From: Rhodococcus rhodnii NBRC 100604
GTDB lineage: Bacteria; Actinomycetota; Actinomycetes; Mycobacteriales; Mycobacteriaceae
NCBI RefSeq assembly: GCF_001894925.1
Contig: NZ_BCXD01000001.1
Coordinates: forward strand, 310,001-374,000
Reading direction: 5' to 3'
DNA: 64,000 nt
The position numbers and the translations under genes were made by a program. The notes below the pieces were generated by a model, which was not told the origin of the DNA, did not search any database, and worked only from the letters and a program-made list of their open reading frames with translations. Within the stretch, counting starts at the first letter, position 1, and each line of letters begins with the position of its first letter. Positions 1 through 64,000 of this stretch are shown here, in pieces.

Positions 1-1563
1 TCAGCGGCGGCGCGACTTCTTTCGCGGCGGGGGCAGTGCACCCTCGGCCCGCAACCGAGCCGCGTGCTCGGCGAGCGCCTCGACGAGCGGCCCGATCTGC
101 GCCGTCTCCGGCTGCACGTCCACGCGCAGCCCGAACTCCACGGCCGTCTCGGCGGTCTTGGGGCCGATGCACGCGACGAGGGTCCGGGCGTGCGGCTTGC
201 CCGCGATACCGACGAGATTGCGGACGGTGGACGACGACGTGAAGCACACGGCGTCGAAGCCACCAGTCTTGATCATCTCGCGGGTCTCGGCTGGCGGCGG
301 CGAGGCGCGCACCGTGCGGTACGCCGTCACGTCGTCGATCTCCCAGCCGCGCTCACGCAGCCCCTCGGCGAGGGTTTCCGTAGCGATGTCCGCGCGCGGC
401 AACAGGATTCGGTTCACCGGATCGAAGACGTCGTCGTAGGGCGCGAACTCGGCGAGCAGGCCCTCGCTCGACTGCTCCCCCGACGGGACGAGCTCGGGAT
501 TGATACCGAACGAGCGGACCTTGTCCGCCGTCGCCTGCCCGACGCACGCGATCTTCACGCCCGAGAACGCACGGGCATCGAGCCCGAACTCCTCGAACTT
601 CTCCCACACGGCACGCACCGCGTTGGTCGAGGTGAACACGACCCACTGGTAGCGGCCGTCCACGAGGCCCTTGACGGCACGCTCCATCTGCGCGGGGCTG
701 CGCGGCGGCTCGACGGAGATCGTCGGCACCTCGATGGGGATCGCACCGTGCGTGACGAGACGATCGCTCATCTCCCCCGCCTGGTCCTTCGTGCGCGGCA
801 CGAGCACCTTCCAGCCGTACAGCGCGCGCGACTCCCACCAGGAGAGCTTGCCGCGCTGCGACACGACCTTGCCGATGGTCACGACGAGCGGACCGACGAG
901 TTCGGAGCCCGCGTCGTTGAGCGTCGCGAGCGTCGCCTCGACGGTGCGCTGCTGACGCGTCGTGCCGTTGACGGTGATCGCGGCCGGCGTCTGCGGTGCG
1001 AGGCCGTGCTCCACGAGCGCGCTCGCCGTCTCGGCGAGGTGCCCCGCCGTCGCGTGCAGGACGAGCGGCCCCGGTGCGGCCGCGAGCGCCGCCCAGTCGA
1101 CCTCGCCGCGCACGTCGGCCTCGGTGTGATCGGAGCCGAGTGCCATGCCCGCGTAGGCGGGAACCGCCGACGCCGACGGCAGGCCCGGCAGGACCTCGAA
1201 CGCCACCTGCGTGCGCGAGACCGCGGTGACCTCGGCGATCACCGAGTCCGTCGTGAGCGGATCGCCCGCCACGAGCCGCACGACGTCGTGACCGTTCTTC
1301 GCCTCGGCGACGAGCGTCTTGGCGACGTCCGCGGGCTCGCCCAGTGCGGGACGCACCTCGGCGATCGCCTCGCCGGTCTCCTCGTCGCAGCCGAGTGCGG
1401 TTCCGGCGAGCGCGACGACGGACTTGTCGACGTCCGGGTCCGTGTAGGCGAGCGATGCGTTCGCGAGCGCGTCACGAGCACGCACGGTGAGCAGCGCCGG
1501 GTCGCCGGGCCCGGATCCGACGAACAGGATCCGTCCCGGGGTGTTCTTGCGAACTCGGCTCAT
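1..1563 (-). CDS. hemD: Uroporphyrinogen-III synthase fused to a divergent SUMT-like methyltransferase domain
   Basis: 520 residues. The C-terminal half (about residues 255-500) looks like HemD, which closes hydroxymethylbilane to uroporphyrinogen III in the cytosol. The N-terminal half (about 9-250) has the tetrapyrrole-methylase fold signature (VGSGPGDPALLT), but the usual GGDP/GRGGEE stretch of SUMT enzymes is degenerate here (LVAGDPLTTDSV), so methyltransferase activity is doubtful. The same fusion is known from mycobacterial HemD (Rv0511). It is the last gene seen of the rex-hemA-hemC-hemD operon, with 117 bp between it and hemC. The ATG at 1563 begins the conserved MSRVRKNTPGRI stretch; an in-frame upstream extension has no family match. 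hemB would be expected beyond the left edge. The basic tail PPPRKKSRRR is unusual but harmless. Confidence 0.93.
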   Translation of the reverse strand: MSRVRKNTPGRILFVGSGPGDPALLTVRARDALANASLAYTDPDVDKSVVALAGTALGCDEETGEAIAEVRPALGEPADVAKTLVAEAKNGHDVVRLVAGDPLTTDSVIAEVTAVSRTQVAFEVLPGLPSASAVPAYAGMALGSDHTEADVRGEVDWAALAAAPGPLVLHATAGHLAETASALVEHGLAPQTPAAITVNGTTRQQRTVEATLATLNDAGSELVGPLVVTIGKVVSQRGKLSWWESRALYGWKVLVPRTKDQAGEMSDRLVTHGAIPIEVPTISVEPPRSPAQMERAVKGLVDGRYQWVVFTSTNAVRAVWEKFEEFGLDARAFSGVKIACVGQATADKVRSFGINPELVPSGEQSSEGLLAEFAPYDDVFDPVNRILLPRADIATETLAEGLRERGWEIDDVTAYRTVRASPPPAETREMIKTGGFDAVCFTSSSTVRNLVGIAGKPHARTLVACIGPKTAETAVEFGLRVDVQPETAQIGPLVEALAEHAARLRAEGALPPPRKKSRRR

Positions 1564-1680
1564 CGGTGATTCTCCAGTGCGGTGGGTGGCTGTGCAGGAT
1601 GGTTCGGGGCGAGACGCGACGGCGAACGTTCGCCGCTGCGCGACGGCGGCCATCGTGTGGCCGCGCGCGGGGACCGGCGG

Positions 1681-2685
1681 TCAATCATCGGCGTCACCCC
1701 GTGCGGGATCGGGCTCGGTGCGCTCGGTCATCAGATCGCGAGCTCCCCGGTCGAGCAGATCGCGTGCGACTGCGCGCCCGAGGCCTGCCGGGTCGTCGAT
1801 GGTTCCGACGACGCTCGCGCGCAGGACCTCCGAGCCGTCGACGGCGGCGGCGGCGCCGCGTACCGACAGCTCCCAGACGGTGCGGCCGTCGTCGTCGAGC
1901 GACTCCACGACCTCCGCGAGCGCGCCGACCGGGGCCGTGCACCCCGCTTCGAGTTCCGCGAGGACGGCACGCTCGGCGACCACGGCGGCGCGTGTCGCGG
2001 GATCGTCGAGTTCGGCGAGCACCGACACGAGATCGGTGTCCTCGCTACGGCATTCGACGGCGAGCGCGCCCTGCGCCGGAGCCGGCAGCATCTGCACCGG
2101 ATCGAGCGCCTCGGTCACCTCGTCGAGCCTGCCGACCCGAGCGAGGCCCGCGCGGGCGACGACGACGGCGTCGAGCTCACCCGAGTGGACCTTGCCGACC
2201 CGCGTGTCGAGATTGCCCCGCAGCGGCAGGACCTCGAGGCCGAGGCCCAGTGCTCGCAGCTGCGAGGCGCGCCGCGGCGCGGACGTCCCGATCCGCGACC
2301 CCGCCGGCAGCTCGCCGAGGACGAGCCGGTCGCGGGCGACGAGCGCGTCACGCGGATCCTCGCGCGGCGGCACCGCGGCGATCGTGAAGCTCGGCTCCTG
2401 TGCCGTCGGAAGATCCTTGTACGAGTGCACCGCGACGTCCACGCGGCCGTCGGCCAGCGCCTCGCGCAGTTCGGCCGTGAAGACACCGACGCCGATCGTC
2501 TCGACGGGCGCCTGCGACTTGTCGCCCTTCGTCGTGATGATGACGAGTTCGGCGGGATGGCCGGCCTCGATCAGCGCATCGCGGACCGTCCCGGCCTGGG
2601 TCGTCGCGAGAACACTGCCACGGGTTCCGATCCGCAGCGTGCGTGTCGCAGCCCGGTCGCTCGTGGCCGCATCGGTCGTCGTCAC
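1681..2685 (-). CDS. hemC: Hydroxymethylbilane synthase (porphobilinogen deaminase)
   Basis: 334 residues, GTG start. It polymerises four porphobilinogen units into hydroxymethylbilane in the cytosol. Family landmarks are present: [11 protein letters not shown] near residue 17, HSYKDLPT near 87, RGNLDTR near 156, and LEAGCTAP with Cys249, the residue that carries the dipyrromethane cofactor. The GTG start overlaps the hemA stop by four bases (GTGA, 2682-2685), so translation is probably coupled. Length is normal for the family. It is the third gene of the Rex-controlled haem operon. Confidence 0.96.
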
Positions 2686-4127
2686 TGCGTGTCCTCTCCG
2701 TCCGTGGTGTCGTCGAGCAGGAAGTGCCGCAGCCGCGGATCCTCTCCTGCGACGAAACGATCCGCGAGATCGATCATCTCGCCTGTCGGGTCCGATGTCT
2801 TCGCTACTGCCGCAACGGTTCCCGGTTCCAGCTCGAAGAGCTCGCGCAGCGCCTGCGCGTACGTGTCGCCGCCGGGCGAGACCGCGAGCTGCTTGACGCG
2901 CACCGTCGGCGCGTGCAGGAGCTTGTCGACGACGCGGCGCACCGTGCGCGCCACCTCGCCGCGCTGCGGATCGTCCAGGTCGGGCAGGCGGGTCTCGAGT
3001 CGCAGCAGCTCCGCTTCCACGACCTCGGCGGCGCGCTGCCGCAGCGCCGCGACGGTGGGCGTGATCTCGGCGAGCCGCTGGCCCTGCAGATACCCCGCGA
3101 GTTCCTGCGAGACGATGCCGCGTGCGGCCTTCTCGTCGGCTCCCGCCGCGTGCGCACCGGGATCGCGCTGCAGCGACTCCATGTCGAGCACCGTCACCGA
3201 CGGCAGTCCCGCGACCGCGGGTTCGACGTCGCGCGGCAGACCGAGATCGCAGATCACGAGCGGATTCCCGCCGTCGACGTCGACGGCGCCGTCGCTCTGC
3301 ACGGCACGCTGCGCGAGCGCGCGGTGGGCATCGGCGAGCGTGACGACGGCACCCACCGCGCCGGTACACGTGACGAGGACGTCCGCGAGCCCGACTGCCT
3401 GCGGCAACTCGTCGAGATCGACTGCGTGGGCGTCGATTCCGTTCGAGCGCGCGGTCTCCGCGAGGTTCTCCGCACGCTCACGGGTGCGGTTGACGACGAC
3501 GATGCTTCCGATGCCTGCACGCGACAGGTGCGCGACGGCGAGACCGCCCATCGCACCGGCACCGAGCACGACGGCCGTGCGACCCGCGAGCGAGCCGAGG
3601 ACGCCTGCGGCACGATCGAGCGCCACCGACACGACGGACGAACCGGCCGAGTCGATCCCGGTCTCGGTGTGAACACGCTTGCCGACGCGCAGCGCCTGCT
3701 GCGCGAGCTCGTGGAGGGTGCGGCCCGCGGCCTGCTGGGAGTCCGCCGCGGCATAGGCCGACCGGATCTGGCCGAGGATCTGCTGCTCGCCGACGACCAT
3801 CGAGTCCAGTCCGCTCGCGACCGCGAACAGGTGCTCGGCCGCCGCCTCGCTGTACCGAACGTAGGTGTGGCGGTGCAACTCCGAGAGTTCGACTCCCGAG
3901 TGCTCCGCGAGCGCCGTCGCGACCTCGGTCAGCGCGCCGTGGAACGCGTCGACGACCGTGTAGATCTCGATGCGGTTGCACGTCGAGACGATCATCGCCT
4001 CCGAGATGTGCTCCGAGTCGAGCAGCCTGTCGGTGAGCTTCGGGCGATCGCTGTCGGCGATCGCGACGCGCTCGAGCACCGGGACCGGGGCGGTCCGGTG
4101 CGAAATCCCGACGAGAAGGACACTCAC
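2682..4127 (-). CDS. hemA: Glutamyl-tRNA reductase
   Basis: 481 residues, GTG start. NADPH-dependent reduction of glutamyl-tRNA to glutamate-1-semialdehyde is the committed step of C5-pathway haem synthesis. The catalytic Cys is at position 50 in the motif STCNRIEIY, and GISHRTAPV opens the protein. The NADP-binding segment [16 protein letters not shown] lies near the middle, followed by the dimerisation helix region. The start overlaps the rex stop by four bases (GTGA, 4124-4127) and the stop overlaps hemC in the same way, giving a tightly coupled operon. Transcription probably depends on Rex and hence on the NADH/NAD+ ratio. Confidence 0.97.
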
Positions 4128-4966
4128 GGCGCGATCACCGATCCGTTCCGGGAGACAGGGGACGGCGACACTGCCGGCCCGGGGAACCGAACACGGGACG
4201 ACGACGCAGGCGCCGTCCCGGCATCGTCGAGCGACGACGCCGTGGCGGCGCCGTCCTCGTGATGCCCGTTGCGGATGCCGTGGAAGGACAGCACCTGCAA
4301 TTCCGCCGCGAGGTCGACGACCCGGAGCTCGACGCCGCCGGGAACCTCGACCTGCACGGGCGAGAAACTCATGATGCGGCGCAGCCCCGCCGCGACCAGT
4401 GCGTCGCACACGATCTGCGCGGCGCTGTCCGGGGTCGCGACGACGCCGATCGTCGCTTCGAACTCGGCGCACGACGCCGCGAGCACGTCGAGATGACGCA
4501 CCGTCACCGCACCGACCGCCGTCCCCACGAGTGCGGGATCGGTGTCGAACAGCCCGACGACGGGGAACCCGCGCCCCGCGAACCCGCCGTAACCGGCGAG
4601 GGCGCGGCCGAGATTGCCGGCACCCACGATCACGACGCGGTGGCCGCGCTCGAGCCCGAGTGCCGACTCGATGCGGGCGCGCAGGCGGCGCACGTCGTAA
4701 CCGACGCCGCGAACACCGTTGGGGCCGAGGAACGACAGATCCTTGCGAAGCTTCGCCGATCCCACTCCGGAGGCGTCGGCGAGTTCTCCGCTCGACACGA
4801 TCGCGATACCGCTGTCGGCCATCGCTTCGAGGACCCGCAGATACGACGCGAGGCGCGTCACCGTAGCCTGGGGAATGTCCCGTTGAGTCTGATCACCGGA
4901 GGAACGATCACCCGACGCAGCGGCGACGGCGGGTGTCGTCCCGCGCGTCCGATGCTGCTGCGTCAC
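4124..4966 (-). CDS. rex: Redox-sensing transcriptional repressor Rex
   Basis: 280 residues. An N-terminal winged helix (about 30-95, containing [20 protein letters not shown]) precedes a Rossmann NADH-binding domain with GAGNLG at 115-120. Rex proteins release DNA when NADH rises. The GTG at 4966 is chosen over an upstream ATG (4999) because a GAGGAG Shine-Dalgarno lies at the right distance before it. The gene heads rex-hemA-hemC-hemD, as in Streptomyces coelicolor, where Rex represses its own operon. A matching Rex operator lies about 85 bp upstream (5050-5067). The C-terminal tail past about residue 235 is low-complexity and not part of the Rex fold. Confidence 0.95.
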
Positions 4967-5049
4967 GTGGTGGCTCCTCGTCCGAGCGGCCGTTACCACG
5001 GCCGCTACTCACGATTGTCCGGGGGATTCGTTCACACCACGGTAACCGC

Positions 5050-5067
5050 TTGTGAACGCCCGCACAA
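5050..5067. promoter_or_regulatory. Rex operator (ROP) upstream of rex-hemACD
   Basis: The 18-mer TTGTGAACGCCCGCACAA matches the Rex consensus TTGTGAA-N4-TTCACAA at 12 of 14 specified positions. It lies between the rex start and the glutaredoxin-like gene, where an autoregulatory operator would sit. A further TTCACA half-site occurs at 5031-5036. The match is seen in the sequence; binding is inferred. Confidence 0.75.
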
Positions 5068-5136
5068 AGTCGTCTCGTGCCGTCGTTACCGGTCCCGACC
5101 TGCGAAGCGGCCGGAACGGGGCGACTTAGGTCGCCC

Positions 5137-5448
5137 TTACTTGCGGAGATCCCGACGAAGGCGCTCGACATCGACCTCCCAATAACCGTGCTCTCGGCCG
5201 TCGACTAGCACAACCGGCAGCCGGTCGCCGAATTCTGCACGTAGACCGGGTCGCGACGAGGCCTCCTCGTCCACGTCGACGATCTCGAACCGGAACGGCT
5301 CCTCCTCGCGGAGTGCGAGCAATTCGGCTTTCGCGCCCTCGCACGCACCACACCCCGCCCTAGTGAGAAGAGTCACGAGATGCTCACGGCCCTGCGGGTC
5401 CGTGACTGCCTCGTCACCTTCGCTACGGGACGCTCGATCGTCGGTCAT
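5137..5448 (-). CDS. Glutaredoxin-like (DUF836-type) thiol-disulfide protein
   Basis: 103 residues with a thioredoxin fold pattern. The active-site-like motif CGAC (Cys33, Cys36) follows the first strand, and LPVVLVDGRE carries the cis-Pro expected in glutaredoxins. A strong GGAAGGAGG Shine-Dalgarno sits 7 bases before the ATG. It lies just upstream of the haem operon in the same direction, as does Rv0508 in M. tuberculosis. It may supply electrons to, or protect thiols in, a partner that the sequence does not identify. The 170 bp to rex contains the Rex operator, so rex probably has its own promoter. Confidence 0.85.
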   Translation of the reverse strand: MTDDRASRSEGDEAVTDPQGREHLVTLLTRAGCGACEGAKAELLALREEEPFRFEIVDVDEEASSRPGLRAEFGDRLPVVLVDGREHGYWEVDVERLRRDLRK

Positions 5449-5495
5449 GGCGATGTCCTCCTTCCGGCCTGATGCGGCACCGGCCCGAAACCGGA

Positions 5496-5508
5496 CGATA
5501 GGCTATCG
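5496..5508. promoter_or_regulatory. Divergent promoter region with a 13-bp palindrome
   Basis: CGATAG-G-CTATCG is a perfect palindrome between the divergent glutaredoxin-like and phosphatase genes. Its core contains TAGGCT, a TANNNT-type -10 for the rightward gene. Promoter use and any bound protein are inferred. Confidence 0.4.
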
Positions 5509-5540
5509 GCGGACTCGGGACCCGGAGGCAGCCGCCATCC

Positions 5541-6557
5541 GTGAGCGCCGCGAAACCGGCGCGACCGAGCGAGACGACGGAGGTGCGGGTGCCTGCACGA
5601 TCACTGCCGAGCGAAGTGAGTACCGCGCTCGCCGGACTGATCCGGCCCGGCCGCCGACGCGCCGCGAATCCGCTCGGCCCCAGCGAGGCCGAGGTACGCG
5701 CGAACGTCGCGGGTGAGGCCAGCGCCGACGCCGCGTACGCGATCCACGAGGCGGAGACGCCCACCGACGTCGTCGACGTTCCGCTCGACCTCACGGCTGC
5801 GGCTTTCTTCGACGTCGACAACACGATGGTGCAGGGCGCCTCGATCGTGCACTTCGCCCGCGGGCTCGCAGCGCGCGACTACCTCAAGACCTCCGACCTG
5901 GTCGACTTCGCGTGGAAGCAGGTCAAGTTCCGGGTCACCGGCAAGGAGAACAGCGACGACGTCGCACAGGGACGAGACAAGGCGCTGTCGTTCGTCGCCG
6001 GTCGCTCGACCTCGGAGCTCGCACGTCTGGGCGAGGAGATCTTCGACGAGGTCATCGTCGACAAGATCTGGCCCGGCACCCGCGCACTCGCCCAGATGCA
6101 TCTCGACGCCGGCCAGCAGGTGTGGCTCGTGACCGCGACGCCCGTCGAGCTCGCGCAGGTCATCGCGAAGCGGCTCGGACTCACCGGCGCGCTCGGGACC
6201 GTCGCCGAGAGCGAGGACGGCGTCTTCACGGGCCGCCTCGTCGGCGACATCCTGCACGGCCTCGGCAAAGCACACGCCGTGCGGGCCCTCGCGGTCCGTG
6301 AGGGGCTCAGCCTCGACCGCTGTGCCGCGTACTCCGACAGCTACAACGACGTGCCGATGCTCTCGCTCGTCGGCACGCCCGTCGCGATCAACCCCGACAC
6401 GGATCTTCGTGAGCTCGCGAAGAACCGCGGCTGGGAGATCCGCGACTTCCGTACGGGCCGCAAGGCCGCGAAGATCGGCGTCCCCACCGCGCTCGCGCTC
6501 GGTGCGGTCGGCGGCGCGGTCGGCGCCGTCGTCGCACGCCGACGCGACGGCCGGTAG
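5541..6557 (+). CDS. HAD-IB family phosphatase (SerB1-like)
   Basis: 338 residues, GTG start with GGAGG upstream. The HAD nucleophile motif DVDNT is at 91-95, motif II lies in VWLVTATP, and the metal-binding motif YSDSYNDVP follows a [11 protein letters not shown] segment. These are features of HAD-IB phosphatases such as phosphoserine phosphatase and the CicA/SerB1 group. An N-terminal extension of about 80 residues, low in conserved features, precedes the catalytic domain. A C-terminal Ala/Gly/Val hydrophobic stretch (about 310-330) ends in Arg-rich residues and could touch the membrane. The substrate is unknown; the gene corresponds by position to M. tuberculosis serB1 (Rv0505c). Confidence 0.85.
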
Positions 6558-6578
6558 CCGCGAGCGTCGCCACCACCT

Positions 6579-7880
6579 TCACGCCACCCTCGGCGGGTGC
6601 GCGACAGGTCCGCCCGGTGGGTCGACGCCCGGTGGTGTGAAGGTCGGCCTGCCCCTCGGTGTCGAGGTGATCGTCCAGGCGCTGTGGTGAACATGGCGGT
6701 GGTGGGCGCCGCAGAGCAGCACCATGTTGTCGAGATCCGTCGGACCGCCGTCCGCCCAATGTGTGACGTGATGCGCCTCGCACCACGACGACGGGACCGG
6801 GCAGTTCGGAAACGCACACCCCCGGTCCCGGACAGTCAAGGCCCGACGCTGCGCCGGAGTCACGAGCCGTGTGGTGCGGCCCATGCTCAGCGGGACGCCG
6901 TTGTCGTCGACGACGATCGGCGTGACCTGCGCATCGCACGCCACCGCACGCGCCGTCTCCGGAGTGAGCGTGGCGCCCCACGGCGTCCACGGCAGACCGA
7001 CGCCATCGAGCAACGCCGTGATCGACACGCTCCTTCGCTCGGCGGCAGTATCCGCGCGACGTTCGAGATCACGCTGATTCACCAACACCGTCACGTGCGG
7101 CTTCTCACCCGCCTCCATCCCGGCAACGCCGGAATCGAGGAACCTGCGACACACCTCGACCAACGCATCCGCCCGCCGTTTCCGCGGCGACCTGCGATCC
7201 GGTGTTCCGTCCTCGGCAGGCTGCGGCGCCGACAGCTTCGACAACGCCGTCAACAGCACCTCACCCGACAGTGCATCGAAGTTCCCGTGCACCACCACCC
7301 GGCCATGCAGCGTGTGCGACACCGATAGGTGATTGACGTTGTCGCGTTCCCGCGTCGGCGGACCATCACTTTCGGCGTCCAGCCGAATCTCGAGCCGCTC
7401 CTTGGCTCGCCGCACCGACGCCGTGGTCGTCCCCGGACCCGGCACCGCCGCCGCCAACAACGCATCGCGGCAGAACTCGACCACCTTCGAATGCTCCTCG
7501 GGATCGGCCTCCGCCAGCGCTGCCAGCAGCGACGGCGGCATCTCGAAGAAATCACAGATCAACTGCGCGTGTGTCGGCGACACCCGCTGCTCCGCAACAG
7601 CCGCAGCAACCTCCCGCTGCGAACGCAGACTCACCGCAAGGTTCACCACACGCCGCGCCTCATGAACTTCGAGCATCGTCCGCGACGCCAACCACCACCC
7701 CGCATCCCGAAACCCGTCTTCACCCGAGATGCCGCGCTCGACCACCTCACCCATGAGCGCGATACCCCGCGCCTGCAGACGGGCGATCTCCGCGTACACA
7801 TCGAGCACCTCGCCACGCAGCTCGGCATCACCGAGCTGCCACGGCTCCCCGTGTGCTGTGTGTGAATCCCCCGACCCCAT
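6579..7880 (-). CDS. DUF222 / HNH endonuclease domain protein (13E12 repeat family)
   Basis: 433 residues. DUF222 covers about residues 20-330 and a C-terminal HNH nuclease domain about 345-405, with CAFPNCPV, CEAHHVTHWADGG and CGAHHRHVH supplying the zinc and catalytic residues. Actinobacterial genomes carry many copies of this family, and the mycobacterial 13E12 members are reported to be DNA-damage inducible. A near-perfect SOS box (7895-7910) ends 15 bp before the ATG, so LexA control is likely. The HNH residues appear intact. The target and cellular role are not known. The gene is not flanked by inverted repeats or a transposase. Confidence 0.88.
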   Translation of the reverse strand: MGSGDSHTAHGEPWQLGDAELRGEVLDVYAEIARLQARGIALMGEVVERGISGEDGFRDAGWWLASRTMLEVHEARRVVNLAVSLRSQREVAAAVAEQRVSPTHAQLICDFFEMPPSLLAALAEADPEEHSKVVEFCRDALLAAAVPGPGTTTASVRRAKERLEIRLDAESDGPPTRERDNVNHLSVSHTLHGRVVVHGNFDALSGEVLLTALSKLSAPQPAEDGTPDRRSPRKRRADALVEVCRRFLDSGVAGMEAGEKPHVTVLVNQRDLERRADTAAERRSVSITALLDGVGLPWTPWGATLTPETARAVACDAQVTPIVVDDNGVPLSMGRTTRLVTPAQRRALTVRDRGCAFPNCPVPSSWCEAHHVTHWADGGPTDLDNMVLLCGAHHRHVHHSAWTITSTPRGRPTFTPPGVDPPGGPVAHPPRVA

Positions 7881-7894
7881 GCGTCAAAGCTAGT

Positions 7895-7910
7895 TCGAAC
7901 ACCCGTTCGC
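7895..7910. promoter_or_regulatory. LexA (SOS) box before the DUF222-HNH gene
   Basis: TCGAACACCCGTTCGC matches the actinobacterial LexA consensus TCGAAC-N4-GTTCGA at 11 of 12 fixed positions. It lies 15 bp upstream of the ATG of the HNH gene, a position that would block transcription. Confidence 0.75.
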
Positions 7911-8000
7911 CACAAGACTCATTTCCGCAGTTGGGGATAACCGCGGAGCTGTGGACAACGCCCGTAACGCCACGTCGCGCCCGACCCTGTCGGACCGCCG

Positions 8001-8483
8001 TCACGGCCCGGAGATCCGGTCGACGCTTCGCGCCTCGATCGCCGCTCCGACATCCTCGATTCCCGTTCGCACGAGGTCGCCGTAGGCATCGTCGGCCAGG
8101 ACCGGGCCGTGCCGTCGTGCGTTCTCGAGATGCTCGCGGGCCGCATCGAACGATCCGAGCCTGCGATAGCCGTCGGCGACGTCGAGATGCAGCGACGGAA
8201 GAAATCCTGCGACGTGCAGGTATGCGTCGTGCTGCCGGACGCGCTCGTCCGTGATCGTGTCGGCGGCGTCCAGCGCACGGATGTCCCACACCAGCGCCTG
8301 CGCGGGATCGGGATACAGGTCGGCGAGGTAGTGGGCGAGCGTACAGCGGTGCAGCGGGGGTCCGATCGTCGCCCAGAGGTCGAGCAACGACTCGCGCGCC
8401 GGCCCTGCCGCTCCGTCGCGGCCTGCTGTGACCGCCTCCACGATGGCCGCCACCACCGGATCCCGGGTCTGGCCGTTCGTCAT
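8001..8483 (-). CDS. TPR-like helical protein, partner of the MerR-clamp gene
   Basis: 160 residues, all-helical in appearance. Segments such as TLAHYLADL, SLHLDVADGYRRLGSFDAAREHLENARRHG resemble degenerate tetratricopeptide repeats. No catalytic motif is evident. The ATG overlaps the stop of the MerR-clamp gene by four bases (ATGA, 8480-8483), so the two are translationally coupled and probably work together. I do not recognise a named family; the most that can be said is that it could bind proteins. Confidence 0.75.
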   Translation of the reverse strand: MTNGQTRDPVVAAIVEAVTAGRDGAAGPARESLLDLWATIGPPLHRCTLAHYLADLYPDPAQALVWDIRALDAADTITDERVRQHDAYLHVAGFLPSLHLDVADGYRRLGSFDAAREHLENARRHGPVLADDAYGDLVRTGIEDVGAAIEARSVDRISGP

Positions 8484-9640
8484 CCCACCGCTCCGTCCGT
8501 CGTGTCCCCCGTGGGCATCACGTACGTCGTGAGGTCGCCGTTGTCCGCGGATCGGACCGTCACGGGCTGGTCCGGCCCTCGGAGATCGAGCAGCAGGTCC
8601 GCTGCGATCGCGGTGGCGATCGCGGGATACAGCGTCGTCATCGCGAATCGGATCGTCGTCGGCGTACCCGACACGACGGCCGTCAGCCGATCGCTGCCGG
8701 TCGCGGACTCGTTGCCGCTCACCACGATTCCCGTTTCGGTGACGTCGATCGACACCACGTCGGCCGCGTGGGCTTCGAGCGCACGCAGCAGGTCGGCCTT
8801 CGCCACCACGACACGTGTCTCCACGGGCCGCAGCGCGTCGAGCATCGCGCGATGGTCGGGAAACTGCCCGTCGACGAGCCTGCAGTACCGATCGCCCGCG
8901 CCGCGCGGCCGTATCCAGACGCCGTCGCCGATCGCCTCGATCCGAGCCGACGGTGAGTGCCGCAGATCGGTGAGAGCGGCGCGGAGGTCGTCGCCGTCGA
9001 CCGTTCCCACCCAGATCGTCCCGGTGGGCGCGGCGCCCGCCAGCGTCCGGACGGACATGCGGTACCGGTCGGTGGCGATCACCTCGACACTGCCCGAGCG
9101 TGCCTCGACGAGCACGCCGCCCAGCACCGCAATCTCCGGATCGCCGGAGACGGCGGTCAGGACCTGCTCGATCGCCGACGCCAGCACCGGGCCGCTCGCC
9201 TCGGCGACGACGATCAGAGGCGTGGCGGCCGACTCGGCCCTGTCACGCAACTCGGCCCTGCCACGCAGCGCGGCTTTCTCACGCAACTCGGCCCTGATCC
9301 GGACAGCGCGCTCCCGCACGGCCGCGGCATCGTCGACCACCGCATCGACGTGCTCGTCGACGAGTCGGATCCCCTCCTCCGGGTGCGCCGCGAGCACGGA
9401 CCTCACGCCGGCGAGCGGCATGCCGATCTCGCGCAGCCGTCGCAGCAGCACGGCGGACTCGAGCTGGTCCTCGCTGTAGAACCGATATCCGGACGCATCG
9501 TCGGTCTCGGCGGGCGGCAGCAGGCCGGCGTCGGCGTAGAAGCGCAGGGCGCTCGCGGTCAGCCCGCTGCGCCGCGCGAACGCTCCGATCGACATCGACG
9601 GCGGATCGGTGGGTGGAGTGCTGGGCGGTGAATCGGTCAT
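8480..9640 (-). CDS. MerR-type regulator fused to a DnaN beta-clamp-like region
   Basis: 386 residues. The N-terminus (about 16-85) is a MerR winged helix (MSIGAFARRSGLTASALRFYADAGL). A predicted coiled coil with an Arg/Ala/Glu-rich repeat (about 100-138) follows. Residues about 140-375 resemble DNA polymerase III beta subunit domains: GVLVEARSGSVEVIATDRYR (175-194) is like the clamp central domain, DGQFPDHRAML like the clamp's D-x-x-[FY]-P-D segment, and TVRSADNGDLTTYVMP like the clamp C-terminus ending in MP. It would bind DNA through MerR; the clamp-like half may dimerise or sense a ligand. MerR-DnaN-like fusions occur in annotated actinobacterial genomes, but I know of no defined function. 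A MerR-type palindrome lies upstream. Confidence 0.85.
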   Translation of the reverse strand: MTDSPPSTPPTDPPSMSIGAFARRSGLTASALRFYADAGLLPPAETDDASGYRFYSEDQLESAVLLRRLREIGMPLAGVRSVLAAHPEEGIRLVDEHVDAVVDDAAAVRERAVRIRAELREKAALRGRAELRDRAESAATPLIVVAEASGPVLASAIEQVLTAVSGDPEIAVLGGVLVEARSGSVEVIATDRYRMSVRTLAGAAPTGTIWVGTVDGDDLRAALTDLRHSPSARIEAIGDGVWIRPRGAGDRYCRLVDGQFPDHRAMLDALRPVETRVVVAKADLLRALEAHAADVVSIDVTETGIVVSGNESATGSDRLTAVVSGTPTTIRFAMTTLYPAIATAIAADLLLDLRGPDQPVTVRSADNGDLTTYVMPTGDTTDGAVG

Positions 9641-9654
9641 GTCGCCACCCTCGC

Positions 9655-9673
9655 CCTTCGACCTACTCGAAGG
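9655..9673. promoter_or_regulatory. MerR-type operator of the MerR-clamp gene
   Basis: CCTTCGA-CCTAC-TCGAAGG is a perfect 7-bp inverted repeat ending 15 bp before the ATG at 9640. On the minus strand a TTGACC -35 element (9672-9677) overlaps its upstream arm, the usual architecture of MerR autoregulated promoters. Confidence 0.65.
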
Positions 9674-9680
9674 TCAAGCC

Positions 9681-9710
9681 GCACGGGGTCGAACGGCACA
9701 GGGTCGAACG
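9681..9710. repeat. Two-copy 15-bp tandem repeat
   Basis: Two copies of GCACRGGGTCGAACG (9681-9695, 9696-9710), with a partial third to about 9717, between the acyltransferase stop and the MerR-clamp gene. No function is evident. Confidence 0.7.
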
Positions 9711-9748
9711 GCACGGATTCACGCAGCGAATGATCGAGCGGCGCAGCC

Positions 9749-10771
9749 TCACCCGAGAAACACGTTGCGACGCCGTGCGAGCAGCTTGTACAGCGTCTGC
9801 TGGATCGTCTCGCGGACGTGGTCGGTGACCTCGAACAGTTCCATCGGATCGTCCGCCGCAGCCTGGTCGTAGCCGTCGGTGACGATCGGCGTCCCGAACT
9901 CGATGTGCCACTTGGACGGCAGCGGGACGAGTCCGAGCGGACCGAAGTGCGGGAACAGCGGGGTGACCGGGAAGTACGGCAGCCCCAGCAGCCGGGCGAG
10001 GGGCGCGAGTTCGCCGATCTTCGGGTAGATCTCCTCCGACCCGACGATCGAGCACGGCACGATGGGCGTCCCCGTCCGCATCGCGGCCGACACGAATCCG
10101 CCGCGGCCGAACCGCTGCAGTTTGTACCGCTCGCTGAACGGCTTGCCGATCCCCTTGAAGCCCTCGGGAAAGACGGCGACGACCTCGCCCGCCGACAACA
10201 GCCGCTCGGCATCGGACATGCACGCGAGGGTGTGCCCCGCGCGCCGCGCGAGGTCGGCGACGACGGGCAACTCGAACGCGAAGTCCGCGGCGAGCATGCG
10301 CAGCGGCCGGTGGAGCGGATGGCGGTCGTGCACCGCGACCGATGCCATGAGCCCGTCGATCGGGACGACGCCCGCGTGATTGGACACCACGAGCGCCCCG
10401 CCCGTGTCGGGGATGTTCTCGATCCCGTGGACCTCGACGCGGAACCACTGATCGAACAGCGGCCGCAACGCGGGCAGCCAGACGTTCTCGGTGAAGTGTT
10501 CGTCGTAGCCGAACTCGTCGACCTCGTACTCCCCCGACATCCGGCACCGGACGAAGTCGGCGACGGCGACGATCGAGTCCGCCAGCGACCCTCGCACGAC
10601 GTCGAGCCGGGACGGCGGCGGCGGAGCGGCGACCACCGGTGCGGCCTCGTCCTCGGGACGGATCCCCGACGGGTGACGTTCGCGGCTCGCGGCCTGTGTC
10701 CGGGCCGCGACGGAATCGGTCGAGGGACCCCGAGCACCGTGCAGCGGGATGACCTTGGCTCCTTCGCTCAT
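9749..10771 (-). CDS. Lysophospholipid acyltransferase family protein (Rv0502-like)
   Basis: 340 residues. The acyltransferase signature NHAGVVPID (His/Asp motif) is followed by a FPEGFKGIGK substrate-binding motif and TGTPIVPCSIVG, as in PlsC/DGAT-like acyltransferases that load acyl chains on glycerolipid acceptors at the membrane. An N-terminal region of about 60 residues is proline-rich and unconserved. The ATG at 10771 overlaps the stop of a 7-codon reading frame created by a 20-bp duplication (10771/10791), which itself overlaps the galE2-like stop, so expression is probably coupled to galE2. The exact substrate is unknown. Confidence 0.87.
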   Translation of the reverse strand: MSEGAKVIPLHGARGPSTDSVAARTQAASRERHPSGIRPEDEAAPVVAAPPPPSRLDVVRGSLADSIVAVADFVRCRMSGEYEVDEFGYDEHFTENVWLPALRPLFDQWFRVEVHGIENIPDTGGALVVSNHAGVVPIDGLMASVAVHDRHPLHRPLRMLAADFAFELPVVADLARRAGHTLACMSDAERLLSAGEVVAVFPEGFKGIGKPFSERYKLQRFGRGGFVSAAMRTGTPIVPCSIVGSEEIYPKIGELAPLARLLGLPYFPVTPLFPHFGPLGLVPLPSKWHIEFGTPIVTDGYDQAAADDPMELFEVTDHVRETIQQTLYKLLARRRNVFLG

Positions 10772-10787
10772 GCGCCGGCTCCCTCGC

Positions 10788-11915
10788 TCATGCGTCCCCC
10801 TTGGCCCAGCCGCGCGGCGCGACGACGTCGAGCAGTACGCGTTCGACGCGATCGACGAGCCCGTCGGTGGGCAGCGGCGCCGCACGGGCGGCTCTGGCGA
10901 GATCGGCGAGTGCTTCCGCCGTCGTCCAGCTCGGCTCGAAGCCCAGTTCGGTGCGCATGCGGGTGGTGTCGAGGCCACAGCCGAACTGGAAGTACTCGGG
11001 CTGCTCCTGCGTGTACGAACGCATGATCGGTCCCATCGCCGAACGCCCGGCGCCGTGGAACAGTGCGCTCGGGATCGGCATCGCGATCCGCCCCAGCCGC
11101 CGGATCGCCTGCGACAGCATCACGACGCCGTCGCCCGCGATGTTGAAGGTGCCCGCCGGTCCGGTGAGGGCGGCGCGCTCGAGCGCGCCGAGGGCGTCGT
11201 GCTCGTGCAGGAGCTGGAACCGCGCGTCGCGGCCGGCGACGGTGGGAACGACGGGGGTGGTGACGTAGCGGCCGATCGTGCCGTTGAGCCGCGGTCCGAC
11301 GATGGGGGCGAGCCGCAGGATCGACAGCGCGAGGTCGGGTCGCCGTCGTGCGAGTCCGCGCGCGTACCCCTCGACCTCGATGCTGTCGCGGGCGTACGCA
11401 CCGGCGGGACGGCGCCGTGCGCTCATCTCCTCGGTGAACTTGGCCGGGTCCTTCGACGTCGATCCGTAGACCGCCGACGTCGACTTCAGGACGACGCGCC
11501 GCACGGACGGAGACTTCTGGCAGACGGCGAACAGCTGCATCGCGCCGATGACGTTCGCGTCCTTCATCGCCGCACGGCTCGACCCGCGCGGGACGCGCGT
11601 GAGCATCGCGGTGTGCACGACGGTGTCGACCTCGGCCTGCCGCACCACCTTGCCGACGAGCGGATTGCGGATGTCGGCGCGCACGAACTCGGCGCGGCCC
11701 ATACGGCGCAGCATGTCCTTGGACGGGATGAGCGAATCGACGGCGATCACGCGCTCGATGTCCGGGTTCTGCGCGAGCCTCGTCACGAGAAAGCCGCCGA
11801 GCAGTCTGCTCGCGCCCGTCACCAGCGCCACGCGCGGAACGCTCGTGCCTTCGGCCACCCCGTCACCCCCGCCCAGTTGTCGTTCGCCACCCGCCATCCG
11901 CTCGCGACCCGTCAT
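10788..11915 (-). CDS. NAD-dependent epimerase/dehydratase (GalE2-like, extended SDR)
   Basis: About 375 residues from the ATG at 11915; ATG 11897 and GTG starts further in are possible and no strong Shine-Dalgarno decides. Rossmann motif VTGASRLLGGFLVTRLAQNP is near the N-terminus, followed by DMLRRMGRAEFVRADIRNP and LKSTSAVYGS typical of GalE-type short-chain dehydrogenases. The usual YxxxK is not clear (YARDSIEVEGY), so epimerase activity on UDP-sugars is uncertain. It corresponds to M. tuberculosis Rv0501. It forms a two-gene unit with the downstream acyltransferase, suggesting a cell-envelope glycolipid role, which is inference. Confidence 0.85.
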   Translation of the reverse strand: MTGRERMAGGERQLGGGDGVAEGTSVPRVALVTGASRLLGGFLVTRLAQNPDIERVIAVDSLIPSKDMLRRMGRAEFVRADIRNPLVGKVVRQAEVDTVVHTAMLTRVPRGSSRAAMKDANVIGAMQLFAVCQKSPSVRRVVLKSTSAVYGSTSKDPAKFTEEMSARRRPAGAYARDSIEVEGYARGLARRRPDLALSILRLAPIVGPRLNGTIGRYVTTPVVPTVAGRDARFQLLHEHDALGALERAALTGPAGTFNIAGDGVVMLSQAIRRLGRIAMPIPSALFHGAGRSAMGPIMRSYTQEQPEYFQFGCGLDTTRMRTELGFEPSWTTAEALADLARAARAAPLPTDGLVDRVERVLLDVVAPRGWAKGDA

Positions 11916-12061
11916 CGGTTCGCGACCGGTCGCCGCACTCCTGCGCAGCACGTCTCGTGTGATCCAGCCTACGGTCCCTGCGGTCACAGAGTAGAGGCGG
12001 CGGACCGAGGATACGAGTGATCGGGCCGACGCGCGCGGCGCTCGGCACCGAGAAGACACGA

Positions 12062-12090
12062 ATGCCCGCCACCGAGACGGTGACGGGCAT
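12062..12090 (-). terminator. Stem-loop downstream of the bTHX gene
   Basis: A 29-bp hairpin with 13-nt arms (one mismatch) and a 3-nt loop starts 15 bp after the stop of the small ribosomal-type gene. On the minus strand it is followed by a T/C-rich tract. It fits a Rho-independent terminator. Confidence 0.7.
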
Positions 12091-12104
12091 CGGGTACCGG
12101 CGGA

Positions 12105-12206
12105 CTACTTACCGAGTTTCCGCCGCTGAACGCGGGTGCGGCGAAGCAGCTTGCGGTGCTTCTTCTTCGACATGCGCTTGCGTCGCTTCTTGATCACTGA
12201 ACCCAT
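12105..12206 (-). CDS. Ribosomal protein bTHX-type / AURKAIP1-COX24-like small basic protein
   Basis: 33 residues, [20 protein letters not shown] followed by [13 protein letters not shown]; almost half are Lys or Arg. The sequence matches the very short 30S-associated protein conserved across Actinobacteria (Rv0500B in M. tuberculosis). It binds ribosomal RNA in the small subunit. It is read leftward, with the BldC-like gene 192 bp upstream and a terminator hairpin just downstream, so it is probably expressed alone and strongly. Confidence 0.93.
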
Positions 12207-12303
12207 AGCGGGTGTTCCTCACGTTCTTCTCTCGCATTTGTCGCGCACGCGCCGTCACGTACGCCGCGCCGTTCGGCGCAGGAGTCCCGATCCGTCATCG
12301 TAC

Positions 12304-12360
12304 CGGTGCGATGCACCGACACGAAACCGGGCCGTCGCCGCACACCCCCGGACGGGGGTG
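12304..12360. terminator. Paired hairpins between the excisionase-like and bTHX genes
   Basis: Two inverted repeats: CGGTGC-GAT-GCACCG (12304-12318) and CACCCCC-GGAC-GGGGGTG (12343-12360). The second lies about 40 bp past the stop of the excisionase-like gene on the minus strand and could end its transcript. Confidence 0.45.
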
Positions 12361-12398
12361 GCGGCACGGTCCTTCGATCGGGCTTTCGGCAGCCGGAC

Positions 12399-12647
12399 TC
12401 AACCGGCGTCGAAATACGAGGTCTCGAGATAATCGTGCACCGCTTTGGCGTGCACACGGAAGGACCTGCCCACTCTGACAGCGGGCAGCTCCCCACTGTG
12501 CACCAACCGGTACACGGTCATCTTCGAGACCCTCATGAGCGACGCGACCTCGGCCACCGTCAGAAACTGCGGACCACTCACGGTGGACCCGCCGTCCGAC
12601 GATGCGCCTCGGGTCGTGTCGACCAACGGCTTCTTTCCAGACGTCAT
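12399..12647 (-). CDS. BldC/excisionase-family helix-turn-helix protein
   Basis: 82 residues. The segment FLTVAEVASLMRVSKMTVYR is a MerR-like winged helix-turn-helix of the excisionase/BldC type, followed by HSGELPAVRVGRSFRVH. Small stand-alone members of this family in Actinobacteria act as transcription regulators rather than phage excisionases, and no phage genes are near. It matches Rv0500A by position between proC and the bTHX gene. DNA targets are not evident from the sequence. Confidence 0.9.
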   Translation of the reverse strand: MTSGKKPLVDTTRGASSDGGSTVSGPQFLTVAEVASLMRVSKMTVYRLVHSGELPAVRVGRSFRVHAKAVHDYLETSYFDAG

Positions 12648-12804
12648 CGACCACTACCTCCGACACGTTCCGTGTCGCCGGCTTCCCCTCCGGCGATACA
12701 GACACGCACGTGCTCACCCGAGCTTACCGGGACTGGTGGGGTCACTGCGACGGGTGTGTGAAAACGATTGCGGCCGCAGCGCAGTCGTCACGAACCGGTG
12801 CGGA

Positions 12805-13617
12805 TCACTCCGCCTTGCCGCCCAGTTCCGCCGAACGCCGGGCCGCGGCGTCGACGGCGTCGTAGAACGCCGTGCGCAGCCCGCCCGCCTCGAGTTCGCG
12901 CAGCGCGGCCGCCGTCGTGCCGCCGGGCGAGGTCACCGCGGCACGCAGCTCGGTCGCGGAATCGCCCTCGCCGAGCATCGCCGCCGAGCCGCAGAGCGTC
13001 TGGACGACGAGCTCGCGTGCCACGGGCCGGCCGAGGCCGAGCGCCACCGCGGCGTCGATCATGGCCTCGGCCACGAGGAACACGTACGCCGGACCCGAAC
13101 CTGACACGGCCGTCACGGCGTCGATCTGCGACTCGGGAACGGTCGCGACGCGGCCGACGGACGAGAGAATCCCCTCGATGAGATCGAGTTGACCACTCTG
13201 AACGTGGCGACCGGGCGCGAGCACGCTCATGCCCTCACCGACGAGCATCGGGGTGTTGGGCATGACCCGGACGACGGGGAATCCGGCGGGGAGCCGCTTC
13301 TCGTAGAAGCTCGTCGGAATCCCCGCGGCCAGCGAGACGAGCAGCTGTTCGGTCGAACCGTCGAGGTCGGCCTGCGAGATCTGCGCGACCGTCGCCTCGA
13401 CGTCGGCGGGCTTGACCGCGACGACGATGACGTGCGCGCCGTCCACCGCGTCGACGGTGTCGGTGACCCTGACGCCGTAGCGGTCGGCCAGCTCGCGCGC
13501 GCGCTCCTCGGCTCGTTCGCCCACGACGAGGTCCTTGACCGGATGCCGGGCAGCCAGCAGTCCCGACACGAGTGCCTCACCGATCCGGCCGCCGCCGATC
13601 ACCGCAATTCTCGTCAT
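12805..13617 (-). CDS. proC: Pyrroline-5-carboxylate reductase
   Basis: 270 residues. Last step of proline synthesis, NAD(P)H-dependent reduction of pyrroline-5-carboxylate. The Rossmann motif MTRIAVIGGGRIGEAL opens the protein, VRVMPNTPMLVGEG and the C-terminal signature region AVSGSGPAYVFLVAEAM are diagnostic. The ATG at 13617 is preferred to ATG 13638 because it starts directly at the Rossmann strand. It overlaps the C-terminal end of the upstream MerR gene by 41 bp in another frame, suggesting co-transcription. Confidence 0.95.
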   Translation of the reverse strand: MTRIAVIGGGRIGEALVSGLLAARHPVKDLVVGERAEERARELADRYGVRVTDTVDAVDGAHVIVVAVKPADVEATVAQISQADLDGSTEQLLVSLAAGIPTSFYEKRLPAGFPVVRVMPNTPMLVGEGMSVLAPGRHVQSGQLDLIEGILSSVGRVATVPESQIDAVTAVSGSGPAYVFLVAEAMIDAAVALGLGRPVARELVVQTLCGSAAMLGEGDSATELRAAVTSPGGTTAAALRELEAGGLRTAFYDAVDAAARRSAELGGKAE

Positions 13618-14260
13618 GGGGGCCAGCATGCCACGCACCCGCCGGTGGATCGGACGGTGGCGTCAGCATCTCGGAGGCGAGGTCACGATGCGCGAGTCTG
13701 CGCAGCGCCGTGAGCACCGGCTCGTAGACCGCGGTGCCGACGACGGCGTACCGCACGGCGTCCTCGCGGCCGCGGGGCAGATGCTCGACGTCGTACTTCG
13801 CGACACCGAACGCGTGCTCGCCGTACGCCGCGAGCCGCTCCGGCGTCACCGGGATTCCGGCGGATTCCGCGCGGGCGAGCGCCTGTTCGAGTTGCGCGAT
13901 CGCCGGGTAGTCCGGGTCGAACGTGAGGCCGATGACGTCGGCGGCCGCCCGGGCCCGGGGATACCGCTCGTCGACGTCGTCGGTGGGATAGGGCGGCAAC
14001 TGCGCGATCGCAGTGCCGAGCGCGGCGAACAGCCCCGGCTCCGGGGAGTCCACGACGTCGAGCACGGCCTTGATCCGCGGCAGCGGAAGCCCGACACCGG
14101 CGAGGGCACGCACGAGTGCGAGCCGCCGGACGTGCTCGTCGCCGTACTCGGCGCGTGTCGCGGAGGTCGGCGCGCCCGGCATGAGCAGGCCCTCACGCAG
14201 GTAGTACTTGATCGTCGCGAGCGGCACTCCCGAACGCTCGACGAGTTCGGCCATCTTCAC
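13577..14260 (-). CDS. MerR family transcriptional regulator
   Basis: 227 residues, GTG start with a strong AAAGGAG Shine-Dalgarno 9 bases upstream. N-terminal winged helix MKMAELVERSGVPLATIKYY, then a long all-helical effector region without obvious Cys metal-binding clusters, so it more probably senses a small molecule. The gene is divergent from a small membrane protein, with a perfect GGATAGT palindrome between them. The end overlaps proC by 41 bp. Confidence 0.88.
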   Translation of the reverse strand: MKMAELVERSGVPLATIKYYLREGLLMPGAPTSATRAEYGDEHVRRLALVRALAGVGLPLPRIKAVLDVVDSPEPGLFAALGTAIAQLPPYPTDDVDERYPRARAAADVIGLTFDPDYPAIAQLEQALARAESAGIPVTPERLAAYGEHAFGVAKYDVEHLPRGREDAVRYAVVGTAVYEPVLTALRRLAHRDLASEMLTPPSDPPAGAWHAGPHDENCGDRRRPDR

Positions 14261-14286
14261 CGCGATGATCTCCTTTCGTTTCGGGC

Positions 14287-14317
14287 TTGACCCGACGAGT
14301 GGATAGTAGGACTATCC
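14287..14317 (+). promoter_or_regulatory. MerR-type operator/promoter in the divergent intergenic region
   Basis: TTGACC (14287-14292) precedes the perfect inverted repeat GGATAGT-AGG-ACTATCC (14301-14317). A 19-bp spacer from TTGACC would place a -10 at about 14312, inside the palindrome, the long-spacer arrangement of MerR-activated promoters. Additional GATAG repeats follow to 14330. The membrane protein gene at 14374 is the likely target. Confidence 0.6.
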
Positions 14318-14373
14318 ATAGATAGATAGTTCAGGTATCCAATGCTTCTCCAGTCGCACCCCCGGAGGTCGCC

Positions 14374-14790
14374 GTGTCCCCTGTCCTCGTCCTCGTCACG
14401 GGTGTCACCGTCCTGACCGTCGTCGACATCGCGTTCGGCGGCACGTTCCTGCTCCGTGTCCACAGCGGCGGCGTCGCTGCGAACCCGCTGCAGAAGACCT
14501 TCTTCCGCGCCGGCCACGCCCACGCGGGCGTACTGGTCACCCTCGGCCTCGTCGTCGCGGTGCTGACGACGGCGGCCGGCGTCTCCAGTGGGCCCGCGAT
14601 CGCCGGGAGCGTGCTCGTGCTCGCATCCGCTATTCTCGTTCCGGCGGGATTCTTCCTGTCGGTGCTCGGCCGCGACCCGCAGTCGCCCGGCCGCTGGATG
14701 GTGTCGGTGTGGATCGGCGCCGCGTGCCTCTCCGTCGGGCTCGTCGTGTCCGCCGTGACGCTGATCCACGCCGGGATCACCGCACTGTGA
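14374..14790 (+). CDS. Small four-helix membrane protein under the divergent MerR
   Basis: 138 residues, GTG start after a CGGAGG-like Shine-Dalgarno. Four hydrophobic segments are visible, at about 3-25, 45-67, 70-92 and 108-135. The first contains FGGTFLLRVHSGG and the second follows FFRAGHAHAGVL, whose His residues might bind a metal or haem. No named family is recognised. Control by the adjacent MerR gene is inferred from the divergent layout and palindrome. Confidence 0.82.
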   Translation: MSPVLVLVTGVTVLTVVDIAFGGTFLLRVHSGGVAANPLQKTFFRAGHAHAGVLVTLGLVVAVLTTAAGVSSGPAIAGSVLVLASAILVPAGFFLSVLGRDPQSPGRWMVSVWIGAACLSVGLVVSAVTLIHAGITAL

Positions 14791-14808
14791 CGTCCGAGCC
14801 GAAAGGGC

Positions 14809-15675
14809 TCAGCGTCCCGTCGGGTCGGTGACGCGGAGGTGCTCGCGCGCGAAACCGAGCGCTTCGTCGAGCAGCGTCGAACGCTCGCGGCGCGTGCGCG
14901 CCGACTGCGTGTTGACCTCGATCACGGCGTGCCCCCGAAAACCCGCGTCGACGATCCGCCGGCACACCTGCGCGACATCCTGCGTGCCACGGCCCGGGAT
15001 CAGATGCTCGTCGTGCGACGCACCGTCCCCGTCCGCGAGATGCAGATGCGCGAGCTGCCCGCCCATCCGGCCCGCGATGTCGAGCGGGTCGGTCCCCGCC
15101 GTCGCGGTGTGCGAGAGATCGAGCGTGTAGTGCCGGAAGCCGGTGTCGGTCGGGTCGAACGACGGGCTGAACGCCGACACCGCGGGCCCCGGTCCACCAC
15201 GGCGCCGCAGCCGTTCGGCGGACTTGCCGAACAGCCCGTCCGCGCGCATCGGAAACATGTTCTCGACGGCGACGGCGACCGCGCTCCCCGACTCGAGCCG
15301 CTCGACCTGCTCGACGAAGCCCTCGGCGTACCGGCGCTGCCAGCGGAACGGCGGATGCACGACGACCGTCTCCGCGCCGAGTTCCTCCGCGACCCGGACG
15401 GACCGGTCGAGCTTCGCGACGGGATCGGAACCCCACACGCGCTGCGAGATGAGCAGGCACGGCGCGTGCACCGCGAGAACCGGCATCGAGTACGTGCGCA
15501 CGAGCCGCGCCACCGCACCGGGATCCTGACTGATCGACTCGGCCCACACCATGAGCTCGATGCCGTCGTACCCGAGTTCGGCGGCGTACCGGAACGCCGC
15601 CTCCGTGTTCTCGGGATAGACCGACGCCGTCGACAGCCCGACCCGGACGGGGTCGTCCCCGCTCCCCCAGGTCAC
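14809..15675 (-). CDS. Sugar phosphate isomerase/epimerase (AP-endonuclease-2-like TIM barrel)
   Basis: About 288 residues. Conserved segments VGLSTASVYPENTEAAF, GYDGIELMVW, HAPCLLISQRVWG, VVHPPFRWQRRYAEGF, VAVENMFP and HYTLDLSHTATAGTD place it in the xylose isomerase-like TIM-barrel family with His/Glu/Asp metal ligands. It corresponds closely to Rv0498. The GTG at 15675 is chosen because it lies 5 bp after the stop of the preceding gene; no clear Shine-Dalgarno is seen, so coupling is likely. It is the last gene of the unit Ppx-membrane protein-isomerase. The natural substrate is unknown. Confidence 0.87.
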   Translation of the reverse strand: MTWGSGDDPVRVGLSTASVYPENTEAAFRYAAELGYDGIELMVWAESISQDPGAVARLVRTYSMPVLAVHAPCLLISQRVWGSDPVAKLDRSVRVAEELGAETVVVHPPFRWQRRYAEGFVEQVERLESGSAVAVAVENMFPMRADGLFGKSAERLRRRGGPGPAVSAFSPSFDPTDTGFRHYTLDLSHTATAGTDPLDIAGRMGGQLAHLHLADGDGASHDEHLIPGRGTQDVAQVCRRIVDAGFRGHAVIEVNTQSARTRRERSTLLDEALGFAREHLRVTDPTGR

Positions 15676-15680
15676 CGCGA

Positions 15681-16925
15681 TCAGCCGGACGTCAGCATGA
15701 AGGCGAGCGGACCGAGCGTCACGACCATGCCGACGACGACCGCGATCACGAAACTCACGATGTCGTCGGTGCGGCGCAGGATGCGCACGACGGCGACGAG
15801 CCCGACGATGACCAGGACCGCGAGGACCAGCGCGACCCACGGCAGCGAGCCCCACAGCCGCTCGAAGCCTTTGAACATCAGGGCGCCCGCAGCGACGGCA
15901 CCGACGCCCTGAGCCGCGAGAATCGCCCACTCCTTCACCGAGGTCGAGCCCTCGCCCTCGGGGGTGTCGCTCTCGGGCGCGTCGGCGTCGGCGTCGGTAT
16001 CGGCGTCCGCGGAGTCGTCGGCCTGCCGGGTCTTCACACCCTTCGCGGTCGTTGCCGCCTTCGCTGTCGTGGCCGCCTTCGAGAACCCGCCGGTCTTCGA
16101 GGGCTTCTTCGCGGCGTCCGGCTCCGCGTCATCGCTCGATGTCGCGTCGTCGCCGAGTTCGGGCTTGTCGATGAGGTCGGTCTCGCCGTCGAGGGCCGTG
16201 GCGCGCGAGCGACGCTGTCGCATGAGGTCGGCCGCGAGCGTCGAGCCCGAGAGCAGCGGCGGCTCGCTCACCGTGCTGGTGCCCGGCTTCCCTGCCGTGG
16301 TCTCGACTGCCGCGGGCTTCGCGGCGGGCATGCTCGGGGTGGGCGGGGGCACGGGGGCCGCTGCACGCCGCGACGGCGCGGCCGGCTTCTGCTCGGTCTT
16401 CTGATCCGCCAGAGGAACGGACGCCGACGGGGCGGGCGCGGGCGTCTCGACGGGAGCGGGCTCGGGGCGACCCCGATCGAACGCGGAGACCGTGACCCAC
16501 GAACCCTGGTTCGCGCGCGAGGTGGACCCGCCCGACCGCGAACGGGACGCGGGCCCGGGATTCGTCGGTGTCGGGTCCGGTGCGGCGGGGGCGGTGCCCG
16601 ACGGCATCGACGGCTGGACCTGAGGCGTCGGACGGGGCGCAGCCGCGGCGGGCCTGCGGTCGGCCGGACGCGGCGCTTCCTTCGTCGCCGTCGCGGCCGC
16701 AGCGGGTGCTGCTGCCGGTGCCGGCGCGCTCCGCTCGGAACGGCTCGCGCCGGAGCGTCGTGGGCCGTCGCGGACGACTGGGATCTCCCCGGTCAGCTCC
16801 GCGACCGAGATGCCGCCGCCGCTCGCACCACGCCGGCGGCGCCCGCCGCTGCTGCTCGACCCGACCTGGCCGCCGTTGCGCTTCAGCAGCTCGGCGACCG
16901 AGATCTGCTGGCTGTCGTCGCTCAT
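15681..16925 (-). CDS. Ala/Pro-rich membrane protein with three C-terminal helices (Rv0497-like)
   Basis: 414 residues. The first about 310 residues are low-complexity Ala/Pro/Ser/Arg sequence, with two short repeats of ISVAELL/ISVAELT near residues 8 and 39. Three hydrophobic helices follow, roughly [37 protein letters not shown] and [17 protein letters not shown]. The ATG overlaps the ppx stop (ATGA, 16922-16925). Layout matches Rv0497 between the Ppx and isomerase genes. The long disordered region is probably cytoplasmic. The function is unknown. Confidence 0.85.
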
Positions 16926-17875
16926 CGCCCGTTCACCGTCAATTCTCCGCCCATCTCCCTGTCCAGTTTGCGAAGGATGAGACCTTCCCGCAGGGCCCAG
17001 GGGCAGATCTGGAGTTCTTCGACTCCCAGTGCCCGCATGCCTGCTTCCGCCACGAGAGCGCCGGCGACCAGTTGTCCGGATCGGTCGGAGCTCACGCCCT
17101 CCAATTCTGCCCTGTCCGCAGCCGTCATCCTGGATATGAAAGCTATGAGTTGCCTGAGACCGCTGGCCGTGAGCGTGCGACGCGCCCTCGGACCCGCCGC
17201 CGACGGCGCTGCGCCGGTCAGTCTCGCGAGCGAACGGAACGTCTTGGACGTGCCGACGGCGAGGTCCCAGTCGCCCGCACCACGCAACTGCTTCGCCGGG
17301 TCGACGAGTTCGGCGTCGAGCCAGTCCCGCAGAACCGCGATCCGCCGCTTGCCCGGCGGGTCCTCCTCGAACCACTCGCGCGTGAGCCGTCCCGCACCCA
17401 GTGCCAGCGACAGCGCGACGTCGGGGTCCTCGTCGGCTCCGGTGCTCAGTTCGAGCGATCCGCCACCGATGTCCAGCCCGACGATCCGGCCTGCCGACCA
17501 CCCGAACCAGCGCCGCACGGCGAGGAACGTCAGCCGCGCTTCGTCGACACCCGACAGCACCCGCAACGTGACGCCCGTCTCGTCGCGGACTCGGGTCAGC
17601 ACCGCGTCGGAATTGCCCGCGTCGCGCACCGCGGACGTCGCGAACGCCATCACCTGCTCGCATCCCGACTTGTCGGCGATCTGCGAGAACTCGCCGACCG
17701 TGGACACGAGCCGGTTCGCGCCGGATTCCGTGAGGTCACCGTGACGATCGATGTTCTCGGCGAGCCGCAGCGTCGCCTTCGTCGAGCTCATCGGGGTCGG
17801 ATGCGCACCCCAATGCGCGTCGACCACGAGCAGGTGAACGGTATTGCTGCCGACATCGAGGACCCCAAGGCGCAC
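16922..17875 (-). CDS. Ppx/GppA-type exopolyphosphatase or (p)ppGpp phosphatase
   Basis: 317 residues, GTG start. Actin-like ATPase fold motifs [31 protein letters not shown] and [11 protein letters not shown] mark the Ppx/GppA family, and the length fits the short single-domain mycobacterial Ppx1 (Rv0496). Enzymes of this group hydrolyse short-chain polyphosphate. The C-terminal region keeps [28 protein letters not shown]. It lies near senX3-regX3, in keeping with a link to phosphate metabolism. The start codon is only 33 bp from the divergent conserved gene at 17909. Confidence 0.9.
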
Positions 17876-17894
17876 ACAGCGAGGTTAGCCGGTC

Positions 17895-17900
17895 TACCGT
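17895..17900 (+). promoter_or_regulatory. -10 element for a probably leaderless transcript
   Basis: TACCGT (TANNNT type) ends 8 bp before the GTG at 17909, with no Shine-Dalgarno between them. This spacing is typical of leaderless actinobacterial mRNAs. Confidence 0.45.
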
Positions 17901-17908
17901 CGGGCACT

Positions 17909-18772
17909 GTGAGTGCAGTCAGCGCGCGCCGCCCCGCGCCCGTCCCCGAGGTACCGCTCGATTTCCCGCGCGAATGGGTCGAGTTCCTCGATCCGGACAA
18001 CGACGAACACCTGATCGCCGCCGACCTCACCTGGCTGTTGTCGCGATGGACGTGCGTATTCGGCACTCCGGCGTGTCACGGCATCCTCGAGGACCGGCCC
18101 GACGACGGCTGCTGCTCGCACGGCGCGTTCCTCTCCGACGCCGACGACCTGAAGAAGCTCGAGAAGTCCGTGAAGATGCTCACGCCCGACCTGTGGCAGT
18201 TCATGGACAAGGGAACGGGCAAGAAGGGATACCTCGAAGAGGACGAACTCGACGACGAGCCCGCGCTGCGCACCCGTCGCTACAAGGGTGCGTGCATCTT
18301 CCTCAATCGCCCGGGATTCTCGGGCGGCGTCGGCTGCGCGCTCCACACCCTCGCGCTGGAGAAGGGGATCGAACCGCTCGAACTCAAGCCGGACGTCTGC
18401 TGGCAGCTGCCCATCCGGCGCACCCAGGAATGGGTCGAGCGCGCCGACGGTACGGAGATCCTGCGGACGGCGATCACCGAGTACGACCGTCGCGGCTGGG
18501 GCGAGGGCGGCGAGGACCTGAAGTGGTACTGCTCCGGCTCACCCGAGGCACACGTCGGGACGCGACCCGTCTGGCAGTCGTACGGTCCCGAACTCGTCGA
18601 GTTGCTCGGCGCGCCCGCCTACGACGAGCTGGCGAGGCTGTGCCGCCGCCGTGAGGGACTCGGTATCGTCGCGGTGCATCCGGCGACCGAAGCGGCAGAC
18701 GAGCTCCGCGCCGGCGAAGGCGCGGCACCCACCGACGGCACCAAGCACGACCTGATGCCGCCCGGCGACTGA
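17909..18772 (+). CDS. Conserved cysteine-containing actinobacterial protein (Rv0495c-like)
   Basis: 287 residues. Cysteines cluster in [27 protein letters not shown] and [13 protein letters not shown], followed by DVCWQLPI and WYCSG, a spacing that resembles YkgJ/DUF3109-type metal-binding proteins. This suggests an Fe-S or zinc centre, but no enzymatic assignment can be made. The reading frame continues upstream for hundreds of codons in antisense to ppx; that extension is low-complexity and rejected. GTG 17909 gives the family length and sits just after a -10 element. The gene points toward regX3 and ends 21 bp from its stop. Confidence 0.8.
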
Positions 18773-18793
18773 GCGTCCGCTCTCCCGCCGGGG

Positions 18794-19483
18794 TCAGCCC
18801 TCGAGCTTGTAGCCGAGGCCGCGGACCGTCAGCAGATGCTTCGGCTTGCCCGGGTCCGCCTCGATCTTCGCGCGGAGCCGCTTGACGTGGACGTCGAGTG
18901 TCTTGGTGTCGCCGACGTAGTCCGATCCCCACACCCGGTCGATGAGCTGACCGCGGGTGAGGACGCGACCCGAGTTGCGCAGCAGATACTCGAGGAGGTC
19001 GAACTCCTTGAGCGGCAGCGTGATCGGCTCACCGCTCACCTGCACGACGTGGCGCTCGACGTCCATCCGCACCGGACCCGATTCGAGGATCGCCGATTCG
19101 ACGGCGGCGTCGGTCTCGCTGTCCGAACCACGACGCAGAACGGCACGGATACGGGCGATCAGCTCCCGCGCGGAGTACGGCTTGGTGACGTAGTCGTCGG
19201 CACCGAGTTCGAGGCCGACGACCTTGTCGATCTCGCTGTCGCGCGCCGTGACCATGATGACGGGCACCGACGAACGCGCCCGGAGCTGCTTGCACACGTC
19301 CGTGCCGCTCATTCCCGGAAGCATGAGATCGAGCAGCACGAGATCCGCGCCGCCCCGGTCGAACAGCTCCAGTGCCGAGGGCCCGTCCGACGCGATCGAC
19401 GTCTCGAAACCCTCCTTGCGAAGGAGGAAGGCCAACGGGTCGGCGAGCGACTCTTCGTCCTCGACGATCAATACGCGGGTCAT
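18794..19483 (-). CDS. regX3: Two-component response regulator RegX3
   Basis: 229 residues, OmpR/PhoB class. Receiver domain 1-120 with phospho-acceptor Asp52 in LVLLDLMLPGMSG and Lys in YVTKPYSARELIARI. The C-terminal winged helix (about 135-228) includes LPLKEFDLLEYLLRN and LDVHVKRLRAKIE. In mycobacteria RegX3 activates phosphate-starvation genes. The ATG follows AGAGGAG and overlaps the senX3 stop (ATGA, 19480-19483). Sequence and position both match Rv0491. Confidence 0.95.
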   Translation of the reverse strand: MTRVLIVEDEESLADPLAFLLRKEGFETSIASDGPSALELFDRGGADLVLLDLMLPGMSGTDVCKQLRARSSVPVIMVTARDSEIDKVVGLELGADDYVTKPYSARELIARIRAVLRRGSDSETDAAVESAILESGPVRMDVERHVVQVSGEPITLPLKEFDLLEYLLRNSGRVLTRGQLIDRVWGSDYVGDTKTLDVHVKRLRAKIEADPGKPKHLLTVRGLGYKLEG

Positions 19484-20802
19484 CGTTTCTCCTCTGTCCG
19501 ACGTGGTGGTGTCGGGCTCGTGGGCGCGGATCCGGGTTGCGTGGCAGCCTGCGCGTCGGCGGCGTTGCCGCGCGTCGTCCCGGTGGTTCGTTCGTCGTTG
19601 CGGGGGTCGTCGGCGCGCACGTCGTCGTGGCGCACGTCGTCGGGGCGGACGTCGTCGTCCTGGTCGCCGTCGCCGGTGACGTGCTGCGGCAGCTGGAGGG
19701 TGAAGGTCGAGCCCGTACCCGGGCGGCTCCACAGCTCGATCGAGCCGTTGTGGTTCGCGGCGACGTGCTTGACGATCGCGAGGCCGAGACCGGTGCCGCC
19801 GGTGGCACGCGAGCGCGCCTTGTCGACGCGGAAGAAGCGTTCGAAGACCCGCTCCTGGTCCTCCTTGGCGATGCCGACGCCGCGATCGGTCACCGAGATG
19901 CACACCGTGCCGTCGCGCAGCGTCCGGCTCACGGAGACGGGCGAGCCCTCGGGCGAGTACGCGATCGCGTTCTGCACGAGATTGGTCACGGCCGTCACGA
20001 GCAGATCGCGGTCGCCGAGGACGGACGTGCCGCTGGGCCCGTCGGTCGCGACGGTGATTCCGGACGCCTCCGCCGAGAGCCGGGTGCGCGCGAGCGCCTG
20101 CTCGACGACCTCGTCGACCGCGACCGGCCCGAGATCCGGAAGCTTCTCGGCGCCCTGCAGCCGTGACAGCGCGATGAGCTCGGTGACCATCCTGCCGAGC
20201 CGCAGCGACTCCGTGTGCAGCCGCTCACCGAAGTGGACGACGGCCTCGGGATCGTCCGCCGTCTCGAGCAGCGCCTCGGCGAGCAGCGCCATCGCGCCGA
20301 CAGGCGTCTTCAGTTCGTGGCTGACGTTCGCGACGAAGTCGCGGCGCGTCGCCTCCATGCGGACTGCCTCGGAGTCGTCCTGCGCGAGCAGCATGACGAA
20401 CCTGTCCTGGGCGTCGCCGAGTTTGCGGGCGCCGACGCGCACCGACACCGCGGGCCGGCCGCGAAGTGCGCGACTCGACAGGTCGATCTCGCACGGCTCG
20501 CCCGTGGCGAAGACCCGTTGCACGGCGTTCCACACGCGGTCGTCGAGCACCCGATGCCGGACGACACCGAGTTCTTCGGCGCGAGGATTGGAGAGCACGA
20601 CGTCCTCGAACCGATCGACCACCGCGATGGCGACCTCGGAACGATCGACGACCTGGGCGAGCACCTCCGACGTCGTCGGGCCCTCGACCGCGCGCACCCG
20701 CCGATCGGAGCGCGACGTCAGTGCGGGCACCAGCAGCGCCCGCACGAGGTAGCCGGCAACGCCGAAGACCACGGCGAGCAGCACTGCCTGAGCGACGGTC
20801 AC
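19480..20802 (-). CDS. senX3: Sensor histidine kinase SenX3
   Basis: 440 residues, GTG start. One N-terminal membrane helix (about 5-27), a PAS-like domain (about 40-145), then the H box FVANVSHELKTPVGAMALL with phospho-acceptor His162. N and G boxes follow (LVQNAIAYSPEG, TDRGVGIAKED, GGTGLGLAIVKHVA). The C-terminal tail (past about 385) is a disordered Asp/Arg repeat, DDVRPDDVRHDDVRADD, encoded by 15-bp tandem repeats. It senses phosphate status with RegX3. gpmA lies upstream, separated by 141 bp. Confidence 0.95.
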   Translation of the reverse strand: MTVAQAVLLAVVFGVAGYLVRALLVPALTSRSDRRVRAVEGPTTSEVLAQVVDRSEVAIAVVDRFEDVVLSNPRAEELGVVRHRVLDDRVWNAVQRVFATGEPCEIDLSSRALRGRPAVSVRVGARKLGDAQDRFVMLLAQDDSEAVRMEATRRDFVANVSHELKTPVGAMALLAEALLETADDPEAVVHFGERLHTESLRLGRMVTELIALSRLQGAEKLPDLGPVAVDEVVEQALARTRLSAEASGITVATDGPSGTSVLGDRDLLVTAVTNLVQNAIAYSPEGSPVSVSRTLRDGTVCISVTDRGVGIAKEDQERVFERFFRVDKARSRATGGTGLGLAIVKHVAANHNGSIELWSRPGTGSTFTLQLPQHVTGDGDQDDDVRPDDVRHDDVRADDPRNDERTTGTTRGNAADAQAATQPGSAPTSPTPPRRTEEKR

Positions 20803-20872
20803 GCGTGAATCGTACGACCGGGGGAACCGGACGAGACGTCGGGTACGGCGGTTGCACTGCTGGTCACGGCGT

Positions 20873-20890
20873 GTTCGCCTGCTCGTAACC
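20873..20890. promoter_or_regulatory. Possible PHO-box-like repeats upstream of senX3-regX3
   Basis: GTTCGCC-TGCT-CGTAACC resembles two GTTCACC-type direct repeats 11 bp apart, the form bound by PhoP/RegX3-class regulators. It lies about 70 bp upstream of senX3. The second repeat is a weak match. Confidence 0.3.
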
Positions 20891-20943
20891 CGCAGTCCGC
20901 ATACCGGTAGGGCGCCTCGTCCGGCCCGTGCCGAATCGCGTCG

Positions 20944-21690
20944 CTACTTCGCGCCCTGGTTGGCGACGGCGGCGGCACCCGCGGCCGCGGCCTCGGGGTC
21001 GAGGTAGGTGCCACCCGGGTTGAGCGGCTTCAGATCGTCGTCGAGGTCGTACCGCAGCGGGATGCCCGTCGGGATGTTCAGGCCCGCGATGTCGGCGTCC
21101 GAGATGCCGTCGAGGTGCTTCACGAGGGCGCGCAGCGAGTTGCCGTGCGCGGCGACGAGGACCGTCTTGCCGGCCCGCAGATCGCTCGCGATGTCGCTCT
21201 CCCAGTACGGGATGAGACGCGTCACAACGTCGAGCAGGCACTCGGTGCGCGGGACCGACTCGAGGTCGGCGTACCGGGGATCGCCGTCCTGGCTGTACTC
21301 GGTGCCCAGCTCGATCTCGGGCGGCGGGGTGTCGTAGCTGCGGCGCCACAGCATGAACTGGTCCTCGCCGTACTTGTCCTTGACCTGAGCCTTGTTACGG
21401 CCCTGCAGCGCACCGTAGTGACGCTCGTTGAGCCGCCAGTCGCGCTTGACGGGGATCCAGTGCCGGTCCGCGGCGTCGAGGGCGAGGTTCGCGGTGTTGA
21501 TCGCACGGCGCAGCAGCGACGTGTACAGGATGTCCGGCAGCAGGCCGTGCTCGAGCAGCAGCTCACCCGCACGCTTGCCCTCCGCACGCCCCTTGTCGGT
21601 GAGGTGGACGTCCACCCAGCCGGTGAAGAGGTTGAGCGCATTCCATTCGCTCTCGCCGTGGCGGAGCAACACGAGGGTTCCGGTACTCAT
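20944..21690 (-). CDS. gpmA: 2,3-bisphosphoglycerate-dependent phosphoglycerate mutase
   Basis: 248 residues. Interconverts 3- and 2-phosphoglycerate in glycolysis and gluconeogenesis. The catalytic motif [12 protein letters not shown] has His11, [10 protein letters not shown] and [14 protein letters not shown] complete the active site, and the length is normal. The ATG at 21690 matches family starts. The reading frame stays open upstream through the EspG remnant with no stop, so a longer fused product is formally possible (see findings). gpmA next to senX3-regX3 is conserved in mycobacteria. Confidence 0.96.
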
Positions 21691-22482
21691 GCCCTCATCG
21701 TCCCACGTCCGCCGCCGCGTGGCGGCCGCACCACCCACTCGTACGCTGCGAAGAACCCGGAACGGCGCGTCCTCGTCGACGCCGTCGCGCACGATGTCGT
21801 CGATCATTCGCTGCAGAGTCGCCGCGAACGTCCCCGATGTCGCGGGCGCGCAGACGATCTCGTCCCGTCCGCGGACGCGGTAGCGGCCGTCGCCGGCGAA
21901 GTCGTACCAGAACACGCAGTCGCCACCGGGCGGCCGTCCGATGCGCGGTGGCCGAGCGAAGACGGTGATCTCGCCCGACCCGACGCACGGAACGGACAGC
22001 AACTCGCGCAACGGGTCGCGCTCGGCGGCCGCCGCTCCGGCACTGCGCAACGCCGAGACGAGTTCGGAGTCGCCGGCGGGACGCACACGCGGTACGCGCA
22101 GCAGGCCACGTGTGCCGGGCTCGCACACGGGAAGAGCCGCCCGCGACGGCAGCACCCACGGCACCGGGCCCGCACGTCGTCACGACGACCTCGCCGCCGA
22201 TCGACTGCCCCTCCCCGGGAAGTTGGCGCGCGAGCGCCGCCGCGGGGCCGTTCACGCCCGCCGGCAGGCGCAGGTCTGCGTCGCCCTCTCCCGCGACGTC
22301 GATGCGGACCGTAGGGTCGAGCAGCGCCTGAAAGGCACGGACGAAGCTCACCTCCGCCGCCAGTTCTTCGATACGGGCACTCGCGGCCCGACGACGCGCG
22401 GTGCGGCGGCATGATCGGCGGGCTCGGCGCGGTACCGGAACGGATAGGGCAAGCGGTCGACGCCCGCGGCGTCGAGCGCGAC
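21691..22482 (-). pseudogene. EspG-like ESX secretion chaperone, frameshifted and stop-less
   Basis: Three consecutive reading-frame segments together give an EspG-like protein of about 260 residues. The N-terminal piece (ALDAAGVDRLPYPFRYRAEP, from 22482) is in the PPE frame. The middle piece (ARIEELAAEVSFVRAFQALL to VVVTTCGP) is in another frame. The C-terminal piece ([16 protein letters not shown], then ITVFARPP and [20 protein letters not shown]) returns to the first frame. The breaks lie near 22401 (one base lost) and near 22167 (one base gained, in a G/C run). No stop separates the last piece from gpmA, which is in the same frame. EspG proteins bind PPE proteins before ESX secretion. Here the gene cannot give a normal product without recoding. 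Confidence 0.75.
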
Positions 22483-23319
22483 GATGAGTTCGTTGCCGTT
22501 GTCGACGTTGACGAGGTAGCCGGGAGTCTTGTGTTCCTTGTCGTCGTCACCGCCGCCGCGAGCACCGGGAGCCGCGGCGGCTGCGCGTACCGCATCGCCC
22601 ATGCCGGGCGAGGTCTGCTGCGCGGCAGGTGCATACGACGGGTCGCCCGCGGAGGGAGCCGCCTCGAGACCGATCGCCGTCCGCAGGGACGTGGGCGTGG
22701 CGGTGGGAGTTCCCGCGAACGGAACCGATCCTCCTCCGGCACCGCCGCCGCCGAAACCACCTGGGCCACCGCCGAAACCGCCGGTGCCGCCACTCGCTCC
22801 GGGCCCCGAGATCGCGGACGGCGGAGCGGGCGGGCCCGGCAGGACCGGGACCTGATCGTCGGCCTGTGCGACGACGGGCGTGTAGACGGCGGTCATGATC
22901 CGCCGGGCTTCGGCTTCCGCTTCGGCGATCTTCGCGTGGGCGTGCCCCATCGCCGTGCCGAATCCCTGCGCCTCGACCATCGCACCGGTTCCGGCCGACC
23001 AGAATCCACCGGTGTCGGGGACGTCCGGCATGAGCGCCTCCACCTGGCGCAGGCCGGTGTTCATCTCCTCGATCTTGTTGGCTGTCAACACCGTCGAGAC
23101 CTGTAACTGCTCGGCGGTGTCGAGACAACGGGCCATCGACGGAGCCGCTGCTCCGGCAGACTGCCCTTCCCACCCGTCGCTCGCCGCGCGCACCGCGTCG
23201 GAGAACTGTGCGGCGGATTCCTCGAGACGCTCCGCGATCACCCGCCAGGCAGCGACGACGGCATCGACGCGCGCCGGATCCATCACCTGTACATGGCTCA
23301 TGATCGTCGCGTGATCCAT
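22348..23319 (-). CDS. PPE-like ESX substrate with its C-terminus joined to EspG sequence
   Basis: 323 residues from ATG 23319; upstream in-frame starts are possible. The N-terminal helical domain (about 10-165) has the WxG turn DGWEGQSAG with Trp50, as in ESX PPE proteins. A Gly/Pro-rich linker follows. The tail EHKTPGYLVNVDNGNELI is typical of PPE proteins in Nocardiaceae, but instead of the usual short proline-rich end it continues into EspG-like residues VALDAAGVDRLPYPF and ends at 22348 after a frameshift. It probably represents a deletion joining two neighbouring genes. Whether the protein is still made or secreted is unknown; no ESX core (ecc) genes are in the window. Confidence 0.7.
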   Translation of the reverse strand: MDHATIMSHVQVMDPARVDAVVAAWRVIAERLEESAAQFSDAVRAASDGWEGQSAGAAAPSMARCLDTAEQLQVSTVLTANKIEEMNTGLRQVEALMPDVPDTGGFWSAGTGAMVEAQGFGTAMGHAHAKIAEAEAEARRIMTAVYTPVVAQADDQVPVLPGPPAPPSAISGPGASGGTGGFGGGPGGFGGGGAGGGSVPFAGTPTATPTSLRTAIGLEAAPSAGDPSYAPAAQQTSPGMGDAVRAAAAAPGARGGGDDDKEHKTPGYLVNVDNGNELIVALDAAGVDRLPYPFRYRAEPADHAAAPRVVGPRVPVSKNWRRR

Positions 23320-23506
23320 CGACTCGAAGCCGTGGGGCTCGGACACCACCTTCGGTGAACAGTCCGAACGGAACTCCGACGTGACACGATCACGTTCGCT
23401 GTAGAGCACGTCGCGTGACTCGTTGCCGTGCTTCCAGATTCGATCCTCGTCGCTGTCGCCCCACAAGCCGCGAAAGAAGTCCCTGACCCCCAGGCCTCCC
23501 CCTACC

Positions 23507-23788
23507 TCACTGCGTCATGGACGCCGAATACGACGCCAGACGACCCGCGAGCACCTCGTCCTGCTGATCGATCAACTGCCCCGCCGAGATGAACGCATCA
23601 CGCATGGCCGTCACGACCTCGATGTGCTCGTGCAGACGTGCTCGGATTACGCAGAGGAACTGGGATTACTCCTCCAGTTCGCCGGAGTGATCGGGAAGGT
23701 TTCTCTGGGAACGCTTGGGATTGCACTCGGCGACAAGCTCTCGCTCGAGGGAGTGGGAGGCGAGGATGCGATCATCAGCCTGCACCAT
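23507..23788 (-). pseudogene. WXG100-sized ESX-cassette protein split by an in-frame TAA
   Basis: From ATG 23788 the frame runs 94 codons to TGA 23507, the size of WXG100-type proteins, but codon 41 is TAA (23666-23668). It falls in SGELEE-stop-SQFLCVIRA, where a Tyr codon would be expected. The C-terminal half (HEHIEVVTAMRDAFISAGQL, then IDQQDEVLAGRLASYSASMTQ) reads as a convincing helical protein. It overlaps the end of the DUF3558 gene by 14 bp and precedes the PPE gene. The family assignment is by size, helicity and location. Confidence 0.6.
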
Positions 23789-24199
23789 CACCAATGGGCC
23801 ACATGATCTCGCAGACGGTGTCGATACTGTGCGCAGGGCGCCAGATCTGCGAATCCGGGTCGGGAATCGCCACGCTCCGCTTGTCGACGTTGTCAGCTTC
23901 GTCGCGCAAGGAGTCCAACGACCTCGTGACGGTGGTCAGGATCGTCAGCCCCTTACGCTCCCCGCGCCACGTGCAGATCTGCCACCCGGGCTGCTCGACC
24001 CCGGCAATCTCCCGTTCCATGGAAGATGGATCGAAGCCGATCCCCGCGATCACGTCGTCGGGCAATTCCTCGCACGGATCCCAGACAGCGGGCTCGTTCG
24101 TTTCCGGCGCAGCGTCCGGTTCCCCCGGCTCCGATGACCCACAACCCGCAGCAATCCCGCCACCGCAAGAATCCCGGCAACGCCCACCTTCACCCGCAC
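23775..24199 (-). pseudogene. DUF3558-like lipoprotein, frameshifted at its lipobox
   Basis: A signal-peptide frame (VRVKVGVAGILAVAGLL, GTG 24199 after GAGAGGGG) and a mature-protein frame (GCGSSEPGEPD, WDPCEELPDDVIAGIGFD, PGWQICTWRGE, VCEIMWPIG) lie one base out of register. The break is at about 24148. Restoring a single base there gives LLAGC, a textbook lipobox. The mature part, with its paired cysteines, fits DUF3558 lipoproteins that accompany PPE/ESX genes in Nocardiaceae. As sequenced the lipoprotein cannot be made. Confidence 0.68.
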
Positions 24200-24279
24200 G
24201 GGGCCCCTCTCGACCGCGGAAGCTTGACGCACCACACAGACCGGACGGTCTTCGGAGCCGCGTCGTCGATGCGGCCTCA

Positions 24280-24765
24280 TCACTCGCTCGGGGAGGCTTT
24301 CAAGTCGACGGCGATGGCGTCGCACAGCGCGGCGTCGTCACAGACGAGTGCCCAGTCCATCCCGGACTCGTCGTAGGTCCGGCCTTCGAGCGCCAAGGCG
24401 AATCCGTCGCGTCCCTGCACGATGGTCGCAGCGCCGCATCGGTAGTCGACAACGCCCGGCTCCAGCGGTTGCGACACGCAGTCGGTTCCGCTGTGCCGCT
24501 GCACGATCGGCACGAACTCGGGAATCTCGTCGAACGAGCGGAGCAAGAGGGGCCGAACGTAGGGCTCACGATCTTCACCGATCGCTGCGATGCGATCGGG
24601 CAGGCCACCGACGTAGTGACGAACCCAGAGGTTGTACAGACCACCGCCCACGACGATCACGAGGCAGATCGCCGAGAAGATCAGATATCGCTTGCTCGTG
24701 TACGGGTTCTTCTTTTTCTTCTGCTCGGCGTTCTCGTACTCGCCGGTCTCGTAGTTCCAGGTCAT
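24280..24765 (-). CDS. Single-pass membrane protein of unknown function
   Basis: 161 residues. A Lys-rich cytoplasmic N-terminus (AEQKKKKNPYTSKR) precedes one membrane helix (about 28-48, LIFSAICLVIVVGGGLYNLW). The extracellular domain of about 110 residues has four cysteines (in DCVSQ, YRCGA, ALVCDDAALCD), suggesting two disulfides. It lies upstream of the ESX cassette in the same direction, 80 bp from the DUF3558 remnant, and may belong to that unit. No family is recognised. Confidence 0.75.
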   Translation of the reverse strand: MTWNYETGEYENAEQKKKKNPYTSKRYLIFSAICLVIVVGGGLYNLWVRHYVGGLPDRIAAIGEDREPYVRPLLLRSFDEIPEFVPIVQRHSGTDCVSQPLEPGVVDYRCGAATIVQGRDGFALALEGRTYDESGMDWALVCDDAALCDAIAVDLKASPSE

Positions 24766-24824
24766 CGCTCCCCCACCCCCGACGTCCGCCGCTGTCGACG
24801 GACCGCCGGGAGCATACCGAGACG

Positions 24825-24860
24825 ACGATCGCCCGGCACCACACGGTGCCGGGCGATCGT
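24825..24860 (-). terminator. Strong terminator hairpin of the acyl-CoA ligase gene
   Basis: Perfect 16-bp arms (ACGATCGCCCGGCACC and its complement) around an ACAC loop, 15 bp past the ligase stop on the minus strand. Confidence 0.75.
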
Positions 24861-24874
24861 GTCGGAAGCGAAAG

Positions 24875-26482
24875 TCAGCTCTGCGACGCGGATTCCGCGG
24901 TCCGCAAGTCCTTGCGGAGGATCTTTCCGGCAGCGGACTTCGGCACGATGTCGATGAACTCGACGCGACGCACCTTCTTGTGCGGCGAGACGCGCTCGGC
25001 GACGAACGCGATCACGTCGTCGGCGGTCAACTCCTCGGCCCCTGCCTGCTTCACGACGAACGCCTTGGGCACCTCTTCGCCGTCCTCGTCCTGGACGCCG
25101 ATGACGGCAGCGTCGGCGATCTGCGGATGCGTGAGCAGCAGCGCCTCGAGCTCGGCGGGCGGCACCTGGTAGCCCTTGTACTTGATGAGTTCCTTGAGGC
25201 GGTCGACGATCGTGACGACGCCCTTGCCGTCGACGGTCGCGATGTCGCCGGTGTGCAGGTAGCCGTCCGAGTCGAGCGTGTCCGCGGTCGCCTGCTCGTT
25301 GCCGAGGTAGCCGAGCATGACGTTCGGCCCCTTGCACCACAGCTCGCCGGGCGCACTGACCTCGGTCGAACCCTCCGCGAGGTATTCGACCTCCTCACCG
25401 GTGCCGGGATCGACGAGCTTGCACTCCATGTTCGCGACCGTCGGCCCGCACGAGTCGAGCCGGGTCTCGTCGTCGTCGAACGGAATCGCGTGACTGACGG
25501 GGCTCATCTCCGACATACCGTAGCCCTGACGGACGTTGCAGCCGAGTCGCTTCGCGACGGCCATCCCGAGCTCGTGGTCGAGCGGCGCCGCACCCGAGAA
25601 CACGGTGTGCACCGAGGACATGTCGTACTGATCGACGAGCGGGTGCTTCGCGAGCGCGACCGCGACGGGCGGCGCGATGAACACGTACGTGCACTTCTTC
25701 TCGGCGACGTTTCCGAGGAACTCGGGCAGATCGAACTTGGGCATCGTCACGAGCGACGCACGCTGGTAGAGCGCGGCGTCGAGCAGGACCGTCATGCCGT
25801 AGATGTGGAAGAACGGCAGCACACACAGCAACCGGTCGTCCGCCGTGATCCCCATACGCGGAACGATCTGGCACACGTTGGCGACGAGGTTGCGGTGCGA
25901 GAGCATCACGCCCTTGGGGCGCCCGGTGGTGCCCGACGAGTACGGCAGCACCGCGACGTGCGTCGCGGGATCGAACGAGACGTCGGGCGCGGAGTTGCCC
26001 TCGACGAGCAGATCGCGCAGCGAGGGGTGCCCCTCGGCGCCGTCGAGGACGACGACGAGCTCGTCCGGGATGCCGGCCTGCGCAGCAGCCGCCTTCGCCT
26101 GCGGCAGCAGCGGCGACACCGTGAACAGCGCCTTCGCGTGCGAGTCCGCGAGCTGCTTGGCGATGTCCTCGGCCGTGTAGAGGGCGTTGATCGTCGTGGC
26201 GGTCGCCCCCGAGCGGAGGATGCCGTGGAAGACGGACGCGAAGGCCGGGACGTTGGGCGAGTGCAGACCGACGACGTCGCCGACGCCGAGCCCACGCGCG
26301 GCGAGCGCACCCGCGACTCCGAGGACCTGGGCGTCGAGTTCGCCGTACGTCACGGACGCGCCGCTGCCACCGTCGATGAGGGCGGTGCGGGCGCGGTCGG
26401 CGTCGGTGAGTCCGCCGAAGAGGAAGTCGTAGAGGCTGACGTTCGGGATGTCGACATCGGGGAACGGGCTGGTGAAACTCAC
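24875..26482 (-). CDS. AMP-binding acyl/aryl-CoA ligase (4-coumarate-CoA ligase family)
   Basis: 535 residues, GTG start behind GGAGGAG. It activates a carboxylic acid with ATP and then forms the CoA thioester. Motifs: YSSGTTGRPKGVMLSH at 181-196, GYGMSE in the core, HTGDIA, and the catalytic Lys in PKSAAGKILRKDLR near the C-terminus. Length and motifs fit plant-type 4CL and bacterial medium-chain or aromatic acyl-CoA ligases; substrate cannot be assigned. It stands alone between YbjN and a terminator hairpin. A GGAGGAG leader and separate upstream region of about 110 bp suggest its own promoter. Confidence 0.92.
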   Translation of the reverse strand: MSFTSPFPDVDIPNVSLYDFLFGGLTDADRARTALIDGGSGASVTYGELDAQVLGVAGALAARGLGVGDVVGLHSPNVPAFASVFHGILRSGATATTINALYTAEDIAKQLADSHAKALFTVSPLLPQAKAAAAQAGIPDELVVVLDGAEGHPSLRDLLVEGNSAPDVSFDPATHVAVLPYSSGTTGRPKGVMLSHRNLVANVCQIVPRMGITADDRLLCVLPFFHIYGMTVLLDAALYQRASLVTMPKFDLPEFLGNVAEKKCTYVFIAPPVAVALAKHPLVDQYDMSSVHTVFSGAAPLDHELGMAVAKRLGCNVRQGYGMSEMSPVSHAIPFDDDETRLDSCGPTVANMECKLVDPGTGEEVEYLAEGSTEVSAPGELWCKGPNVMLGYLGNEQATADTLDSDGYLHTGDIATVDGKGVVTIVDRLKELIKYKGYQVPPAELEALLLTHPQIADAAVIGVQDEDGEEVPKAFVVKQAGAEELTADDVIAFVAERVSPHKKVRRVEFIDIVPKSAAGKILRKDLRTAESASQS

Positions 26483-26595
26483 GGGACACTCCTCCACGTG
26501 ATGCAGGCGATGGACGCCGATTACTGTGACGTACAGCAACCTATACCACGTGTGAGTCGCGTCACGAACCGGGCGCAACTCCGACGTATCGGACG

Positions 26596-27096
26596 TCAGT
26601 CGTCGCCGTCGACCAGATGCTCGAATGCCTTCAGATTGGCGAGCGACTCCCCGCGCGAGACCCGCCAGTCCCACTCGCGGCGGATCGACTCGGCGAAGCC
26701 GAGTTCGAGGATGGTGTTGAAGTCGCCGTCGGCGGCCTCGAGCACCTGGCCGAGGATGCGGTCGAGCTCGTCGGGCGTCACCGACTCCGCCGCGACCCGT
26801 CCGATCAGGTAGATGTCGCCGATCCGGTCCAGCGTGTATGCGACGCCGTACATCCGCCGATTGCGGCGCAGCAGGTACTTGTAGACGCCCTCGAAGTTCT
26901 CGTCGGGCTTGCGGCACACGAACGCCTCGACACGCAGGCCGTGCGCGCCGATCGTGAGCAGGGTCGACGTCTTCAACTTCTTCTCGCCCGGCAACTCGAC
27001 GACGACGTGATGATCGTCGGGCCACGTGTGGGTCAGCTCGCGTTCGGTGAGCGTCCGCTCGAGGACGTCTCCGAGTTCGCCGATGTCCGCGCTCAT
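26596..27096 (-). CDS. YbjN-domain protein (Rv0487-like)
   Basis: 166 residues covering a single YbjN/T3SS-chaperone-like domain. Features include [21 protein letters not shown] and [20 protein letters not shown]. The ATG overlaps the mshA stop (ATGA, 27093-27096), so it is co-translated with mshA as in mycobacteria. Its link to mycothiol synthesis is positional only; the biochemical role is unknown. Confidence 0.9.
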
Positions 27097-28490
27097 ATCC
27101 GTAGACCCCCTACTCGTCCGGTCTCACCTCGTCGGGCACGCCACACCGCACGGGGCCGGCGGGCGCGCGTGCGTTCGGGATGCTCGCGGCGATGGTCCGC
27201 GCTCGCCGCGCGATACGCCGCCAGCAGCCCGTCGGCGGTCCGTGCCCACGAGAACTGCTCGGCGTGCTCGGCCGCGGCCGCGGCCATCCTGATCCGTTCG
27301 CCGGGAGCGTCCATGAGCTTGCCGATCGCCCGCGCCCAGTCGTCGGGCCGATGCGAATCGAGCAGCATCCCGGTCTCGCCGTCACGCACCGCGACGCCGA
27401 GACCGCCGACGTCCGCCGCGACGACCGGCGTTCCGCACGCCTGCGCTTCGACGGCGACGAGCCCGAACGACTCCGAATGACTCGGCACCGCAACGAGATC
27501 CGAGGCACGGTAGACGTCGACGAGACGCTCCGGCGGCTGCGGCGGCAGGAACGTCACGTGCGGTTCGACGCCGAGCGAGCGCGCGAGGTCGATGAGCGAG
27601 TGGGGCCTGTCGAGTCCCGATCCGGACGGGCCGCCGACGACGAGCACCCGCAGCCGCGCGTCGGGGCGCTCGCGCACCATCGCGGCCGCCGCGCGCACCA
27701 GCACGTCGGGCGCCTTGAGCGGCTGGATGCGCCCGACGAAGGTGACGACGAACTCGGTGGGATCGACGCCGAGCGAGGCGCGGGCGACGTCGCGGTCGCC
27801 GGGGCGGTACCGGTCGAGATCGGCGCCGGGCGCGACGACGTCGATGCGATCGGGGCTCGCGCCGTAGAGGCCGACGAGGTGGCGTGCCTCCTCGTCGGTG
27901 TTCGCGACGAGCCGGTCCGCCTCGGCGACGACCTGCTGCTCGCCGACGATGCGCGCCGCCGGTTCGGGGGTGTCGCCCTCGGCGAGCGAGGCGTTCTTGA
28001 CCGCCGCGAGGGTGTGCGCGGTGTGGACCATCGGCACGGTCCAGCGGTCGCGGGCGAGCCAGCCGACCTGGCCGGAGAGCCAGTAGTGCGAGTGGACGAG
28101 GTCGTAGTGCCCCGGTTCGTGGCGCGCTTCCTCGCGCAGCACGCCCGCGACGAACGCGCACAGCTGCGTGGGCAGGTCACGCTTGTCGAGCCCCTCGAAC
28201 GGGCCCGCTACGACGTTGCGGACGGTCACGCCCGGCGCTGCCTCGACCGCGGGAAGGTCGGACGACGACGTCGCGCGCGTGAAGATCTCGACCTCGACGC
28301 CGCGCTGCGCGAGCTGTTTCGCGGTCTGCAGGACGTAGACGTTCATGCCGCCCGCGTCGCCGGTTCCCGGCTGCGCGAGCGGTGACGTGTGGACCGACAC
28401 GAGCGCGACGCGACGAGGGTCCCGGCCGGGCGCCGGGTGCGGCGCGTCGAAGTCGGGTCCGTCGGTGCGCAACGGTTCGCGAGGTCTCAC
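27093..28490 (-). CDS. mshA: D-inositol-3-phosphate glycosyltransferase (mycothiol synthesis)
   Basis: 465 residues. It transfers GlcNAc from UDP-GlcNAc to inositol-3-phosphate, the first step of mycothiol synthesis. GT-B/GT4 landmarks: [62 protein letters not shown] and the E-x7-E region [23 protein letters not shown] 28490 is chosen for family length; its GGAGGGG is very close to the codon, so the exact start is uncertain. The C-terminal tail is Arg-rich. Confidence 0.95.
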
Positions 28491-28504
28491 CCCTCCATAC
28501 TGCC

Positions 28505-29389
28505 TCACCCCGCGACGGTGTCTCCGGCCGCCGGGGGTGGTGCCGAGCCGGCCCGATCGGCGGCGCCGAGACCGGCCGCGAACCCGCGGACCACGTCGAC
28601 GAAGCGGTCGGGCTGCTCGACGAACGGCGCGTGGTCGACGCCCTCCCAGTACGACGTCGTGACGGCCGGCAGCAGCGATTCGGCGTGCCGGGCCGCGGCG
28701 ATGTCGACGACGGTGTCGGATTCGCCGTGCAGGAGCAGGGTGGGCGTCGGGAGCGAGAGCAGCAGGTCGTCGTTGCTCACGGTGCGGTCGAACAGCGCAC
28801 TGCGGACGCGCGGCGGCGTCTGCAGGCTCGCGCCGAACAGCGCCTGCGAGCGCGCACCGGCCGCGTCGTCCTCGATCGGCCCGGTGAGAGCGGTCCCGAA
28901 GGCGCCGAGCGCACGCACGGCCTCGCCGGGACGAGGCGACATCGCCCCGGGGATCGCGGCCCGCATCGCCGGCCCGATCCGCCCGCCCGCCTCGCCGCGG
29001 CCGATGGCGGTGATCGCGCCGACGAGCACGACGCCCGCGACCCGGCCGGATCCGTGATGCCGCAGGTGATCGCAGATCACGAGCCCGCCGTAGGACCAGC
29101 CGAGCAGGACGACGTCGGCCGCGTCCTCGGCGTCGAGGATGGCCTGGACGTCGTCCGCCCAGACCTGCGAGTCGTCGTAGCCCGATTCCGGTGCGCCGGA
29201 GTAGCCGTGGCCGCGGAGGTCGACGGCGATCACGCGGGCGTCGCGCGCGAGCCCCGCGATCACGTCGTCGCCCCAGCACCGGCTCGACTGAGCCCACCCG
29301 TGCAGCAGGACGAGGGTGCGGGGACCGTCTCCCGTCACGGAGTAGACGAGGGCGGTCCCGTCGGGCGCGGTGGTCTCACGAACAGCCAT
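28505..29389 (-). CDS. Alpha/beta hydrolase
   Basis: 294 residues. Oxyanion segment [14 protein letters not shown], nucleophile elbow LLGWSYGG with Ser, and late His in [15 protein letters not shown] make a complete catalytic triad. The gene overlaps the 3' end of the upstream MFS gene by 55 bp and ends 15 bp before mshA, so the three may be one transcript. The substrate is unknown; ester or lactone hydrolysis is usual for this fold. Confidence 0.87.
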
Positions 29390-30540
29390 GCCGTCACCAT
29401 AGTGGCGACGGCCACACCGCCGAGCGCCACGGCGAACGCGGCCGTCGTCCCGGACCGGTCGATCATCTGACCCGCGACCGCAGAGCCCAGCGAGACGCCG
29501 ACGCCGATGCCCGCGACCGTCCACGTGATGCCCTCGGTGAGCGCCGAGACGGGAACCGACCGCTCGACGAGCGCCGTCGTGATGATCATCGTCGGCGAGA
29601 TCGTGGCGCCCGCGGCGACGTACGCGAGTGTCAGCAGCGGAACGGTGCCGGCGAACAGCAGCGGTACGAGCAGGATCGTGACGGCGGAGACGGCGACGAA
29701 CAGCTGCGTCCGCAGCGGTGCGACGAGACGCAGCGCGCCGAAGACGAGTCCCGACGCCGCGGATCCGACGGCGAAGAGCGCGAGCACGACGGTCGCCGAC
29801 CCCGCCTGGCCGCGGTCGCTCGTGAAGGCGATCGCGCCGACGTCGATCGTCCCGAAGACGGCGCCGAGCGAGATCATGACGATGATCGGCACCCACATCG
29901 CGGGAAGCCGCAGCACGGTGCCCGACGCCGTCGTGCGGCCACGCGGATGCACGGGCGGTTCGGTGCGGCGCTGGACGACGAGCGCCGCCGTCCCGACGAC
30001 GAGGAAGATCAGTCCCGCGAGCGGTCCCGCCTCGGGAGCGACGCTCACCGACAGTCCCACCGCCAGAACGGGACCGAAGATGAAGCACATCTCGTCGACG
30101 ACCGACTCGAACGCGAACGCCGTGCGCAGTCGCTCGTCGCCGCGATACACCTCGGTCCAGCGGGCACGGACCATCGCGCCGATCGTCGGCATGAACCCGG
30201 ACGGCACGGCACACACGAAAAGCACCCACGCGGGTGCGTCGAGCCGGACCCCGACGAGCATCGAGGCGATCGCGAGCGCGGCGACACCCGACGCGATCGG
30301 CAGCACGGTGAACTGCCCGTAACGGTCGACGGCGCGCGAGACGACGGGGGTGAGCGCCGCGTTCGAGAGCGCGAGCGTCGCGGCGAGTGCACCGGCCAGG
30401 CCGTATCCACCCTCGATCTGCGAGATCATCGTGACGGTCCCGATCCCGACCATCGCGATGGGCAACCGCGCCACGAACCCGGCCGCCGAGAAGGCCGCCG
30501 AACCCGGCGTACGGAAGATGTCGCGATAAGCACCGATCAC
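29335..30540 (-). CDS. MFS transporter
   Basis: 401 residues, GTG start, with about 11-12 hydrophobic helices. The cytoplasmic loop [10 protein letters not shown] and the central loop around [11 protein letters not shown] are typical of major facilitator drug/metabolite exporters. It overlaps the downstream hydrolase by 55 bp. No substrate can be assigned. Confidence 0.87.
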
Positions 30541-30626
30541 CGGATGAATGATGCCCCGCGCCCCGCGGCGGCGCGAGAGCGGCCGTCGCGCGACCGAGCG
30601 AACCCGAACGCGAGCGAACTGGCAGG

Positions 30627-31424
30627 ATGACGGAAATGAGTGTGCTGGTGTGCTTCCACGCCCATCCCGACGACGAGGTCTTCACGACCGGTGGCGTCAT
30701 GCGTCTCGCCGCGAACGCCGGTCATCGGGTCGTGCTGGTGACGGCGACCGACGGCGCGAAGGGCGAGGCTCCCGAGGGCCTGCTCGCCGAGGACGAGGAA
30801 CTCGCGTACCGCAGGCGGCGCGAACTCGAGGCGTCCGCCGACGTGCTCGGCGCCGATCGCGTCGTGGTGCTGCCGTACGCCGACTCCGGGATGGCGGGCA
30901 CCGGCGGCGATTCCGATCCCGACGCGTTCGCGAACGCCGATCGCGCGCAGGCCGCGGCGATGCTCGCGGGAATCCTCGTCGACGAGGGCGCCGACGTCCT
31001 CACCGTCTACGACCCGCACGGCGGCTACGGGCATCCCGATCACGTCCAGGTGCACCACGTCGGCGTCATGGCGGCCGCGCTCGCCGGGACGCCCCACGTG
31101 TACGAGGCGACGCAGAACCGCGACCACGTGCGCGCGCTGACGAACCTGATGCGCGGCGCCACCGCCGACGACGTACCGGCGGACCGGATCCCCGACCTCG
31201 ACAGCTTCGGGCTGCCCGATTCGGAGATCACGACCGCCGTCGACGTGCGCGGCGCGATGGATGCCAAGCGGGCCGCGATGGCGGTGCACGCGTCGCAGAT
31301 CGGCGACTTCGGGCCGTTCCTCTCGTTGCCGGACGACGCACTGCTCGCGGCCTTCGGGACCGAGTGGTTCCGGCGTCGCGGCGGCCCCGCGACCGAAGGC
31401 CGCGAGACCTCGCTTCCGCTCTGA
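30627..31424 (+). CDS. PIG-L/LmbE family zinc deacetylase
   Basis: 265 residues. The zinc motif AHPDDE (His13, Asp16) and the later HPDHVQVHHVG supply metal ligands. Members remove acetyl from GlcNAc-linked substrates; MshB and Mca act in mycothiol metabolism. The nearby mshA makes that link tempting, but length and sequence do not settle between MshB-like and a general LmbE enzyme. ATG 30636 (MSVLVCFHAHPDDE) is an alternative start. Divergent from the MFS gene. Confidence 0.86.
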   Translation: MTEMSVLVCFHAHPDDEVFTTGGVMRLAANAGHRVVLVTATDGAKGEAPEGLLAEDEELAYRRRRELEASADVLGADRVVVLPYADSGMAGTGGDSDPDAFANADRAQAAAMLAGILVDEGADVLTVYDPHGGYGHPDHVQVHHVGVMAAALAGTPHVYEATQNRDHVRALTNLMRGATADDVPADRIPDLDSFGLPDSEITTAVDVRGAMDAKRAAMAVHASQIGDFGPFLSLPDDALLAAFGTEWFRRRGGPATEGRETSLPL

Positions 31425-31450
31425 CCGGTCGCCGCGCGCTCGGCGCCCGG

Positions 31451-32728
31451 TCAGGGGATCTGGGCGAACGCCTTGACCGGATCGGCGAACAGCACACCGA
31501 GCGAGGTGACCGCCGACGCGTGCTGCTGGACGCGGTTCCCGAACCCGCTCACCCGAATGTCCTTGCTGCCGAACCGTGATCGCTCGCCGATCGCAGCGGC
31601 GACGTGCGCGAGACCGGGCTGGTACTCGGTGAACGCCTGACCGCCCAGGATCACGCGATCCGGGTTGAGCAGCTCGCGCAACGTCGCGACGGTGCGCCCG
31701 AGCGCACGCGCCCGCGCGGTGAGCACCTCCTGCGCCGCCTCCGAACCGTTCGACGCCGCCGCGACGACGTCGGCGACCGTCACGCGGCCCGATCCGTCGA
31801 CGACCCCGCGCGAGACGGCGGCGGCCACGATGGCGCGGTCGCTCACCGTCGCCTCGAGGCACCCGGTCGCGCCGCACGCGCACTGCACCGACGAGCCCGT
31901 CGGGAAGTGCGCGATCGAGCCCGGGCCGCCGGCCGGTGTGTGGACGCGGCCGTCGATCGCGAGCGAGACACCCGCCGTCTCACGCGCGTAGAAGTACATC
32001 TCGGTCTCGCCGGTGGCGTCGTGCTCGGCGCGGTCGGGAGCGAGCAGCAGCTCGGCCGCCGCCATCGCCTCGACGTGCGCGGCGACCGAGACGGGAAGCC
32101 CGAGGCCGGCACCGATGATCGGGCCGACCTGCGCGCCCGTCCAGCCGAGCCGTGCGTGATCGACGACGCCGTGCGCCTGATCGACCCGGCCGCCGATCGC
32201 GACACCCACCCACAGCGGGCGGCGACGGTGCCACCGCGCGACGAACGCCTTCGCGCTCGACGCGATGGACCGGAGCGCGTCGGCGCCGTCGGGGCCCGAC
32301 TCGGGGGTGACGATCTCGATCGCGCCGAGAATCCGGCCGCGCAGGTCGCTCGCGACGACGCTCGTCGCGACGGCGCCGATGTGGATGCCGACGGTGAGGA
32401 ACGTCTCGTGGTCCACGTCGAACGGGATGCGCGGCCGCCCCACGGTGCCCGACGGCGTCAGATCGGCGCGTTCACGCAGGAGGCCGAGGTCGAGCAGCGC
32501 CGAGACCTGCCGTCCGACGGTCGCGACGCTCAGGCCGGTGGCCTCGGCGGCGACGTCACGGCCGATCGGGCCGCGCGAGCGGGCGACCCGGAAGACGGCC
32601 GATGCGGGGTTGTCGCCCACTTCGAGGCGGGCGGGGACGACGATCGCTCGTTCTCGTGGCCTCGCCGCGGGACGCGTGCGGGTGGCGGAAGGGCGTGAGC
32701 GGTACGGAGAAAGGGTGGGGGCAGACAC
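31451..32728 (-). CDS. ROK family transcriptional regulator (Rv0485-like)
   Basis: About 425 residues from GTG 32728; a TTG at 32740 is possible and neither has a good Shine-Dalgarno. An N-terminal winged helix (SRGPIGRDVAAEATGLSVAT) precedes a ROK sugar-kinase-like domain with the GGPGSIAHFP and CACGATGCLE zinc signature. ROK regulators respond to sugars or sugar phosphates. It corresponds to Rv0485, which sits near mshA in M. tuberculosis. The ATP-binding part looks complete enough that sugar kinase activity cannot be excluded. Confidence 0.85.
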   Translation of the reverse strand: MSAPTLSPYRSRPSATRTRPAARPRERAIVVPARLEVGDNPASAVFRVARSRGPIGRDVAAEATGLSVATVGRQVSALLDLGLLRERADLTPSGTVGRPRIPFDVDHETFLTVGIHIGAVATSVVASDLRGRILGAIEIVTPESGPDGADALRSIASSAKAFVARWHRRRPLWVGVAIGGRVDQAHGVVDHARLGWTGAQVGPIIGAGLGLPVSVAAHVEAMAAAELLLAPDRAEHDATGETEMYFYARETAGVSLAIDGRVHTPAGGPGSIAHFPTGSSVQCACGATGCLEATVSDRAIVAAAVSRGVVDGSGRVTVADVVAAASNGSEAAQEVLTARARALGRTVATLRELLNPDRVILGGQAFTEYQPGLAHVAAAIGERSRFGSKDIRVSGFGNRVQQHASAVTSLGVLFADPVKAFAQIP

Positions 32729-33101
32729 TGTCGAGTCCAATCGAGTTCGAGGCGAAGCGCTCCCCCGGCGGACACGCCGTGCTGCCGCGACCCGTGACGG
32801 GGCGGTGCGACGGTGGTGCGAGAGTGCGCGTGATCAGCGACGAGAAACGAACGGGCGACAACAGAGTTCGCGCGCCAAGGGCAGCCGCGAGCCGAGCGCG
32901 GACGTCACATACGTCACGCGCAGCTCGGTGGGTTTCGCTGCCGACATGACGACGAAACTAGCAGACGACTGTCGGTGAACGCGCCCCGACGGTTTCGATC
33001 ACGCTGCGCACAACCCTGGGCGACCCCACCGGCGAGGTGTTTCCGTAGGAGGCGCGCCCAGTGCATCGGCCGCGCGCACACGCATCACCAGGGAGATCAT
33101 C
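32729..33101. other. Intergenic region between the ROK regulator and the TauD-like gene
   Basis: 373 bp with no convincing gene. It contains the divergent promoters. A 10-codon frame MTTKLADDCR (32946-32978) is present but has no clear Shine-Dalgarno or known leader function. TGACGT/ACGTCA-like direct repeats occur at about 32903-32919. Nothing else stands out. Confidence 0.5.
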
Positions 33102-34058
33102 GTGACCGTCGCTTTCGCCCCCACCTCCGCGCCCGAATCGCACGACGCCCCGAGCGCGACGAAACTCGGCGCCCACATCGGCGCACGGATCGACGGTGTC
33201 CGCCTCGGCGGCGACCTCCCGCCCGAGACCGTCGAGTTCGTCCGGCGCGCGCTGCTCGAACACAAGGTGATCTTCTTCCGCGACCAGCACCACCTCACCG
33301 CCGACTCGCAGTACGAGTTCGCGAGCCTGCTGGGCACCCCGACGACGGCCCACCCCACGGTGCGCTCGCACGGCGCGAAGATCCTGCCGATCGACTCCGA
33401 CCTCGGCAAGGCGAACAGCTGGCACACCGACGTGACGTTCGTCGACCGCATCCCCAAGGCATCGGTGCTGCGCGCCGTGACGCTCCCCGAGTACGGCGGA
33501 ACGACGGTGTGGGCGTCCGGCGTCGCCGCCTACCGCGGCCTCCCCGAGCCGCTGCGCGTGCTCGCCGAACACCTGCGCGCACGCCACACCAACGTCTACG
33601 ACTACGCCGCGACGAGCGCCGAACGCACCACCGACGTCGGATCGTCGGAGAGCGCCTACCGCGCGGAGTTCGAGTCGCAGTACTTCGAGACGGAGCACCC
33701 CGTCGTGCGCGTGCACCCCGAGACGGGTGAGCGGACGCTGCTGCTCGGGCACTTCGTCAAGAGCCTCGTCGGCCTGAGCAGCGAGCAGTCGAACGCGATC
33801 TTCAAGGTGCTGCAGGACCACGCGATCAAGCTCGAGTACACGACCCGGTGGACGTGGCGCGCGGGCGACGTCGCGATCTGGGACAACCGCGCGACGCAGC
33901 ACTACGCCGTCGCCGACTACGACGACCAGTACCGCAGGCTCGACCGGATCACCCTGGCCGGCGACGTCCCCGTCGGCGTGGACGGGGCACCGAGCACCTC
34001 CGTGGCGGGCGACGCGAGCGAGTACTCCGTCCTCGACGTTCCACGCCCGATTTCCTGA
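33102..34058 (+). CDS. TauD/TfdA-family 2-oxoglutarate and Fe(II)-dependent dioxygenase
   Basis: 318 residues, GTG start behind AGGGAG. The facial triad is visible as HTD (His108, Asp110) and His267 in [11 protein letters not shown], with the 2-oxoglutarate-binding Arg in YRRLDR (about 278-279). Such enzymes desulfonate taurine or alkyl sulfates, among other hydroxylations; the sequence is of the AtsK/TauD type, but substrate is not certain. It is followed by an SDR 35 bp downstream in the same direction. There is no sulfonate transporter beside it. Confidence 0.9.
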
Positions 34059-34093
34059 ACCGCACCCCACCGAGGACGTTCTACGATCACGCC

Positions 34094-34837
34094 ATGAGCA
34101 TCCCCAGCGCCACCCCCGTCGCCGTCGTCACCGGAGCGAGTTCGGGTATCGGCGAAGCGACCGCCCGCGTCCTCGCGGACCAGGGCTTCCACGTCGTCGC
34201 CGCGGCGCGGCGGCTCGACCGGCTCGAAACGCTCGTGAGCGAGATCGGCGGCACCGCCCTCGAACTCGACGTCACGGACGAGGACTCCGTCACCGCGCTC
34301 GCCGCCGTCCTGCCTCGCGTCGACGTCCTCGTCAACAACGCGGGCGGCGCGAAGGGACTCGCACCCGTCCTCGAGGCCGACGAGGACGACTGGCGCTGGA
34401 TGTGGGAGACGAACGTCCTCGGCACCCTGCGGGTCACGAAGGCGCTGCTGCCGAAGCTGATCGACTCGGGCAACGGGCTCGTCGTCACGATCACGTCGAT
34501 CGCGGCGTTCGAGACCTACGACAACGGCTCGGGGTACACGTCGGCGAAGCACGCCCAGGCAGTCCTGCACCGGACGCTGCGCGGCGAGTTGCTGGGCAAG
34601 CCCGTGCGGTTCACCGAGATCGCGCCCGGCGCCGTCGAGACCGAGTTCTCGCTCGTCCGGTTCGACGGCGACGAAGCGCGCGCCGCAGCCGTGTACGAGG
34701 GGATCACGCCGCTCGTCGCCCTCGACATCGCGGAGATCATCGGCTTCGTCGCGTCGCGCCCGTCGCACGTGAACCTCGACCAGATCGTCGTCAAGCCGCG
34801 CGATCAGGCGAGCGCCGGGCGGTTCGACAGGCGCTGA
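34094..34837 (+). CDS. Short-chain dehydrogenase/reductase (Rv0484c-like)
   Basis: 247 residues. Classical SDR: cofactor motif VTGASSGIGEATA, NNAG in VLVNNAGGAKG, catalytic Ser in TITSIAAF and YTSAKH with Tyr/Lys. Arg residues after the second strand (AAARRLDRL) favour NADP(H). Length is standard. It ends 5 bp from the convergent L,D-transpeptidase gene. Substrate unknown. Confidence 0.92.
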   Translation: MSIPSATPVAVVTGASSGIGEATARVLADQGFHVVAAARRLDRLETLVSEIGGTALELDVTDEDSVTALAAVLPRVDVLVNNAGGAKGLAPVLEADEDDWRWMWETNVLGTLRVTKALLPKLIDSGNGLVVTITSIAAFETYDNGSGYTSAKHAQAVLHRTLRGELLGKPVRFTEIAPGAVETEFSLVRFDGDEARAAAVYEGITPLVALDIAEIIGFVASRPSHVNLDQIVVKPRDQASAGRFDRR

Positions 34838-34842
34838 CGCGC

Positions 34843-36027
34843 CTACAACGCGGAGAGCGACTGCCACGTGGGCCAGTCGATCGTCCAGTCGTAGACGTCC
34901 CCGTCGGCCGGCGAGAGCGCGATCGACGTCCCCGTGACCTCCACGGGATCGCCGTACATCGCCGTCCCGAAGTAGGTCTCGGCGTCGCCCAACGACAGGT
35001 TGATGCAGCCGTTGGTCACGTTGGACGCGCCCTGCACCCCGATCGTCGCCGGATTCGCGTGGATGAACTCGCCGTTGTTGGAGATCCGCACCGCCCACCG
35101 CTCGCGCACGTTCTCGTAGTACGGCGGGTTCGACATGAGGAAGTCCTCGTGCTTCTCGGTGACCATGTGGATGCCGCTGCGCGTGACGTTGCGCGCCTCG
35201 TTGCCCTCGCCGTAGCTCACCGGAACGTCCATGATCGTCTGCCCGTCGCGCACGACCTGCATGCGATGACTGGGGGCGTTCGCGATCACGATCTGGCTGC
35301 GGCCGATCGTGAAGTCGATCGTGACGTCCTCCGCCCCGTAGGCGCCGCCGCCGAGATCGACGCCGTAGAGATTCGCGTCGACGTGCACCGTCGTGCCGGG
35401 CGCCCAGTAGTTCTGCGGCCGCCAGTGCACGCGAGATCCGCCGTCGTCCGCGAGCCACGCCCAGCCGCCCGGGGTCGGCGGGTTCGTCGTCACCGTGAGG
35501 GCGCGTTCGACGGCCGCTCTGTCCTCGACGGCGTCGTCGAACTGCAGCATGATCGGCGCCGCGATGCCGACCTCCTGGCCGTCGCCGATGTTGGTGTGCG
35601 CGGACACGATCCGGTCGGGCGCGAGCGTCGCGAAGTCGCCCGTGACGGGGACCTCGAGGCCGTCCGGCCCCGATGCCGAGCCGTGCCACGTGTACGTCGA
35701 GCCGTAGCCGAGTGGCTCGGTGACGGTGAACTGCGTTCGGTCCGGCGAGAGGGTCCCGGCGACCGCGACGCCGTCGGGGTTCGTGAGCCCCACGTCGGTG
35801 AAGGTGCCGTCCGCCGCGGTGATCGAGACGGGCGCGGTCGGTGAGACGCCCGTCGCCCCGGCCCCGGGATCGGCGGTGACGGTCACGGCGGGCTCCGGTG
35901 GACCGGCGGCGCCCTCGCCCTGCGTGTCCGTCGAGCATCCGACGAGCGCCGTCGCCATCGCGACGACGAGAACGAGCGCCGCACGCGCCCGATTGGCCCG
36001 AATTGGGCGAATCACCTGGTCAAGCAC
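34843..36027 (-). CDS. L,D-transpeptidase lipoprotein (LprQ/Ldt5-like)
   Basis: 394 residues, GTG start. A signal peptide ends at lipobox LVGC (Cys31). Two Ig-like domains (about 45-235) precede a YkuD catalytic domain. The active site is [20 protein letters not shown] with catalytic Cys341. It makes or edits 3-3 peptidoglycan cross-links at the outer membrane face, and corresponds to Rv0483. It is followed on the same strand by nothing closely spaced, while murB lies upstream in the same direction. Confidence 0.93.
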
Positions 36028-36080
36028 CAGTTCAGGCTACTCGCAGAGCGCCGCAGCACCCCCGAATCGCGTGCCCCGAA

Positions 36081-37223
36081 TCAGCGTGCCGGTGCGCTCG
36101 CGACCATGACGGGTTCGGGTTCGAGCAGCACCCCGAACGCGGCCTGCACGCCGTCGCGGACGACGCGCGCGAGATCGAGGACGTCCCGTGCCCGGGCGGT
36201 GCCACGGTTCGTGAGCGCGAGCGTGTGTTTCGTCGACAGCCGGGCCGGGGCGTCCTCCCCGGGATAGCCGCGCGTGAAGCCGGCACGTTCGATGAGCCAC
36301 CCCGCCGACAGCTTGGTGCCGCGCTCGGCGGGGAACTGCGGCACGTCCACCGCACCCAGCGCCGACGCGATCCGTTCGAGGACGATCGCCAGCTCGCCGT
36401 CCGTCAGCACCGGATTGGTGAAGAACGAACCCGCGCTCCACGTGTCGTGATCGGCCGGATCGAGCACCATCCCCTTGCCGCGCCGGAGCCCCAGGACGGC
36501 GTCACGGACCTGCGCCGTCGGCAGCCGTTCGCCTTCGGTCGCGCCCAGCGTCCGCGTGAGTTCGCGGTACCGGACCGGCGCGCTCAGTCCGTCGCCGCGC
36601 GTCTCGAGTTCGACGTCGAGCACCAGCGCGGCGTCGGAATGCTTGAGGACGCTCGTGCGGTACCCGAGCCCCAACTGCTCGGGCGGCACCCACCGCACCT
36701 CGCCCGAACGCCGATCGAGCAGCCGGACCCGGCGCAGCATGCTCGCCACCTCGACGCCGTACGCGCCGACGTTCTGGACGGGCGTGGCACCCGCGGAACC
36801 CGGGATACCGGAGAGGCACTCGAGCCCGCCGAGCCCTTCGCCGACGGCGGCCGCGACGACGTCGTCCCACACCGCCCCCGCCTCGGCGCGCACGAACCCC
36901 GGCTGGAACTCGACGCGATCGGTTGCGACTCGCACGACGACACCCGCGAACCCCGCGTCGCCGACGAGCAGATTCGACCCACCCGCCACGACGAGCGTCG
37001 GCACTCGCGCCGAATCGAGAATCCGCAGCGTGTCGACGAGAACACTCGTCGACGTACACGTCGCACACAGCTCGGCGGGGCCGCCGACACGCAACGTCGT
37101 GAGGTCGGCCAGCGCGACGTCGTCACGGACGAGAGCGCCCGCCGATTCCAGCCGCTGCCGCAGCTGCGCGGTGGGCCCTGCATTCCGGATCGCGGGTTCG
37201 GTGGGGACGGGTTCTTCGGCCAC
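36081..37223 (-). CDS. murB: UDP-N-acetylenolpyruvoylglucosamine reductase
   Basis: 380 residues, GTG start. FAD enzyme that reduces enolpyruvyl-UDP-GlcNAc to UDP-MurNAc. FAD-binding [38 protein letters not shown], and the catalytic Ser region [10 protein letters not shown] with Glu/Lys-containing C-terminal [11 protein letters not shown] are all present. MurB and LprQ side by side fit a cell-wall locus. It is divergent from the DUF2505 gene, with starts 26 bp apart. Confidence 0.95.
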
Positions 37224-37249
37224 GACACAAGACGGTAGCCTCAGCGCCT

Positions 37250-37747
37250 GTGAGCCGCCGCATCGAACACTCGTCGTCGCTGAAGTCCGCCGTGACACGG
37301 GTCCACGCCGCCTTCGTCGACGAGCAGTACTGGAAGGACCGGATCGCGGAGGTCGGTGGACCGCACGCGCAGCTGGGGTCCGTCGAGACGACCGGCGACC
37401 GCATCACCGTCGAGTTCACGCAGGCGATCCCCGAGGATCAGTTGCCGTCGCTCGTCACCAAGATCCGTGCGGGCGACCTCGTCATCGCACGGACCGAGAC
37501 GTGGGAGCCGCTGAGCGGCGACACCGCGAAGGGCACGTTCACCGCAGGCGTCGAGGGCGCGCCCGCCCGCGTCGGCGGCACCCACACGCTCGCCGGGTCC
37601 GACGGCGAGACGACCGTCACCACCGACGGTGAGGTCGAGGTCTCGATCCCCTTCCTCGGCGGCAAGATCGAAGCCGCGATCGCCGAACAGCTCGCCGAAC
37701 TGTTCCGCATCGAGTCGGAGTTCACTGCGGAGTGGCTCGCGCGCTGA
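37250..37747 (+). CDS. DUF2505 protein (SRPBCC-like), copy 1
   Basis: 165 residues, GTG start. SRPBCC-fold pattern with motifs [31 protein letters not shown] and [13 protein letters not shown]. These are shared with the next gene, so the two are tandem paralogues of DUF2505 (Rv0481c-like). The fold often binds hydrophobic ligands, but no function is established. Confidence 0.88.
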
Positions 37748-37826
37748 GCGGAGCGCCCCTTCTCGTACCGGTCCACACCGGCCCGGTGACCGCCGCCGCC
37801 GCCACGACCCGGTAACCTCGGTCGTC

Positions 37827-38327
37827 ATGGCTCGACGTATCGACTATTCCGCCCGCTACACGCACGCCCCCGAGGACGTGTACAAGGCGCTCTCCACCCG
37901 GGATTTCTGGGAGGCGCGCGTCGAGGAGATGCGGAACTACTCGCAGAACCACGTCGAGCACTTCGAGGTCACCGACGACGGCATCGACCTCGTTCTCCAT
38001 CACATCCTCCCGCGCTCGGAATTGCCCGACGTCGCGCAGGCCGTGATGAAGAAGGACATGGTCATCACCCGCAAGGAGCGGTACACGACGTTCGACGGCG
38101 AGGCCACCGGCACGTACGAGGCGTCGATCCCCGCCGGACCGGGCAGCCTCACCGGCAGCATGCACCTGTTCGCGACGGACGCCGGCTGCACGCTGCGCAC
38201 GTCGTCCGAGGCCAAGGTCTACATCCCGTTCATCGGCGGCAAGCTCGAACAGCTCATGCTCGTCAACCTCGTCGATCTGTTCCGCGCCGAAGCGGACATG
38301 ACGCAGGCATGGCTCGCGGCGCACTAG
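37827..38327 (+). CDS. DUF2505 protein (SRPBCC-like), copy 2
   Basis: 166 residues. It parallels copy 1: MARRIDYSARYTHAPEDVYK matches the N-terminus, and VYIPFIGGKLEQLMLVNLVD with FRAEADMTQAWLA matches the C-terminus. Divergence is substantial, so the duplication is old. The 3' end overlaps the possible start of the methyltransferase-like gene by 19 bp. Confidence 0.88.
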   Translation: MARRIDYSARYTHAPEDVYKALSTRDFWEARVEEMRNYSQNHVEHFEVTDDGIDLVLHHILPRSELPDVAQAVMKKDMVITRKERYTTFDGEATGTYEASIPAGPGSLTGSMHLFATDAGCTLRTSSEAKVYIPFIGGKLEQLMLVNLVDLFRAEADMTQAWLAAH

Positions 38328-39136
38328 CGCCCCCACCCCCGAATCGGCACACACGCAGCAGCACTCCGAGCGCACCGCTCGGTGTGATCACGCGCGGAAC
38401 GACGGGCGTCAACCGGTTACGACGCAGTGACCGCTGGCTCGTCCATCACCCCCGCGTGCAGCGCGTCCTGGGCGACGCGCCCGATCCGCTCGTCGTCGAT
38501 CTGGGGTACGGGGCGCGTCCGCACACGACGTTCGAACTCGCACACCGGTTGTCGGCAGTGCGCGCCGACCGGCGCGTCGTGGGCCTGGAGATCGATCCCG
38601 ACCGCGTCGTCCCGGCTCGGGACGGCGTGAGTTTCGCGCGCGGCGGGTTCGAGCTCGCCGGCCTGCGGCCCGTCCTCGTGCGCGCGTTCAACGTGCTGCG
38701 TCAGTACCCGGAATCCGAGGTGCCGGCCGCGTGGTCCACGATGCAGTCGGCACTCGCTCCGGAGGGGCTCATCGTCGAGGGGACGTGCGACGAACTCGGC
38801 CGGCGCTGTGCGTGGATCCTGCTCGACGCGCACGGACCGCTCACCCTCACCCTCGCGTGGGATCCGATGGCGGTCGAACGCCCGTCGGACGTCGCCGAGC
38901 GGCTGCCGAAGGCCCTCATCCATCGCAACGTTCCGGGCGAACTGGTGCATGCGCTGCTGCGTGCCGCCGACGACGCGTGGTCGTGGGCTGCGCCCCACGG
39001 CGTGTTCGGGCCTCGCGTCCGCTGGTCGGTCGCGCTCGAGCAGCTGCGCGAGCGGGGCGTCCCCGTCGCGCCCCCACGACGGCGGCTGCGGGACTGCGTC
39101 CTCACCGTTCCGTGGGCGGCGGTCGCGCCGAACTGA
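38309..39136 (+). CDS. Class I SAM-dependent methyltransferase-like protein
   Basis: 275 residues from ATG 38309; an internal GTG would shorten it by about 25 residues. A modified motif I (PLVVDLGYGARPHTTFELA) and an acidic motif II (RRVVGLEIDPDRV) suggest SAM binding. Later motifs are unusual (SALAPEGLIVEGTCDELGRR). Target unknown. Confidence 0.75.
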   Translation: MARGALAPPPPNRHTRSSTPSAPLGVITRGTTGVNRLRRSDRWLVHHPRVQRVLGDAPDPLVVDLGYGARPHTTFELAHRLSAVRADRRVVGLEIDPDRVVPARDGVSFARGGFELAGLRPVLVRAFNVLRQYPESEVPAAWSTMQSALAPEGLIVEGTCDELGRRCAWILLDAHGPLTLTLAWDPMAVERPSDVAERLPKALIHRNVPGELVHALLRAADDAWSWAAPHGVFGPRVRWSVALEQLRERGVPVAPPRRRLRDCVLTVPWAAVAPN

Positions 39137-39145
39137 GCGGCGCCG

Positions 39146-39754
39146 TCACGTACACGCGGCGAGAGCGTGCTCGATGCGCCGTGCGACGTCCGCCGCGCCG
39201 GTCGCGACGGCGGCCTGCAACTCGTCCGGCCGGAAACGCGCGATCGCGACGCCGTCGCCGACGACCTCGTCGAGAAGCTCCTGCGAGATGCCACCACCGG
39301 CGAGATCGAGGACGGTGCGCACCGGCGTCGTCAACCGGATCCCGCCCAGCCGCTGACACTCCTCCGGCGCCAGTGCGCGGCGGTGCAGCGCGAGCGCCGT
39401 CGTCGGTGACGGTGGGGTGAGGACCGTCGAGAGATGGATGAAGCGCGGATACAGATGTCCGAGCCCGTAGAGCTCGGCGGCACTCTGGTGGGACACGACG
39501 GCGCCGCCGCCGAACCACGCACACCACTTGGCGTACTCGTCGAGATCCGACGTCGGATGTCCCGCGAGCCGGTAGAGGTCGCGGTCGATGCGCCGCCACG
39601 TCCCGTCGAGGATCCGATCCCCCAGATCCGTCGACGCGTATCCGGCGTCGAGCGCCTGCGCCGTCGTGAAGAACCCGGCCTGGTCCGCGGCCACGCGCAC
39701 GAGCGCGGCACGGGTGTCCGCATCGCCGCGCGATTCGTCGTGTGAGTCCGTCAT
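39146..39754 (-). CDS. Orphan type IV antitoxin AbiEi-like protein
   Basis: 202 residues. N-terminal winged helix (AADQAGFFTTAQALDAGY, then GTWRRIDRDLYRLAGHP) and the C-terminal half (VSHQSAAELYGLGHLYP, IRLTTPVRTVLDLAG) match the AbiEi antitoxin domain family. In complete systems an AbiEii nucleotidyltransferase toxin follows directly; none is found here, with only a methyltransferase-like gene and DUF2993 on either side. It may be a regulator or a remnant. Confidence 0.82.
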   Translation of the reverse strand: MTDSHDESRGDADTRAALVRVAADQAGFFTTAQALDAGYASTDLGDRILDGTWRRIDRDLYRLAGHPTSDLDEYAKWCAWFGGGAVVSHQSAAELYGLGHLYPRFIHLSTVLTPPSPTTALALHRRALAPEECQRLGGIRLTTPVRTVLDLAGGGISQELLDEVVGDGVAIARFRPDELQAAVATGAADVARRIEHALAACT

Positions 39755-39878
39755 GTCGCAATCGTAGCCGCGAACGTGTCGTGGATCACATCTTTGTCAT
39801 CGACAGTGCCTGCGTCACGGCGAGTTCCGCGCCACGCGGAGCGAACCGGCCTCACAGAGTGCGCACAGAGTCGTGCTG

Positions 39879-39884
39879 CACAAT
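39879..39884 (+). promoter_or_regulatory. -10-like element before a leaderless GTG
   Basis: CACAAT ends 6 bp before GTG 39891 and no Shine-Dalgarno is present, which suggests a leaderless transcript. Confidence 0.35.
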
Positions 39885-39890
39885 CGTGCC

Positions 39891-40649
39891 GTGACCACGA
39901 CCGCACCCCGGCCGCCGAAGCGGTCCCGCCGCGCCCTCGTGATCGTCCTCGTCGTCGTGGCAGCGCTCGTCCTCGCCCTCGTCGCGGGCGAGATCTACGT
40001 GCGCAAGCGCGTCGAAGCCTGCCTCGCCGACCAGTTGACGAGCGAACTCGGCTCCCCCGTCGACATCGATCTGAGCTGGAAGCCCGTCCTGCTCCAGTCG
40101 ATCGACCGCCGCATCCCGTCCGTGAGCCTCCAGAGCGAGGACGGCCGGTTCGGGCCGGCGGTCGGCATGAACGTCAGCGGCACCGCCGAGGACGTCACGC
40201 TCACCGACGACCCCGAGGCACCGGGAACCATCGGCAGCACGCACGCCGAGGTCGAGTGGGGCACCGACGGCATTCTGCAGACGATCCAGCAGCAGTCGTT
40301 CGACGGTCTCGTGAGCGGGGTGAACACCGACCCGGAGGCGGGCACGCTCGCGTTCGAACTCGTCGGCGGACTCGTCGACCTCACCGTGCGTCCCACCGCC
40401 GACGGCGGCAACGTGAACGTCGAGACCGTCGGCGCTCAGGTCCTCGGACTCGGCCTGCCGACCGATCTCGTGTCGGGAGTCGTCGAGACGATCACGGCGT
40501 CACTGCAGTCGTATCCGCTCGGTCTCGAGCCGACCTCGATCGACGTCACCGACGACGCGCTCCACGTCGTTCTCGACGGCAGCGAGTACGCCCTTCCGCC
40601 GAGCCAGGGCGACGGATCGTCGTCGGGTGGGTGCAGCCTCGGGCTGTGA
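39891..40649 (+). CDS. DUF2993 membrane-anchored protein (Rv0479c-like)
   Basis: 252 residues, GTG start. A basic N-terminus (PRPPKRSRRA) precedes one membrane helix (about 16-35). The extracytoplasmic domain has the DUF2993 pattern, a lipid-binding-like fold, with SLQSEDGRFG, SFDGLVSGVN and a Ser/Gly-rich C-terminal tail. Mycobacterial relatives are cell-envelope proteins. No Shine-Dalgarno; probably leaderless. Confidence 0.85.
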   Translation: MTTTAPRPPKRSRRALVIVLVVVAALVLALVAGEIYVRKRVEACLADQLTSELGSPVDIDLSWKPVLLQSIDRRIPSVSLQSEDGRFGPAVGMNVSGTAEDVTLTDDPEAPGTIGSTHAEVEWGTDGILQTIQQQSFDGLVSGVNTDPEAGTLAFELVGGLVDLTVRPTADGGNVNVETVGAQVLGLGLPTDLVSGVVETITASLQSYPLGLEPTSIDVTDDALHVVLDGSEYALPPSQGDGSSSGGCSLGL

Positions 40650-40678
40650 CATCCCGGTCTCGATCGTGACAGCTCCGG

Positions 40679-41374
40679 TCAGGCGGGGAAACCGTCGAGC
40701 ACCGCACGGCTGGACGACAACCCGAGCCGCGACGCACCCGCCGCGATCATCTCGCGTGCCGCGTCGGCGGTGCGGATGCCGCCCGACGCCTTGACGCCGA
40801 GGCGATCACCGACCGTCTCCCGCATCAGCGCGACCGCGTGGGTGCTCGCACCGCCCGCCGGGTGGAAGCCCGTCGACGTCTTCACGTAGTGCGCGCCGGC
40901 CTCCTCGGCCGCCCGGCAGCACGCCACGATCGTCGCGTCGTCCAGCACCGCGGTCTCGAGGATCACCTTCAGGCCGATGCCGTCGCCGATGCCCTCGCGC
41001 ACCGTGAGGATGTCGGCGCGGACGGCGTCGACATCGCCCGCGACGGCGGAGCCGATGTCGATCACCATGTCGATCTCCTGCGCACCCTGCTCGACGGCGA
41101 GCCGGGCCTCCGCCCCCTTGACGAGCGAATGATGCTTGCCCGACGGGAAGCCGACGACCGCGGCACGCACCAGCGCGCCCGCACGGACCGGAAGCATGGA
41201 CGGCGAGAGGCACACCGCGAGGACACCGAGGTCGTGCGCCTCGTCGACGAGCGCGGCGACGTCGTCGCGGGTCGCCTCGGGTTTGAGCAACGTGTGATCG
41301 ATCATCGCCGCGACCCGGGCGCGCGTGAGCCCGTCCGGATCGACTGCGGCGAGACCGCTGGGCCGGCTCGTCAT
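40679..41374 (-). CDS. deoC: Deoxyribose-phosphate aldolase
   Basis: 231 residues. Class I aldolase cleaving 2-deoxyribose-5-phosphate to glyceraldehyde-3-phosphate and acetaldehyde. [16 protein letters not shown] opens the barrel, the Schiff-base Lys is in HYVKTSTGF, and the second Lys is in VKASGGIRT. Length is standard. In M. tuberculosis deoC (Rv0478) is also beside the DUF2993 gene. Confidence 0.95.
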
Positions 41375-41445
41375 GAGCCGAGCATGTCACACCGGACGCC
41401 GGGGCCTCGGCCCGTCCACCTGCGGGCGCCTGACACACTGGAAAC

Positions 41446-42330
41446 ATGAGTTCGCCCACGCTCGACGACCGCCGCTTCGTGCTCTCGCTCGGCACGCCCG
41501 ACCGCACCGGCATCGTCGCGGCCATCTCGACGTTCCTCGCCGACGCCGGCGCCTCGATCGTCGAGGCCGCCTATCACGCGGACACGGCGGGCGGATGGTT
41601 CTTCACACGCCAGGCGGTGAGCGCGGCGTCGCTGCCGATCGGGCTGGACGAGTTGCGACGGCGATTCGAGCCGGTCGCCGCCGAACTCGGGCCGGGCACG
41701 GAGTGGCGGCTCGAAGATTCGACGGACCGCAAGCGAGTCGTGCTGCTCGTGAGCCGCGAGGGCCACTGCCTGCACGATCTGCTCGGCCGCGCGGCGTCCG
41801 GCGACCTCCCGATGGACATCTGTGCCGTCGTCGGCAATCACCCCGACCTCGAGACGGTGACGACGCGCCACGACGTCCCCTTCCACTACGTGCCGTTCCC
41901 GAAGGATCCGGCCGAGCGGGGACCCGCGTTCGAGGAGGTGCGCCGCCTCGTCGACGTCCACGACCCGCACGCCGTCGTCCTCGCGCGGTTCATGCAGGTG
42001 CTGCCGGCCGAACTGTGCGAGCACTGGGCGGGTCGCGCGATCAACATCCATCACAGCTTCCTGCCGTCGTTCGTCGGTGCACGCCCCTACCACCAGGCGT
42101 TCTCACGCGGCGTGAAGCTGATCGGCGCCACCTGCCACTACGTGACCGCCGAACTCGACGCCGGCCCGATCATCGAGCAGGACGTGATCCGGGTCGATCA
42201 CACCGACGAGGTTCCCGACATGGTGCGGCGGGGCCGCGACATCGAGAAACTCGTTCTCGCACGCGGTCTGCGCTGGCATCTCGAGGACCGCGTCCTGGTG
42301 CACGGCCGCAAGACAGTCGTCTTCGACTGA
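41446..42330 (+). CDS. purU: Formyltetrahydrofolate deformylase
   Basis: 294 residues. Releases formate from 10-formyl-THF, balancing C1 pools. An ACT domain (about 8-85, LSLGTPDRTGIVAAISTFLA) is followed by the formyltransferase-fold hydrolase with INIHHSFLPSFVGARPY and HYVTAELDAGPIIEQD, which supply the catalytic His and Asp. Formate is also the product of the formamidase encoded at 58 kb. It is divergent from deoC and convergent with the hydrolase downstream. Confidence 0.95.
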   Translation: MSSPTLDDRRFVLSLGTPDRTGIVAAISTFLADAGASIVEAAYHADTAGGWFFTRQAVSAASLPIGLDELRRRFEPVAAELGPGTEWRLEDSTDRKRVVLLVSREGHCLHDLLGRAASGDLPMDICAVVGNHPDLETVTTRHDVPFHYVPFPKDPAERGPAFEEVRRLVDVHDPHAVVLARFMQVLPAELCEHWAGRAINIHHSFLPSFVGARPYHQAFSRGVKLIGATCHYVTAELDAGPIIEQDVIRVDHTDEVPDMVRRGRDIEKLVLARGLRWHLEDRVLVHGRKTVVFD

Positions 42331-42414
42331 CGGCTCCCTCGCGGAGCGCCGGTCGTGTCGACTGGGAGCACAGAGCCGTCGAACGGGACGGCCGCGGCGG
42401 CAGGGCCGGGGCGA

Positions 42415-43440
42415 TCAGCGCTTGCGCAGCCGGAGGATCTCCTCGTTCACGGCGTCGGGCGCTTCGACGGTCGACATGTGCCCGACGCCGTCGAGCACGA
42501 TGAGATCGTCGAGATGACGGGCCTCGTCGAGCGTGGCCGCGAGCCGGCGCGCGTGCGTCTGCGGCGTGAGCCGATCACGAGTCCCCACGACGACGCTCGT
42601 CGGCACGCTGAGATTGTGCAGCCCTTCACGGACGTCGAGTGCGCTCAGTGCGGTGCCCCAGCCGCCACGGGCCCGCGGGTGGCACGCCGTCACGATGGAG
42701 CGGCAGAACTCGACCTGCTCGCGGGTCGCGGTCGGCGAGAGCGCGACGTACTTCACGGCACGCGCGGCGAACGGGGCGGACCCGAACGGGATCGTGGAAC
42801 CGATGATCGCGCGCCCGACGGGCTGCGGAATCCGGGGGAACCGCGGCGGCAGCGGGATCAGGGCCGAGTCGGCGACGAGACTGTCGGTGGCCGTGCTGGC
42901 GAGCAGGACGGCGTGGACGTAACGGTCGACCAGATCGGGATGGCGCTCGGCGAACGAGATGATCGACATTCCGCCCATGCTGTGCCCGACCAGGACGGCC
43001 TTGGACGACGGATCGACGGTCTCGGCGAGAACAGCGGCGAGGTCGTCGGCGAGCAGCTGCGGGCTCAGGACCGAGGCGCCGAGCGTGCTGCGGCCGTGGC
43101 CGCGCTGGTCGTACGCGATGACGCGGTAGTTCTCCGCGAACGCGTTGATCTGCGGGTACCAGTACTCGATCGAGCAGGTCCAGCCGTGCGAGAGGACGAG
43201 CGGTTCGGCGTCGCGCGGGCCCCAGGCTCGCACGTGCAGCCGGGCGCCGTCGGGGGTGTCGATCTCGAGGACGTCCGGCTCCGCGTCGGGGGCGTCGAAC
43301 AGCCGGGCGGTGCCGACGTCGGCCGCCCGCAGGATCTCCTCGCCTTTCCGGCCGCGGGCGATCATCGCCCCGCCGAGCGCGAGCGCTCCGATTCCTGCAC
43401 CGATTCCGAGCGCCCCGGCCAGGGCACGACGTTCCGTCAC
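42415..43440 (-). CDS. Alpha/beta hydrolase with N-terminal membrane anchor
   Basis: 341 residues from GTG 43440, favoured by GGGAG 10 bp upstream; ATG 43464 lacks one. An N-terminal hydrophobic helix (about 6-28, GALGIGAGIGALALGGAMI) is followed by the hydrolase domain: LVLSHGWTCS, YDQRGHGRS, nucleophile GHSMGG and late His in DGVGHMSTVEAP. A membrane-linked lipase or esterase is plausible. Confidence 0.87.
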   Translation of the reverse strand: MTERRALAGALGIGAGIGALALGGAMIARGRKGEEILRAADVGTARLFDAPDAEPDVLEIDTPDGARLHVRAWGPRDAEPLVLSHGWTCSIEYWYPQINAFAENYRVIAYDQRGHGRSTLGASVLSPQLLADDLAAVLAETVDPSSKAVLVGHSMGGMSIISFAERHPDLVDRYVHAVLLASTATDSLVADSALIPLPPRFPRIPQPVGRAIIGSTIPFGSAPFAARAVKYVALSPTATREQVEFCRSIVTACHPRARGGWGTALSALDVREGLHNLSVPTSVVVGTRDRLTPQTHARRLAATLDEARHLDDLIVLDGVGHMSTVEAPDAVNEEILRLRKR

Positions 43441-43556
43441 GTTCCTTGCTCTCCCTTGAATCATCGGCACTGCCGAACGAACCACCAGCACTGCCGACCG
43501 TCGGCCGCCGACGTCGCGTCCACGACGTCGGCGGCCACTCCGGACGATGTGCGCGG

Positions 43557-44504
43557 TCAGATGATGTGCGCGCGGCGCAGCAGGACGGTCGAGGGACCGC
43601 CGATGAGGCCGACTTCGTCGAGGAACTCGACGGTCTTCGCGCAACCCTCACGAATCTTGTCGTGATAGTGGCGGTTTCCGGCCGCTGCCTTCTTCGCCTC
43701 CTCGACGTCGAGGCCTGCCGCCGCGTACACCTGGTCGTTGACGAGACTCGTCACGACGAAGTACGCGGTGACACCGAGGACGAGCCGGACGCGGGCGCGA
43801 TCGAACCACGACGCGTTCTCGAGCCGCCGCACGCACTCCTCGCGGGCGAACTTGATGTGCCGCGCTTCCTCGAGCACGTGGATCTTGCTGACGGTGCGCG
43901 TGATCGGCTGGACCCGCTCGTCCATCATGAAGTCGCGCTGCATCATGTCGAGGATCTCCTCGGCGAACAGCGTGCCGCCGTAGGCGAGCGACCCCGTGGC
44001 CGTCGCCTTGAACATGCGTGCGGCGTGGAGGATCCACTTCTTGGGGCGGTACGAGGGGATGCCGAAGCGCTGCGCGGAACGCGCGAACATCGTGGAGTGA
44101 CGGCACTCGTCGGCGATCTCGGCGAGTGCGAACTGGACGTGCGGCGTCGCGGGATCATGCGTGTAGATGTCCCGGAGCAGCATCTGCATGAGGATCATCT
44201 CGAACCAGATCCCCGTGCCGGCGACCGACGCGGCCTCGTGCCGCGTGAGGGTCTTGCGCTGCTCGTCGGTCATGCGGTCCCACAGCTCGGTGCCGTACAG
44301 GCTCGACCACTCGGGGGTCATGCCGTGCATGTCCCAGGGAATATCCGCGTCCCAGTCGACCTCGACGAGCGGGTCGTAGGACTTGCGCGCGGACGATGCG
44401 AGCAGCCGCTCCGCCGTCTCCTGCCGGTTTCCTGCGCGGGTCAGTCGTGATTGCGGCCGGAGATCCCGGTACCGCGGGCGTTCTGCGCGATGCACGATAG
44501 CCAT
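43557..44504 (-). CDS. AurF-family diiron oxygenase
   Basis: 315 residues. ATG 44504 follows AAGGGA at 7 bp. Helical diiron ligands are visible: IWFEMILMQM (Glu), EIADECRHSTMF (Glu, His), EEILDMMQRD and HVLEEARHIKFAREE (Glu/His). This matches the p-aminobenzoate N-oxygenase AurF family, which in streptomycetes oxidises aryl amines. Here there is no biosynthetic cluster around it, so the substrate is unknown. In related Rhodococcus and mycobacteria such genes occur as conserved singletons. Confidence 0.88.
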   Translation of the reverse strand: MAIVHRAERPRYRDLRPQSRLTRAGNRQETAERLLASSARKSYDPLVEVDWDADIPWDMHGMTPEWSSLYGTELWDRMTDEQRKTLTRHEAASVAGTGIWFEMILMQMLLRDIYTHDPATPHVQFALAEIADECRHSTMFARSAQRFGIPSYRPKKWILHAARMFKATATGSLAYGGTLFAEEILDMMQRDFMMDERVQPITRTVSKIHVLEEARHIKFAREECVRRLENASWFDRARVRLVLGVTAYFVVTSLVNDQVYAAAGLDVEEAKKAAAGNRHYHDKIREGCAKTVEFLDEVGLIGGPSTVLLRRAHII

Positions 44505-44642
44505 CTCGGTTCCCTTCCACAGGTCGACCACCACGTCGAGGTGGACCGTTTCGGAGTGTCGAGAATCACTTTAGTCGGCGGACGTCGCGTTGTCACCAGC
44601 TGTCCGCTAATTGCAGTTACAGAAAAGCCGCGTTACACACAC

Positions 44643-44948
44643 TCACCAGCGAGGACCGCGCTGAACCTCGTCGACACGCGGCCGGACGTCGACGAGATAG
44701 ACGCAGACCGCGACGATCGCGACGATGCCGAACAGGCCGATGACCGACGGCCAGACGAGGAGAAAGACGGTGGCCGCGGCGAGAATGCCGACCCACACCG
44801 GCTTGGTGAGCTTGTCGACGGCAGTGAACGCATCCTTGCGCTGACGGATCACATGGACGAGCGCGAACACCGCGCCCGCGAGTGCCACGAGGCGGATGGC
44901 CAGCAGGATGATGGAGATCAAGCCGTCGACGTGAATCACGGGCGCCAT
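44643..44948 (-). CDS. DUF2516 membrane protein (Rv0476-like)
   Basis: 101 residues with three hydrophobic segments (about 8-30, 46-64 and 66-87). A Lys/Arg-rich loop, HVIRQRKDAFTAVDKLTKP, separates the first two. It lies downstream of hbhA on the same strand, as in M. tuberculosis, but a strong palindromic terminator separates them. Function unknown. Confidence 0.87.
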   Translation of the reverse strand: MAPVIHVDGLISIILLAIRLVALAGAVFALVHVIRQRKDAFTAVDKLTKPVWVGILAAATVFLLVWPSVIGLFGIVAIVAVCVYLVDVRPRVDEVQRGPRW

Positions 44949-44964
44949 TCTACGGATGAAGACG

Positions 44965-44998
44965 CCGACCGCCCCGTCGACGTCGACGGGGCGGTCGG
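44965..44998 (-). terminator. 34-bp perfect palindrome terminating hbhA
   Basis: Two 17-nt arms with no unpaired centre (left arm CCGACCGCCCCGTCGAC), located 32 bp past the hbhA stop and 17 bp before the DUF2516 ATG. It would form a very stable hairpin in either strand. Confidence 0.75.
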
Positions 44999-45029
44999 TG
45001 AAGGTGGTGCGGCCGTGTCGCCCGGGACG

Positions 45030-45800
45030 TCAGGCCTTCTTGGTCGGAGCCTTCTTCGCGGGCGCCTTCTTCGCGGGCGCCTTCTTCGCGGGCGTGGTGC
45101 GCGCCGTGCTCGCGGCCGGCGCCTTCTTCGCGACACGCGACTTCGCGGTGGTCGCGTTCGACGCGACCTCCTTCGACGCCTCCTCGGCCTGATCACCGAG
45201 ATCGAGCACCTTCAGGGCCGCCTCGTCGCCGGCGTCCGAGATCGTGTCGCCGACGCCCTCGGCGGTGTCCGAGATGCGCCCGGCGGCACGGCCCGCGAAC
45301 TTCGCGGCCTGCTCACCGATCGCACGAGTCTGCCGCGCGACGCTGCCCAGCGCCTCCTCGGTCAGCTCGACGGCGTCGCCGAAGGCCGACTCCGCGCGCT
45401 CGATGCCGTCCTCGACCGCGGGCTGCTTGCGCAGGCGCTCGACTGCACCCTCGCCACGCTCGGCGAGCGAGGCGTAGATGTCCGACGCGACCTTGAGGTA
45501 CGCCTCGGCAGCCTTGCGCAGCTCCTCGGCGCTGAACCGCTCACGCAGCTCGGCGAGCTCCTCGGGCAGCTCCGACGGGAGCGCCGCGAGGCGTTCGCGC
45601 AGGCTCTCGACGTTCTCGGTCACTTCGCTCTGGATGTCGGTGAACCGCGCACGCGCCTCGTCGACACGGCCCTCGACGTCGCCCTGAGCTTCCTCGGCGC
45701 GCGTACGCACCTGCGCCACGACATCGGCCACGGCAGCCAGGACCGCGTCGCCGGCACCCACAGCGGCGTAGATCGGGGTCTTCACGTTGTACTCGGTCAT
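45030..45800 (-). CDS. hbhA: Heparin-binding haemagglutinin-like protein
   Basis: 256 residues. A long helical/coiled-coil region (about 20-190) is followed by a Lys/Ala/Pro tail of KAPAKK repeats (about 225-256), the heparin-binding signature of HbhA. ATG follows AAGGAG and overlaps the XRE regulator stop (ATGA, 45797-45800). In mycobacteria HbhA is a methylated surface adhesin; in Rhodococcus relatives it is linked to lipid droplets or membranes. It ends at a strong hairpin. Confidence 0.93.
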   Translation of the reverse strand: MTEYNVKTPIYAAVGAGDAVLAAVADVVAQVRTRAEEAQGDVEGRVDEARARFTDIQSEVTENVESLRERLAALPSELPEELAELRERFSAEELRKAAEAYLKVASDIYASLAERGEGAVERLRKQPAVEDGIERAESAFGDAVELTEEALGSVARQTRAIGEQAAKFAGRAAGRISDTAEGVGDTISDAGDEAALKVLDLGDQAEEASKEVASNATTAKSRVAKKAPAASTARTTPAKKAPAKKAPAKKAPTKKA

Positions 45801-46372
45801 CGGTTCTCCTTCGTCCTTTCGGAGCTGAGCACCCGGTCGGCGTCGGATCCGGCGCCGGGCTTCGGTTCGGCGGCATCGGGAGCGTCGTCGGACACGATGC
45901 CGGTGGTACTGGTGGTACCGGTGGTACTGCTCTCGCTGTTCGACTCGTCCGCAGTGTCGTTCTCACGCCGGAAGGAGTCGTAGATCTCGAGCAGCGCCTG
46001 CTTCTGACGATCGGTGAGGTCACCGTCCGCGAGGACGGCGTCGCGCACCGGGCTGAGCTCACGCTGTTCGAGATAGCCCGCCTGGATGTACAGGACCTCG
46101 GACGAGACGCGAAGACCTTTCGCGATCTGCCCGAGCACCTCGGCCGAGGGCTTGCGCAATCCGCGCTCGATCTGGCTGAGATACGGATTGCTCACGCCCG
46201 CCAGTTGCGCGAGTTGACGCAAGGAGACCTGTGCGGATTCTCGCTGGGAACGGATGAAACCACCGATGTCGTGGGCGGCGGTGCTCACGACCCGCGCCGC
46301 GCGATCTGCGGGAGCCTCACGCGTTGCGTCGCCTTCGTCGGTGCCGTTCGCACCGTCCGGTTCGCGGTTCAC
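45797..46372 (-). CDS. XRE-family regulator upstream of hbhA (Rv0474-like)
   Basis: 191 residues. The helix-turn-helix (about 35-95) contains SLRQLAQLAGVSNPYLSQIE and LRKPSAEVLGQIAKGLRVSS. The Ser/Thr/Asp-rich C-terminus is disordered. GTG 46372 is chosen because GGAGGAA precedes it and the promoter -10 (46401-46406) overlaps the only upstream start. The gene is co-translated with hbhA and is likely to regulate it and itself through the TTGCTAGC-like repeats upstream. Confidence 0.9.
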   Translation of the reverse strand: MNREPDGANGTDEGDATREAPADRAARVVSTAAHDIGGFIRSQRESAQVSLRQLAQLAGVSNPYLSQIERGLRKPSAEVLGQIAKGLRVSSEVLYIQAGYLEQRELSPVRDAVLADGDLTDRQKQALLEIYDSFRRENDTADESNSESSTTGTTSTTGIVSDDAPDAAEPKPGAGSDADRVLSSERTKENR

Positions 46373-46400
46373 GGTTTCCTCCGTCGGTCGGACGAGAACC

Positions 46401-46445
46401 ACGATAACGGCGAGTGCTAACTATTGCAAGCATTTTGCTAGCAGT
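46401..46445 (-). promoter_or_regulatory. XRE-hbhA promoter with TTGC repeats
   Basis: On the minus strand TTGCAA (46424-46429) and TATCGT (46401-46406) are separated by 17 bp, a good SigA-type promoter. GCTAAC (46416-46421) and TTGCTAGC (46435-46442) flank the -35 in an imperfect inverted arrangement and are probable operator half-sites for the XRE protein or RamB. Confidence 0.6.
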
Positions 46446-46472
46446 GGGCTTGCACTGCAGGTCGGCAGGGCG

Positions 46473-47756
46473 TCAGTGGACGACGCCGAACATCATCGCC
46501 GAGACCGTGTAGATCGTCAGACCCGCGAGCGCGCCGACGACCGTGCCGTTGATCCGGATGAACTGCAGATCGCGGCCGACCTGGATCTCGATCTTGCGGC
46601 TCGCCTCGGCGGCGTCCCAGCGCTCGACGGTGTCGCTGATGATCGTCGTGATCTCGTCGGTGTAGTTCTCGCTGACGTAGCGGGTGCCCTTCTCGAGCCA
46701 CGCGTCGACCTTGCCGCGCAGGGCGTCGTCGTCGCGCAGCCGTGCGCCGAGCAGTTCGACGTTCTCGGCGACCTTGCGCCGCAACGTGCTGGTCGGATCG
46801 TCGACCGACTCCATGATGAGGCGCTTCGCGACGCGCCACGCAGCCTCGGCGAGCCCGGTGACCTCCTTGCGGCCCATGATCTCGGTCTTGATCTTCTCGG
46901 CCTTCGCGATGGTCGCGGGATCGTTCTGCAGATCCTGCGCGAAGTCCACCAGGAACCGGTTCGCCGCCTGCCGCACCTCGTGATCGGGGTTGGACCGGAC
47001 CTTCCACGTGAAGTCCACGAGTTCCTTGTGGATTCGCTCGCCGAGCAGCAGATCCACGAACTTCGGCGACCACGACGGCGAGTCCCTGCTGATGACACGG
47101 TCGATCGTGTCCTGGCTGCCGAGCGCCCACTCGTGCGCGCGCTCGGCGAGCAGATCGAGCACGGGCAGCTGACGATTCTCGCGCAGCAACTCCTCGAGGA
47201 GCTTGCCGAGCGGCGGACCCCATTCCGGCTCGGCCAGCCGGTGGACGATGGTCTGATCGATGATCGCCTGGACGTCCTCGTCGTCGATCACCTCGACGAC
47301 GCCGCGCAGCACGACGGCCGTCTCGGCGGCGACGCGCTCGGCGTTGCGGGGCTGCGCCAGCCACGTCGCGAGCCGCAGCGGGACCTGCGCCCCCGCGACC
47401 TTGTTCACGACGACGTCGGCCGACAGGAAGTTGGAGCCGACGAAGCTCGACAGCGCTTGGCCGAGCTGGTCCTTCTTGCGCTTGATGATCGCCGTGTGCG
47501 GGATCGGCAGGCCGAGCGGATGCTTGAACAGGGCAGTCACGGCGAACCAGTCCGCGAGCGCACCCACCATGCCGGCCTCCGACGCCGCACGGACGTAGCC
47601 GACCCACGGGCCTGCGCCCTGGGTCTCCTGCCAGCGGCAATAGAGGTAGATCACCGTCGCGAGCACGAGGAAGCCCGTCGCGACCACCTTCATGCGGCGC
47701 AGTTCGCGTCGCTTCACGGTGTCGTCGAAGGCGCCGAGCCCGAGTTCCGTCGTCAC
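46473..47756 (-). CDS. DUF445 membrane protein
   Basis: 427 residues, GTG start. One N-terminal helix (about 22-42) and one C-terminal helix (about 400-425) bracket a long helical region. Conserved motifs are ASEAGMVGALADWFAVTALF, HPLGLPIPHTAIIKRKKDQL and QFIRINGTVVGALAGL. This is the DUF445 (YjiN-like) family of unknown function. The gene is divergent from the TetR regulator at 47893. Confidence 0.92.
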   Translation of the reverse strand: MTTELGLGAFDDTVKRRELRRMKVVATGFLVLATVIYLYCRWQETQGAGPWVGYVRAASEAGMVGALADWFAVTALFKHPLGLPIPHTAIIKRKKDQLGQALSSFVGSNFLSADVVVNKVAGAQVPLRLATWLAQPRNAERVAAETAVVLRGVVEVIDDEDVQAIIDQTIVHRLAEPEWGPPLGKLLEELLRENRQLPVLDLLAERAHEWALGSQDTIDRVISRDSPSWSPKFVDLLLGERIHKELVDFTWKVRSNPDHEVRQAANRFLVDFAQDLQNDPATIAKAEKIKTEIMGRKEVTGLAEAAWRVAKRLIMESVDDPTSTLRRKVAENVELLGARLRDDDALRGKVDAWLEKGTRYVSENYTDEITTIISDTVERWDAAEASRKIEIQVGRDLQFIRINGTVVGALAGLTIYTVSAMMFGVVH

Positions 47757-47892
47757 CGGACCATTGTGCCCACGCGGGCCCGCGGGCCGGGACGAGGCGC
47801 GGCGGCGAACCATTGCTTCGGATTAAGCTCTACGAGAGCAGTGCGTGCGCCGACCGGCGTCCGGCAGCCGAACGAACGAAAGCGAGGTGCCC

Positions 47893-48648
47893 GTGTCCTC
47901 GGACGGAGCCACGGACGAGACCACGAGCGAGCCCTCGACGAACGGCGACACGCCACCTCCCGCGAAGCCCGACGCTCCGGCGAAGTCGGACGGCCGCAAG
48001 CGGCGGTGGCGCGAGCACAAGATCGCGCGCCGGGAAGAGCTCGTCGACGGCACGATCAGCGCGATCCGGCTGCACGGCCGCGACATCGGGATGGACGAGA
48101 TCGCGTCGGAGATCGGCGTGTCCAAGACGGTCCTGTATCGATACTTCTCGGACAAGAGCGATCTCATGAACGCGACGATGATGCGGTACGTCCAGACGAC
48201 GCTCGCGCCGCGCGTGTACGCCGCCGTCTCGAGCGACATGAGCGAGTTCGAGCTCACCGAGGCGACGATCAAGGCGTACGTCGAGACGGTCGCGTCCGAT
48301 CCCGAGATCTATCTGTACGTGATGTCCAACGGGCAGGGCGCGGACACGAGCGTCGTCGCGGATTCGGAGCGGATGATCGCGGAGGTCCTCGCGTCGGTTC
48401 TCGGCGAGAAGCTGCGTGCGCTCGACATGGATTCGGGCGGTTCGGTGCCGTGGGCGTACGGCGTCGTGGGCTCGGTCCAGCTGGCGACGCACTGGTGGAT
48501 CTCCAACCGCTCGATGTCGACCGAGGATCTGATCGCCTATCTCACGATGATGCTGTGGGGTGGGATCTCGGGAATCGCCGAGATGAAGGGCTCCCCCACG
48601 AGGTTCCGTGCGGCCGACCACTCGTTCCCGACGGGCCCGGAGACGTGA
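47893..48648 (+). CDS. TetR family regulator (Rv0472c-like)
   Basis: 251 residues, GTG start with GAGG upstream. A disordered 40-residue lead precedes the TetR helix-turn-helix (about 48-95): REELVDGTISAIRLHG, MDEIASEIGVSKTVLYRYF. The ligand domain lacks a recognisable specificity signature. A perfect palindrome (48658-48674) starts 9 bp after its stop in the promoter of the next gene and is a candidate operator. GCTCT-ACG-AGAGC (47827-47839) in front of the gene may be another. Confidence 0.88.
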   Translation: MSSDGATDETTSEPSTNGDTPPPAKPDAPAKSDGRKRRWREHKIARREELVDGTISAIRLHGRDIGMDEIASEIGVSKTVLYRYFSDKSDLMNATMMRYVQTTLAPRVYAAVSSDMSEFELTEATIKAYVETVASDPEIYLYVMSNGQGADTSVVADSERMIAEVLASVLGEKLRALDMDSGGSVPWAYGVVGSVQLATHWWISNRSMSTEDLIAYLTMMLWGGISGIAEMKGSPTRFRAADHSFPTGPET

Positions 48649-48657
48649 CATCTATCA

Positions 48658-48682
48658 TGTAACCGGGGGTTACAGGTACTGT
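48658..48682 (+). promoter_or_regulatory. Palindromic operator and -10 before the DUF4873 gene
   Basis: TGTAACC-GGG-GGTTACA (48658-48674) is a perfect 17-bp palindrome. TACTGT (48677-48682) lies 6 bp before ATG 48689, with no Shine-Dalgarno, so the transcript is probably leaderless and controlled by the adjacent TetR. Confidence 0.6.
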
Positions 48683-48688
48683 CGCGGT

Positions 48689-49069
48689 ATGAGCGACGAC
48701 ACGACGCCCGCCGACGCCACCGCGCCCGGCGAACCGACCTACGGCAAGCTGCGCAGCGAGGGCTTCGACCACATGGGCGAATCCGAGGGCTACCGCGGCA
48801 ACGCCTCGGTCTCGGTGCCCGGCGCACCCACCGCTATCGACACGACGGTCGATCTCATGGGTTCGTTCGAGCCGATCAGCGGCCGTTTCCACTGGTACGG
48901 ACGGGTCCGCGGCCTCGCCGATGCGCTCCCGGATCTCGACCTGCCCACCGGAACCGAACTGACCGTCGACACTCCCGACGCGACCGTGACCGTCGTCGTC
49001 ACGGGCCGGGATCTGTGGGGCAGCCACATGGTGGACGGACGCGGTGCGCCCCCGTTCGACTGGATCTGA
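48689..49069 (+). CDS. DUF4873 protein
   Basis: 126 residues. GSFEPISGRFHWYGRVRG in the middle is the hallmark of DUF4873, a small beta-rich domain found alone or fused to flavin monooxygenases in Actinobacteria. Follows the TetR gene and a palindromic operator. Function unknown. Confidence 0.87.
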   Translation: MSDDTTPADATAPGEPTYGKLRSEGFDHMGESEGYRGNASVSVPGAPTAIDTTVDLMGSFEPISGRFHWYGRVRGLADALPDLDLPTGTELTVDTPDATVTVVVTGRDLWGSHMVDGRGAPPFDWI

Positions 49070-49075
49070 CGACGC

Positions 49076-49840
49076 TCACGCGAGCGCGAGCGTCTGCTGC
49101 GCGGCGTCCGCGAGCGCGATCCCGTAGCCACGTCCGTGGCCGGCGGCGTGCACCGCGAGCGGATGCAACTGGTGCAGCGGAATCCGTGAGCGCCACCCGG
49201 CGGCGAGCGGACTCGCGCTCTCGTATGCCGCGACGATCTCGTCGAGATGCGGGCATCCGAACAGGTCGAGCATCGCGAGATCCGTCTCGCGATGCCCGCC
49301 GTGTGCCGCGGGATCGATGAGCACGACGCCGTCCCGCGTCCACAGGACGTTGCCGTTCCAGAGGTCGCCGTGCAGCCGCGCGGGCGCCGTCGTCGTGCCG
49401 TCGAACGCTCCCGACTCGACCAGGTCGCACGCCCGCTCGACGACGTCGCGCTCGCCGGTGGTGAGGTGTCCCGCGTCGACCGCCTCCCCGAGGAACGGCC
49501 GCACCCGCTCCCTGCCGTAGAAGCGTCCCCACGACGCGTCGATACCCGCTCCCATCTCGCGTTGCCCGATGTAGAGCGGGCCCGTGTAGCCGGCGGGTGG
49601 GCTCCCGTACTCGGCCGCGCCGGCATCGTGCACCCGTGCGAGCCGTCCGCCGAAGCTCCGCGCGTTCTCGCGCGACGGCCCGGTCGTCGCGACGCGATCC
49701 AGCTCGATGTGCTCGTCGTCGACGGCGAGCACCGTCGCCGTCCGCGCTCCCCCGTCCGAGAGCCACCGCAGACCGGCCGCCTCGGCCTCGAAGAACCCCG
49801 GCGGCGCGGGCGAGCGGCGCTTGACGAACGGATCGGCCAT
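49076..49840 (-). CDS. Fructosamine/ketosamine-3-kinase family protein
   Basis: 254 residues. APH-like kinase fold with the signature ARLHGDLWNGNVLWT and the Asp metal site in VLIDPAAHGGHRETDLAML. Family members phosphorylate sugar adducts on proteins (deglycation). Convergent with DUF4873, stop codons 6 bp apart. Confidence 0.92.
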   Translation of the reverse strand: MADPFVKRRSPAPPGFFEAEAAGLRWLSDGGARTATVLAVDDEHIELDRVATTGPSRENARSFGGRLARVHDAGAAEYGSPPAGYTGPLYIGQREMGAGIDASWGRFYGRERVRPFLGEAVDAGHLTTGERDVVERACDLVESGAFDGTTTAPARLHGDLWNGNVLWTRDGVVLIDPAAHGGHRETDLAMLDLFGCPHLDEIVAAYESASPLAAGWRSRIPLHQLHPLAVHAAGHGRGYGIALADAAQQTLALA

Positions 49841-50015
49841 GGCGTCCGACCCTACTGCGCGTGCCGCACGACCGCGGGCAGGTTTCGGACGCGCGCTGCG
49901 GGGGAAGACACCTGTCGGTGCGTCCGTATCGCCGGCCGAGCATCGCCGCCCGCCGTCTTCGCCCGCCGGACGCTTCGTGCGTCACAGCTGCCGTTCGAAC
50001 GAAAGGTCATCCGAC

Positions 50016-51245
50016 ATGCGCCCTGCGCTCGCCGACTCGAGACCGCTCTCGATCGCCATGGTGTCCCAGCAGGCGAACCCGCTGCGGCCCGTCCCCGAAT
50101 CCGCGCATCAGAGCGCGCACGTCGCGGCATTGTCCGAATCGCTCGCCCGCAGCGGACACCACGTGATCGTGTACACCCGGCGTACCGATCCCGACGTGCC
50201 GGAGCGTGAACGAGCACCCGAGGGATACACCGTCGTCCACGTCCCGGTCGGGCCGTTCGAACTCCTCCCCGACGAGCGGACACTGCCGCTGATGGGCGAG
50301 TTCGGCGGGTTCCTCGAAGGCGAGTGGGATCAGGTGCGACCGGACATCGTCCACGCGCACTTCTGGATGTCGGGCATCGCGACGCAACTCGCGACCAAGA
50401 TGCTGGGCATCCCGGTCGTACAGACCTTCCACACCCTCGGGGCCGTCGAGGCGCGGTCGACCGAGCGGACCTCGCGCGCACTCAACGACCGCATCCGGCT
50501 CGAGCAGCTCATCGCCCGCGGCTCGACCCGCATCCTCGCGACGTCGGCCGACGAGGTCTTCGAACTCGCCCACATGGGCATCCCGCGCCAGCGGACGACG
50601 ATCGTCCCGCACGGCGTCGACGTCGACCTGTTCTCGCCGCACGGCCCGGCCGCCGAACGCGGCGAACTCCGGCGGATCCTCATGGTCGGCGACGTGGACA
50701 CCGACAACGGTTTCGCGGCGGGGATCGAAGCACTCAAGCGGGTCCCCGACGCCGAACTCACGATCGCGGGCGGCGTCGACGGAGACGCCGCTTCGGCCGC
50801 GAAGAAACTCGCGTCCACCGCGCGCCGGCATCGCGTCGCCGATCGGGTGACGATGCTCGGTAGCGTCGACGACGCCGACCTGCCCGCGCTGCTGCGATCG
50901 GCGGACGTCGTCGTGTGCGCGCCGGAACACACCAGCGACGCCACGCTCGCACTGCGCGCGATGAGTTGCGGGATTCCCGTCGTCGGCACCGCCGTCGGCG
51001 CGCTGCGCGAGGTGGTGTCGGAGGGTGCGACGGGGCGGATCGTGCCCACGGGGTCGGCGCGCCGCCTCGCCGACTCGATCTCGTCGGTCCTCGACGATCC
51101 CGCCGTCGCGAAGTCGTTCGGTGCCGCAGCGCGCGAGCGGGTCGAGCAGCGCTACAGCCGGCTCGCCGTCGCGGAGGAAGCACTGCGCGCCTACTCGCGC
51201 TGTGTATCGGCGCCGCCGCGGACCCGAATGGCTCCCGTGCGGTGA
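50016..51245 (+). CDS. GT4-family glycosyltransferase
   Basis: 409 residues, ATG behind GAAAGG. GT-B fold: N-terminal SIAMVSQQANPL, VHAHFWMSGIATQLA, TFHTLGAVEARSTERTS, C-terminal nucleotide-binding ILMVGDVDTDNGFAAGIEAL and HTSDATLALRAMSCGIPVVG. The canonical E-x7-E is altered (EHTSDATLALRAM). The protein resembles MshA-type enzymes but the acceptor is unknown. Confidence 0.88.
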   Translation: MRPALADSRPLSIAMVSQQANPLRPVPESAHQSAHVAALSESLARSGHHVIVYTRRTDPDVPERERAPEGYTVVHVPVGPFELLPDERTLPLMGEFGGFLEGEWDQVRPDIVHAHFWMSGIATQLATKMLGIPVVQTFHTLGAVEARSTERTSRALNDRIRLEQLIARGSTRILATSADEVFELAHMGIPRQRTTIVPHGVDVDLFSPHGPAAERGELRRILMVGDVDTDNGFAAGIEALKRVPDAELTIAGGVDGDAASAAKKLASTARRHRVADRVTMLGSVDDADLPALLRSADVVVCAPEHTSDATLALRAMSCGIPVVGTAVGALREVVSEGATGRIVPTGSARRLADSISSVLDDPAVAKSFGAAARERVEQRYSRLAVAEEALRAYSRCVSAPPRTRMAPVR

Positions 51246-51381
51246 AGAAAAGCGGAAAATGCTACCAGCCGGTAGGCGGAGCCGCCACGCACGATCACGA
51301 TGGCGGCGCCGCGACGCTGCCAGCGTTGTGCAACCGCGACACGTTTGCAACGATTGGCCACGAAAACGACGCGATCGATGT

Positions 51382-51407
51382 GTTTGGATACCGCCCGAAT
51401 GCGGTAT
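51382..51407 (+). promoter_or_regulatory. SigF-type promoter of rsbW-sigF
   Basis: GTTT (51382-51385) and CGGTAT (51402-51407) are 16 bp apart, close to the SigF consensus GTTT-N15-17-GGGTAT. The inverted repeat ATACCGC-CCGAAT-GCGGTAT (51388-51407) overlaps the -10. About 75 bp upstream of rsbW. Confidence 0.6.
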
Positions 51408-51484
51408 TCCGAGCGAAGTGTCGACTCGCAGGACGTGTCACCGGCTTCGCCGGGCGACGCCAGTGTGCCGGACTCGGAGGTCTC

Positions 51485-51910
51485 ATGGCTGACACCAAGA
51501 CAATTCAGCCCGAACAGGATCGAGCGAATCCTGTCGTCGAGTTGCGTATCCGCGCCACACCGGACCAGCTGCCGGTTCTGCGAGCACTCGCGGCCGCCAT
51601 CGCCGTGCACGAAGATTTCGATGTCGACTCGATCGCGGACATCCGGCTGGCGATGGACGAGATCTGTACCTACCTGATCACGCGGTCCACGGAGGACGCC
51701 GTCCTCGTGTGCCGTCTGCAGTACGTCGATCGGACGCTCTCGGTCGCGGTGTCCACCACGACCGTCGACGCCGAGTACCCGAACACGCGGTCCTTCGGCT
51801 GGCACGTCCTCGACGCGCTCACCGACTCGGTCGACACGCGCCAGGAGCCCGACCCCGCCGGATACCTGACGACCCTCGAGTTCACGAAGACGAACGGCAC
51901 GTATTCGTGA
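51485..51910 (+). CDS. Anti-sigma factor, RsbW/UsfX-like HATPase
   Basis: 141 residues. GHKL kinase-like fold: IADIRLAMDEICTYLI (N box region), and FGWHVLDALTDSV. The lack of a clear G-box suggests reduced ATP binding, as in other RsbW-like anti-sigma factors. Its stop overlaps the sigF GTG (GTGA, 51907-51910), the usual regulator-sigma pairing. It would hold SigF inactive until released by an anti-anti-sigma factor, not encoded here. Confidence 0.9.
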   Translation: MADTKTIQPEQDRANPVVELRIRATPDQLPVLRALAAAIAVHEDFDVDSIADIRLAMDEICTYLITRSTEDAVLVCRLQYVDRTLSVAVSTTTVDAEYPNTRSFGWHVLDALTDSVDTRQEPDPAGYLTTLEFTKTNGTYS

Positions 51911-52701
51911 CGCAGCCTCCGGCACACCGGAGCCGGCCGCGCGGAACCGACGAGTACGACGACGTCCACGCGACGTTCGAGAAACTGGCGGCGCTGCCCC
52001 GGGCCGACCCCGAACGATCGGCGCTGCGTACCGCGATCGTGCAACGGTGCCTGCCGCTCGCCGAGCACATCGCCCGTCGGTTCGACGGACGCGGCGAGAA
52101 CCACGACGATCTCGTCCAGGTGGCGCGCGTCGGGCTCGTCAACGCCGTCGACCGCTACGACGTCGAACGCGGCTCCGACTTCGTCTCGTTCGCCGTCCCC
52201 ACGATCATGGGCGAGGTGCGCCGTCACTTCCGTGACACGGGCTGGGCGGTGCGCGTTCCGCGCCGGATGAAGGAGCTTCACCTGTCCATCGGACAGGCGG
52301 TGTCGGCATTGTCACAGAGCCTGGGTCACGCGCCCACCGCGAGCGAGATCGCCGACTATCTCGGCCTCGACACCGAAGAGGTCGCGCAGGGCCTCGTCGC
52401 GGGAAACGCGTACAAGACGGTGTCCGTCGAGAGCACGACGTCCGAGCGTCCCGGCGAACTGTCCGTCGTCGACACGCTCGGCGAGTACGACGCCGCGCTC
52501 GAGAACGTCGAGAACCACGAGACGCTGCGGCCGCTCCTCGAAGCACTGCCCGACCGCGAACGCGCCGTCGTCATGCTGCGGTTCTTCGGCAACATGACGC
52601 AGACCCAGATCGCCGAGCGTGTCGGCGTCTCGCAGATGCACGTCTCGCGGCTGCTCACCCGCACGCTCGCCCAGCTGCGCGATCAGCTGGGCGGAGCGTG
52701 A
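51907..52701 (+). CDS. sigF: Alternative sigma factor SigF (SigB/F/G group)
   Basis: 264 residues, GTG start. Region 2 (EHIARRFDGRGENHDDLVQVARVGLVNAVDRYDVERG), region 3 (MKELHLSIGQAVSALSQSLG) and region 4.2 (MTQTQIAERVGVSQMHVSRLL) are complete. It directs stress and stationary-phase transcription and probably drives its own operon through the upstream SigF-type promoter. Length is typical. Confidence 0.93.
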   Translation: MTQPPAHRSRPRGTDEYDDVHATFEKLAALPRADPERSALRTAIVQRCLPLAEHIARRFDGRGENHDDLVQVARVGLVNAVDRYDVERGSDFVSFAVPTIMGEVRRHFRDTGWAVRVPRRMKELHLSIGQAVSALSQSLGHAPTASEIADYLGLDTEEVAQGLVAGNAYKTVSVESTTSERPGELSVVDTLGEYDAALENVENHETLRPLLEALPDRERAVVMLRFFGNMTQTQIAERVGVSQMHVSRLLTRTLAQLRDQLGGA

Positions 52702-52724
52702 GGCGAGCCACTCCCCGGGTTCGG

Positions 52725-55049
52725 CTAGTCCTCCGAACCGGCCTTCTCCGCCCGGCGACGCAACCGGCGTGCGGCCGCGACGAGATTGCGCAGCGACGGC
52801 TCGAGCTGCCAGTAGTGGCGCGTCTTCAGACCACCGTCCGGATTCGCCCACAGCCGATCGAGCGGCACCGACTCGCTCGCCTTCGTGAGCAGTTCGTCGA
52901 GTTCGTCGATGTCCGGGATCCGGGCCGACCGGCTCTCGTAGACGCCGGGCCCGACGCCGCGCGTGAGCGCACGCTCCTCGATAGCCTGCAGGACCCAGTC
53001 GATCGACCGCGTCGCGACGATCGCGGTGACGTCGGCGTCGAGCCGTTCGATCGCGTCGACGACCGACGTCTTGCCCGAGTACGTGATGTGCGTGTGGATC
53101 TGCGTCTCGGGCTTCGCACCACCTGTCGCGAGCCGGAACGCATCGACCGCCCACTCGAGGTACTCCTGGCGGCCGTCGTCGCGTAGCGGCAGCAACTCGC
53201 GAATGGCGGGCTCGTCGACCTGGATGATCGCGATCCCGGCGGCCTCGAGGTCGGCGATCTCGTCGCGGATCGCGAGGGCGAGCTGATCGGCGGTCTCGTA
53301 GAGCGGCTGGTCCTGACGGACGAACGAGCGCGCCAGCATCGTGACGGGGCCGGTGAGCATCGCCTTGACCGGCTTGTCCGTGAGCGACTGGGCGAACCCG
53401 ATCCACTCGACCGTCATCGGCTTCGGCCGCGCGACGTCGCCGAACAGGATCGGCGGCCGCGTCGCGCGCGAGCCGTACGCCTGCACCCAGCCGTTGTGGG
53501 TGAAGGCGTATCCGTCGAGCAGTTCCGCGAAGTACTGCACCATGTCGTTGCGCTCGTGCTCACCGTGCACGAGGACGTCGAGGCCGATGTCCTCCTGGAG
53601 GCGGATCGTGTCGGCGATCTCCTCCTGGATCCGCTTGTAGTAGTCGGCCCATTCGAGCCGGCCCGCACCGAGTTCGTAGCGGGCCTGCCGGATCGCGTCC
53701 GTCTGCGGGAACGAACCGAGCGTCGTCGCGGGCACGAGCGGCAGGTTCAGCCGTTCCTGCTGGGCGACGCGGCGCTCCTCGTACGGTGCGCGCACGCGAT
53801 GCTCGGGGCGGATCGCGTTGACCCGCGAACGCACCGTGTGCTTGAGCTTGAAGTGCACCGAGGTCGGCTTCTTGCGCCACTTCTCCGACGGCCCCTCGGT
53901 CAGTGCCTTCGCGAGCGCGACGACCTCACCGACCTTCTGCTTCGCGAACGCGAGCCGGTCCGCGACGTCGCCGGGGAGGTCGTATTCGATGAGCACGTCG
54001 TACGGCACGTGCAGCAGCGACGTCGACGTCGAGACGACGAGGTCGGGGACGACGTCCTTCAGCTTGTTCAGGTAGGTCAGTGTGTTGTAGCGGTCGACGC
54101 GCCACACGTTGCGGCCGTCGACGACACCCGCGTAGAGGCGCTTGCGCCGCAGCCCCGGCACCTTCGCGAGTTCGTCCGGGTTGACCTTGCCCGCGACGAG
54201 GTCGAGGCCGAGTGCCTCGACGCCGGTTCCGGCGAGGATCGCGAGGGCGTCGCCGAGCCAGCCGTACTGGCCCGTCACGAGGATGCGCGGACGCAGCGGC
54301 GCCGTCGAGAGCGTGTCGTACGCACGTCGCAGTGCCTCGAGTTCCTCGGGCGCCCGGTCCTCGGTGAAGCACGGCTCGTCGAGCTGCACACACGTCGCAC
54401 CGGCCTTCGCGAGCTGCGCGAAGAGCTTCTCGTATTCCGGCAGCAGGGCGTCGAGCAGGTCGAGCGGAGCGAAGCCGTCGCGCTCGCTCGTGGGGCTCAC
54501 CTTCGCGAGCAGCAGCAGCGACACCGGGCCGAGGAGCACGGGCCGCAGTTCGATGTCGCGGGCCATCGCGCGATGGAACTCGTCGAGCACGTCGTCGGAC
54601 CGCAACGAGAACGTCGTGTTCTCGTCCACCTCGGGCTGGCGGTAGTGGTAGTTCGTCCCGAAGTAACGGACGAGCTCGAGGGGCGGGAAGTCGGGCTTGC
54701 CGCGCGCGAGTGTGAAGTAGAAGTCGAGGTCGTCCATCTCGCCGCGCAACGGCGCGAACCGCGGCGGGACGGCGCCGAAGAGGAGCGCGTTGTCGAGGAC
54801 GTGATCGTAGAACGAGAACGTGTTGCCGGGCACCTGGGAGAGGCCGGTCGCGGCGAGCTCGCTCCAGGTCTCTTCCTGCAGTTCGCGTCCGACAGCGAGG
54901 AGCTCGGCACGGGTTCCGGTGCCGTGCCAGTACGCCTCGAGTGCACGCTTGAGCTCGCGGCGAGGGCCGATACGCGGGTAGCCCAAGATGCTCGAGCCGA
55001 CGGGAGTGCTCGAACCGACGGGAGTGCTCGAACCGAAGGTGCTGGTCAT
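52725..55049 (-). CDS. MetE-like cobalamin-independent methionine synthase lacking three zinc ligands
   Basis: 774 residues, full MetE length. N-terminal GYPRIGPRRELKRALEAYW, then TTLGSFPQTDAIRQARYELG, VHGEHERNDMVQYFAELLDG, RPKPMTVEW and IIQVDEPAIRELLPLR show the folate and homocysteine regions. But the zinc site is changed: the canonical HTHMCYSEF is HTHITYSGK (Cys to Thr656), the SIETSRS Glu is Val678, and NPDCGLKTR is NPDGGLKTR (Gly739). Only His654 remains, at a constant offset of 13 from the E. coli ligands H641, C643, E665 and C726. The N-terminus carries tandem GSSTPV repeats. It may methylate by another route or have a new function. Confidence 0.88.
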   Translation of the reverse strand: MTSTFGSSTPVGSSTPVGSSILGYPRIGPRRELKRALEAYWHGTGTRAELLAVGRELQEETWSELAATGLSQVPGNTFSFYDHVLDNALLFGAVPPRFAPLRGEMDDLDFYFTLARGKPDFPPLELVRYFGTNYHYRQPEVDENTTFSLRSDDVLDEFHRAMARDIELRPVLLGPVSLLLLAKVSPTSERDGFAPLDLLDALLPEYEKLFAQLAKAGATCVQLDEPCFTEDRAPEELEALRRAYDTLSTAPLRPRILVTGQYGWLGDALAILAGTGVEALGLDLVAGKVNPDELAKVPGLRRKRLYAGVVDGRNVWRVDRYNTLTYLNKLKDVVPDLVVSTSTSLLHVPYDVLIEYDLPGDVADRLAFAKQKVGEVVALAKALTEGPSEKWRKKPTSVHFKLKHTVRSRVNAIRPEHRVRAPYEERRVAQQERLNLPLVPATTLGSFPQTDAIRQARYELGAGRLEWADYYKRIQEEIADTIRLQEDIGLDVLVHGEHERNDMVQYFAELLDGYAFTHNGWVQAYGSRATRPPILFGDVARPKPMTVEWIGFAQSLTDKPVKAMLTGPVTMLARSFVRQDQPLYETADQLALAIRDEIADLEAAGIAIIQVDEPAIRELLPLRDDGRQEYLEWAVDAFRLATGGAKPETQIHTHITYSGKTSVVDAIERLDADVTAIVATRSIDWVLQAIEERALTRGVGPGVYESRSARIPDIDELDELLTKASESVPLDRLWANPDGGLKTRHYWQLEPSLRNLVAAARRLRRRAEKAGSED
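54990..55040. repeat. 18-bp tandem repeats at the metE-like 5' end
   Basis: Two full copies of GCTCGARCCGACGGGAGT (54990-55007, 55008-55025) and a partial third to 55040. They encode the N-terminal GSSTPVGSSTPVGSS of the MetE-like protein. Confidence 0.85.
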
Positions 55050-55117
55050 GGCTGTCGACCTTTCGGGGAGGACGGACCGATCATCACCCCTTGTCTCATC
55101 ACCCCTTGCCCCTGTGC

Positions 55118-55164
55118 CGCAATGTCACATCGTGCGCATCGAGCGCAAACGATGTGACATTGCG
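55118..55164. repeat. Large inverted repeat upstream of the metE-like gene
   Basis: Perfect 16-bp arms (55118-55133 CGCAATGTCACATCGT and 55149-55164) around a 15-nt loop. It lies between fadB2's stop and the metE-like start, both leftward, so it may terminate fadB2 or serve as an operator. Not a cobalamin riboswitch by appearance. Confidence 0.7.
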
Positions 55165-55204
55165 CCGCACGGGGAGGGGGGCGGGGTGCCTACGGGCAGG
55201 CGGC

Positions 55205-56101
55205 TCAGCTGGCTTTCTTGGCGGTACGGCCGTTCTCGCCGTACTCGTAGAAGCCCGCACCGGACTTCTTGCCCACGAGTCCTGCCTCGACCATGCGCAG
55301 CAGCAGCGGCGGCGCCGAGTACAGCGGTTCCTTGAACTCCTCGTACATCGAGTCGGCGATCGACTTCACGGTGTCGAGGCCGACGAGGTCGGTCAGTGCG
55401 AGCGGGCCCATCGGATGCGCGAGGCCGAGCACGGTCGCCTTGTCGATGTCCTCCTTCGTCGCGAAGCCGGACTCGACCATGCGGATCGCCGAGAGCAGGT
55501 ACGGCACGAGCAGTGCGTTGACGACGAATCCGGAGCGGTCGGCGGAGTGCACCACCTGCTTGCCGAGGACGTCGCTCGCGAACAGCTCGGCGCGCTCGCT
55601 CACGGCCTTGCTCGTCTTGAGGGTCGTGACGAGTTCGACGAGCGGGAGCACGGGCACCGGGTTGAAGAAGTGCATGCCGATGACGCGCTCGGGCTTGGTG
55701 GTCGCGATGCCGAGCTTCATGATCGGGATCGACGACGTGTTGGAGGCGAGCACGGCGTTCGGGTCGGTGACGACGCCGTCGAGCTCGCTGAAGATGTCGC
55801 TCTTGACCTTCTCGTCCTCGACGACGGCCTCGACGACGAGCTGACGGTCGGCGAAGTCGCCGAGGTCGGTGGTGAAGCGGAGCCGCCAGGCCGCCTGCTC
55901 ACGCTCGCGCTCGGTGATCTTTCCGCTGCTGACGCCGCGATCGAGCGAGCGGAGGATGCGCGAGCGTCCTGCCGCGGAGAGTTCGCGCGTGCGCTCGTAC
56001 ACAAGAACGTCGACGTGTGCGCGTGCGCAGACCTCGGCGATACCGGCGCCCATCTGACCTGCGCCGATCACGCCGACGCGCTGAATCTTCTCGCTGGTCA
56101 C
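55205..56101 (-). CDS. fadB2: 3-hydroxybutyryl-CoA dehydrogenase (FadB2-like)
   Basis: 298 residues, GTG start behind GAGGAGGAG. NAD-dependent oxidation of 3-hydroxyacyl-CoA in beta-oxidation. Rossmann VGVIGAGQMGAGIAEVCA at about 9-26, NTSSI, catalytic His in MHFFNPVPVLPLVE, and C-terminal dimer domain HPMGPLALTDLVGLD. Next to aceA as in M. tuberculosis (Rv0468), joining fatty-acid degradation with the glyoxylate shunt. Confidence 0.94.
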   Translation of the reverse strand: MTSEKIQRVGVIGAGQMGAGIAEVCARAHVDVLVYERTRELSAAGRSRILRSLDRGVSSGKITEREREQAAWRLRFTTDLGDFADRQLVVEAVVEDEKVKSDIFSELDGVVTDPNAVLASNTSSIPIMKLGIATTKPERVIGMHFFNPVPVLPLVELVTTLKTSKAVSERAELFASDVLGKQVVHSADRSGFVVNALLVPYLLSAIRMVESGFATKEDIDKATVLGLAHPMGPLALTDLVGLDTVKSIADSMYEEFKEPLYSAPPLLLRMVEAGLVGKKSGAGFYEYGENGRTAKKAS

Positions 56102-56115
56102 GTCAGCTCCTCCTC

Positions 56116-56160
56116 AGGGAAACGTGCATCGGGGAAACGTGCATCGGGGAAACGTGCAAC
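56116..56160. repeat. Three 15-bp tandem repeats in the fadB2 leader
   Basis: Three copies of GGGGAAACGTGCATC (first and third with one mismatch) from 56116 to 56160, just before the fadB2 Shine-Dalgarno on the minus strand. Possible tandem operator or slipped duplication. Confidence 0.85.
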
Positions 56161-56187
56161 TACTCGTGGTCGTGCTGGTGGTACGAC

Positions 56188-56246
56188 ACGGGGGAGAGAC
56201 CCGCGTGGATCTCTCCCCCGTTCGGTCCGCCCGGCCGTGGGCCGGG
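56188..56246 (-). terminator. Two hairpins downstream of aceA
   Basis: ACGGGGGAGAGA (56188-56199) pairs with its complement at 56210-56221 around a 10-nt loop, and CCCGGCC-GTG-GGCCGGG occupies 56230-56246. Both lie between the aceA stop and fadB2 on the minus strand and should terminate or attenuate aceA transcripts. Confidence 0.65.
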
Positions 56247-56267
56247 GGTGACGAAGAACCGTCGTTC

Positions 56268-57557
56268 CTAGTGGAACTGGCCTTCCTCGGTGGAGCCCTT
56301 CAGTGCAGCCGTCGAGGTGTTGGGGTCGACGGTGGTGGCGATGCTGTCGAAGTAGCCGGCGCCGACCTCACGCTGGTGCTTGACGGCGGTGAAGCCACGC
56401 TCTGCGGCAGCCTTGAACTCGCGCTCCTGCAGGTCGACGAAGGCCGTCATGCCCTCGCGGGCGTAGCCGTGCGCCAGGTCGAACATGCCGTAGTTGAGCG
56501 AATGGAAGCCGGCCAGCGTGATGAACTGGAACTTGAAGCCCATCGCGCCGAGCTCCTTCTGGAACTTCGCGATCGTCGCGTCGTCCAGGTGCGCCTTCCA
56601 GTTGAAGGACGGGGAGCAGTTGTACGCGAGCAGCTGGTCGGGGAACTCGCTGCGCACGGACTCGGCGAACTTCTTGGCGACCTCGAGGTCCGGAACGCCG
56701 GTCTCCATCCAGATGAGATCGGAGTACGGGGCGTAGGCCTTCGCACGGGCGATGCAGGGCTCGATGCCGTTCTTGACGCCGTAGAAGCCCTCGGCCGTAC
56801 GGGTGCCGTCGAGGAACTCGCGGTCACGCTCGTCGACGTCCGACGTGATGAGGGTTGCGGCCTCGGCGTCGGTACGGGCGATGACGACGGTGGGGACGTC
56901 GGCGACGTCGGCCGCGAGGCGAGCCGAGGTCAGGGTGCGGATGTGCTGCTGGGTGGGGATGAGCACCTTGCCACCGAGGTGGCCGCACTTCTTCTCCGAC
57001 GCGAGCTGGTCCTCCCAGTGCGAGCCGGCGACGCCGGCCGCGATCATGGCCTTCTGCAGCTCGTAGACGTTGAGGGCGCCGCCGAAGCCGGCCTCACCGT
57101 CGGCGACGATCGGGGCGAGCCAGTTGTCGACGGAGGTGTCACCCTCGACCTTGGCGATCTCGTCGGCGCGCAGGAGCGCGTTGTTGATGCGACGGACGAC
57201 CTGCGGCACCGAGTTCGCCGGGTACAGCGACTGGTCCGGGTAGGTGTGGCCCGAGAGGTTCGCGTCACCGGCGACCTGCCAGCCGGAGAGGTAGATGGCC
57301 TTGAGGCCCGCGCGGACCTGCTGGACGGCCTGGTTGCCCGTGAGTGCGCCGAGCGAGTTGATGTAGTCCTCGTTGTTGACGAGGTCCCACAGGATCTCGG
57401 AGCCGCGACGCGCGAGCGTGGCCTCTTCGACGACGGTGCCCTGGAGCTTCACGACCTGATCGGCGGTGTAGTTGCGGGTGATGCCCTTCCAGCGCGGGTT
57501 GGTGTCCCAATCCTGCTGGATCTCGGCTGCGGTCCTCGGTGTGCCGGTGGTCGACAT
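56268..57557 (-). CDS. aceA: Isocitrate lyase
   Basis: 429 residues. Cleaves isocitrate to glyoxylate and succinate in the glyoxylate shunt. The catalytic KKCGHLGGK has Cys191, as in M. tuberculosis Icl1. Mg-binding [19 protein letters not shown] and NCSPSFNW are intact. ATG follows GTGGAG. Length is standard. RamB-like motifs lie upstream; ramB itself is about 3 kb away. Confidence 0.97.
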
Positions 57558-58034
57558 CAAGACTCCACTTCTCGTTGTATATCGGAGCGCCGGGGCGATG
57601 TGAGCAGTACGTCCGTACGACTTCGCATCGTTGCCAGGCTCCGTGTCGGTACTCGTCGAGAATGACACACCGAAAAAGGGCCGTCTAGCAGTTGCTAATG
57701 CCAACCTTCGCTAGCTTTTCGGGCACCGTTGCAAAGATTGCGAAGGTTCTGGCGTCAGTCGCGCCCGAGGTGCCGGGGCCGATATTACCGACGAGTACAT
57801 GTTCACCCTGTTCACGGCCCGATACCGCCGCACGGGCCCCGGCCCCACGGGCATCGCCGCCGATACGCGACCGGACGGCCGAATGCGACGAAACGACCGA
57901 AAGTGATGTCCCTCACGCTACTGTCGGTTCACGAGCGCTCGCGCTGCGTGCCCGGCGGGCCTCGGATACGTTCCGGTCACGGGAGCGGACCCCGCCCGAC
58001 CGGTGGCCGCACGGGAGACGGACGAGGAAACACG
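57558..58034. other. aceA-fmdB divergent intergenic region
   Basis: 477 bp without a gene; open frames crossing it are shadows. It contains the aceA promoter and RamB-like motifs (57684-57741), lower in GC than its surroundings. The fmdB leader with GAGGAAA lies at the right end. Nothing else is recognised. Confidence 0.6.
57684..57741 (-). promoter_or_regulatory. RamB-like operator cluster upstream of aceA
   Basis: TAGCAGTTGCTAA (57686-57698) is an imperfect palindrome of TTAGCA. CGCTAGC (57709-57715) and TTGCAAAGATTGCGAA (57729-57744) follow. CTTTGCAA-type words are bound by RamB in corynebacteria, and GTTGCTAA also occurs in the ramB promoter here. About 130-185 bp before the aceA ATG. 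Confidence 0.5.
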
Positions 58035-58322
58035 TTGCCGCTGTACGAATTCCACTGCCAGGATTGCGGGCCGATCGAGCGCCACCATCCGATGGCGACG
58101 GTGCCGGACGACGAGCCGTGCCCCGAGTGCGGCGAATCGATGCGCCGGCGCGTCGGAGCACCCGCACTCGGCCGGATCGGCTCTCCCGCGATGCGCGCAC
58201 TCGACGACGCCGCCCGCAGCGCGCACGAACCTGCCGTCGTGAACTCCCTTCCGGGCTCGCCCCGCACGCGCCGCACGCCGCGATCGGCCGACCCGCGCCA
58301 TCGAAAGCTCCCCCGCCCGTGA
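58035..58322 (+). CDS. FmdB-type zinc-ribbon protein
   Basis: 95 residues, TTG start chosen for GAGGAAA at 5 bp and because PLYEFHCQDCG begins the family. Two CxxC knuckles (CQDC and CPEC) form a zinc ribbon. The C-terminus is basic. FmdB proteins are thought to regulate or assist formamidase; fmdA follows 38 bp downstream. Confidence 0.88.
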   Translation: MPLYEFHCQDCGPIERHHPMATVPDDEPCPECGESMRRRVGAPALGRIGSPAMRALDDAARSAHEPAVVNSLPGSPRTRRTPRSADPRHRKLPRP

Positions 58323-58360
58323 GTGCCACCCGCTGAGAGCAACCCCTCGAAGGAGCCGTC

Positions 58361-59623
58361 ATGCCCGAACTGGTGTTCCCACTGGACTCGACCAAGAAGT
58401 TCACCGATCAGGAGATCGTCGGCCACAACCGCTGGCATCCCGACATCCCGGCGGCGGTCACCGTGAAGCCGGGCGACGAGTTCCGCGTGCACTGCCGGGA
58501 GTGGTTCGACGGCGCGATCCACAACGACGACTCCGCCGACGACATCCTGAACGCCCCGCTGAGCACCGTCCACACGCTCTCGGGTCCGTTCGCGATCGAG
58601 GGCGCGAAGCCGGGCGACCTGCTCGTCGTCGACATCCTCGACGTCGGCCCGATTCCGCAGGAGGACTCGGGTCCGCTCGCCGGTCAGGGCTGGGGCTACA
58701 CCGGCATCTTCTCGCGCGGCAACGGCGGTGGATTCCTCACCGACCAGTTCCCCGACGCCTACAAGGCGATCTGGGACTTCTCCGGTCAGACCACGACGTC
58801 GCGCCACGTCCCCGGCGTGAAGTTCACCGGCATCGTGCACCCCGGCCTCATGGGCACCGCGCCGTCCGCGGAACTGCTCGCGCGCTGGAACGCCCGCGAG
58901 GGTGCGCTCATCGCGACCGATCCCGACCGCACTCCGCCGCTCGCGCTTCCCCCGCTGCCGCAGGACGCCGTCCTCGGTTCGCTCACCGGTGCCGAGTTCG
59001 ACCGCGCCGCCGCCGAGGCGGCGCGGACGGCGCCGCCACGCGAGAACGGCGGCAACCAGGACATCAAGAACCTCACCAAGGGCACCCGCGTCTTCTATCC
59101 GGTGTTCGTCGACGGCGCGAACCTCTCGGTCGGCGATCTCCACTTCTCGCAGGGCGACGGCGAGATCACCTTCTGCGGCGCGATCGAGATGGGCGGGTTC
59201 ATCGACCTGCGCGTCGATCTCATCAAGGGCGGGATGGAGACCTACGGCGTGAGCGAGAACGCCATCTTCATGCCCGGCAACACCGACCCCCAGTACTCCG
59301 AGTGGCTCGCGTTCTCGGGCACGTCGGTGACGCTCGACGGCGAGCAGCGCTATCTCGACTCGCATCTGTCGTACCAGCGGGCGTGCCTGCACGCGATCGA
59401 CTACCTCACGAAGTTCGGCTACTCCCCCGAGCAGGCGTATCTGCTGCTGGGGTCGGCGCCGATCGAGGGCCGCCTGTCGGGTGTCGTCGACATCCCCAAC
59501 TCGTGCTCGACGGTGTATCTGCCCACCGCGATCTTCGACTTCCCCGTCGCGCCGTCCGCCGACGGCCCGCACCGCATCGATCCCGGCATCGGCGCACCCA
59601 GGTCCGAGAACACCGGGGGGTGA
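58361..59623 (+). CDS. fmdA: Formamidase
   Basis: 420 residues, ATG behind GAAGGAG. Hydrolyses formamide to formate and ammonia. FmdA/AmdA family landmarks: HNRWHPDIPAAVTVKPGDEF, HTLSGPFAIEGAKPGDLLVV, FTGIVHPGLMGTAPS and ITFCGAIEMGGFIDLRVDLI. Full length. It forms an operon with fmdB and lies near the urea transporter genes, suggesting a nitrogen-scavenging island; formate could feed the C1 pool handled by PurU. Confidence 0.94.
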   Translation: MPELVFPLDSTKKFTDQEIVGHNRWHPDIPAAVTVKPGDEFRVHCREWFDGAIHNDDSADDILNAPLSTVHTLSGPFAIEGAKPGDLLVVDILDVGPIPQEDSGPLAGQGWGYTGIFSRGNGGGFLTDQFPDAYKAIWDFSGQTTTSRHVPGVKFTGIVHPGLMGTAPSAELLARWNAREGALIATDPDRTPPLALPPLPQDAVLGSLTGAEFDRAAAEAARTAPPRENGGNQDIKNLTKGTRVFYPVFVDGANLSVGDLHFSQGDGEITFCGAIEMGGFIDLRVDLIKGGMETYGVSENAIFMPGNTDPQYSEWLAFSGTSVTLDGEQRYLDSHLSYQRACLHAIDYLTKFGYSPEQAYLLLGSAPIEGRLSGVVDIPNSCSTVYLPTAIFDFPVAPSADGPHRIDPGIGAPRSENTGG

Positions 59624-59650
59624 GGTCGCCGGCCGCGGCTGCTCGATACC

Positions 59651-60535
59651 ATGAGCGGTCACAGCGCAGTCGCGGCCGTCGACTCCGAGGGGGATCTCGT
59701 GAACCAGCCGTACCCGCAGCCCCGGTCGTTTCCGGAGCAGCAGCCCCCGCCCTCGCCGCAGCGCGGTGGCCCGCGCCGGATCGTCCTCGTGGCGCTCGTG
59801 GTCGTCGCGGTGATCGCCGCCGGGACGTGGATCGGGGTGTCCTTCGCCTCGGACCGCGACGCCGGTGTGGACTCCAGCGCGTACGAGTCCGCGTCGTCGC
59901 CCGCCGAACGGCTCGAGGCGGCGATGGACATCATGATCGACTCGGGGCCGATGCGGATCACGATCACCTCCGGGTCCGCCGCCGGTGAGGTCCAGGTCGA
60001 CTACGGCTCGCGGCAGGCGCATCTCGTTCTGCCCGACGACACCTTCGGATCGTTCGAGTACCTCATGACGGGCGAGGACGTCCTGCTTCGGTTCGGCAGC
60101 GCCGCACTCGGCGCCGAGGCCGACACGTGGTACCGCGCCGCGAGCGACGATCCCGGGCCGTTCGCCGCGATGGTCAACTCGTTCGATCCGGACTACCTCA
60201 AGGCAGCGGTCACCGGCGCACGTGGCGTCGAGACGGACGGGACCGAGACGGTCGACGGCGTGACGACGACGCGCTACGTCGTCACCCCCGACAACGAGGC
60301 GCTCGTGGACGAGACGCTCGCGCAGATGGGTGACCTGGCGGTGCTCGACGACCCGTCGCTGCGTGCTCAGGTGCTGGCGTCGATGCCCACGACGATGACG
60401 TACTCGGTCGACGACGACGGCCGCATCCGGTTGCTCGAGAACGGCGGCGAGGAGCATCGGTACCACGATTTCGGGGCGCCGCTCGAGCTCCCGGACGTCG
60501 ATCCCGCGACGGTGCAGGAGTTCCCCGGCTTCTGA
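59651..60535 (+). CDS. Membrane-anchored extracytoplasmic protein (LppX/LprG-like)
   Basis: 294 residues from ATG 59651, or 278 from GTG 59699 (VNQPYPQP). A proline-rich cytoplasmic lead precedes one helix (about 44-66). No lipobox. The outer domain has the beta-rich pattern of LppX_LprAFG proteins (AMDIMIDSGPMRITITSG, VDGVTTTRYVVTPDNEAL, TMTYSVDDDGRIRLLEN). Possible lipid binding. Confidence 0.8.
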   Translation: MSGHSAVAAVDSEGDLVNQPYPQPRSFPEQQPPPSPQRGGPRRIVLVALVVVAVIAAGTWIGVSFASDRDAGVDSSAYESASSPAERLEAAMDIMIDSGPMRITITSGSAAGEVQVDYGSRQAHLVLPDDTFGSFEYLMTGEDVLLRFGSAALGAEADTWYRAASDDPGPFAAMVNSFDPDYLKAAVTGARGVETDGTETVDGVTTTRYVVTPDNEALVDETLAQMGDLAVLDDPSLRAQVLASMPTTMTYSVDDDGRIRLLENGGEEHRYHDFGAPLELPDVDPATVQEFPGF

Positions 60536-60550
60536 CCGGATGTGAAGGCT

Positions 60551-60591
60551 GTTAACAGCTGGTTGCTAACCCACCGGCACGCTTCTAGCCT
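60551..60591 (+). promoter_or_regulatory. ramB promoter and autoregulatory motif
   Basis: TTGCTA (60563-60568) and TAGCCT (60586-60591) are 17 bp apart; TAGCCT ends 6 bp before ATG 60598, giving a leaderless mRNA. The imperfect inverted repeat GTTAACA-GCTGG-TTGCTAAC (60551-60570) overlaps the -35 and shares GTTGCTAA with the aceA promoter. Confidence 0.6.
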
Positions 60592-60597
60592 GGACAC

Positions 60598-62010
60598 ATG
60601 GCCAAGACGTACGTGGGTGCGCGCCTGCGTCAGCTGCGCGCGGAACGGGGCATGAGCCAGGCTGCGCTGGCGAAGAGCCTCGAGATCTCGGCGAGCTATC
60701 TCAACCAGATCGAGCACGACGTCCGCCCGCTGACGGTGCCGGTGCTGCTGCGCATCAGCGAGGTGTTCGGCGTCGACACGTCGTTCTTCTCGTCGCAGGA
60801 CGAGACGCGGCTCGTGGCGGAGATGCGCGAGCTGGCTCTCGACGAGGAGATCGGCGTCGAGTCGGACACGCAGGAGATCGCGGAGATGGTGGCCGCGCAT
60901 CCACGGATCGCGAAGGCGATGGTCGGGATGTACCGCCGCTACCGCAACACGCGGTCGCAGCTCGCCGCGGCGACCGAGGAGCGGTTCAGCGACGGCAGCG
61001 GCAGCGGCGCGATCACGATGCCGCACGAGGAAGTGCGCGACTACTTCTATCAGCGGCAGAACTACATCCACGAGCTCGACGCCGCGGCCGAGGACCTCAC
61101 CGCGAAGATGCGGTTCCACCGCGGCGACGTCGGCGGCGAGATCGCCAAACGCCTCGAGACGGTGCACGACGTCCAGATCGTGCGGCGCATCGATCTCGGC
61201 GAGAACGTCCTCCACCGCTACGACGCCGCGAACCGCGTCCTCGAGATCTCGCCGCGGCTCTCGCGGGGTCAGCAGATCTTCAAGTTCGCGTCCGAGCTCG
61301 CGTTGCTGGAGTTCGGCGATCTCGTCGACGAGCTCGTGGCGGAGGGGAAGTTCGCGTCCGAGGATTCGGTGAAGCTCGCCCGTCTCGGCCTGGCGAGCTA
61401 CTTCGCGGCGGCGACGGTGCTGCCGTACACGCAGTTCCACGAGGTCGCCGAGGACTTCCGTTACGACATCGAGCGACTGTCGGCGTTCTACGCGGTGAGC
61501 TACGAGACGATCTGTCACCGGCTCTCGACGCTGCAACGCCCGAAGCTGCGCGGTGTGCCGTTCATGTTCGTCCGCGTCGACCGCGCGGGAAACATGTCGA
61601 AGCGGCAGTCCGCCACGGGTTTCCACTTCTCGACGAGCGGCGGCACGTGCCCGCTGTGGAAAGTGTACGAGACGTTCTCGTATCCCGGCAAGATCATGAC
61701 TCAGCTCGCCCAGATGCCCGACGGCAAGCGGTATCTGTGGGTCGCGCGCACCGTCGAGCGACGCGCGCAACGCTACGGCCAGCCGGGCAAGACGTTCGCG
61801 ATCGGCCTCGGATGCGAACTGCGCCATGCGCATCGGCTCGTGTACAGCGACGGCCTGGACCTCGACGACGCGAACCGCGGCACCCCGATCGGTGCGGGCT
61901 GCCGCGTGTGCGAGCGAATCAACTGTCCGCAGCGCGCCTTTCCCCCGTTGGGCAAGGACCTCGACATCAACGAACACCGTAGTTCGGTCTCGCCGTACGT
62001 CATCCGCTGA
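60598..62010 (+). CDS. ramB: Regulator of acetate metabolism RamB
   Basis: 470 residues. N-terminal XRE helix-turn-helix (about 8-62, MSQAALAKSLEISASYLNQIE). A central ImmA/IrrE-like region and the C-terminal short-chain fatty-acyl regulator domain follow, with GFHFSTSGGTCPLW and the cysteine cluster CRVCERINCPQR. RamB (Rv0465c) represses aceA-type genes in corynebacteria and mycobacteria. Leaderless start as noted. Confidence 0.93.
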   Translation: MAKTYVGARLRQLRAERGMSQAALAKSLEISASYLNQIEHDVRPLTVPVLLRISEVFGVDTSFFSSQDETRLVAEMRELALDEEIGVESDTQEIAEMVAAHPRIAKAMVGMYRRYRNTRSQLAAATEERFSDGSGSGAITMPHEEVRDYFYQRQNYIHELDAAAEDLTAKMRFHRGDVGGEIAKRLETVHDVQIVRRIDLGENVLHRYDAANRVLEISPRLSRGQQIFKFASELALLEFGDLVDELVAEGKFASEDSVKLARLGLASYFAAATVLPYTQFHEVAEDFRYDIERLSAFYAVSYETICHRLSTLQRPKLRGVPFMFVRVDRAGNMSKRQSATGFHFSTSGGTCPLWKVYETFSYPGKIMTQLAQMPDGKRYLWVARTVERRAQRYGQPGKTFAIGLGCELRHAHRLVYSDGLDLDDANRGTPIGAGCRVCERINCPQRAFPPLGKDLDINEHRSSVSPYVIR

Positions 62011-62024
62011 CGTCCGCTCCGCGA

Positions 62025-62101
62025 TTCTGCACCCCTACCGTCGTTCTGCACCCCTTTCGGCTGCCCGAAAGGGGTGCAGAACAGCATCAGGGGTGCAGAA
62101 C
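62025..62101. repeat. 76-bp two-fold symmetric repeat between ramB and urtA
   Basis: Four copies of the 12-mer TTCTGCACCCCT: two direct (62025-62036, 62044-62055) and two inverted (62070-62081, 62089-62100), with equal 7-bp gaps on each side. The inner pair forms 18-bp perfect arms (62043-62060 and 62065-62082) around a CTGC loop. It may terminate ramB or bind a regulator. Confidence 0.85.
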
Positions 62102-62271
62102 GGCGGGGGCGGGTTCACACGGCCGTAATCTTCGACACGAACTTCTTACGCGGAGTCATTCCTGCGCAACAACGGTTCTCTACTCTTCGGGCCACCGAAT
62201 ACAGCGTTGTATACGCAGCGGCGTACATGCCGCGTCGGTCTGTGGTTTCCCTGATACGGAAAGGCTCGTTC

Positions 62272-63528
62272 ATGCGCACCTTCTCCAAGCGCGCCCTCGC
62301 GGCACCCGCGGCGCTCGTCGCCGTCGGAATGGTCCTCTCGGCGTGCGGCTCCCGCGCCGACGGCGCCGACACCGCCGCCGCGAACGGCACCTCCTGCGTC
62401 GACACCTCCGGCGACACGATCAAGGTCGGTTCGCTCAACTCCCTGTCGGGGACGATGGCGATCTCCGAGGTCACCGTGCGCGACTCGATCGCACTCGCCG
62501 TCGAGCAGATCAACGCCGAGGGCGGCGTCCTCGGCAAGCAGATCCAGGTCGTGGGCGAGGACGGGGCGTCCGAGCCGACGGTCTTCGCGGAGAAGGCCGA
62601 GAAGCTCATCTCCGCCGACTGCGTGGCAGCAGTGTTCGGCGGCTGGACGTCGTCGAGCCGTAAGGCGATGCTGCCGATCTTCGAGGACCACAACTCGCTG
62701 CTCTACTACCCCGTGCAGTACGAGGGCCTCGAGTCGTCGCCCAACATCTTCTACTCGGGCGCGACCACCAACCAGCAGATCGTGCCCGCCCTCGACTACC
62801 TCGAGGAGCAGGGCGTGACGTCGCTGTACCTCGTCGGCAGCGACTACGTCTTCCCGCAGACGGCGAACCGCATCATCAAGGCGTACGCGGAGGCCAACGG
62901 CATCGAGATCAAGGGCGAGGACTACACGCCGCTCGGCTCCACCGACTTCTCGACGATCGTCAACAAGGTCCGCACCGCCGACGCCGACGCCGTGTTCAAC
63001 ACGCTCAACGGCGATTCCAACGTCGCGTTCTTCCGTGAGTACCGCAACGTGGGCCTCACCGCCGAGGAGATGCCCGTCGTCTCGGTGTCCATCGCGGAGG
63101 AAGAGGTCGGCGGTATCGGTGTGCAGAACATCGAGGGCCAGCTGACGGCGTGGAACTACTACCAGACCGTCGATTCTCCCGAGAACACCACCTTCGTCGA
63201 GGCGTACAAGGCGAAGTACGGCGAGAACAAGCCGACGTCGGATCCGATGGAGGCCGCGTACACCTCGGTGTGGCTGTGGAAGAACACCGTCGAGAAGGCC
63301 GGCTCGTTCGACGTCGAGGACGTCAAGGAGAACGCGGGCGGCGTCAGCTTCGACGCGCCGGAGGGCACCGTCACGATCGACGGTGAGAACAACCACATCA
63401 CCAAGACCGCCCGCATCGGCGAGATTCGCGGCGACGGACTGATCCACACCGTGTGGGACTCCGGTGACCCGATCGAGCCCGACCCGTACCTCGAGGGCTA
63501 CGACTGGGCGCAGGGCCTCGGTAGCTGA
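62272..63528 (+). CDS. urtA: Urea ABC transporter substrate-binding lipoprotein
   Basis: 418 residues. Signal peptide and lipobox LSAC (Cys25). The periplasmic-binding fold contains [21 protein letters not shown] (split across the urea site) and [20 protein letters not shown], diagnostic of UrtA. It captures urea (or short amides) at the membrane. ATG follows GAAAGG. urtB follows after 52 bp. Confidence 0.94.
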
Positions 63529-63580
63529 TCCCCGGTGGACGACACCGACGAGCACGGTTCGCGAGAAAGGACACACATCG

Positions 63581-64000
63581 ATGGATGTGGTGATCGCACA
63601 GCTCTTCACGGGACTGAGCATCGGCTCGATCCTGCTGCTCGCCGCCCTGGGTCTGTCGCTGACCTTCGGGCAGATGGGCGTCATCAACATGGCGCACGGC
63701 GAGTTCATCATGGCCGGCTGCTACACGGCTTTCGTTGTGCAGCAGATCATGTCGAGCGCGACAGGGTCACTGTTCGTGTCGTTGCTCGTCGGTTTCGTCG
63801 TGGGTGGCGCGATGGGCGCGCTGCTCGAGACGACTCTCGTACGGCGCATGTACCACCGACCACTGGACACCCTGCTGGTGACGTTCGGCGTCGGCCTGAT
63901 ACTCCAGCAGCTGGCACGCGACATCTTCGGCGCACCCGCCGTCAACGTCGTGTCCCCCGACTGGCTCGGCGGCGGTGTGGAGATCCTCGGCGCGGTCGTG
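63581..64000 (+). CDS. urtB: Urea ABC transporter permease UrtB (cut by window end)
   Basis: 140 codons visible, no stop before the right edge. ATG 63581 lies behind GAAAGGA. Membrane segments begin at about residue 5; the LivH-type motif GQMGVINMAHGEFIMAGCY is intact. Branched-chain-type permease; urtC-E are expected beyond. Confidence 0.9.
   Translation, partial: MDVVIAQLFTGLSIGSILLLAALGLSLTFGQMGVINMAHGEFIMAGCYTAFVVQQIMSSATGSLFVSLLVGFVVGGAMGALLETTLVRRMYHRPLDTLLVTFGVGLILQQLARDIFGAPAVNVVSPDWLGGGVEILGAVV

Follow-up and report, generated by a model that had tools for sequence, protein, structure and literature searches.

A full-length MetE homologue with three of the four zinc ligands replaced, conserved beside icl and fadB2 in Rhodococcus rhodnii and many related genera

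The cobalamin-independent methionine synthase MetE is a textbook zinc enzyme. In the Escherichia coli protein the zinc ligands are H641, C643, E665 and C726, and S433, E484 and D599 belong to the homocysteine site (PMC7857596); the MetE of Thermotoga maritima has Trp539 stacked on the pterin and, in its DIHSP motif, the candidate general acid His672 (PMC539065). Because the offset between the two proteins is nearly constant at 22 and the DIHSP motif is shared, these two residues correspond to E. coli W561 and H694. The superfamily of the catalytic barrel also includes the core methionine synthases MesA, MesB, MesC and MesD, which consist of this barrel alone without an N-terminal domain, and MesB-like proteins of the Chloroflexales, in which the zinc residues HCEC are replaced by FSHG, YCDQ or YREQ and for which another function has been proposed (Price et al. 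2021, PMC7857596). Searches of open-access PMC papers showed no full-length MetE without the zinc site.

The window analysed here, a stretch of 64,000 nucleotides from R. rhodnii NBRC 100604 (contig NZ_BCXD01000001.1, positions 310,001 to 374,000), carries a metE-like gene, hereafter Z, which starts with ATG and whose product contains the Pfam domains Meth_synt_1 (residues 19-333) and Meth_synt_2 (residues 440-761), the two-domain architecture of MetE. Its residues were mapped by alignment to solved MetE structures, with E. coli K-12 MetE as the yardstick. The gene and the codons of interest are as follows (window positions; counts refer to 89 distinct Z proteins).

52725..55049, minus strand: Z, metE-like gene without the zinc ligands, 774 aa (ORF, Pfam, alignment, residue table)
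53328..53330, minus strand: codon of R574 (E. coli W561, pterin stacking); R 85, F 3, L 1
53088..53090, minus strand: codon of H654 (E. coli H641), the only zinc ligand kept; His in 89/89
53082..53084, minus strand: codon of T656 (E. coli zinc ligand C643); Cys in 0/89, the six commonest residues being T 44, G 29, A 7, N 3, P 3 and E 2
53016..53018, minus strand: codon of V678 (E. coli zinc ligand E665); V 86, I 3
52929..52931, minus strand: codon of R707 (E. coli H694, candidate proton donor and general acid of the DIHSP motif); R 87, H 2
52833..52835, minus strand: codon of G739 (E. coli zinc ligand C726); G 88, F 1

The original prediction, which described a full-length 774-residue MetE homologue with H654 kept and C643, E665 and C726 replaced by T656, V678 and G739, all at a constant offset of +13, was borne out by the reading frame, both Pfam domains and the structure-based alignment. 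The same alignment shows further replacements outside the zinc site which the original prediction did not mention: Arg stands in place of both the candidate proton-donor His (H694 to R707) and the Trp that stacks on the pterin (W561 to R574), and K117 has become R128. Z is like MetE in its full-length double barrel, as read from the sequence, and in its homocysteine-site residues, but differs in lacking the zinc ligands except His, the DIHSP His and the pterin-stacking Trp; it resembles the MesB-like Chloroflexales proteins in the absence of the zinc residues, and shares the catalytic-barrel superfamily with MesA to MesD, but unlike these has both domains.

The search for homologues, a check suggested with the original prediction, gave 89 distinct relatives which share the ligand loss. 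The zinc-ligand trio Cys/Glu/Cys occurs in 0/89 of them and in 74/74 canonical MetE proteins, a division made on positions 643 and 726, with no intermediates, and made without the use of positions 665, 694 and 561. R574, V678, R707 and G739 are each conserved at 96-99% among the Z proteins, E705 is new and invariant (89/89), and H745 is new in 84/89. The homocysteine-binding S433, E484 and D599 (E. coli numbering) together with the DMV loop, and likewise the S/E/D/M/D residues of the homocysteine site, are kept in all 89, and the amino-acid pocket is 100% conserved at seven positions. On the folate side the basic groove for the glutamate tail is fully kept and the pterin site is altered: at the positions of T. 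maritima W539, E583 and K104, W occurs in 0/89, E in 85/89 and K in 17/89 (R in 71). E618 is kept in 85/89, and one clade without R574 (four proteins, one evolutionary event) has also lost the pterin-binding Glu (E605 to T).

In a tree of actinobacterial MetEs the Z proteins form one clade with a support of 100/100 and a stem of 0.51 changes per site, and dN/dS in five pairs within this clade is 0.017-0.139, that is, purifying selection. The reading frame is intact in the window, and Z is 82-88% identical in 26 other genomes of the genus; conservation in the genus and in the 89 relatives rules out a sequencing error as the cause of the missing ligands. Since the replacements are concerted, clade-wide and strongly conserved, and are accompanied by purifying selection and by the fixed gene neighbourhood described below, the further proposal, that the mechanism has changed and the gene is not in random decay, is also supported. 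As judged from its residues, Z is a full-length member of the MetE-fold family with a new conserved set (T/G, V, G, R, R).

The R. rhodnii genome has both a canonical metE and a metH, a point that the original prediction had singled out for checking. The second MetE (locus L002) has the canonical motifs HLCYSEF, SIEAARS and NPDCG and is 54% identical to Z; the MetH is full, and a MetH match is present in 28/28 genomes of the genus, 27 of them above the cut-off. Z is therefore not needed as the standard enzyme. A cobalamin riboswitch lies upstream of the canonical metE in R. rhodnii and Rhodococcus qingshengii (L002, L171 and L201, the last two being the same gene), but was not found at the Z loci L001 and L200. 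In four genomes of the genus (G010, G011, G015 and G024) Z and MetH are present and a full-length canonical MetE match is absent. All six Z proteins tested, the window protein and five others, fall below the TIGR01371 cut-off (929.95 bits), but Z is above the cut-off of NF003556, so annotation pipelines would name it MetE; probably, this is a misnomer.

Within the genus, Z was found in 27/28 genomes at 82-100% identity, the exception (G016) being a genome which is 74% complete. The family search covered 251 genomes drawn evenly from 31 genera, and its matches lie at 962-1747 bits and, after a gap, at 780 bits or below; taken by the upper group, Z occurs in 140 genomes of 24/31 genera, a hand count checked at the residue level for part of them. 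A MetH match is present in 138 of these 140, and the remaining two (G034, G063) have canonical MetE; thus, as no Z genome in the family search lacked both canonical MetE and MetH, Z as the sole methionine synthase of its host was rejected. The seven genera without Z include ones resembling Mycobacterium and Corynebacterium, as far as names can be guessed from their look. In the class search of 296 genomes no match outside the family scored above 826 bits, and 27/27 loci read at the residue level (L047-L073) were canonical. Among the best 80 of at least 575 relatives in a scan of named genomes, 31 were Z and 49 canonical, and these Z belong to Rhodococcus, Nocardia, Williamsia, Smaragdicoccus and Hoyosella.

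The neighbourhood of Z in the window, with recurrence in 20 other genera (one locus each), is as follows.

55050..55204, minus strand: spacer between fadB2 and Z, long hairpin without a clear T run; -78.9 kcal/mol, z -4.38, 0/200 shuffles as good
55205..56101, minus strand: fadB2-like 3-hydroxyacyl-CoA dehydrogenase directly upstream of Z (Pfam 3HCDH_N and 3HCDH); 20/20 other genera
56268..57704, minus strand: isocitrate lyase ORF, true start probably an internal ATG near 57557 (Pfam ICL); 20/20 other genera
60589..62007, plus strand: RamB-like regulator with HTH, IrrE-like and ScfRs domains (Pfam), divergent from icl; family in 17/20 other loci

The order icl-fadB2-Z on one strand holds in 22/22 genera examined, namely that of the window, the 20 others and genus g9, in which only one genome has Z (L197). 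In addition, fadB2 stands upstream of Z in 30 of the 31 named loci (from the same best 80 relatives, out of at least 575), and in the other (L106) the contig ends there. With start codons guessed, the fadB2-Z spacer is as short as 6-13 bp in 6/45 distinct loci and reaches 565 bp in Nocardia; that of the window is 155 bp and forms a near-perfect long inverted repeat; given the variable length and this strong hairpin, co-transcription and separate control are both possible. Other Rhodococcus spacers also read as hairpins, of different sequence, and ten spacers aligned poorly. The XRE regulator, the DUF445 protein and the TetR regulator (window 44646-48645) and the RamB-like regulator (60589-62007) recur in 9-17 of the 20 other loci, and these regulator/DUF445 surroundings resemble the Rv0465c-Rv0475 region of Mycobacterium tuberculosis.

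Among 13 family genomes without Z whose fadB2 region was viewed, 12 retain ramB, icl and fadB2, and the thirteenth, L198, shows no more than a fadB2 at 55%; the icl-fadB2 pair therefore either predates Z or is more widespread. In L193, L194 and L196, three of the four genomes that look like Mycobacterium, the genes that follow read like mycolic-acid methyltransferases; in M. tuberculosis the genes at that place are umaA and pcaA. Z has probably been lost several times in the family. A horizontal gain in g9 was considered and set aside: the gene sits there at the ancestral place, between fadB2 and TetR/DUF445, for which inheritance with losses is the simpler account, though not a proved one. 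With icl and fadB2 as neighbours, Z would be expected in acetate or fatty-acid metabolism, a context with no obvious fit to a sulfur role. A role in lipid inclusions was considered too and set aside: FadB2 stands among the inclusion proteins in the relevant part of PMC10699116 and methionine synthase does not.

A link to sulfur comes from R. qingshengii IGTS8, in which a protein named MetE (IGTS8_peg5907) rises 190-273-fold on dibenzothiophene, ranks in the top ten of the sulfur proteome by abundance and is strongly induced together with MetY under sulfur starvation (PMC8557817). In the R. qingshengii genome Z has two Cys and eight Met, the start Met included, and canonical MetE four Cys and eight Met; the published Met count of the IGTS8 protein is seven, against eight with the start Met in Z (PMC8557817). 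Furthermore, MshA of IGTS8 is peg5948, 41 numbers from peg5907 (PMC8557817), and in four genomes of the R. qingshengii clade mshA is 35-37 kb from Z, the canonical metE being at least 690 kb off or on another contig. In R. rhodnii the distance from Z is 24 kb:

27201-28412, minus strand: mshA, mycothiol glycosyltransferase (TIGR03449, 685.9 bits)

At about 50052-51206 in the window there is another MshA-like glycosyltransferase, which scores below the TIGR03449 cut-off. Because of the Cys count (2 versus 4) and the distance to mshA in related genomes, the IGTS8 protein induced on dibenzothiophene is probably Z, a re-reading made by the present analysis. In the same study 5-methyltetrahydrofolate triglutamate is higher by log2 1.9 in early log phase and later lower, by log2 -2.66 and -4.07 (PMC8557817), a course that would agree with consumption by Z but is no proof of it. 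The metE induction in a selenite study (PMC13414329) may concern either paralogue. If the assignment is right, a published model for how a desulfurising Rhodococcus makes methionine may be built on Z, and the MetE knockout which the IGTS8 authors propose for better desulfurisation (PMC8557817) would read out the function of Z.

The reading that we prefer, with a probability of about one half, is that Z is a neofunctionalised MetE paralogue used in sulfur limitation, which has kept the pocket, has a metal-free Arg-bearing centre and does not perform zinc-dependent homocysteine methylation. An amino acid would bind in the old homocysteine pocket, two or three Arg may occupy the place of zinc, His and pterin, and the ligand would need no activation by zinc and probably has an anionic side chain or tail; use in sulfur limitation is suggested because the strongly induced IGTS8 protein is probably Z. 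More tentatively, zinc-thiolate chemistry may have been exchanged for a metal-free arginine centre, the acceptor or ligand being a new one that resembles an amino acid and is perhaps anionic, and the enzyme serving in sulfur starvation in most of the non-mycobacterial genera. Under this more tentative view such a MetE-fold enzyme would so far have been hidden under the name MetE. The kept E618, tail groove and H654 would also suit a protein which still uses methylfolate and homocysteine. Z is a natural experiment on a change of methyltransferase chemistry, in which the zinc site, the candidate proton donor and the pterin stacker were exchanged and the pocket was left untouched.

Three other explanations have to be weighed against neofunctionalisation. 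Z keeps the pocket and the tail groove but has changes in every group known to catalyse methyl transfer to homocysteine, as would be expected of a pseudoenzyme, that is, a non-catalytic binder of methionine or homocysteine and of folate polyglutamate acting as a sensor, a buffer or an enzyme partner, and the loss of R574 paired with E605 to T looks as if the pair closes the pterin site, albeit in four proteins and one event; but the new residues R574, V678, R707 and G739 are conserved as for a new active centre, and a rank in the top ten of the sulfur proteome by abundance (PMC8557817) is high for a sensor, and we consider this explanation unlikely, though it is the strongest of the three. Less probable again is a methionine synthase that works without zinc or with other ligands (for example the candidates H654, H745 and E705) and is adapted to sulfur starvation. 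The invariance of H654, the new E705 and H745, the strong induction of MetE with MetY and the late depletion of the methyl donor (PMC8557817) agree with it, but five mechanistic positions have changed together, and no Z genome in the family search depends on Z. Saving two Cys does not help it, nor can sulfur sparing alone account for Z, which has about two Cys against four in canonical Rhodococcus MetE, two of these four being zinc ligands, because the His and Trp changes are left unexplained. Ordinary decay of a redundant metE copy could appeal to the canonical metE in the genome and to the loss of Z in four genera or parts of genera; it is scarcely credible in view of the intact reading frame, the identity within the genus, the low dN/dS and the recurrence of the new residues in 24 genera.

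Two minor features of the protein may be added. The N-terminus of Z in the window carries the repeat STPVGS twice within residues 1-20 (window 54990-55049, GSSTPVGSSTPVGSS), which is absent from the other relatives seen. In the N-terminal barrel, C220 (window numbering) is Cys in 89/89 Z proteins, and Trp stands at this position in 71/74 canonical MetE.
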